Assembly (NCBI GenBank): GCA_903905335.1
Contig: CAIVGC010000073.1
Location: 1-33,002 of the forward strand
Reading direction: 5' to 3'
From: an uncultured Methylococcaceae bacterium
Lineage (GTDB): Bacteria; Pseudomonadota; Gammaproteobacteria; Methylococcales; Methylomonadaceae
Length of the DNA stretch: 33,002 nucleotides
Shown piece after piece: positions 1-33,002 of this stretch (the first letter of the stretch is position 1; each line of letters starts with the position of its first letter). The translations under genes were made by a program, and so were the position numbers. The notes under the pieces are model-generated. The model made no database searches, was not told the DNA's origin, and worked only from the letters and a program-made list of their open reading frames with translations.

Positions 1-126
1 GATTTGTTTGGTGTGCGTTAATTAAATTTACATGATTTTTAATCAAACCAATCTTCTAAACGCAACTGATTGATGCGAGAAAACTCTTTCGTATTATGGG
101 TAACTAAGGTTGCTTTATTGGCTAAC
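1..126. repeat. Direct repeat, copy 1 of vapC 3' region
   Basis: These 126 bases match 1146-1271 with one difference (C at 90, G at 1235), in the same orientation. The match stops abruptly at 126, where a different repeat begins. It may extend to the left of the window. The near-identity indicates a recent duplication or recombination event. The two copies bracket the MazF-type toxin-antitoxin pair. Confidence 0.95.
39..126 (-). pseudogene. Truncated vapC 3' fragment (PIN toxin C-terminus)
   Basis: On the minus strand this encodes the last 28 or so residues of a PIN-domain toxin, with the THNTKEF motif and the same stop codon as the complete gene at 1184-1579. The single base difference is synonymous (ACC to ACG, Thr). 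No start or upstream part is present, because sequence beyond 126 belongs to another repeat. It is therefore a dead gene end carried by the duplication and cannot make an active nuclease alone. Confidence 0.85.
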
Positions 127-227
127 TCGTAAGATGTATGAGTAAGGTGGATTCGCGCTAGCAATCCACCATTTCTGAGCTACGGTGCTGCAATGAGCTT
201 GCGGTTTGCTGTCGCGAAACCGCCCTA
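123..227. repeat. Palindromic dispersed element, copy 1 (intron-free)
   Basis: About 105 bases are closely similar to 3305-3411 in the same orientation. The element holds two hairpins: GGTGGATT pairs with AATCCACC, and GCGGTTT pairs with AAACCGC. A CGTAAG near the left end is mirrored by CTTACG just right of 227, as in a small palindromic (MITE- or REP-like) element. The second copy is broken at its right end by a group II intron. Confidence 0.8.
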
Positions 228-330
228 CGACTTACGGACTTGTGTTTGCCCCATTCGAAACGTTTTGATGAGTTACGGACAGCACTAAACGTTAAAGACG
301 AAATTACAAACCTTGTCACGTTTTGGTGAT

Positions 331-681
331 TTAGATATCAAACAATTGATTGAATGCTTTGCTAACCGCTTGTTGATCAGCTTCTGCCAAACTACCGGCC
401 TGTCTAATAATTAAGCGATTATCCAAGGTAAATAGTTTCATACGGACAATAGACTCAGAAGTAAGTCCAGCATTTTGTAAATTGGAGATTGCTACATCCA
501 ATAGCCAATTGGAGTTTTTGGCGCTGGTTATCATCGCCAATACCGAATGCTGCACTGCGTTGTTAAATTGTGTGCTTGATAGGACTAATGCGGGTCGCCT
601 TTTACTGGCGTTTTGATCCGTAAACGGAAAAGGCACGACCACCACGGAGAATTTTTCAAAGGTCTGCATAGGCTTCATCAT
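331..681 (-). CDS. MazF/PemK-type toxin (probable endoribonuclease)
   Basis: This 116-residue protein has the N-terminal signature of the MazF/PemK/CcdB-fold family: a hydrophobic strand, PFPFTD, then KRRPALVL at about residues 27-34. Members usually cleave mRNA and are held inactive by an antitoxin encoded just upstream. Here the upstream partner is the AbrB-like gene at 656-883, and the two overlap, which implies translational coupling and one transcript. The start is uncertain: ATG codons at 681, 678 and 669 are all in frame, and none has a strong ribosome binding site. The mRNA-cleaving role is inferred from the family. Confidence 0.8.
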   Translation of the reverse strand: MMKPMQTFEKFSVVVVPFPFTDQNASKRRPALVLSSTQFNNAVQHSVLAMITSAKNSNWLLDVAISNLQNAGLTSESIVRMKLFTLDNRLIIRQAGSLAEADQQAVSKAFNQLFDI

Positions 682-883
682 CCGCAGCTGATTCCCATTC
701 GCTCAAAGTGCCTAGGAGAGCCTCTGTATAGGCTTGATCTATAGCGGGGACTTTGCGTAAATGAACGCCGGCTTGATCAATTTCAAAAACTATTGCGTCA
801 CCGTCACGCAGTTTTAAGGCTTTGATAACGAGATGCGGAATGATGGCTTGATTGTGGTGGATTAATTGACTATTGGTTAGCAT
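656..883 (-). CDS. AbrB/MazE-type antitoxin
   Basis: This 75-residue protein has an N-terminal swapped-hairpin AbrB-like pattern: IPHLVIKALKLRDGD, then a strand ending GVHLRK. An acidic C-terminal tail (residues about 55-75, rich in E, D and A) is the usual toxin-binding part of such antitoxins. A GGGAG lies 9 bases before the ATG at 883 and supports this start. Its 3' end overlaps the toxin gene. By family it would neutralise the toxin and repress the shared promoter. Upstream, 884-1145 has no gene that can be supported; it holds a short ATTGCTC/GAGCAAT inverted repeat. Confidence 0.75.
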   Translation of the reverse strand: MLTNSQLIHHNQAIIPHLVIKALKLRDGDAIVFEIDQAGVHLRKVPAIDQAYTEALLGTLSEWESAADDEAYADL

Positions 884-1145
884 GGCGATTAACTCCCTGT
901 GAGTGAGCCTACTTTATTAAATGTTATGAAAGACCCTTATTATCGGCTAGTTGCGGTTAAAGGGTTATAGAAATCATAAGGCCGTGTATCTGCTCAAAAC
1001 AAACATGCTTACTCTACCATTGCCAGCAAGTAACCTCAATTGCTCTGTGTTGTATCGAGGTTTCGGAGCAATGACTTACATTGCTTCTTATATGCTGGGA
1101 TGATAATCAAGCTGGTTTTTTGTTTCCAGTTTGTAGGCTAGGCAG

Positions 1146-1271
1146 GATTTGTTTGGTGTGCGTTAATTAAATTTACATGATTTTTAATCAAACCAATCTT
1201 CTAAACGCAACTGATTGATGCGAGAAAACTCTTTGGTATTATGGGTAACTAAGGTTGCTTTATTGGCTAAC
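1146..1271. repeat. Direct repeat, copy 2 (inside complete vapC)
   Basis: This is the partner of 1-126 (125 of 126 bases identical). It covers the 3' end of the complete vapC gene plus 38 bases beyond its stop. The pair makes a direct-repeat unit with a period of 1145 bp. Confidence 0.95.
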
Positions 1272-1579
1272 GCTGTGCCTGCAATCATCATATCTAAAGG
1301 GCCAATAGGCGTACCCGCCTGTTCCAGTATGGCTCTAAGCTTAGCTGAAATAGCCGCTTCATTTTCCGAAAAAGGCAATACACGCACGAGCGTTAGTAGT
1401 TCATTTAACTGAGCTCTACGTTTTTCAGGTGATGTTGATTTGGCAATGCCCACTTCAAGTTCATACAAAACCACGGATGGTAGAGCTATTTCATGCGGTG
1501 GTAAACTAAATAAATGCTGGGCAACATGACCCATGTTTTTAAAAAAATAAATCACGGTATTGGTATCTAAAGCGTACAT
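1184..1579 (-). CDS. vapC: VapC-type PIN-domain toxin
   Basis: This 131-residue PIN-domain ribonuclease has an N-terminal LDTNTVIY (first metal-binding Asp at residue 5), an acidic residue in the VVLYELEVGIAKS segment, a D near residue 95 in GPLDMMIAGTA, and the C-terminal THNTKEF strand. All expected acidic positions are present, so it looks intact. VapC proteins usually cut tRNA or rRNA and are inhibited by the upstream VapB. Its ATG at 1579 shares one base with the stop of the preceding gene (TAATG), so the pair is translationally coupled. Its 3' end is duplicated at 1-126. Confidence 0.9.
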   Translation of the reverse strand: MYALDTNTVIYFFKNMGHVAQHLFSLPPHEIALPSVVLYELEVGIAKSTSPEKRRAQLNELLTLVRVLPFSENEAAISAKLRAILEQAGTPIGPLDMMIAGTALANKATLVTHNTKEFSRINQLRLEDWFD

Positions 1580-1809
1580 TAAAAACTTTCTCTTGTTGCG
1601 TCATGGCCTTCATCATTGCGTAACTCTTCAGAAAATGGCACATCTTGCCATGTTCCTGCTAAAGCTTTAACGGAATCAGGCCATGTAGTGACGGTTTTTT
1701 CATCAATAATGTTTTTTAACCATTGCTGGGCAGTAAGACCTGCTGTTTTAGCCGCCGTGATAATTCTGGCTTCTGTCGTATCGTCTATTTCTAGTATAAG
1801 TTGTTTCAT
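1579..1809 (-). CDS. VapB-type antitoxin
   Basis: This 76-residue protein starts with a strand-like KQLILEIDD followed by helices, as in ribbon-helix-helix antitoxins. It continues with WPDSVKALAGTW and PFSEELR, a C-terminal pattern common in VapB proteins paired with PIN toxins. It lies directly upstream of vapC with TAATG overlap. It would bind and inactivate the PIN toxin and autoregulate the operon; this is inferred from family and position. The predicted DNA-binding fold is not certain from sequence alone. Confidence 0.8.
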   Translation of the reverse strand: MKQLILEIDDTTEARIITAAKTAGLTAQQWLKNIIDEKTVTTWPDSVKALAGTWQDVPFSEELRNDEGHDATRESF

Positions 1810-1927
1810 TAATACCTCTTTTAAGCTTCAAACAAATGATACAAATTCGGGTTGGTATTGCAAAGGATCTTCACTGATTAGATTTTATGTAAAATTACCA
1901 CAGTTCGAACGGCACAAACAAACAGAC

Positions 1928-1994
1928 CAACAGGGACAGACCACGGTTTATTCGATACTCATAAATGCTGGGCTGAATAATTACCCAGCTTTAT
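1928..1994. repeat. Direct repeat left of the Rpn gene
   Basis: About 67 bases starting CAACAGGGACAGACCAC are repeated at 3231-3300 in the same orientation with scattered changes and small indels. The core forms a hairpin (GCTGGG paired with CCCAGC). The two copies bracket the Rpn-type gene and its upstream region. The function is unknown. Confidence 0.8.
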
Positions 1995-1997
1995 GAG

Positions 1998-2870
1998 TCA
2001 ATGCAGATTATTCTTTGCCAATAAAGCCTTTAATCGCTCAAGTTCTACATCTTTCTCTTTGATAAGTCTTAACGCTGCTTCTGTATCCGCCAACGCTGCT
2101 TCTTTATCCGCCAGTGCTGCTTCTTTATCGGCTAATGCTGCTTCTTTATCTATTAAAGCTTCATCACGCTCACGCTGAATGCATATTTGTTCACGCAGAT
2201 AATTCTGTCTTGCTTGATAAGCATGGTAATCACGTTCTTTATCTGAGAATTGTTTTAATGTGCTCATGGCTTGCCTCATTTCATTAGTGGTCATCCAGTC
2301 TGGTAAAGCAGTCTCATCAGTTAACTGCTCACCTTCTTTGAAGAATCTTACCCAACGTTGTTGTTCATTTTCAACTTGTGGCGAGTTAAACTTCTGCAAT
2401 TCTAATAACCAAATACCACAATGATTGTTTAGAGTTCTGCCTTTGTTATCCCTGACTTTATAGGTATGGATATAATCAGTATCATCTTTAATTAAATTCT
2501 CTGCCAATAGCCATATTGAATAAGTCGGCTTTAACTTGTAATAACTTTCACCCTGTTGTAGCTGTTGGCTATAAATATCTGCCCAATAATATAGGATACG
2601 CGCCGGCAAGTTAGCATAACTGACCAGTTGAATTTCAATCTGGTAAATATTGTCGTCACTATCCTTTGCTTTAACATCAACAATGCTAAGCTTGTCCTCA
2701 AGAAATTCTTTGTCATTATAAGGATTCAGAATGTCTACATTGGTTAATGGAGCGGCAATATCTGAACCTATAATGGCATTCAAGAAATGCACTAATAAGT
2801 TGCGGTTATCCTCTGCACCTAATAATGCCTTAAATACGCAGTCTATCTTTGGGTCAATTTTATGTTTCAT
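1998..2870 (-). CDS. Rpn family PD-(D/E)XK nuclease/putative transposase
   Basis: This 290-residue protein belongs to the Rpn/PD-(D/E)XK transposase-like family. The N-terminal KIDPKIDCVFKALLG is the family signature, followed by a nuclease core with Asp65 in VDVKA and the ExQ pair Glu79 and Gln81 in YQIEIQL. Relatives (RpnA to RpnE of E. coli) are DNA endonucleases that promote recombination. Residues about 236-265 are a fourfold repeat of a seven-residue unit (DKEAALA) leading into a charged coiled coil. The gene is full length for the family and lies between direct repeats. No ribosome binding site stands out. Activity is inferred from the family. Confidence 0.85.
   Translation of the reverse strand: MKHKIDPKIDCVFKALLGAEDNRNLLVHFLNAIIGSDIAAPLTNVDILNPYNDKEFLEDKLSIVDVKAKDSDDNIYQIEIQLVSYANLPARILYYWADIYSQQLQQGESYYKLKPTYSIWLLAENLIKDDTDYIHTYKVRDNKGRTLNNHCGIWLLELQKFNSPQVENEQQRWVRFFKEGEQLTDETALPDWMTTNEMRQAMSTLKQFSDKERDYHAYQARQNYLREQICIQRERDEALIDKEAALADKEAALADKEAALADTEAALRLIKEKDVELERLKALLAKNNLH
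2074..2157. repeat. Four tandem 21-bp units inside the Rpn gene
   Basis: Four head-to-tail 21-base units (2074, 2095, 2116, 2137), each starting GCTGCTTCT, keep frame and encode DKEAALA heptads on the minus strand. The copies differ at a few third positions. The unit number could vary by slippage and so change coiled-coil length without breaking the frame. Confidence 0.9.
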
Positions 2871-3230
2871 GATTTATTATAACAATCGAATCTGCATTGG
2901 CAATATAGCTTTCGAAACGTGAGTAATAAGATTATCAATGTTCCCTAGGCTTCATACAAACTCAGCCAGGTAGACAGCTAGGGTGGGCAATGATTTTCTG
3001 CTCATCGCTCAATCGGCAAAGGGTGGGCAAACGATAAAACTATTTGCACACACTACATGACTGATGATGACCAAATTCAATTTGATCTTATGTGATTTGT
3101 AACGCTTAAAAATCTATTTTTATTCCCTTTCAATAAATTCAATTAGACATGATTTGTCGCAAGACTGACAGATAATATTCATGATTTAAAAATAAGAAAT
3201 AACAGTAAGAAATAACAGGGACAACAGGGA
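2871..3230. other. Intergenic stretch without a supportable gene
   Basis: No credible coding region. A phrase of the type AGGGTGGGCAA occurs twice, at about 2980 and 3020, and a related phrase lies near 18855, suggesting remnants of a dispersed repeat. At 3214-3240 a nine-base unit (AACAGGGAC) is repeated three times in tandem and leads into the direct repeat at 3231. Confidence 0.5.
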
Positions 3231-3300
3231 CAACAGGGACAGACCACAGTTTATTCGCGGATACTAATATATGCTGGGTTGAATGAATACCCAATGTTAT
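3231..3300. repeat. Direct repeat right of the Rpn gene
   Basis: Partner of 1928-1994 in the same orientation, with the same hairpin (TGGGTTGAAT...ATACCCA). It ends immediately before the next palindromic element at 3305. Confidence 0.8.
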
Positions 3301-3304
3301 AAAT

Positions 3305-3411
3305 TAACTCGTAAGATGTATGAATGTAAGGTCGATTCGCGCTAGCAATCCACCATTTCTGAGCTACGGTGCTGCATTGAGCTGGCGGTTTGCTGTCGCG
3401 AAACCGCCCTA
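3305..3411. repeat. Palindromic dispersed element, copy 2 (interrupted by intron)
   Basis: Second copy of 123-227, with the same two hairpins; one pair is weakened by a GGTGGATT to GGTCGATT change. The similarity ends exactly at 3411, where the group II intron begins, so the intron entered just behind the second hairpin. The sequence after the intron (from 4056) does not resemble what follows copy 1. Confidence 0.8.
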
Positions 3412-4055
3412 GTGTGCCCGGCATGGGCTAAAACTTGTTATCTGAAAGGAGATAACCGGAAGTAGTAACGACAACCGTAGCGAAACGCAAGGTGGAAGCC
3501 GTGAGGCCAAGCTGAAAGAAGCGCGTAGCAAAAGCACGACCGTAGGAACACGAACAAGCAGTGAGGGGGCGATGAGTGTGCTAGGGAACACGAAATCCAA
3601 CCGTTACCGAAAGACGCATCAGGTAGAGCTTGGCGGCACGGGCAGAAAGTTTTAGCACCTTACCCGGGGAGATCTTCGAAGCGAGAGCTTTGAAGAAGTC
3701 AGCAGAAGCCGTAGTAGCGAAGAAGCCTTGGAAACTTGGCAGAGCGAAGGGCTGAAGGAACCGAGATACGACGAAAAGACTTTCAAGCGAAGCGAGTAGT
3801 CATTTGAAACAGAAAGGAATGGCAACTTAGGCAACTTCCTGATTGGTAGTCATTGGAAACGCCTAGTGGATACAGGTCGAAGCCAAAGCTGCAAATGGCA
3901 AGCTAAACATTGAAGCGTCCAAATGTAAGATGTATCGACAGGGAGCAAAACCCTGAGCGGAAAAAAAACGTTGGTTCCAACCGCCGGATGCGGAAAACCG
4001 CATGTCCGGTGGTGTGGGAGGGATAACGGGCGCAATCCCGTTATCTCCACCCGAT
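3412..4055 (+). mobile_element. Group II intron without reverse transcriptase ORF (644 nt)
   Basis: The 5' end GTGTGCCCGG fits the group II GUGYG consensus. Domain V is 3981-4012: an 8-bp stem with the catalytic CGC at 3982-3984, a two-base bulge, a 5-bp stem and an AAAA loop. Domain VI follows (about 4014-4053), with an unpaired A at 4049, seven bases from the 3' end, as expected for the branch point. The end CCCGAT is typical. TAGGG at 3582-3586 can pair with CCCTA at 3407-3411, acting as EBS1 and IBS1, and fixes the 5' boundary. Domains I to III occupy roughly 3412-3830. Domain IV is only about 150 bases and holds no reverse transcriptase or maturase, so mobility or splicing would need help in trans. 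It does not interrupt a recognisable gene. The subclass is not determined. Confidence 0.88.
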
Positions 4056-4377
4056 CGCGAATATTTCGTAAAGATTAAACCGCCGTAGGGGCAGCAACTC
4101 ATGCCAGTCAGGTAGGTCGGGCACATGCTTTTTGTGCCCGACAACTCGCGTTAAACGCACGAATGGCATTGAAGAAATTCGCTCGATATTCTGATTTTGA
4201 CCGTCGTAGGTTGGGCAATTAAAAGATGTTGCCCAACCATGCCCACATGAAGTTTAACTGGTAAGATGGCTAGAGGCGAAACCCGAACAGCTCTTCACCT
4301 ACGCTGAGTAAATCGGGCAAGGTGTTAAAAACTATAATTATCGAAGTCTATCAACCTAACTCACAGAGGATAAAACT
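4056..4377. other. Intergenic region with two perfect hairpins
   Basis: No gene is supported. Hairpin one is 4116-4142 (GTCGGGCACA paired with TGTGCCCGAC). Hairpin two is 4209-4238 (GGTTGGGCAA paired with TTGCCCAACC). Neither is followed by a T run, so they look like dispersed palindromes, not terminators. A phrase GTAAGATGGCTAGAGGCGAA near 4262 resembles the left arm of the element at 6957-7071. Confidence 0.65.
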
Positions 4378-5016
4378 ATGGCCATATCAGAACAACAACG
4401 ACAAAAAAAATTAGCAAAGAAAAAGCAAAAAAGAGGCCTGACCGTTAAAAAAGTAACGCACTCTATGACAAAAGCCAAACTTTATGCTAAGTATCCAATT
4501 CATGAATGCTTAATCCCTGAGGATCTGTTTAGTTCTGGTATTGGTGAGCTAGTAGTCGCAAGGCGCACTCCGAGCGGGGATATTGCCTTTAGTGCCTTTG
4601 TTATTGATGTCTTTTGTCTGGGCGTCAAAGATGCTATGTTTTTAGTGATGTCGGAAGACGAATATGAACAAAGAATTAAAGTAGAAATGATAAAGACAGC
4701 TAATCGGACATTTGAAAAGCTACATCAAAGCAGTGCCAAAAAGCTACTGGACGGCTTGCTTAACTATTCAAAAGAGCTAGGCTTTGTACCACATCCAGAT
4801 TATAAAAATGCCTATGATATCTTTGGTGACATTGATGCCAGCGTAAGCCCTGAAAAATACACCTACGGTAAAGAGGGTAAGCCTTTTTATATGAATGGCC
4901 CGTATGAATCCGAAGCTGATAGTAAGCGAATTTTAAATACCTTGACGAAAAGCTGTGGTGCTGATGGCTTTGGCACCCTAATTTTACTAGGTGATATGGA
5001 AGATGACTTTATGTGA
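4378..5016 (+). CDS. Conserved protein of unknown function
   Basis: A 212-residue soluble protein. AGAGGA at 4365-4370 lies seven bases before the ATG and supports the start. Residues 1-25 are very basic (runs of K and R), which suggests contact with nucleic acid or the ribosome. The rest is a mixed globular domain with HECLIPEDLF, then VVARRTPSGDIAFSAFVIDVFCLGVKDA (given here as two joined motifs: VVARRTPSGDIAF and FVIDVFCLGVKDA), and near the C-terminus YGKEGKPFYMNGP. These motifs resemble a widespread uncharacterised bacterial family recalled from memory, not searched. There is no signal peptide and no membrane segment. It stands alone between repeats. No function is proposed. Confidence 0.75.
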   Translation: MAISEQQRQKKLAKKKQKRGLTVKKVTHSMTKAKLYAKYPIHECLIPEDLFSSGIGELVVARRTPSGDIAFSAFVIDVFCLGVKDAMFLVMSEDEYEQRIKVEMIKTANRTFEKLHQSSAKKLLDGLLNYSKELGFVPHPDYKNAYDIFGDIDASVSPEKYTYGKEGKPFYMNGPYESEADSKRILNTLTKSCGADGFGTLILLGDMEDDFM

Positions 5017-5214
5017 TTTCAGTCAGTAGGATAGGCAAAGGCAGCGCAGTGTTCATCATGTTTTATAGGAGTGGGCCTGCGAAGGGTGGATGTTGGAAAG
5101 GGCCATATATGTGTTGAACAAAGTGAAGCGCATCGTTTATGAACGTGAATGATGCGCCTCCTAGCGTCGACACATCCTATGCACTTTTTTAGCGCAGTAT
5201 TTATCAGAACCTTT

Positions 5215-5305
5215 AGCAAGTAGCTTCGACGAAACGCAATGGAATCGAGGAAGTCGGAGCGCTGTATAACCATGATTCCGCCTTGCTTCATTGAAGCTAC
5301 TTGCT
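5215..5305. repeat. 91-bp palindromic element upstream of trmN6
   Basis: Perfect 13-base arms, AGCAAGTAGCTTC at 5215-5227 and GAAGCTACTTGCT at 5293-5305, enclose a smaller inverted pair (GGAATC with GATTCC). This is a palindromic dispersed-repeat design. It sits in the 349-base space between 5017 and 5365, which otherwise holds only a GCGCATC/GATGCGC hairpin near 5131-5157 and no supportable gene. A TTG codon at 5291 lies in the right arm, which argues against starting trmN6 there. Confidence 0.75.
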
Positions 5306-5365
5306 TTGTTAAAGACGGGGAGCCGAATTTTTACAATCAAACACTTAAATCAGCCGTACCGCACT

Positions 5366-6088
5366 ATGTCAATCTTCCGCTTTCAGCAGTTTTCAGTCAT
5401 CCAGAAGCAATCCGCCATGAAAGTCTGTACGGACGCGGTTCTATTTGGTGCTATGGCACCCGTTAATAAGGGTGATCGGGTTTTGGATATTGGTGCGGGG
5501 ACAGGCGTACTGTCGTTAATGGCCGCTCAATTGGGAGCGGAACAAGTGACGGCGGTAGAATTGACGCAAGCTAGCTATGAAGAAGCGCAGCTAAATTTCG
5601 GCAATAGTCCTTGGGCCGATCGTCTTGAGGCCGTGCATCAAGATATTCAAGGTTTTGCTATTTCAATTGGGCATCAATATGATCTTGTTATTTGTAATCC
5701 GCCTTTTTTTGAGAATCACAGCAAGACCACAGATTCACTTAGAAAAGTCGCCCGACATAACGATGAATTGCCTTTTACTGATTTAATTAAAAGTGCCGAT
5801 CAATTACTGTCTAGTCAGGGCTTGTTTTACCTGTTACTACCCGTGCATGCGGTAGAAAAATTTGTTGAGGCCGCGTTAGTGGCGGGTTTTTATTTAAGCA
5901 AGCAAACAGATTTTCGTGGCTATAGTCATAATAACGCCAAAGTGTCTGCTCTGACTTTTAGCCGCACAGACGTTGTTTTTTCGAGGGCATTAATGACCAT
6001 TTACCAATTCCATCGGGTGTATTCGCAAGACAGCGAACATTACCTATCAGCTTTTCTGTTGCGATTTTCTTCACAGCCAATAGTTTAA
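5366..6088 (+). CDS. trmN6: tRNA1(Val) (adenine37-N6)-methyltransferase TrmN6
   Basis: This protein methylates N6 of A37 in tRNA1(Val), using S-adenosylmethionine. From the ATG at 5366 it has 240 residues, close to the family's length, and begins with the characteristic FRFQQFSV and MKVCTDAVLFGAMAP. SAM-binding motif I is LDIGAGTG (about 40-47), and the N6-adenine methylase motif NPPFF is at 111-115. The frame is open further upstream to a TTG at 5291, but that part lies in a palindromic repeat and has no family similarity. No clear ribosome binding site precedes 5366, so the start rests on the family N-terminus. Confidence 0.9.
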   Translation: MSIFRFQQFSVIQKQSAMKVCTDAVLFGAMAPVNKGDRVLDIGAGTGVLSLMAAQLGAEQVTAVELTQASYEEAQLNFGNSPWADRLEAVHQDIQGFAISIGHQYDLVICNPPFFENHSKTTDSLRKVARHNDELPFTDLIKSADQLLSSQGLFYLLLPVHAVEKFVEAALVAGFYLSKQTDFRGYSHNNAKVSALTFSRTDVVFSRALMTIYQFHRVYSQDSEHYLSAFLLRFSSQPIV

Positions 6089-6174
6089 AGCTGAACAATA
6101 GTGTTAAGATTGACGTCGAATCGTTTTTTGAACTGTTGAGCGTTGATCACTATAATCAAGTAAGGAGACAACAG

Positions 6175-6750
6175 ATGCCCACTTGTTGGATTATCGCAGG
6201 ACCCAACGGAGCAGGAAAAACCACCTTTGCCCTGGAATATTTACCGACGGTAGCGGGTTGTAGGCGCTTTATAAATGCGGATTTGATTGCGGCGGGACTG
6301 TCACCGCTAGCACCGGAACAGCACTTATTAGTCGCCAGTCGCTTATTTCTACGTGAGCTTGAAGACTGTATTGCCGCGCGACAAGATTTTGCTTTTGAAA
6401 CCACGCTCTCGGGACGAAGTTACCTTAAACTGGTGGAGCGCTTACAAGCAACAGGCTGGCAGGTTGAATTGATTTATCTCGCGTTGCCCAGTGCCGACAT
6501 GTCGCGTCTGCGGGTGGCGGAACGCGTTAGCCACGGTGGACATCATATTGCAGAAGTCGATTTAATTCGTCGCTTTCCTCGTAGTTTGCATAACCTATTA
6601 AATGAGTTTGCTCCTAAGGTCAATCAGGTGCGCTGTTTTATGAATAATGATGATAAACCGGTGTTGATATTTCAACAAACAGGTGTTGTTCGTAGCGTTC
6701 TAAATCCTGATTTTTTTAATTTAATAACAAAAGGAAGTTTAGATGAGTGA
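6175..6750 (+). CDS. Zeta-toxin-like P-loop kinase
   Basis: A 191-residue P-loop ATPase/kinase of the zeta-toxin-like group (often labelled predicted ABC-type ATPase, COG4185). Walker A is GPNGAGKT at residues 9-16. It is followed by FINADLIAAGLSP and FAFETTLSGRSY, the usual family motifs, and an arginine-rich segment near RVAERVSHGGHH. AAGGAG at 6162-6167 lies seven bases before the ATG at 6175, so this start is preferred over an ATG at 6136. Zeta toxins phosphorylate UDP-N-acetylglucosamine; whether this subgroup does so is not established. The next gene overlaps by eight bases, as in a toxin-antitoxin pair. Confidence 0.82.
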   Translation: MPTCWIIAGPNGAGKTTFALEYLPTVAGCRRFINADLIAAGLSPLAPEQHLLVASRLFLRELEDCIAARQDFAFETTLSGRSYLKLVERLQATGWQVELIYLALPSADMSRLRVAERVSHGGHHIAEVDLIRRFPRSLHNLLNEFAPKVNQVRCFMNNDDKPVLIFQQTGVVRSVLNPDFFNLITKGSLDE

Positions 6751-6943
6751 ACAGGCTAATCTGCCCTTAAGCCCAGATACACAAGAGATGCTGGATTGCT
6801 TAAGGCTAGCAGTCAGTAAAACCTTAGAACGTAAACGTCGCCTTGGTCAGTATTCAGTGCAGTGGAATGGTAAAGCTCCTTTTGCCGTAGGTGAGGACGC
6901 ACCAGATTGTTTACAATTGTCGCAACCAGCTGATCATAAATGA
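6743..6943 (+). CDS. Small partner protein of the zeta-like kinase (possible antitoxin)
   Basis: A 66-residue hydrophilic protein with a helix-prone middle (LDCLRLAVSKTLERKRRLGQY). Its ATG at 6743 overlaps the last eight bases of the kinase gene, and AAGGAAG at 6731-6737 gives a good ribosome binding site inside that gene. Small genes joined to COG4185 kinases recur in bacteria and may be the antitoxin or a regulator. Here the order would be toxin first, partner second. No domain is recognised, and the antitoxin role is inferred from position only. Confidence 0.6.
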   Translation: MSEQANLPLSPDTQEMLDCLRLAVSKTLERKRRLGQYSVQWNGKAPFAVGEDAPDCLQLSQPADHK

Positions 6944-6956
6944 AATTATTAAAAGC

Positions 6957-7071
6957 TCGTAAGATGTATAGAGGCAATAGCCGAAACCCATCATAAACAT
7001 CCAATGTGATTAATGAGTTTTGTTATTTTACCAACCTGATGGGTTTCGCTATTGCTTTACCTATCCTACGA
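6957..7071. repeat. Long imperfect palindrome between convergent operons
   Basis: A left arm (6957-6993, starting TCGTAAGATG, ending CGAAACCCATCA) and a right arm (7037-7071, TGATGGGTTTCG to CCTACGA) pair over about 35 bases with a few bulges around a 43-base spacer. The right arm ends one base before the stop codon of the minus-strand cupredoxin gene. Transcripts from both sides would fold it, so it may stabilise or end both. Similar phrases occur near 127, 3307 and 4262, marking a dispersed family. Confidence 0.75.
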
Positions 7072-7072
7072 A

Positions 7073-7774
7073 TTACTCGTCTGTCTTTTGTTTTTTATGT
7101 TTCAATGACGACCATCGTTTTTTTACTAGATCTTTAATGCGTGGTGCGTTAAGAAAAATAATAAAGGGAATCACACAACCTACTAGCACGCAGAGTATTA
7201 ATATAGCTGTGGTTAATGAACTCCAATCTACCGGATAGATATCGGCTTTTACTGGGGCGGTTAATCCGGGTATGCTGGGTAAGTCGCCATTGCCGCCATC
7301 AACTTTCAATTGTGCTTTCATGCCTTTTTCCATGTGTTGGGGCAATTCACAATGTACGAGATACGTCTTTTTTAAGCTAGGTACTATCAACGAGGCTTGT
7401 AGCTGGCCTTCGCCATAAAGTTCTAAATGCAGCATGCCATCAGGATATAAATAACCCGGTAAGCCATGTATCATCAATTGATGGCGTATCTGGTCATCAT
7501 TAATAAAAGTGATATTGATTTTAGCGCAGGGTTTAACATTCCATTCTTGTTGATCGAAGGCAAACATCTTGCCGGTAAACTTTTGTGCATGTTGTTGACC
7601 AGCTCGAATAGTAATATCGACGGTTTCTGAAATAGCCGTGCAGTCCCTAGGCAAGGTGTCGCTGTTGGCATTCATAATCATGCCTTTATCATCCATGAGC
7701 ATACCGCCCATTTGCATGGCAGATACCCATGAACTAGCGCAGAGCATGACTAAAGTAAGTGCTAAGGTTTTCAT
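7073..7774 (-). CDS. Membrane-anchored cupredoxin
   Basis: A 233-residue copper protein expected outside the inner membrane. An N-terminal signal peptide (residues 1-19, ending WVSA) leads to a methionine-rich start (residues 20-34). The cupredoxin fold spans about 50-158, with type 1 copper ligands His98 (RHQLMIHG), Cys142, His147 and Met152 (HCELPQHMEKGM). A membrane helix at about 186-209 is followed by a basic cytoplasmic tail. It would carry electrons or copper at the periplasmic face. The start ATG overlaps the stop of the multicopper oxidase gene by four bases (ATGA), so the two form one operon and probably work together. The partner beyond that is unknown. Confidence 0.85.
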   Translation of the reverse strand: MKTLALTLVMLCASSWVSAMQMGGMLMDDKGMIMNANSDTLPRDCTAISETVDITIRAGQQHAQKFTGKMFAFDQQEWNVKPCAKINITFINDDQIRHQLMIHGLPGYLYPDGMLHLELYGEGQLQASLIVPSLKKTYLVHCELPQHMEKGMKAQLKVDGGNGDLPSIPGLTAPVKADIYPVDWSSLTTAILILCVLVGCVIPFIIFLNAPRIKDLVKKRWSSLKHKKQKTDE

Positions 7775-9429
7775 GGTTGTTTCCGTCTAGCAATAAGCGC
7801 ACTAAAAACTAATAAGGCGATGATCAAGCCAGCCAGCAGGCCGAAGAGGATGATATGAATATAATTCGGAGCGACTAAGCCTGCGTCACCTAGTAAGGCT
7901 GCAAAATCGCCGCTGTTCCATACGGCTTGTTTTTTAGCGTAATAGTCTTTATTAAAGACTTGATCGAATAACTCATCATGCATTTTGGGCATACCTAGGT
8001 CATCAAGATAGTGTTTATAGGCAAGAATAGCCATATTACCACCCGGTTCCATGCCGTCGGTAGTCGTGCCTGTAGGCACATGATCATGAAACATCCACAA
8101 GCCAGGGCCATAGCTATGTAAGCCATCATCTTTGGTTTGTAAGCGTAAGTCGGTGCGTTGCGCTGGGGCGATATCAAAGACATCCCGTGTTATTTGCTGG
8201 CCTTCGGTTAGTTCTACGCCATCTAAGGCCGTGATCGTTGCTTTGTGGCCATGAATATGTAAAGCGATAGAAGAGCGCTGTAAATTGGCGATATGCAGCT
8301 TAATGGTCTCATTTTCCTCAGCGATGATCATAGCGTCACGCAGTGTATAAGGAAAAGAGTGACCGTTGAGCATGAAGTAGTTCTCAAAAGACTCCGTCAT
8401 GTTGTAGTCTCTAGCCATGCGTTGCGCAATGAGTCTAGGGTCAATGGCTGTTTGTATGATAGATGCCAATTTCTTATCAACGGATTGATAATGTAGATCA
8501 TATTCTTGACTGTAAGCTTTTTTGACCGCAGTCGAGGGGTGACGTACTTGTCCTGCGCCTATATTAAAGGTTTGTAGCCAGTTATTGGCTTTGTTTTCTT
8601 CAACGATGAACATGCCATTTAGGCCCATCATAAAATGCTGCGCAGTTTGCACATGGCAGTGATAAAGCATGGTGCCAGCATGTCTAGGCTGTATTTGATA
8701 AGTGTGGCTCTTACCTGGAAAAACCGCATGTTCTTCCATACCATCATTATCTTGGCCTTGGTCATTAAGCCAAGGATGATCTACGCCATGTAAATGTATG
8801 GTGTGCGGTAAGTAATGGGTGTTTTCTAGGGTAATATAAACCTTATCGCCTTGTTCAACGCGGATGATAGGAGAGGGCGCGCGTAATAAAGGATTAGCCA
8901 CTAATGAGTTAAAGTTTTTTAGCGCCATACCACGTGATTTGGGTGCATAGACCCAAAGCCCTGGTTGTATGCCTGGCGCTATATCATAAGTGTTGATTAA
9001 AAACTCACCATCAGGACTGGCGCCGTTAAGTTCAACGACTTCCAGTTTAATGTGAATAATATCTGGATCGCCATCATGATCTAAATCATCGCTTAGGGTG
9101 ATGGCATCTTGAGCAAAATTAGTCTGCATTAAGGTGGACATCGAGACATTATTAGTGCCTTTAACCGAGGTGACAATGTCATAAGGATTATCAGGTTCGC
9201 AGGACGGCGCCGCATCTATGGTAACTCCTTCAATCACTTGCGCAGGCCGCCATTCAGGATGATCATTGGAGCAGGGCTTATTGATACTGCTATTGTCTGA
9301 ACGACTGTAAATAGTCTCAGGAGGGATTATGCCAGCAGGTTCTTGTAATTGAGGGATAACTTTGATAAGAGCCGCGATCAGCACTACAAGCAGCGGTACT
9401 ATCCAGAGCATAACGTATTTAGAGTTCAT
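7771..9429 (-). CDS. Membrane-anchored two-domain multicopper oxidase
   Basis: A 552-residue oxidase with an N-terminal anchor (residues 6-27) and a C-terminal membrane helix (about 522-545), so the catalytic part should lie in the periplasm. Domain one carries HLHG (His212, His214) and HCH (257-259) followed by His265 and nearby Met residues, a complete type 1 copper site at Cys258. Domain two carries HIHGH (391-395) and HDH (448-450) but no Cys, so only trinuclear-centre histidines. Eight histidines for the trinuclear cluster are present. Type 1 copper in domain one only resembles the type C two-domain oxidases. An Asp-rich loop DLDHDGDPD (115-123) looks like a calcium-binding loop. The substrate is unknown. 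No clear ribosome binding site is seen; a TATAAT lies about 20 bases upstream of the ATG. Confidence 0.88.
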   Translation of the reverse strand: MNSKYVMLWIVPLLVVLIAALIKVIPQLQEPAGIIPPETIYSRSDNSSINKPCSNDHPEWRPAQVIEGVTIDAAPSCEPDNPYDIVTSVKGTNNVSMSTLMQTNFAQDAITLSDDLDHDGDPDIIHIKLEVVELNGASPDGEFLINTYDIAPGIQPGLWVYAPKSRGMALKNFNSLVANPLLRAPSPIIRVEQGDKVYITLENTHYLPHTIHLHGVDHPWLNDQGQDNDGMEEHAVFPGKSHTYQIQPRHAGTMLYHCHVQTAQHFMMGLNGMFIVEENKANNWLQTFNIGAGQVRHPSTAVKKAYSQEYDLHYQSVDKKLASIIQTAIDPRLIAQRMARDYNMTESFENYFMLNGHSFPYTLRDAMIIAEENETIKLHIANLQRSSIALHIHGHKATITALDGVELTEGQQITRDVFDIAPAQRTDLRLQTKDDGLHSYGPGLWMFHDHVPTGTTTDGMEPGGNMAILAYKHYLDDLGMPKMHDELFDQVFNKDYYAKKQAVWNSGDFAALLGDAGLVAPNYIHIILFGLLAGLIIALLVFSALIARRKQP

Positions 9430-9540
9430 TAATAGCGATGAATTTTTATTATAATTAGCGCTATTGTAATGGGCGAACTAAGGAAAACCTAGTGAACTTG
9501 TTTATGATGATTGGCTACCAACTTAAGATGGGACAAGACA

Positions 9541-9694
9541 GTATTTTAAGTTTTTATCGTTCTCACCCTCTGCGCTCATTGTTATATAGACTCTCAATTC
9601 CCGTCATTCCGGCATGGACTGCTGGAATGACGGCTACAGGGATGTATAAAGATTTCCATCCATGGCGCTGGATACCGGCTTCCCTGTCGGTATG
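9541..9694 (+). repeat. Dispersed repeat, copy 1 (about 155 bp)
   Basis: The reverse complement of 27257-27412 matches over about 150 bases, most strongly from CGTCATTCCGGCATGGACTG through GGCGCTGGATACCGGCTTCC. The inner part forms hairpins (ATTCCGGCA/TGCTGGAAT). It fills most of the space 9430-9739 between the copper operon and rpiA. An open frame across it (9492-9698) is not a gene. Confidence 0.85.
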
Positions 9695-9739
9695 GTGATG
9701 TTTTTACTGGTGTAGGTACTTATCCCCGAATACTGATAA

Positions 9740-10393
9740 TTACAGGGTAATTACTTCAGTACCTTTGCCAATTAAGATGATGTCGGCAGGTCTCATCGCA
9801 AAAAGACCGACAGTGACTACACCGGTAATGTTATTGATGATTTGTTCTAGTTTAATAGGATCAAGAATAGTAAGATTATGTACGTCGAGTATCACATTGT
9901 GATTGTCAGTAATACAGTTTTCCCGCCATACCGGTTGGCCACCTAATTTAACCAATTCTCTAGCAACGTAACTTCTGGCCATAGGAATAACTTCAACGGG
10001 TAAAGGAAATGCACCGAGTACATCAACGCATTTGCTTTCATCGACGATACAGACGAATTTTTTACTAGCTGCAGCAATAATTTTTTCTCGAGTTAATGCG
10101 CCGCCGCCGCCTTTTATCAAATGTTTATGAGGACTGACTTCATCAGCACCATCGATATAAACATCTAAGGTGCCAACTGCATTTAAATCTAAAACGGGAA
10201 TGCCGACTTTCTTTAAATGTGCGGTACTGACTTCAGAGCTAGATACTGCTCCTTCAATGTTACCTTTAATGTCGGCTAAATAATCAATGAAATGTTTGAC
10301 AGTAGAGCCTGTGCCAATGCCGACGACGGCAACATCTTTAATATAGTGTATGGCTGCGAGCGCTACTTTTTGTTTTAATTCATCTTGAGTCAT
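9740..10393 (-). CDS. rpiA: Ribose-5-phosphate isomerase A
   Basis: RpiA interconverts ribose 5-phosphate and ribulose 5-phosphate in the pentose phosphate pathway, in the cytoplasm. The 217-residue product has [11 protein letters not shown] at about 25-35 (phosphate binding), DGADEV with the catalytic Asp pair, and [11 protein letters not shown]. Length matches the family. The start is the ATG at 10393, with AGGAA six bases before it; the open frame extends to 10558 but the extra part has no family similarity. In a methylotroph it would also serve the ribulose monophosphate cycle; that link is inference. Confidence 0.95.
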
Positions 10394-10536
10394 GGAAGGT
10401 TCCTGTGAAAGTAATTGGTATGGGATAATACCGCAGAATGGCGCGGAGTTCAGCCGTTTTTTAAACTTTCGTTGTAAGAAAGCTAATAAGTCATGTGGGT
10501 TGGTGCTCTTACAGCCCAAGAATATATCTAGACAAT

Positions 10537-10564
10537 GTTGGGTTGCGAAAAGATGCAACCCAAC
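10537..10564. repeat. Perfect hairpin between rpiA and comEC
   Basis: GTTGGGTTGC pairs with GCAACCCAAC around an eight-base loop. There is no T run, so it is a dispersed palindrome related to those at 4209-4238 and 13650-13681 (all built on GTTGGG/CCCAAC). It lies in the shared upstream region of the divergent genes rpiA and comEC. Confidence 0.75.
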
Positions 10565-10595
10565 CTACAGTAGTTGATATAACACCGAGGCATTG

Positions 10596-12860
10596 ATGCT
10601 GGTATCTGTACTGTTATTTCTTATTGGGCTCTTAGCTGTTCAGCAGTTTCAGGTATTGCCCAGTCATCTTTGGCTACTAATGGTCAGCCTTTCGGCAGTG
10701 GTTTTTGCAAGCTTGCGTTATTGGCGCTTATTGTTTTTAGTAATGGGTGTTCTGTGGGCGGTGATTTTTGCCATACTACGATTAGCAGATCAACTGCCAG
10801 AAGCACAAGAAGGCATTGATATTGCAGTGAGTGGTTATATAGTTGATTTGCCTGAGCAAGATGACCGGCGTACACGCTTTGATTTTATCGTACAAGAGTC
10901 GGCGCAAAAACTTCCACGCTTATTACGATTAAATTGGTATTATCCTGAGCAGCCTATTAAGGCAGGTCAGCAGTGGTCATTTACAGTTAAGTTAAAGCGA
11001 CCTCATGGTAGTTTCAATCCTGGTGGCTTTGATTATGAGCGCTGGTTATTTACCGAAGGCATAGCTGCTACGGGTTATATACGTCCCAGTCCTAAGCCTG
11101 TGTTGTTGGGTGTTATGTCAGCGTGGCTGCATAGTGCTCAATGGCGACAAATAATTACAGATCGATTGACAGTTGTCGCTAGTGATTGCGCTAATCTAGG
11201 CTTAATAAAAGCACTCACTATTGGTGATGGTAGTGGCATCTCTCAGCATGAATGGGAGGTGTTTCGAAAAACCGGCACTACGCATTTAGTTGTTATTTCA
11301 GGTTCACATGTAGGCTTAATTGCTGGGTTGGTTTATTTCTTAGTACTAAAGCTCTGGGCTAAGACAGGGTTGTTAGCTTATTCGCCGCAACGAGTTGCTG
11401 CGCTTGCAGCAATGTTAACGGCTGTATTTTATGCCGGATTAGCCGGCTTTTCTGTGCCAACCCAGCGTTCAGTGATTATGTTAACGGTGGTGATGCTAGC
11501 TATTAGTTTTCAGCGTAATACTTGGCCTTTTAATACCTTAGCTGTGGCATTATTGCTTGTGATGCTTATCGATCCACTAGCAGCATTGTCTGCGGGCTTT
11601 TGGCTATCCTTTCTGGCGGTCAGTTTAATTATATATACGGTATCTGGTCGCCTAGGCTCATTTGGTTATGTAGTAGAAGTTATCAAAATTAATTGGGCGA
11701 CTTCGGTGGGCTTGGCTCCTTTGTTATTATTCTTTTTTCAACAAGTGTCCTTGATATCACCATTGGCAAATTTTATTGCCGTGCCTGTTATTAGTATATT
11801 AGTGGTGCCAGTGGCCTTGATAGGTGTGTTCTTAATGTTTGCTGTGCCAATCGTTGCGCACTGGTTGTTTATTGCGGCTGATGCTGTTTTACAAGGCTTA
11901 TGGTGGCTATTGTCGACACTGGCGGAGTTGCCGTTAGCCTCTATCAATCACGCGCAGCCTTCGACATGGGCGTTGCTATTTGCCTTGCCGGGTATTTTGT
12001 TAATGTTAGCACCTGCCGGTATGCCGGCACGATGGCTTAGTGCGGTTATGTTTCTACCGTTAATTTTTACTGCACCTAAACTACCTGAGTTAGGTGCGAT
12101 CAAACTCACTGTGTTGGATGTAGGACAAGGCTTGTCTGTGGTGGTGCAAACTACTCATCATAATTTAGTTTATGATACTGGAGCCAAGTTTTCCGCAGAA
12201 AGTGATATGGGGCAAAGTGCTATCTTGCCCTTTTTACGGCAACAAGGTGCCGAGCGCTTAGATGCCTTGGTTGTAAGTCATGGTGATAACGACCATATTG
12301 GCGGTGCGGACTCATTGTTGCATAGCATGCCTACTCAGCAAATATTAACAAGTGCGATTAGACAATTAAGAGCTTATGCACCGCAGGCTTGCGTGGCAGG
12401 ACAAGCTTGGGTTTGGGATGAGGTGAGTTTTACCATGTTATCGCCGCAAATAGAATTTTCTTCAGATAACGATAATTCTTGCGTGCTAAGAATTCAATCG
12501 AAGCAAGGTTCCGTGTTATTAGTCAGTGACATAGAGGCAGCCGCAGAATCTTGGTTGGTAGAGACTTATAGACATGGCTTAAAGTCAGATATTTTAATGG
12601 CGCCACATCACGGAAGTAAAACGTCTTCCACGCTGAGTTTCTTGCAGGCGGTACAGCCTAAGTACGTACTGATTTCTGCCGGATATAAAAATCAATTTGG
12701 CCATCCCACTGCCATCAGCTTACAGCGTTATCAGCAAATCGGTGCTCAATGGTGGAATACAGCAGATAAGGGTGCTCTTATGTTAAGTGAGCAGTTTAGC
12801 GGCTGGGATATACAATCATGGCGTGATAATAATGGTAAATATTTGAATTATAAGCATTAG
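10596..12860 (+). CDS. comEC: DNA uptake channel ComEC/Rec2
   Basis: ComEC forms the inner-membrane channel that imports single-stranded DNA during natural transformation. From the ATG at 10596 it is 754 residues. It has an N-terminal hydrophobic region and soluble DUF4131-type domain, the competence domain starting with VISGSHVGLIAG (about residue 234) and many membrane helices, and a C-terminal metallo-beta-lactamase-like domain with LDVGQG (about 507), SHGDNDHIGG (about 562) and APHHGS (about 670). All metal-binding motifs are present. GAGG at 10587-10590 favours the ATG at 10596 over the TTG at 10593. It is full length and looks functional; other competence genes are not in the window. 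Confidence 0.95.
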   Translation: MLVSVLLFLIGLLAVQQFQVLPSHLWLLMVSLSAVVFASLRYWRLLFLVMGVLWAVIFAILRLADQLPEAQEGIDIAVSGYIVDLPEQDDRRTRFDFIVQESAQKLPRLLRLNWYYPEQPIKAGQQWSFTVKLKRPHGSFNPGGFDYERWLFTEGIAATGYIRPSPKPVLLGVMSAWLHSAQWRQIITDRLTVVASDCANLGLIKALTIGDGSGISQHEWEVFRKTGTTHLVVISGSHVGLIAGLVYFLVLKLWAKTGLLAYSPQRVAALAAMLTAVFYAGLAGFSVPTQRSVIMLTVVMLAISFQRNTWPFNTLAVALLLVMLIDPLAALSAGFWLSFLAVSLIIYTVSGRLGSFGYVVEVIKINWATSVGLAPLLLFFFQQVSLISPLANFIAVPVISILVVPVALIGVFLMFAVPIVAHWLFIAADAVLQGLWWLLSTLAELPLASINHAQPSTWALLFALPGILLMLAPAGMPARWLSAVMFLPLIFTAPKLPELGAIKLTVLDVGQGLSVVVQTTHHNLVYDTGAKFSAESDMGQSAILPFLRQQGAERLDALVVSHGDNDHIGGADSLLHSMPTQQILTSAIRQLRAYAPQACVAGQAWVWDEVSFTMLSPQIEFSSDNDNSCVLRIQSKQGSVLLVSDIEAAAESWLVETYRHGLKSDILMAPHHGSKTSSTLSFLQAVQPKYVLISAGYKNQFGHPTAISLQRYQQIGAQWWNTADKGALMLSEQFSGWDIQSWRDNNGKYLNYKH

Positions 12861-12905
12861 TGAAAGATAATGCCTGTTTTGGATTTTAACTAAAGGCTAC
12901 AAGAG

Positions 12906-13610
12906 ATGGCACAATTTACAGTGACGGGTGATGTTGATCCTTTTTTGCATATTAGTTTGTTACAAGGGGAAAAGATTTATTGCGAATCAAACGCCATGGT
13001 GATGATGGAAAGCACCTTAGAGCTAAAAGGTAAAATGACTGGCGGTATAGGTAGTGCCTTGATGCGTCGCTTTGCAAATGGAGAGTCTTTCTTTCAACAA
13101 CATATTGAAGCGATAAAAGGAGCTGGTGATTGTTTATTGTCGCCGACCTTGCCTGGTGCTATACAAGTATTAGATGTTGGAACCATTAGTTACAAAATTA
13201 CTGATGGTGCTTTTGTTGCGGCAGAAAGTGGCGTGAGTTTGAATGTGAGATCACAAAGTCTAAGTACGGCCATGTTTGGGCAAACAGGCGGTTTCTTTAT
13301 ATGTGAAGCCAGTGGTGTTGGTAAGTTAGCCGTCTCAGGTTTTGGTTCTAGCTTTGTACTCGATGTAGAGCCGGGTAAAGATATTATTATAGATAATGCC
13401 CATGTGGTCGCTTGGGATAGTTCTTTACATCATGAAATCTCGGTAGCGACCCAACAGGCCAGCGGTTTGTTAGGGCAGTTAGTGAACAGTGTCACCAGTG
13501 GTGAAGGTATGGTGTTAAAGTTTTCCGGCAGAGGCAAGGTGGTTATCTGTTCGCGTAACAGAGAAAACTTTATCGCTTGGATGCTTAAAGGTATGCCTGG
13601 TGGTAACTAA
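12906..13610 (+). CDS. AIM24/TIGR00266 family protein
   Basis: A 234-residue protein of the AIM24 (TIGR00266) family, a beta-rich fold related to the tryptophan-attenuator-binding TRAP-like fold. Visible family marks are the N-terminal strand pattern with YCESNAMVMME, a glycine-rich GGIGSALMRRFANGESFF (about 42-59), and FICEASGVGKLAVSGFG. There is no signal peptide or membrane helix. Yeast Aim24 is mitochondrial and affects inner-membrane organisation; the bacterial role is unknown. It lies 45 bases behind comEC on the same strand and could share its transcript. Confidence 0.85.
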   Translation: MAQFTVTGDVDPFLHISLLQGEKIYCESNAMVMMESTLELKGKMTGGIGSALMRRFANGESFFQQHIEAIKGAGDCLLSPTLPGAIQVLDVGTISYKITDGAFVAAESGVSLNVRSQSLSTAMFGQTGGFFICEASGVGKLAVSGFGSSFVLDVEPGKDIIIDNAHVVAWDSSLHHEISVATQQASGLLGQLVNSVTSGEGMVLKFSGRGKVVICSRNRENFIAWMLKGMPGGN

Positions 13611-13649
13611 TTAACAAATAACTCGGAGCTTGGGCGGCGTGCTTTTCGC

Positions 13650-13681
13650 AACCCAACATAATTAGGGTGCAATGTTGGGTT
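13650..13681. repeat. Hairpin pair between convergent genes
   Basis: AACCCAACAT (13650-13659) pairs with ATGTTGGGTT (13672-13681). A second imperfect stem, GGGTTAACGAT with ATCGTCAACCC, overlaps it and runs to about 13701. It separates the AIM24-family gene from the convergent minus-strand gene. No T run is present. Confidence 0.7.
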
Positions 13682-13708
13682 AACGATAGAATCGTCAACC
13701 CATGTGTA

Positions 13709-14107
13709 TTAGCTACTTTGATGTTCTATAGCAATGGGTGCGGGCTGAAACAATTCAGCAATCAATTTAAAATAACCTATAAATTGTGGCGGCACAGGTA
13801 TGTTCCAAGCTCTTCCGGTAATATGTGAAAATATATTGGTTAACCAAATGCGGTTAGATTTCGCATCTTGAATTAATAACTGATAAACATTATCTTTGCT
13901 GGCAATGGCAAAATCATTTAGCCAAACTTCAATGGACTCTGCTTCCCCTTCGAGTTTAATATGCACATAGACTTTTCGTGCGTCTATGTCTAATTCGAAA
14001 TCGATTAATTCAGCAATGCCTTTAAGTATGAAATTGGATGTCCAGGTCACCATTAGTTTTGGAGTCCATTTGATAGCTAGTTTGATAAAGCGTGTCTTAA
14101 AACTCAT
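13709..14107 (-). CDS. Hypothetical protein
   Basis: A 132-residue protein not recognised. The N-terminus is basic (KTRFIKLAIKWTPK), the middle alternates hydrophobic and charged residues as in beta strands (VYVHIKLEGEAESIEVWL), and the C-terminus is proline-rich. There is no membrane helix. The frame is clean and uses codons like its neighbours, so it is probably real. It is convergent with the AIM24-family gene and follows the clpX side only at a distance of about 345 bases. Confidence 0.6.
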   Translation of the reverse strand: MSFKTRFIKLAIKWTPKLMVTWTSNFILKGIAELIDFELDIDARKVYVHIKLEGEAESIEVWLNDFAIASKDNVYQLLIQDAKSNRIWLTNIFSHITGRAWNIPVPPQFIGYFKLIAELFQPAPIAIEHQSS

Positions 14108-14149
14108 GAGTAGCCTTTAATTATTTTATGAAATAGATTTAATACTATA

Positions 14150-14448
14150 CCTTGAATGTAATGCTCAAGTAAAACAGGGTGCTTTATTAAACAGATTCTT
14201 TATAGAGTTCTTGTTCATATTTGAGCGGGGGATAGCGCTACCGAACGTTCGCTAGACTTACTTAAAGGAGTTTCACTATTCCCCAAGCTAATAGTAAGTA
14301 GCCTTAATGTTATGTGGTGGAATCGAGGTCTGTAGACTTGATAAATCCATGCAACGCAGCTGCATCAAGGCTAGTCTCTATGACTAGAGTGGGGCTTATA
14401 TGATGGATAAATGTAGCCTAGACTTAGAGGCTAGGCTACATTTTTTTT
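14150..14448 (+). ncRNA. Candidate small RNA ending in an intrinsic terminator
   Basis: The 345-base space 14108-14452 has no protein gene but is rich in local hairpins: GGGGGATAG (about 14225) with CTATTCCCC (about 14277), the palindrome CGAACGTTCG, GTCTGTAGAC, TGCAACGCAGCTGCA, and CTAGT with ACTAG. It ends in a strong plus-strand terminator at 14409-14448. No plus-strand gene lies nearby that this terminator would serve. The 5' end is not defined and no known RNA family is recognised. Several GGA triplets occur, but CsrB-type function cannot be claimed. Confidence 0.35.
14409..14448 (+). terminator. Intrinsic terminator
   Basis: A 13-base perfect stem, AAATGTAGCCTAG with CTAGGCTACATTT, around a nine-base loop is followed by eight Ts on the plus strand. 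Read on the minus strand it has only three Ts, so it would end clpX transcription less efficiently. It lies four bases beyond the clpX stop codon. Confidence 0.8.
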
Positions 14449-14452
14449 GAGC

Positions 14453-15727
14453 TTAGGATTCAGAAGCAGCTAATTTCTTATCAGTTTCATACACTAATAA
14501 AGGTTCTGATTGACCTAAAATAACACTTTCATCGATAACCACTTTGCTGATGTTATCTGCTGACGGTATTTCATACATAGTGTTAAGTAAAACATTTTCG
14601 ACTATTGTTCTAAGTCCGCGAGCACCTGTCTTTCTTTCCATGGCTTTGGTGGCTATGGCTTTTAGTGAGTCTTCTCGGAACTCAAGTTCTGCACCTTCCA
14701 TTTCAAACAAATGTTTGTATTGTTTGATCAGGGCGTTTTTAGGTTCGGTTAAAATTTTAATTAACGCGGCTTCATCGAGTTCTTCTAGGGTTGCGATTAT
14801 AGGCAAGCGACCTACAAACTCAGGAATCAAGCCGTATTTGATTAAATCTTCAGATTCGACTTCGGCAAAGAGTTGGCCAATATTTTTGGATTCATCTTTG
14901 GTTTTAACATCCGCTGAAAAGCCAATGCCGCCTTTTTCTGAACGGGCTTTGATAACACGATCTAAACCAGCAAACGCACCACCTACAATAAATAAAATAT
15001 TAGCGGTGTTGACTTGTAAAAACTCACCTTGTGGATGTTTACGACCACCTTGTGGCGGTACTGATGCAATAGTGCCTTCGATAAGTTTTAGTAATGCTTG
15101 TTGTACACCTTCACCAGAAACATCACGAGTTATAGAGGGATTGTCAGATTTTCTGGAAATCTTATCGATTTCGTCTATGTAAACGATGCCGGTTTCTGCT
15201 TTTTCTACATCATAATCACATTTTTGTAGAATTTTTTGAATAATGTTTTCTACGTCTTCACCGACATAACCGGCTTCTGTTAGTGTAGTGGCATCAGCAA
15301 TAGTAAAAGGTACATCTAAAAGGCGTGCTAGAGTTTCGGCTAACAAGGTTTTGCCTGAGCCAGTTGGACCTATTAGTAAGATATTGCTTTTTGCAAGTTC
15401 AATAGAGTCTTTTTTAGATTTGTTGCGTAAGCGTTTGTAATGATTGTAAACAGCGACCGCTAATATTTTTTTAGCACGATCTTGTCCGATGACATAACCA
15501 TCTAGCTCTTCTTTTATTTCTTTAGGCTTGGGTAAGGAATTGCCAGAAAAAGTCGAGGTCTCATCGTCTAATTCGTCTTTGATAATGTCATTACAAAGTT
15601 CTACACATTCATCACAAACGTAGACAGAAGGCCCGGCAATGAGCTTTCTTACTTCGTGCTGGCTTTTGCCACAAAATGAACAATAAAGTAATTTATCGTC
15701 ATCTTTACTATTTTTATCATTACTCAT
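14453..15727 (-). CDS. clpX: ATP-dependent Clp protease ATP-binding subunit ClpX
   Basis: ClpX is the hexameric unfoldase that feeds substrates to ClpP. The 424-residue product has the N-terminal zinc domain (Cys16, Cys19, Cys38, Cys41), Walker A GPTGSGKT at 120-127, the pore loop GYVG, Walker [10 protein letters not shown], and the C-terminal sensor-2 region with KTGARGLR. Length is normal for the family. It lies 86 bases after clpP on the same strand in the usual tig-clpP-clpX order. lon, the common next gene, is absent here. Confidence 0.98.
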
Positions 15728-15813
15728 TAATCAATCCTCTGCAGTACCAAGTACATAGCTCAAGTTTTCTATATAGCTTAGCTTAGCCGAAATAGCCGAA
15801 TAATACCAATCCG

Positions 15814-16461
15814 TTATAGATCAGTAGTGCTTGCTCTGTTGGCTAATACTTTATCAATGAGGCCATAGCTTACGGCATCATTAGCATTCATAAAGTTATC
15901 TCTATCGGTATCTTGTTGCACTTTTTCTAGTGGTTGGCCGGTGTGGTGAGACATGATGTTATTAAGTTTGTCTCTAATAGACAAAATTTCTTTGGCATGT
16001 ATGTCAAAATCAGACGCTTGACCTTGAAAGCCACCTAAAGGCTGATGGATCATCATTCTTGAGTTAGGTAGGCAAAAACGTTTATCTTTGGCGCCGCCGG
16101 TTAATAATAATGCACCCATGCTTGCCGCTTGACCGATACAGAGCGTACTAACATCAGGTTTAATAAACTGCATGGTGTCATAAATAGACATGCCAGCAGT
16201 TACCGAGCCACCAGGAGAGTTAATATATAGATGAATGTCTTTATCTGGGTTTTCAGATTCTAAAAAAAGCAACTGAGCTACCACTAAGTTAGCCATGTAG
16301 TCTTCTACTTGGCCCACTAAGAAAATAACACGTTCTTTTAAGAGTCTGGAGTAGATGTCGTAAGAGCGTTCGCCTCTTGCGGTTTGCTCGATAACCATGG
16401 GGACTAATCCCCCAGCTGCTTCCAGTGCTCTAGCTTGATTTATTACATGTTGATTATACAT
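15814..16461 (-). CDS. clpP: ATP-dependent Clp protease proteolytic subunit ClpP
   Basis: ClpP is the serine peptidase core of ClpXP. The 215-residue product carries the catalytic triad Ser114 (GQAASMGA), His139 (MIHQPLGG) and Asp188 (TDRDNF), and the INSPGG oxyanion loop near 80. It begins nine bases after the stop of tig with AAGGA before the ATG, so the two are probably cotranscribed. The short N-terminal segment before the mature body may be a propeptide. Confidence 0.98.
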
Positions 16462-16470
16462 TGCTAATCC

Positions 16471-17766
16471 TTAGTGCTGGTCCATGACATCGCTGAATTT
16501 GACAGTTTCATCAGTTACTTTGGCTTGTGTTACTAGCCATTCAATAACTTGATCTTCTAAAACCATTTGGCGCACATCGTCCAGTCGTTTTTCATCAGAG
16601 TAATACCATTTAACAACATCGCCTGGACGCTCGTAGCTTTTTGCCATATTTTCGATAGTTGCAAGCACTTTATCATTGTCGATTTCAATACTGTTTTTTT
16701 GAACAACTTCACTTAATATTAAGCCTAAAGCTACGCGACGTTTGGCCTGTTCTTCAAAAGCATCTCTAGGGATGTTAAGTTCTTCAAGGCTAGTTTTTTG
16801 TTTTTTAGCTTTTTCGATATAGGGTTTAAGAAGGTTTTCGACTTCGGTATCGATGAGCGTATTAGGTGTAGTTATCTGAATTTTTTCATATAGCTCATTC
16901 ATGACTGCAATCTTCAGTTTACCGCGCAGTGCTTGTTCGAGCTCTCTTTCCATATTGTTTTTGATGTCGGCACGAAATGATTCAAGTGTGCCGCCAGATA
17001 TACCATAGGCTGCAATGAATTCTTCGTCGATAGTTGGTAATATGGGCTCTTCGACTGAAATTACATCTACGTCAAACTCAGCAATTTTTCCAGCGAGTTT
17101 TTCATGGTTGTAGTCTTCAGGAAAAGTGATGGAGAATACTTTATTATCGTCGGCTGTAAGGCCAATAAGATTTTCTTCAAATCCAGGGATCATTTTCTTT
17201 TCGCCGCAAATGACTTTAAAGTCTTCTATACGGCCATCAGTGAAGTTTTCGCCGTCTGCTATACCGGTAAAGCCAATAGTTACGCGATCAAGTGTTTGTG
17301 CGGAGCGCTCAACAATTAACCAGTCTTGTTTTTGAGCTCTTAGTTTTTCAATCATGACATCAACGTCACTGTCAGCGACGCTGGCTTGTGGGCGCACGAC
17401 TTTAAGATCTGAAACACCGGCTAATGATATTTCAGGATAAACTTCAAATACAGCGGTGTATTTGAAGCCATCAGCTTGGTTTATTTCTTCAATAAGCGGA
17501 CGTCCAACAGGATTTATGTTCTGGTCTTCTAGGGCTTTATAAAAGGTGCTGTTTATAAGGTCGCCGGAAATTTCGTTGCGAACTTGCTCGCCATACATTT
17601 TTTTAACAACCTGCGCAGGAACCTTGCCGGGGCGAAATCCATCGATTTTGACTTCGCGGGCTAATGATTTTAAACGCTGAGCTATTTTTTCCTGAACCAA
17701 AGCTTCAGGCACATTTACAGTCATTTTTCGGCTTAATTCTGATGTCATTTCGACAGAAACTTGCAT
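16471..17766 (-). CDS. tig: Trigger factor (ribosome-bound chaperone/PPIase)
   Basis: Trigger factor binds nascent chains at the ribosome exit tunnel. The 431-residue product has the N-terminal ribosome-binding signature GFRPGKVP (about 43-50), a central FKBP-type peptidyl-prolyl isomerase domain (about 150-245), and a helical C-terminal chaperone arm. Length is normal. It heads the tig-clpP-clpX cluster and lies just downstream of tRNA-Leu on the same strand, the arrangement seen in other gammaproteobacteria. Confidence 0.97.
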   Translation of the reverse strand: MQVSVEMTSELSRKMTVNVPEALVQEKIAQRLKSLAREVKIDGFRPGKVPAQVVKKMYGEQVRNEISGDLINSTFYKALEDQNINPVGRPLIEEINQADGFKYTAVFEVYPEISLAGVSDLKVVRPQASVADSDVDVMIEKLRAQKQDWLIVERSAQTLDRVTIGFTGIADGENFTDGRIEDFKVICGEKKMIPGFEENLIGLTADDNKVFSITFPEDYNHEKLAGKIAEFDVDVISVEEPILPTIDEEFIAAYGISGGTLESFRADIKNNMERELEQALRGKLKIAVMNELYEKIQITTPNTLIDTEVENLLKPYIEKAKKQKTSLEELNIPRDAFEEQAKRRVALGLILSEVVQKNSIEIDNDKVLATIENMAKSYERPGDVVKWYYSDEKRLDDVRQMVLEDQVIEWLVTQAKVTDETVKFSDVMDQH

Positions 17767-17870
17767 TCCTATACCTCGTGTTTGTATGTAGAAGATTTTT
17801 TATGAGTGCCGTTGATGGCTTGATAAAACTGAAAGCAGAACGATGATTCGTAAAGCTTTGTAGAATAGGG

Positions 17871-17955
17871 TGGTGCGAATGGAGAGACTCGAACTCTCAC
17901 AGGATAACCTACTGGAACCTAAATCCAGCGCGTCTACCAGTTCCGCCACATTCGC
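17871..17955 (-). tRNA. tRNA-Leu (anticodon UAG)
   Basis: On the minus strand the acceptor arms GCGAATG and CATTCGC pair, followed by encoded ACCA. The anticodon loop TTTAGGT between CTGGA and TCCAG gives UAG, reading CUN leucine codons. A long variable arm, typical of tRNA-Leu, and the T arm with GTTCGAGTC are present. The total is 85 bases including CCA. It lies upstream of tig on the same strand. Confidence 0.97.
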
Positions 17956-17973
17956 ATTTTGTATGAACGTACT

Positions 17974-18002
17974 ATTATAAAGATCAATGCTCAATTTAAC
18001 AA
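17974..18002 (-). promoter_or_regulatory. Probable sigma70 promoter for tRNA-Leu (and tig cluster)
   Basis: On the minus strand TTGTTA (18002-17997) and TATAAT (17979-17974) are separated by 17 bases. The -10 box is a perfect match and lies 18 bases before the tRNA. Transcription may run on into tig. Confidence 0.7.
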
Positions 18003-18134
18003 GTTATAAATTATATTTTTCTTTTTTTGCCTGATTAAGAATGAATTGATGCCTAGCATCTGGCAAGGTTTTGTCGTAAAGTTTTACATTATGAGCTAGC
18101 AGACTTCATTATTTATCCTTTTTATAATAATTTT

Positions 18135-18848
18135 ATGATTAAAAATAACATTTCTAACCGTATAGTGGTTCTCGATACTGAAACAACGGGACTTAGTACA
18201 CGAGAGGGGCACAGAATTATTGAAATTGGCTGTGTTGAATTAATCAATCGTCGCTTAACAGGGAAGCGGTTTCATGCCTATATTAATCCAGAAAGGAAAA
18301 TAGATGATGGCGCTATTGCGGTACATGGAATAAGTAATGAGTTTTTAGATGATAAGCCGCTTTTTAAGCAAGTCTCAATTGAATTTATAGCATTCATAGA
18401 AAATGCAGAGCTAGTCATTCACAATGCGCCATTTGATGTTGGTTTTATCAATAATGAATTTTCACTTTTAGGAAATAACACCAAAACAATTGCTGATTTC
18501 TGTTTGGTTTTTGACACGCTGGTTTATGCTCGAAAAAAACATCCTGGACAGCGTAATAGCTTAGATGCTCTTTGTAAGCGTTATGGTATTGATAATAGTC
18601 ATCGAGAGCTACATGGTGCCTTACTTGATGCGGAAATTTTAGCAGAAGTATTTTTGCTAATGACGGGTGGGCAATCTTCATTGATAGATGATGAGCCTGC
18701 TAAGGTGGAGTTAATTGTCGCCAATTCAAATACGCCCAGAACGGCAATAACTCGTCCAGCACTGAGTATAGTGCGCTGTAATGAAGAGGAATTATCAGCA
18801 CATCAATTAAGCTTGAGTGCTATTGAAAACTGCTTGTGGCAGCTATAG
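18135..18848 (+). CDS. dnaQ: DNA polymerase III epsilon subunit (3'-5' proofreading exonuclease)
   Basis: DnaQ removes mismatched bases during replication as part of the polymerase III core. The 237-residue product has Exo I DTETTG at 14-19, Exo II HNAPFDVGFI at 96-105, and Exo III with His160 and Asp165 (HGALLDAE), a DEDDh exonuclease set that is complete. Length is normal. The C-terminal tail would bind the alpha subunit. No ribosome binding site is visible before the ATG. It is divergent from the tRNA-Leu cluster; rnhA, a frequent neighbour, is not here. Confidence 0.95.
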   Translation: MIKNNISNRIVVLDTETTGLSTREGHRIIEIGCVELINRRLTGKRFHAYINPERKIDDGAIAVHGISNEFLDDKPLFKQVSIEFIAFIENAELVIHNAPFDVGFINNEFSLLGNNTKTIADFCLVFDTLVYARKKHPGQRNSLDALCKRYGIDNSHRELHGALLDAEILAEVFLLMTGGQSSLIDDEPAKVELIVANSNTPRTAITRPALSIVRCNEEELSAHQLSLSAIENCLWQL

Positions 18849-18918
18849 GTGTCTAGGGTGGTAGCGTTTTTCTGCTCACCGTTTATATTGTCCAACGACT
18901 ATTGCTTTGAAACGCCGC

Positions 18919-18941
18919 AGGGACAGTTGCGACCTGTCCCT
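18919..18941. repeat. Hairpin downstream of dnaQ
   Basis: AGGGACAG pairs with CTGTCCCT around a seven-base loop, 70 bases after dnaQ. There is no T run. The GGGACAG phrase also occurs in the direct repeats at 1928 and 3231. Confidence 0.55.
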
Positions 18942-18990
18942 ACATGCCTAGGTTATTAAGTTACCATCCCTTAAAGCTTAAAGCGAAAGA

Positions 18991-19028
18991 CATAAAAAAG
19001 CCCCGATTGCTTGAAGGCAATCGGGGCT
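18991..19028 (-). terminator. Intrinsic terminator of groESL
   Basis: AGCCCCGATTGC pairs with GCAATCGGGGCT around a six-base loop. On the minus strand the stem is followed by six Ts. It lies 50 bases beyond the groEL stop. Confidence 0.9.
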
Positions 19029-19077
19029 CTAATTTTTAAAGCTAAGTGTCTAAAGCCGAAGCTTTAAGGCAGCAAGA

Positions 19078-20739
<1,662 letters not shown>

Positions 20740-20778
20740 TTAGTAGTTTGTGTGATTATGAGGTAAGTAGCTTTAGGC

Positions 20779-21066
20779 TTAACCTAAGATGCCCATGATA
20801 TCTTCTTCACGCATAACGATGAGGTCTTCACCGTCAACTTTTACTTCGTTACCAGAGTATTTGCCAAATAATACTTTATCGCCGACTTTAACTTCTAAAG
20901 CGCGCACAGTACCATTGTCTAATGCTTTTCCAGAACCTACCGCTAAGATAATGCCTTGGCTAGGTTTTTCAGCAGCAGAGCCAGGAAGGACGATGCCGCC
21001 TGCTGTAGTTGTTTCTTCTTCAACGCGTTTTACTATCACTCTGTCGTGCAATGGACGTATATTCAT
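20779..21066 (-). CDS. groES: Co-chaperonin GroES (10 kDa)
   Basis: GroES is the heptameric lid of the GroEL chamber. The 95-residue product begins [14 protein letters not shown], has the mobile loop [16 protein letters not shown] (about 16-31), and ends in the conserved EEDIMGIL. An AGGAG lies seven bases before the ATG. It is the first gene of the operon and is preceded by a CIRCE operator and a sigma70-type promoter. Confidence 0.99.
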
Positions 21067-21103
21067 CTATATCTCCTAACATTAAAATAAAGGTTTTCGG
21101 TTA

Positions 21104-21130
21104 TTAGCACTCGCTAGTAATGAGTGCTAA
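21104..21130. promoter_or_regulatory. CIRCE operator (HrcA binding site)
   Basis: A perfect inverted repeat, TTAGCACTC, nine bases, GAGTGCTAA, identical to the CIRCE consensus. It lies 38 bases upstream of groES and abuts the -10 box, so binding of the HrcA repressor would block transcription until heat shock. hrcA itself is not in the window. Confidence 0.95.
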
Positions 21131-21157
21131 TAATAATCAGGTTTTGCAGTCTGTCAA
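21130..21157 (-). promoter_or_regulatory. groES: Sigma70-type promoter of groESL
   Basis: On the minus strand a perfect TTGACA (21157-21152) is followed after 16 bases by TATTAT (21135-21130). The -10 box touches the CIRCE repeat, the classical arrangement for HrcA control. No clear sigma32 promoter was seen. Confidence 0.8.
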
Positions 21158-21202
21158 GTTATTTGGCATCATTGACCTCCACCCTATAACAATAATTAAG
21201 CT

Positions 21203-21952
21203 ATGAATGACACTCAACTACTACGCTACAGCCGTCAAATCATGCTGCCTCAATGTGATATTGAAGGTCAGCAAAAAATTCTTGCCGCAAAAGTATTAAT
21301 CATCGGTGCTGGGGGATTAGGGTCTCCAGCAGCGATGTATTTAGCGGCAGCAGGCATCGGCAGTATTGTTATTTACGATGATGATGTGGTCGAACTATCT
21401 AATTTACAACGGCAGATCGCTCATCACACACCCGATATAGGGATGGATAAAGTAATTTCAACCCGCGAAACGCTTAATAAATTAAATCCTGATGTACAAG
21501 TAAAAGCGATTAAGCAACGCTTAGCAGGGGAGCGGCTTGATATCGAAGTCATTAATGCTGATGTAGTGCTAGATTGTAGTGATAATTTTTTAACACGTTT
21601 TGCCATCAATAAGGCTTGCGTTAAGCATCAAACAGCTCTGGTTTCTGGCGCTGCAATACGCTTTGAAGGACAGGTTTCAGTGTTTACGCCCGGTAAAGAT
21701 AACAGTCCTTGTTATAACTGTTTGTATAGCAGTGATGGCGAAGAATTACAAAACTGCGCAACTAATGGTGTTATTGCGCCCATTACAGGAATAGTAGGTA
21801 GTATTCAGGCCTTAGAAGCAATAAAGTTAATCATGGCTATTGGTAAGTCATTAACTGGGCGTTTATTGTTACTAGATGGGCTGACTATGGAGTGGAATAC
21901 TATGAAGCTAGCAAAAAACCTAAAATGCCCTACTTGTGGAACTGCTGCATAA
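21203..21952 (+). CDS. moeB: MoeB/ThiF-family adenylyltransferase
   Basis: An E1-like enzyme that activates the C-terminus of a small sulfur carrier (MoaD for molybdopterin, or ThiS for thiamine) by adenylation. The 249-residue product has the nucleotide loop GAGGLGSPAA at 35-44, the following Asp of the IYDDD segment, RQ in the LSNLQRQIAHH motif, and four zinc cysteines (Cys170, Cys173, Cys242, Cys245). There is no C-terminal rhodanese domain. MoeB is the best name by length and order; ThiF cannot be excluded, since neither moaD nor thiS is adjacent. It is divergent from groES. Confidence 0.85.
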   Translation: MNDTQLLRYSRQIMLPQCDIEGQQKILAAKVLIIGAGGLGSPAAMYLAAAGIGSIVIYDDDVVELSNLQRQIAHHTPDIGMDKVISTRETLNKLNPDVQVKAIKQRLAGERLDIEVINADVVLDCSDNFLTRFAINKACVKHQTALVSGAAIRFEGQVSVFTPGKDNSPCYNCLYSSDGEELQNCATNGVIAPITGIVGSIQALEAIKLIMAIGKSLTGRLLLLDGLTMEWNTMKLAKNLKCPTCGTAA

Positions 21953-22042
21953 GCAGTCATTCTGAGGAGAAAACAAAAAATGAGGTCGCTATTTGTAAAC
22001 GATGTTGGTCGGGGTTTGTAACCCAGTACCGAGTGAAGTAAC

Positions 22043-22242
22043 TCGTTTTACTCTCGTTTGCTGGGACTAGATCCGCAGATTTTGTTGCGATTAGCCCGAA
22101 GAGGCGCGGCATGGATGCCGCGCGTCGGTAGGAAGCCCTCTCTACCGACCCCTGACAAAATTTAGGATCGCAGGAGAAAACGGCAATCGAGTCGCCATCG
22201 GGTGCGATAACGCGATACAATAATTGTCGCGATAGCGATCTC
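22043..22242 (-). repeat. Structured dispersed repeat, copy 1 (inverted relative to copy 2)
   Basis: Read on the minus strand it aligns with 26006-26253 on the plus strand: GAGATCGCTATCGCGAC at one end, GCAAACGAGAG at the other. Two hairpins are kept in both copies: GCGCGGCAT/ATGCCGCGC (22104-22123) and TCGGTAG/CTACCGA (22125-22148). The reading frame is not kept between the copies, so the open frame here (21957-22244) is not a gene. It abuts the stop of the small membrane protein gene. Confidence 0.85.
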
Positions 22243-22247
22243 AAAGT

Positions 22248-22454
22248 TTAGCTTTTACTGAATAGACTCTTGATAAAATGAATAGCTGTTTCGGCTAAAT
22301 CATTAACAAACGAATGACTATCGCCATGCGGTTCAATTTCTCCAAAGGGTTCGCCATTTTTCTTGGTGTATTTATAAATAAAATAACCTAGCGGTGCAAA
22401 CGCTGCACTAGCTATGAGTAACATAATAATAAAAAGCTCAGTAACATCAGCCAT
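22248..22454 (-). CDS. Small single-pass membrane protein
   Basis: A 68-residue protein with one membrane helix (about residues 6-25) and a cytoplasmic tail containing acidic and basic patches (KKNGEPFGEIEPHGD). A strong GAGGAGG lies before the ATG at 22454, which supports a real gene. No family is recognised. It is divergent from pqqA with about 190 bases between, so the two promoters share this space; no functional link to PQQ can be claimed. Confidence 0.65.
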   Translation of the reverse strand: MADVTELFIIMLLIASAAFAPLGYFIYKYTKKNGEPFGEIEPHGDSHSFVNDLAETAIHFIKSLFSKS

Positions 22455-22554
22455 AAGTCCTCCTCATCGTTGTATAGTCTTATAATTTTCAGGTGTATTC
22501 GGATAATACTCTTTTATTAAAATAAAAAACACCCCTGATTGAGTCATGTCTGTG

Positions 22555-22583
22555 TTGCGTAAAAAAATAGTTCATCGTATACT
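22555..22583 (+). promoter_or_regulatory. pqqA: Probable sigma70 promoter of pqqA
   Basis: TTGCGT (22555-22560) and TATACT (22578-22583) are separated by exactly 17 bases and lie about 60 bases before pqqA. The expected transcript leader contains a hairpin, CTAGCTT with AAGCTAG (22589-22610), just ahead of the ribosome binding site TGGAGG at 22631. Confidence 0.7.
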
Positions 22584-22642
22584 TTGAACTAGCTTACTTG
22601 ATCAAGCTAGCAACTAATTCTAATAATTACTGGAGGTTCATT

Positions 22643-22717
22643 ATGAAATGGGAAATACCAAGCTATACAGACCTACGTTTTGGTTTTGAAGTAACTATGT
22701 ACATTTACAACCGTTAA
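22643..22717 (+). CDS. pqqA: PQQ precursor peptide PqqA
   Basis: A 24-residue ribosomally made peptide from which pyrroloquinoline quinone is built. It begins MKWEIPSYTDLRFGFEVTMY and holds the invariant Glu16-x3-Tyr20 pair that PqqE crosslinks. TGGAGG lies seven bases before the ATG. The gene has its own promoter and is followed by a hairpin and an intrinsic terminator, so the peptide can be made in excess over the enzymes pqqB and pqqC downstream. Confidence 0.97.
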   Translation: MKWEIPSYTDLRFGFEVTMYIYNR

Positions 22718-22720
22718 TCA

Positions 22721-22742
22721 CTTCAAGCTACAGAGCTTGAAA
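22721..22742 (+). repeat. Hairpin directly after the pqqA stop
   Basis: CTTCAAGCT pairs with AGCTTGAAG around a four-base loop, three bases after the stop codon. Position suggests a stabiliser of the short pqqA mRNA. Confidence 0.7.
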
Positions 22743-22752
22743 GGATTTACAT

Positions 22753-22787
22753 AAAAAAGGGGACCTTTTCGGTTCCCTTTTTTTTGC
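22753..22787 (+). terminator. Intrinsic terminator between pqqA and pqqB
   Basis: AAAAAAGGGGACC pairs with GGTTCCCTTTTTT (one G-U pair) around a five-base loop and is followed by further Ts. Partial read-through would set the ratio of pqqA to pqqB and pqqC message. Confidence 0.85.
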
Positions 22788-22838
22788 CTGAAAAATATTA
22801 TTGCCGTATCATTTAGACATTTTATGTAGGTTTTTACT

Positions 22839-23750
22839 ATGAAAGTTAGAGTTCTTGGTTCAGGTGCTGGTGGCGGATTTCCTCAGTGGAATTGCAACTG
22901 TCATAATTGTCATCGTTTACGCCATAATACTATGAACGGTAAGGCGCGTAGCCAATCCTCTATTGCAGTAAGCACGGACAATAAAAATTGGTTGTTAATT
23001 AATACTTCGCCTGATATTCGTAGCCAACTGGAAGCTTTTCCTGCGATTCAGCCTAAAGAAGGCATACGTGATACCGGTATTAAAGCGATTCTCTTAATCG
23101 ACAGTCAAATTGATCATACCACTGGCATGTTAATGTTAAGAGAAGGTAAGCCTTTGGAGGTTTATTGCACGGATATGGTTAAGCAAGACCTAACTACCGG
23201 CTTTCCTTTATTTACCATGCTAAAAGATTACTGTACCGTTAATCATCATACTGTACCTGTTGATGGCAGTAGTTTTACCATTCCCGCCATCGAAGATTTA
23301 CGTTTTTATACACAGGCCTTAAAAAGTAAGGCGCCGCCTTATTCACCTCATCGCCATGACCCGCATGAAGGCGATAATATTGGTTTGATTATCGAACAGA
23401 TTTCTACCGGCAAAAAAGTTTTCTATTCTCCTGGCTTAGGTGAAATAGAGCCGCATGTAATGACGGCCATGCAAGAAGTCGATTGTTTATTAGTCGATGG
23501 TACGTTTTGGACGGATGATGAAATGTGTACACAAAACATCAGTCATAAAAAGGCGCGTGAGATTGGACATTTACCACAATCTGGCCCTGGTGGCATGATA
23601 GAAGTGCTAAACGGTGTTGCTAAAGCTAGGAAAATATTGATTCATATCAATAATACTAATCCCATTTTAGATGATGATTCTGAGCAGCGTAAAATTCTTG
23701 ATGCTGCTGGCATTGAAGTGGCCTATGACGGCCTAGAAATCGATTTATAA
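22839..23750 (+). CDS. pqqB: PQQ biosynthesis protein PqqB
   Basis: PqqB is a metallo-beta-lactamase-fold hydroxylase that acts on the tyrosine-derived part of the PQQ precursor. The 303-residue product matches family length. Visible marks are [15 protein letters not shown] with zinc cysteines Cys19, Cys21 and Cys24, the DSQIDHTTG segment in place of the usual HxHxDH, and [10 protein letters not shown]. It follows pqqA after a terminator and precedes pqqC by 20 bases. Confidence 0.97.
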
Positions 23751-23770
23751 ACCCATTACAGTGAGTCACT

Positions 23771-24508
23771 ATGAACAATAACGACCAACAAGCATGGACT
23801 AAGGCAGAATTTGAAGTCGAACTACGTGGCATGGAAAAGTATTATCACATTCATCATCCTTACCACATCTTGATGAATGAAGGAAAACTTACCAAAGCTC
23901 AGTTGCAAGGCTGGGTTGCTAATCGTTTTTATTATCAAGCTTGCATTCCCATTAAGGACGCAAATATCTTAGCCAATTGCCCTGATCGAGAAACCCGCGC
24001 CAAATGGACGCAGCGTATTTTAGATCATGATGGTCATCCCGGCGATGTCGGCGGCATAGAAGCGTGGATACAATTAGGAATTGCAGTGGGTTTAACGAGA
24101 GACGACATTACCTCATTTAAGCATGTGTTGCCCGGTGTACGTTTCGCTGTTGATGCTTACGTTAACTTCGCTCGCAGGGCAGAGTGGCATGAGGCCGCGA
24201 GTTCTTCTTTGACAGAAATGTTTGCACCCAAGATACACCAGCAGCGCCTAGATAATTGGCCGGAACATTATCCATGGGTTGATGTAGAGGGCTACAGCTA
24301 TTTTCGTAAGCGGCTAACTGAAGCGCGACGTGATGTTGAGCATGGGCTTGAAATTACCTTAGATTGGTACAAGACTCGTGCCCAACAAGATCGTATGGTG
24401 CAGATTTTACAATTTAAATTGGATGTATTGTGGTCCATGGCTGATGCCATGTATCTGGCTTACATTAACAACATGCCGCCTTATTTTAATAGTGTGGATG
24501 CCGATTAG
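23771..24508 (+). CDS. pqqC: Pyrroloquinoline-quinone synthase PqqC
   Basis: PqqC catalyses the last step, cofactorless ring closure and oxidation to PQQ. The 245-residue helical protein of the haem-oxygenase-like fold is normal length and contains [22 protein letters not shown] and [13 protein letters not shown], typical active-site segments with His, Tyr, Arg and Lys. It follows pqqB by 20 bases. pqqD and pqqE, which normally come next, are missing; a 145-base gap and a flavoprotein gene follow instead. Confidence 0.96.
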
Positions 24509-24653
24509 GATAGTAGTTGTTGCGAATCCTTAATGTTTAAATATGAACTAATTAGTAGATGTAGCAAACTGATGGTATTTCGGTGGTAACCGCGTATTTT
24601 AGACAACTGACCAGTCTAGCATATAGATTGCAATTTTTTTGTGAGTATAGGTC

Positions 24654-25832
24654 ATGTTAAATACCGATGTCGTTATTATCGGCGCGGGCGCATCAGGTTT
24701 GATGTGTGCGCTTGAAGCTGGCAAACGTGGACGACGGGTGTTGGTCATAGATCATGTTAACAAGGCTGGCAAAAAAATTCTTATGTCGGGTGGTGGGCGT
24801 TGTAATTTTACTAATTACACAGTGATGCCTGAACACTTTATTTCTGATAATGCCCATTTTTGTAAATCGGCCTTGAGTCGTTTTAATCAATGGGATTTTT
24901 TGGCCTTAGTTGAACGTCATCATATTAATTTTCATGAGCGTGAACACGGGCAATTATTTTGTAATGACAGCGCTAAAGACATCTTGACGATGTTGCTGGC
25001 TGAATGCGCTGCTGTAAATGTTACGGTACAGCTAGATACGAGCATCAATAGTATAAAAACGTGTGCAGATGGTTTTATGCTTGAAACTAATCAGGGTGTT
25101 TTGATTTGCGCTTCTTTAGTGGTCGCGACGGGCGGCTTGTCGATTCCAAAAATGGGCGCGACACCGTTCGGTTATCAAATAGCTCAGCAATTTGGTATTG
25201 CCGTTGTGCCTACTCGTGCCGGCCTTGTGCCTTTAACTTTACAACCAGAAGATAAGGAAAAGTTTTCTCCGCTGTCTGGCATTGCCGTGCCTTGTACGAT
25301 TAGCAATCATCGCCAATCTTTTACTGAGGCCTTATTGTTTACGCATCGAGGTCTGAGTGGTCCCGTGGCTTTACAGATGTCGTCTTATTGGTTTGCTGGT
25401 GAAGACTTGGAGCTTAATTTTTTACCACAGTTAGATTTAGTGGATACCTTAAAAGAAAAACGTCGCGATAAGGTGAAAAACACCTTAAAGACAGTCTTAG
25501 ATAGTTATTTGCCTAAGCGCTTAATTGCTTGTTTGTTGCCTGAAGAGTTATTAAGTTGCACCTTGCCGGATTTATCTGATCGCCAAATACAGTTAGTCGC
25601 ACAGCAGTTGCAACAGTGGAAGATCAAGCCCAATGCTACGGAAGGTTACCGTACCGCTGAAGTTACTTTGGGTGGGGTAGATTGTGATGCTTTGTCTTCT
25701 AAAACCATGGCCAGCAAACAAGTGCCGGGACTTTATTTTATAGGTGAAGTAGTCGATGTAAGTGGGTGGTTAGGTGGTTATAATTTTCAATGGGCATGGT
25801 CTTCGGCTTGGTGTGCTGGGCAATATGTTTGA
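24654..25832 (+). CDS. HI0933-family flavoprotein (FAD-dependent oxidoreductase)
   Basis: A 392-residue FAD protein of the HI0933/YhiN family. The dinucleotide-binding motif GAGASGLMCALEAG is at 9-22, followed by AGKKILMSGGGRCNFTN (about 40-56), the family's hallmark, and the C-terminal GWLGGYNFQWAWSSA. The reaction is unknown for this family. It occupies the place where pqqD and pqqE would be expected, but is separated from pqqC by 145 bases and is a common stand-alone gene, so a role in PQQ synthesis is not supported. The region 25833-26003 behind it holds an IR (TGCGCTCAT with ATGAGCGCA) and no gene. Confidence 0.9.
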   Translation: MLNTDVVIIGAGASGLMCALEAGKRGRRVLVIDHVNKAGKKILMSGGGRCNFTNYTVMPEHFISDNAHFCKSALSRFNQWDFLALVERHHINFHEREHGQLFCNDSAKDILTMLLAECAAVNVTVQLDTSINSIKTCADGFMLETNQGVLICASLVVATGGLSIPKMGATPFGYQIAQQFGIAVVPTRAGLVPLTLQPEDKEKFSPLSGIAVPCTISNHRQSFTEALLFTHRGLSGPVALQMSSYWFAGEDLELNFLPQLDLVDTLKEKRRDKVKNTLKTVLDSYLPKRLIACLLPEELLSCTLPDLSDRQIQLVAQQLQQWKIKPNATEGYRTAEVTLGGVDCDALSSKTMASKQVPGLYFIGEVVDVSGWLGGYNFQWAWSSAWCAGQYV

Positions 25833-26005
25833 TGGTGTGTTGCCTAGTTTTTTATATTAACTCTCAATGCGCTCATTTCAACTAATTGAAAGTAAACATG
25901 ATTTTATGAGCGCAATTGCAATATTTTTCCCCGCTTTTTGGGGAGTGGAGGGCTGATGTTACGCAGCCATTCAGCGATTTATAAAAAAACTTAGATTCAA
26001 ATAAT

Positions 26006-26253
26006 GAGATCGCTATCGCGACGATTTATTCAATCGGGTTATCGCACCCGAGGGCGAGATACTTTCTTTTGCTCCGCCAAAAGAAAGTATCCAAATAAAA
26101 GGCGGCTCGATTGCCGCTCCTCTGTTTTGTTGGGGGGGGCGGTAGAGAGGGCTTCCTTGTCCTCCTACCGACGCGCGGCACCCATGCCGCGCCCCTTCAT
26201 GCTAATCCCAACAAAACCTGCGGTGCTCGGCGCGGCAAACGAGAGCAAAACGA
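26006..26253 (+). repeat. Structured dispersed repeat, copy 2
   Basis: It aligns with the reverse complement of 22043-22242. Conserved hairpins are GCGCGGCA/TGCCGCGC (26173-26192) and CGGTAG/CTACCG (26139-26170). About 48 extra bases relative to copy 1 form another perfect hairpin, ATACTTTCTTTT with AAAAGAAAGTAT (about 26059-26090). The frame shift between copies shows that the open frame at 26004-26279 is not a gene. Confidence 0.85.
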
Positions 26254-26295
26254 CGTTACTATGTAACGTCGGATATTAAGACAAAATCCTTCAAA

Positions 26296-27144
26296 CTATT
26301 CGGTAACCGAGACTTTATAATTTAATAGCCTAATTTCTGCTGCAAAATCATTTAATACTGTTGTATCTAAAGGTCGAATACTGGTGGCTTCTGGCTGCAA
26401 AGAAGGTCTGGCGATGGTATACAGTAAAATGTCTTCTAGTTGGCAATCCAATTGTTTCAAGGTTTTGAATAAGTCGATAAAAGCGAGTCTTTCTTTATTA
26501 GAAAAACCTTGTTCATCATAATCAACTAAGCAGATTTGTAACTTAGTGGGGCATAACGACGCCGATAGCAATAAATTGTTAAGGCTGGTTTTGCTACTTT
26601 GGCTGGCATGATTAATTAAGGCTCTGCCTTCTTCGGTGGCGCTATCGAATTTAAACCAAACTTCACCGCCATAAGTTTTCAGTGCGCTTAAGCCAGCTTG
26701 AACATTAGCTTGATGGATTAGGCTGCCATTGGTAATGAGTACATAGTGACTGTCTGGAAATATACCTGCCTCGGTGGCTATTTTGCCGATCAACTCTACT
26801 GCGGTGGCAAAGTCTTTTAGGCTAGTGGGTTCGCCATTGCCGGCAATGGCAATGTCTTTAATGATGCGTTTGTCAGCAGGAACATGATAACGATCATAGA
26901 AGTCGCCTTCATTAACATCATTAAGAAAAGATCGTAATTCTTGTTCTAGTAACTCAAGATCCATTTTAGGTGCTGCACCGATTTTTAAGTCAGGTACTTG
27001 GCAATAAATACAACGCCAATTGCAGGCGTTATTGGTATTAAAGTTAATGCCGATGGATAAACCGCCCATGCGTCTTGAGATGACGGGGTAAATGTAGGTT
27101 AATCCTGCGCTGTCTGAGCGATGATCGGTAGTTGTTAATTTCAA
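26296..27144 (-). CDS. Radical SAM protein (COG0731-like)
   Basis: A 282-residue radical SAM enzyme. The iron-sulfur cysteines are Cys41, Cys45 and Cys48 in CNWRCIYCQ, and IAGNGEPTS (about 114-122) is the SAM-binding GEP motif. There is no C-terminal SPASM cysteine cluster, so it is not PqqE. The sequence looks like the Fe-S oxidoreductases of COG0731; its substrate is unknown. It is convergent with the flavoprotein gene and separated from it by the structured repeat. Confidence 0.85.
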   Translation of the reverse strand: MKLTTTDHRSDSAGLTYIYPVISRRMGGLSIGINFNTNNACNWRCIYCQVPDLKIGAAPKMDLELLEQELRSFLNDVNEGDFYDRYHVPADKRIIKDIAIAGNGEPTSLKDFATAVELIGKIATEAGIFPDSHYVLITNGSLIHQANVQAGLSALKTYGGEVWFKFDSATEEGRALINHASQSSKTSLNNLLLSASLCPTKLQICLVDYDEQGFSNKERLAFIDLFKTLKQLDCQLEDILLYTIARPSLQPEATSIRPLDTTVLNDFAAEIRLLNYKVSVTE

Positions 27145-27256
27145 TGCGCTTTACTCTTGTAGGGTAGTTGGTTTTAAGGCTCTATATGAGTCGTAGCGGG
27201 TAAATAAAAAAGACCCACAAATACAATGTTATAAGTAGTTGAAAAGAAGCTGGTTC

Positions 27257-27412
27257 GTCATACCGGCCGGGAAGCCGGTATCCAGCGCCATAGAGAGTAA
27301 TCTTTATACGTCCCTGTAGCCTGGATTCCGGCAGTCCATGCCGGAATGACGTGCATGGAGCGTGTATATAACTCTGCGCGCAGAGAATGCGTACGATAAA
27401 AGTTTAAAACAA
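27257..27412 (-). repeat. Dispersed repeat, copy 2 (about 155 bp)
   Basis: Reverse complement of 9541-9694. It carries the hairpin ATTCCGGCA with TGCCGGAAT and a second stem TACCGGC with GCCGGTA. It fills most of the 334-base space between dusA and the radical SAM gene; no gene is seen there. Confidence 0.85.
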
Positions 27413-27478
27413 TGCAATCGTAAAAGGTTTTCAGTATAACGATATTCTGCGGTGAATTTTAAGGTTTTTTCTGGTCTG

Positions 27479-28456
27479 TTATCTTGTATAAGCTAAGGCT
27501 TCGAGTATGACCTGTTCATCGGCACCGAGTCGACTGACATTTTCGCTGATATATCTACGCCAACCTCGTGCGCCAGGTTCTCCATGATACAAGCCTAAAA
27601 TATGGCGCGATACGCTGTTTAAACGGGCTTCGGTTTTAAGTTGCTCTTGTATGTAAGGAATTAATTGTTCTATGACTGCATGACGTGACAACCCTTGATG
27701 AGTCGCGCCAAAAATTCGTTGATCAACGTCTGTCAAGATATAAGGATTGTGATACGCTTCTCGCCCCATCATCACGCCATCAACCTGAGTCAAATGTTGT
27801 TCTGCTTGTTCTAGGGTGGTAATCCCACCATTAATAATGATGGTTAAATCTGGAAAATCTTTTTTTAGTTGGTAGACCACATCATAACGTAAGGGGGGAA
27901 TGTCACGATTTTGTTTGGGTGATAAACCACTCAACCACGCTTTACGGGCATGAACAATAAACGTGCTGCAACCAGCCTCGCTAATGGTCGAAACAAAGTG
28001 TACTAATTCAGGATAAGAATCTTGTTCATCAATACCAATTCTTGATTTAACGGTAACAGGAATTGAGACTGCTTCAGACATTGCGGCAACACAGTCGGCA
28101 ACCAGCTGCGGATCAGCCATTAAACAGGCACCGAAACGACCATTTTGTACACGATCACTAGGACAACCGACATTGAGATTAACTTCCGCATAACCATAGT
28201 CTTCAATCATCTTGGCACAAAGAGCGAGATCCTTAGGATTACTGCCCCCCAATTGAAAGGCAACTGGGTTTTCTATAGGCGAATACTGTAAGAAGCGATG
28301 ACTACCGCCGTGTATTATAGCGCCGGTAGTCACCATCTCGGTATATAACAAGGCCTGCTTGGTAATGAGCCGATGAAAATAGCGGCAATGCCGATTAGTC
28401 CAATCTAGCATAGGTGCAACGCTAAAGCGGTGACTTGGGGTATTCGGGATTAACAT
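27479..28456 (-). CDS. dusA: tRNA-dihydrouridine(20/20a) synthase DusA
   Basis: DusA reduces uridines 20 and 20a in the D-loop of tRNAs with FMN and NADPH. The 325-residue TIM-barrel protein has APMLDWTNRHCR at 14-25 (DusA-specific), the catalytic Cys98 in NVGCPSDRVQNGRFGACLM, KSRIG near 138, and NGGI (about 209) with MMGREAYHNP for FMN binding. Length is normal. It is probably cotranscribed with comF upstream (100 bases). Confidence 0.95.
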   Translation of the reverse strand: MLIPNTPSHRFSVAPMLDWTNRHCRYFHRLITKQALLYTEMVTTGAIIHGGSHRFLQYSPIENPVAFQLGGSNPKDLALCAKMIEDYGYAEVNLNVGCPSDRVQNGRFGACLMADPQLVADCVAAMSEAVSIPVTVKSRIGIDEQDSYPELVHFVSTISEAGCSTFIVHARKAWLSGLSPKQNRDIPPLRYDVVYQLKKDFPDLTIIINGGITTLEQAEQHLTQVDGVMMGREAYHNPYILTDVDQRIFGATHQGLSRHAVIEQLIPYIQEQLKTEARLNSVSRHILGLYHGEPGARGWRRYISENVSRLGADEQVILEALAYTR

Positions 28457-28556
28457 GAATTAATTAAAAGAGTAGAAGATTGGGTTTTTTAAGTGCTAGG
28501 AGATTGATATAGGACACTCAGTTTTTAATTGAGTGTAGAGGCATTAATTAATAGGG

Positions 28557-29300
28557 TCAAGCTCTAGCAATGACCCAAACATCCACTCGACTCACGCCTG
28601 CGGCTTTTAATAGGCTGGCCAATTCATGTGCGGTGGAGCCGGTGGTCATTACATCATCAAGCAGGGCAATATGTTGCACCGGAATCGCCTTTGTAATAGA
28701 AAAAGCATGTTTGATGTTCTTGCGACGTTGCTTCGCAGTCAACGCAGATTGGTGTGGTGTGTTCTTATGCCTAAGGCAGCTGTGTAAATCTAGGGGTAGC
28801 TGTAATTCTTTGCCTACTGTTTTAGCGATTTCTATCGCTTGATTAAATCCGCGCTCTTGGTAGCGGGCTTTATGTAAAGGCACAGGTAAAATCAGATCTG
28901 GTCTTTGGGCGGTTAGTTTTAAATGATCCGCCAATAATAAGCCCAGTAAACGGGCATTCTTGTAATGTGCGCCGAATTTTAAGGTGGTAATTAAATGCCT
29001 TATTTCGCCTTGATACGTAAAGGGTGCATAGGTTTCATCAAAGGCCGGTGTGGCACTTAAGCAATGTCCGCAAAGCATCGGGTAGGAGGCGGGTGGCTCT
29101 AGTATTTCCGCGCATTTATAACAACAAAGTGTGTTTCTATGTAGGCGTAGATGACAGTGATTACAAAGGTCGCGACCTTTAGTGCCAGTATTGCCACATA
29201 AGATGCATATAGGCGGAAGCAGGTAATCCTGTATAATATCGATCCAGTTGTATCCCTTATTGATACTTGCCGGTTGACGAATAAGATTTTTGTTTGTCAC
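28557..29300 (-). CDS. comF: ComF/GntX family phosphoribosyltransferase-like protein
   Basis: A 247-residue protein with an N-terminal double zinc-finger-like region (CILC, CNHC, CCYKC, CGHC, about residues 32-80) and a type I phosphoribosyltransferase domain with the PRPP loop LLDDVMTTGSTAHE (about 213-226). ComF helps DNA uptake in competent bacteria; in E. coli the homologue gntX adjoins bioH. Here it is divergent from bioB with only 32 bases between the start codons. Together with comEC it suggests competence, without proof. Confidence 0.9.
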   Translation of the reverse strand: MTNKNLIRQPASINKGYNWIDIIQDYLLPPICILCGNTGTKGRDLCNHCHLRLHRNTLCCYKCAEILEPPASYPMLCGHCLSATPAFDETYAPFTYQGEIRHLITTLKFGAHYKNARLLGLLLADHLKLTAQRPDLILPVPLHKARYQERGFNQAIEIAKTVGKELQLPLDLHSCLRHKNTPHQSALTAKQRRKNIKHAFSITKAIPVQHIALLDDVMTTGSTAHELASLLKAAGVSRVDVWVIARA

Positions 29301-29332
29301 GTTTACCTTTATTGTAGTTGGAGATTATCAGC

Positions 29333-30325
29333 ATGTCTGCAAACCCTGCCATTAGCCATCCTAATTCACTTAGCTTACGTCATGATTGGCAGTTGGATGA
29401 AGTGCAAGCCCTGTATGCTTTACCTTTTAATGATTTGATCTTTAAAGCACAAACTGTTCATAGAGAGCATTTTGATCCTAATGAAGTTCAAATTAGCAGC
29501 TTATTAAGTATAAAAACTGGCTCTTGTTCGGAAGATTGTGGTTATTGTCCGCAAAGTGCGCGTTATGATTCAGGTTTAACACCTGAAGCCTTGATGCCCG
29601 TTGATGCCGTATTAAAAGCCGCTCAACAAGCTAAAGATCAAGGTGCTTCACGTTTTTGCATGGGTGCGGCTTGGCGTCAACCTAAAGATAAAGATGTGGA
29701 ACGTGTCATTGAAATGGTACAAGGCGTTAAGGCGATGGGTATGGAAACCTGCGTCACCTTAGGCATGTTGACTGATGCGCAAACGCTACGCTTAAAAGAA
29801 GGTGGCTTAGATTATTACAATCATAATCTGGATACCTCCGAAGATTATTATTCAGAAGTGATTACCACACGTACTTATCAGGATAGATTAGATACTTTAG
29901 AGCGTGTTAGAGATGCCGGTATTAATGTCTGCTGTGGCGGTATTGTTGGCATGGGTGAAACCGATGTTGATCGTGCTCAATTGCTCATACAGTTAGCCAA
30001 TATGCCTAAGCACCCTGAAAGTGTGCCGGTCAATATGTTGGTGCAGGTTGAAGGTACGCCACTAATGGGCACTGAACAATTAGATCCAATTATATTTGTG
30101 CGTACTCTGGCTGTTGCAAGAATCATGATGCCTAAATCGCGGGTGCGTTTGTCAGCCGGTCGCAGCAAAATGAGCGATGAAATGCAGGCCTTGTGTTTTC
30201 TGGCCGGTGCTAACTCGATTTTTTATGGTGATAAGTTATTGACCACTGATAATCCTATGACCAATCATGATCTAGCGTTATTTGCACGCTTAGGTGTTTA
30301 TTCTGGCGGGTCAAGTTACGCCTAA
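29333..30325 (+). CDS. bioB: Biotin synthase
   Basis: BioB inserts sulfur into dethiobiotin, the final step of biotin synthesis. The 330-residue product has radical SAM cysteines Cys65, Cys69 and Cys72 (CSEDCGYC) and conserved YYNHNLDTS and RLSAGR with the [2Fe-2S] Arg. The start is the ATG at 29333, with GGAG at 29320-29323; a TTG at 29318 overlaps that site and is rejected. Its TAA shares a base with the bioF ATG. It heads bioB-bioF-bioH-bioC. Confidence 0.97.
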
Positions 30326-31494
30326 TGACACTGGCTTTTTCAGAGTTGCCTAATGAACTAGAAAGCATTGCTAGCAAAGGTTTGTATCGTACTCGGCGGG
30401 TTATAAGCTCGCCGCAAGGTATTTATCTGCAAATTGATGGTAGAGCGGTGCTTAACTTTTGCAGCAATGATTATCTGGGCTTGGCTAATCATCCCTCCGT
30501 GGCTAGTGCTTTTAAAAGTGCCGTCGATCAGTATGGTGTAGGTAGTGGTTCTGCACATTTAATCTGTGGGCATAGCGCAGCGCATCATGCCTTGGAAGAA
30601 GAATTAGCCGAGTTTACCGGTCGAGATCGCGCCTTGTTATTTTCTACCGGTTATATGGCTAATCTGGGTGTTATGTCGGCATTATTAGGACGTAAAGATG
30701 CTGTATTTGAAGATCGGCTCAATCACGCCTCTTTATTAGATGGCGGCTTAATGTCTGGCGCAAGCTTCAAACGTTATCGACATGGCGATGTTGAGCATCT
30801 TAATAGTCATCTAAAAAAAGCCAGTGGCCAGAAATTAATCGTAACTGATGGCGTGTTTAGTATGGATGGCGATTTTGCGCCCTTGCCAGCCTTATCGATA
30901 GCGGCCAAAGCACAGGATGCTTGGTTGATGGTTGATGATGCGCATGGCTTAGGTGTGCTTGGTACACAAGGTGGCGGCTTGTTGGAATATTACGGACTTA
31001 AGCAGACTGATGTCCCTATATTAATGGGAACTTTAGGTAAAGGCTTCGGTACTTTCGGTGCTTTTGTGGCAGGTTCTGAAGACTTGATTGAAACGCTGAT
31101 ACAAAAATCTCGTACTTACATCTATACCACGGCTTTGCCTGCAGCCGTCGCTGAAGCGACTAGAGCCAGTTTAAAGTTAGTGATTGCAGAAAGCTGGCGC
31201 AGAGACAAACTCAAAAAGCTAGCTGAGCGTTTTAGCGTGGGTGCTAGGCAACTGGGTTTGCAGTTGATGAATTCTACCTCACCTATACAGCCGATAGTCA
31301 TTGGTGAGAATCAACAAGTCCTCGATATCAGTCGGGCGTTGTTAAACACTGGTTTTTTAGTCAGTGCTATAAGGCCGCCTACGGTACCGCAAGGTAGCGC
31401 ACGTTTACGAGTCACCTTTTCTGCTTTGCATGAGGAGGTTCATGTGGATAGTCTGTTAGATGCCTTGGATAAAGCTGGCGCAGGTCTTAGATAA
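30325..31494 (+). CDS. bioF: 8-amino-7-oxononanoate synthase
   Basis: BioF joins pimeloyl-ACP and alanine in a PLP-dependent reaction. The 389-residue product has FCSNDYLGLANHP (about 46-58), the DDAHGLG motif (about 208) that holds the cofactor ring, and the Schiff-base Lys239 in TLGKGFG. Length is normal. TAATG overlap with bioB gives translational coupling. Confidence 0.97.
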   Translation: MTLAFSELPNELESIASKGLYRTRRVISSPQGIYLQIDGRAVLNFCSNDYLGLANHPSVASAFKSAVDQYGVGSGSAHLICGHSAAHHALEEELAEFTGRDRALLFSTGYMANLGVMSALLGRKDAVFEDRLNHASLLDGGLMSGASFKRYRHGDVEHLNSHLKKASGQKLIVTDGVFSMDGDFAPLPALSIAAKAQDAWLMVDDAHGLGVLGTQGGGLLEYYGLKQTDVPILMGTLGKGFGTFGAFVAGSEDLIETLIQKSRTYIYTTALPAAVAEATRASLKLVIAESWRRDKLKKLAERFSVGARQLGLQLMNSTSPIQPIVIGENQQVLDISRALLNTGFLVSAIRPPTVPQGSARLRVTFSALHEEVHVDSLLDALDKAGAGLR

Positions 31495-31509
31495 TTCGTA
31501 TATCAATTC

Positions 31510-32286
31510 ATGATTAAGCTACATCAACAAACTTTCGGTACCGGTAAGTCCATCGTGCTAGTGCATGGCTGGGCTATGCACAGTGGTATTTGGCATGATT
31601 TTGCCATGCAACTAGCCCAGTATTATCAAGTCACTTGTATCGACTTACCGGGACATGGTCATAGTGACAATCTCGATAATTTCACCTTAGAGCAAGTGGC
31701 TGATGCGTTGGTTGATGCGGTAGCTGATGAGCAGAGTTGTTGGCTGGGTTGGTCATTGGGTGCAAACGTAGTTGTCGATATTGCCCGTCGCTATCCAGAG
31801 CGTGTCAATAGCCTAGTTTTACTGGCAGGTAATCCACACTTTACTTGCACTGAGCAGTGGCCCGGTATGAAGGTGGATTTATTAGAGGCTTTTGCTGAGC
31901 AGTTGGCGCTTGATGCCCCAGCCACCTTATTACGTTTCTTATCCTTGCAAGTCGCTCAGTTGCCCGATTATAAAGTGCTATTGAAAAACCTTAAAGCAGT
32001 CATCATGGCTAGGGCAATACCCAATATTGATGCCTTACAAGGTGGGCTTGCGATACTTAAATACGCTGATTTACGATCTGCTTTAGCCGAAGCCCAGATG
32101 CCGATCTTGGTATTGTTAGGTACGCGAGATATCTTGGTGCCTATCGCAGTAGCCGAGGCTATAAAAGCCTTAGCGCCGGCTATTCAAATGGTTGTCATTG
32201 ATAAAGCGGGGCATGTGCCTTTTTTATCGCATCCACAAATCGTCTTGGAGACGATTACTAACTTTATGGACGCTCCATGCCACTAA
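31510..32286 (+). CDS. bioH: Pimeloyl-ACP methyl ester carboxylesterase
   Basis: BioH removes the methyl group from pimeloyl-ACP methyl ester so that BioF can use it. The 258-residue alpha/beta hydrolase has Ser82 (GWSLG), Asp207 (GTRDILVP) and His235 (KAGHVPF), the same positions as in E. coli BioH, and HGWAMHSG as oxyanion loop. It begins 15 bases after bioF and its end overlaps the bioC start by ten bases. Confidence 0.95.
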   Translation: MIKLHQQTFGTGKSIVLVHGWAMHSGIWHDFAMQLAQYYQVTCIDLPGHGHSDNLDNFTLEQVADALVDAVADEQSCWLGWSLGANVVVDIARRYPERVNSLVLLAGNPHFTCTEQWPGMKVDLLEAFAEQLALDAPATLLRFLSLQVAQLPDYKVLLKNLKAVIMARAIPNIDALQGGLAILKYADLRSALAEAQMPILVLLGTRDILVPIAVAEAIKALAPAIQMVVIDKAGHVPFLSHPQIVLETITNFMDAPCH

Positions 32287-33002
32287 CTAAAACAGGCATT
32301 AAACGCGCTTTTACTGCTGCTTCATCAACTTATGACGATGCTGCTGCCTTGCAGCGCAGAGTAGGTTTAGAACTACTTAAAACTATTGATGCCGAGTTGT
32401 TGAAAGGAACCTTATTAGACATAGGTTGTGGTACTGGTTTTTTAACTGCTGAATTATTAGCATGCTTTAATCATGATGCCACTATTGCTTTAGATATTGC
32501 TTGGACTATGTTGCAAAGCACACAACAGAAATTGGCTTTACATCAGCAAGTGCATTATGTGTGTGCGGACGCCGAACAACTCCCTTTTGGTGAACAGTGC
32601 ATCGATGGTGTATTTTCAAATCTTGCCTTGCAATGGTGTAGTGATCTGGATGCGGTATTCAGTGGTATTAAGCGCGCCTTAAAGCCTGGTAAATCTTTAG
32701 TATTCTCGACCTTTGGTCCACAAACGTTGTGTGAGTTGAAAAGTGCTTGGGCAAGCGTAAATGACTATCAACACGTTAATAGCTTTTATAGTGAATCAGA
32801 GTTAAGAGGGTTCTTAGTTGCGGCAGGATTTTATGATATTCAACTGCATAATGTATGTTATGACTCACATTACGCCTCTGTTTTAGCCTTGATGCAAGAG
32901 TTAAAACAACTGGGTGCTCATCATGTAGTGACGGGGGCTAATAAACATATTACGACTAAAACAGCGATGCAGCAGATGATTAGTGCTTATGAAAAACAAG
33001 CA
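32277..33002 (+). CDS. bioC: Malonyl-ACP O-methyltransferase BioC (3' end outside window)
   Basis: BioC methylates malonyl-ACP to start pimelate synthesis. From the ATG at 32277, 242 codons are open to the window edge without a stop. The N-terminus KRAFTAASSTYDDAAALQ is typical, and the SAM motif LDIGCGTG is at 47-54. Further marks are DAEQLPF and SNLALQWC. The family is about 250-300 residues, so little is missing. The start overlaps the last ten bases of bioH, indicating coupling. Confidence 0.95.
   Translation, partial: MPLTKTGIKRAFTAASSTYDDAAALQRRVGLELLKTIDAELLKGTLLDIGCGTGFLTAELLACFNHDATIALDIAWTMLQSTQQKLALHQQVHYVCADAEQLPFGEQCIDGVFSNLALQWCSDLDAVFSGIKRALKPGKSLVFSTFGPQTLCELKSAWASVNDYQHVNSFYSESELRGFLVAAGFYDIQLHNVCYDSHYASVLALMQELKQLGAHHVVTGANKHITTKTAMQQMISAYEKQA

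Follow-up and report, generated by a model that had tools for sequence, protein, structure and literature searches.

The window, a 33,002-nucleotide stretch (contig C73 of a 3.17-Mb draft genome), carries on its reverse strand two genes, one encoding a membrane-anchored multicopper oxidase (MCO) and the other a cupredoxin (CUP), joined by a start/stop overlap (Table 1). An initial annotation had described this two-gene operon, with an oxidase whose type 1 copper is confined to domain one (Cys258), trinuclear histidines in both domains, a calcium-like loop and membrane helices at both ends, and the present analysis agrees with each of these assignments. MCO was matched above cut-off by the Pfam models Cu-oxidase_3, Cu-oxidase_2 and Cu-oxidase. 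The type 1 ligands H209, C258, and H265 are located in domain 1, and the HDH motif of domain 2 is devoid of a type 1 Cys. Eight trinuclear histidines (H212, H214, H257, H259, H391, H393, H448, and H450) are distributed over the two domains, and an N-terminal extension of approximately 180 residues carries the DxDxDGDPD loop. Alignment of 107 homologues revealed that the type 1 ligands, the trinuclear histidines and the loop are all invariant. The axial position of the type 1 site, a point missing from the initial annotation, is occupied by Leu270, with Leu in 102 and Met in five of the 107 MCOs. Leu at this position suggests a high potential and is also found in high-potential laccases and Fet3. 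The AlphaFold2 model of the MCO monomer (pLDDT 48.7) was left out of the analysis. The closest named relatives of the genome are Methylococcales (Methylobacter and Crenothrix MAGs), with 92–96% identity in MCO.

The best PDB sequence matches of MCO are the type C two-domain MCOs 3g5w (E 9e-28) and 2zwn (E 9e-26), with which it shares two cupredoxin domains, a type 1 copper in domain 1 only and the eight trinuclear histidines. Type C enzymes form homotrimers with their trinuclear sites at the interfaces. In comparison to these enzymes, MCO adds the extension with its invariant calcium-type loop and the helices at both ends, and differs in having a near-obligate cupredoxin partner. Leu270 aligns with the axial Met of 2zwn (GMWG), although the axial residue varies among MCOs and is not strictly defining. 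Assignment of MCO to CopA or CueO was rejected, as these models scored 38.8 bits (cut-off 479) and 36.8 bits (cut-off 525), each over approximately 90–100 residues, or about one domain. NirK was likewise rejected, with TIGR02376 reaching 46.5 bits against a cut-off of 296.3 over residues 185–278 only.

CUP carries a signal peptide ahead of its Met-rich start, a single cupredoxin domain and an anchor at the C-terminus. The initial annotation had noted the Met-rich start, the anchor and a type 1 copper site with ligands Cys142, His147, and Met152. The ligands H98, C142, H147, and M152 are invariant in all 22 CUPs compared, as are M34, M101, H103, and M114, and M32 is present in 20 of them. A PDB profile search with CUP gave chance-level matches only, but the AlphaFold2 model (pLDDT 78) was matched by Foldseek to cupredoxin folds, including small laccases and auracyanin (E approximately 3e-6). 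CUP combines a His and a Cys/His/Met loop within a cupredoxin fold, as expected of a type 1 copper cupredoxin.

Table 1. Positions in the window of the MCO-CUP pair and its sequence features
Feature	Position	Strand	Basis
MCO-I, membrane-anchored two-domain multicopper oxidase, 552 aa	7771..9429	-	ORF, Pfam, PDB match
MCO N-terminal hydrophobic helix, signal anchor (aa 7-25)	9355..9411	-
MCO DxDxDGDPD calcium-type loop (aa 115-123), in the extension outside the 3g5w/2zwn match	9061..9087	-	five Asp invariant, 107/107
MCO domain 1, H209 (type 1), H212/H214 (trinuclear)	8788..8805	-	alignment of 107
MCO domain 1, H257-C258-H259...H265...L270: type 1 Cys and His, trinuclear His, axial Leu	8620..8661	-
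MCO domain 2, HxHGH (H391, H393 trinuclear)	8245..8259	-
MCO domain 2, HDH (H448, H450 trinuclear), without type 1 Cys	8080..8088	-
MCO C-terminal hydrophobic helix (aa 524-542)	7804..7860	-
ATGA start/stop overlap joining MCO and CUP	7771..7774	-
CUP-I, anchored type 1 copper protein (cupredoxin), 233 aa	7073..7774	-	ORF, alignment, AlphaFold2/Foldseek
CUP Met-rich start of mature protein (MQMGGMLMDDKGMIM)	7673..7717	-
CUP type 1 His98	7481..7483	-
CUP type 1 loop C142...H147...M152	7319..7351	-
CUP C-terminal membrane anchor (aa 190-208)	7151..7207	-	hydrophobic helix

In the window, the pair is flanked by rpiA and a zeta-toxin-like gene, and pmo genes are not adjacent. The latter neighbour, a small zeta-toxin/AAA_33-like kinase gene (6136–6750, + strand; Pfam E 4e-10), is downstream of the pair and encoded on the other strand. 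Between this gene and the pair, an inverted repeat (GCAATAGCCGAAACCCATCA...TGATGGGTTTCGCTATTGC, 6974–7058) recurs in incomplete form on four further contigs of this genome and is probably a small dispersed element. A palindromic repeat (CCGTCATTCCGGCATGGACTG...) occurs at 9601–9621 and 27332–27352, two copies compared with none in shuffles, and a PD-(D/E)XK nuclease-family transposase gene (PF12784) is located at 1998–2870 on the reverse strand. In a promoter scan, promoter-like sites were no more numerous than in shuffled sequences.

Pairing, paralogues, and gene neighbourhoods

The initial annotation had suggested examining the co-occurrence of the two genes, with regular separation counting against a functional pair. 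Among 80 named relatives compared, CUP lies immediately 3' of MCO in all 77 whose contig continues past MCO, and a 4-base overlap is present in 56 of the 76 in which the junction was measured. The flanking genes otherwise vary among these relatives, which indicates that selection keeps the two genes adjacent and that their pairing is not a chance arrangement. Separation is thus not seen for MCO-I, the window type, and is partly seen for a second type, MCO-II, in which the oxidase can stand alone and the cupredoxin accompanies pmoD elsewhere.

The two types are separated in the tree, and the genome of the window holds both paralogous sets: MCO-I/CUP-I in the window, and a second set comprising a lone MCO-II (C98/C328) and pmoD-CUP-VTT (C171), with pmoCAB on C122. 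In families f4–f6, MCO-II is found in the order pmoD-MCO-CUP, usually accompanied by VTT. The window's family has a solitary MCO-II, with pmoD-CUP-VTT at a separate locus, so that oxidase and cupredoxin are both retained although the operon has split.

Analysis of other neighbourhoods revealed MCO-CUP beside genes of copper membrane monooxygenases (CuMMOs, comprising pMMO, AMO, and hydrocarbon monooxygenase). Twelve named loci share the order MCO-CUP-pmoC-pmoA-pmoB on one strand, approximately 220 bases upstream of pmoC, with one contig (L079) cut within pmoC. These loci belong to the paralogue clade of the window copy, which has full support and 14 members; the contigs of the remaining two members stop short of this region. 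The module lies downstream in four further families, as pmoC-pmoA-pmoB-pmoD-MCO-CUP in L123 (f8), L124 (f7), and L163 (f18) and as pmoA-pmoB-pmoD-MCO-CUP in L171 (f145). Placement upstream in one lineage and downstream elsewhere speaks against one chance event as the cause. Between pmoB and MCO lies pmoD, a homologue of the solved PmoD 6cpd (E 9e-20 and 3e-13); the Cx8MH or Cx8M motif described by Fisher et al. (2018; PMC6189053) is present in some of its copies. The same paper states that Cx8MxnC PmoDs are commonly encoded near multicopper oxidase genes and that pmoD of gamma-proteobacterial methanotrophs lies outside pmo operons, whereas L123 and L124, from the same order, carry pmoD inside them. 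With respect to PmoD/AmoD neighbourhoods, pmoD would be the third gene of the ancestral module.

In L123 and L124, CUP is followed by a VTT-domain gene. This small membrane protein (approximately 142 aa) closes the pmoD-MCO-CUP module in L122–L124, L129, L188, and others. At L123:6862-9320, MCO has a lipoprotein-like N-terminus (LLTAC) and no C-terminal helix, and CUP is without an anchor in that family. The gene copC occurs near pmo-linked MCO-CUP copies, and at L054:11502-12452 a divergent pmoD-like gene and copC lie beside an MCO-CUP-pmoCAB cluster. In G240, the order COX2-1-3-4-pmoD-MCO-CUP (L164) places the module at a cytochrome oxidase operon, encoding another copper enzyme, with no CuMMO detected in this genome. 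In G604, MCO-CUP lies directly 5' of norCBQD (L182:2847-10524). The gamma-proteobacterium G883 encodes a 669-aa single-chain fusion (L183:6090-8099) that joins the Ca-loop region and the MCO domains to a CUP-like domain (70 bits) and to the Cu(I)-binding domain CusF_Ec, the last above its Pfam cut-off. This fusion parallels the tethered-cupredoxin nitrite reductases 6tfd and 2dv6, in which a copper oxidoreductase carries an attached cupredoxin, whereas the cupredoxin of MCO is usually a separate protein. Unlike 6tfd and 2dv6, MCO is an oxidase, as its trinuclear histidines are complete.

Distribution relative to CuMMO genes

With a profile built from 18 MCOs, the family was found in 174 of 181 Methylococcales genomes, and pmoA/amoA, detected by PF02461, in 150 of the same genomes. 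All seven MCO-negative genomes (G043, G055, G080, G089, G095, G103, and G133) are also pmoA-negative, and the association is significant by Fisher's test (2e-6, uncorrected for kinship). The 24 genomes with MCO and without pmoA may partly reflect assembly gaps, since pmo copies presumably often collapse in drafts. Both states occur in family f7, where MCO and pmoA were lost jointly. This family may be Cycloclasticus, whose isolate clade is devoid of hydrocarbon monooxygenase (PMC12510462).

In a sample of 318 genomes of the class outside the order, MCO was found in six, PF02461 in six, and both in four (Fisher 5e-7), so that the two coincide in four of the eight genomes with either one. CuMMO was not detected in the MCO-positive G240 (complete) and G359 (draft), both outside the order, and G224, G408, and G688 are CuMMO-positive without this MCO. 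Within the phylum sample, MCO and a CuMMO (three amoA-type copies) occur together in G604, a probable ammonia oxidiser. G688, of the same phylum and another class, has CuMMO only, with ten PmoD matches, and G883 has a divergent MCO only, with no CuMMO detected.

Candidate roles of the pair

A link between the MCO-CUP pair and CuMMO is very likely, and its presence in nearly all gamma-proteobacterial methane oxidisers and beside pmo genes in several genomes suggests that the two proteins are probably copper-handling helpers of pMMO. The initial annotation had placed a dedicated copper, iron or nitrogen-oxide redox unit at the membrane. The invariant copper ligands, the strict pairing and the MCO-CUP-CusF fusion support such a unit well. 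Its linkage to pmoCAB, pmoD, and copC, together with the cytochrome oxidase operon that adjoins it in one genome, favours copper over iron and nitrogen oxide, the latter kept weakly alive by norCBQD in one ammonia-oxidiser-like genome. Its statement that the unit was not known by name was fair, and it lacked the CuMMO context.

We consider it somewhat more probable than an even chance that the pair is a cuprous oxidase relay at the inner membrane that sets the redox state of copper, either for loading CuMMO or for protection. What the analysis observed is the anatomy of the two proteins, the invariance of their ligands, their pairing, and their linkage to and co-occurrence with CuMMO; the substrate, the direction of electron flow and physical contact are what we infer. 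The window pair would represent one of the copies of a conserved module accessory to CuMMO, with the ancestral form pmoD-mco-cup-(vtt) adjoining pmoCAB. With both proteins presumably fixed to the inner membrane on its periplasmic side, the Met-rich CUP with its type 1 copper may collect Cu(I) or electrons and hand electrons to the putatively high-potential, axial-Leu type 1 site of MCO. From there, electrons would reach the trinuclear cluster, with O2 reduced to water. Together with PmoD and CopC, the pair may set the Cu(I)/Cu(II) balance for pMMO copper loading or for protection around pMMO. Counting against the relay, the axial Leu also fits iron or phenol oxidases, CuMMO is undetected in G240, G359, and G883, MCO is absent from G224, G408, and G688, the window pair lies away from pmo, and norCBQD is a neighbour in one genome.

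Ranking next is a role as an electron-transfer unit of pMMO, in which CUP and the oxidase type 1 site would connect CuMMO to c-type cytochromes or quinol by moving electrons between them, and O2 reduction would serve as overflow or to lower oxygen. Two type 1 sites fixed side by side, the linkage to pmoCAB and PmoD, and the norCBQD and cox neighbours fit this role, as does the CuA-type centre formed by PmoD (PMC6189053). We nevertheless regard it as unlikely, given that a complete trinuclear site would compete with pMMO by using electrons to reduce O2, that the CusF fusion indicates copper rather than electron donors, and that G688 combines CuMMO and ten PmoD matches with no MCO. The fusion, the MCO fold and copC near pmo-linked copies would also suit general periplasmic copper detoxification, CueO-like and merely common in copper-rich cells. 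By oxidising Cu(I) in the periplasm, MCO would share its reaction with the cuprous oxidases CueO and CopA, but these are three-domain and soluble, unlike the anchored two-domain MCO, and their models fell far below cut-off. As MCO presence follows pmoA and most of the class sample outside the order is without it (6 of 318 positive), detoxification appears less probable still.

A nitrogen-oxide unit resembling nitrite reductase, with CUP as donor, would account for norCBQD downstream of the pair in G604 and for NirK being the best, though weak, NCBIfam match. Retention of all eight trinuclear histidines, two-domain oxidases as the closest structures, and denitrification neighbours not being found in the methanotroph loci examined make it very improbable. 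We give equally little credence to a laccase-like oxidase of iron, manganese or phenols, which the axial Leu and the Pfam MCO match would allow, since no iron or lignin gene context was seen and the distribution tracks copper monooxygenases.

How CuMMOs are supplied with copper and electrons is a long-standing question, and the pair, which co-occurs and is linked with these enzymes in lineages that oxidise methane, hydrocarbons and probably ammonia, offers concrete candidates for the loading and protection of CuMMOs or for their supply with electrons. The genomes also define the paralogue sets that need joint deletion. A further reading, which we regard as speculative and rather improbable, would have MCO, CUP, and PmoD assemble with pMMO/AMO at the membrane into a complex governing both the delivery of active-site copper and its redox state. 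If true, these would be missing components that help to explain the loss of pMMO activity on purification and the failure with AMO. Purified pMMO loses most of its activity, and to our knowledge purified active AMO has never been obtained. Isolated pMMO is described as far less active than whole cells (PMC6189053).

The fold families and the pmoD-MCO neighbourhood are already known. In the searched papers, all accessible without subscription, we did not find the MCO-CUP unit and its tracking of CuMMO, the anchored, Ca-loop, axial-Leu MCO subfamily with a cupredoxin partner, its order-wide retention, the co-loss with pmoA or the placement on either side of pmoCAB. In the passages of PMC6189053 considered, there is no description of a cupredoxin partner, of the pairing across Methylococcales or of MCO-CUP linked to pmoCAB. 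MCA2128-2130 are not discussed in an M. capsulatus transcriptome paper, and a 2026 M. trichosporium transcriptome makes no mention. M. capsulatus pmoD MCA2130, located beside a multicopper oxidase, is reported to be lower without copper, as cited second-hand from PMC6688271, and Nitrosococcus oceani Mco (Noc0889), a possible member of the family, is ammonium-induced (PMC3772326).
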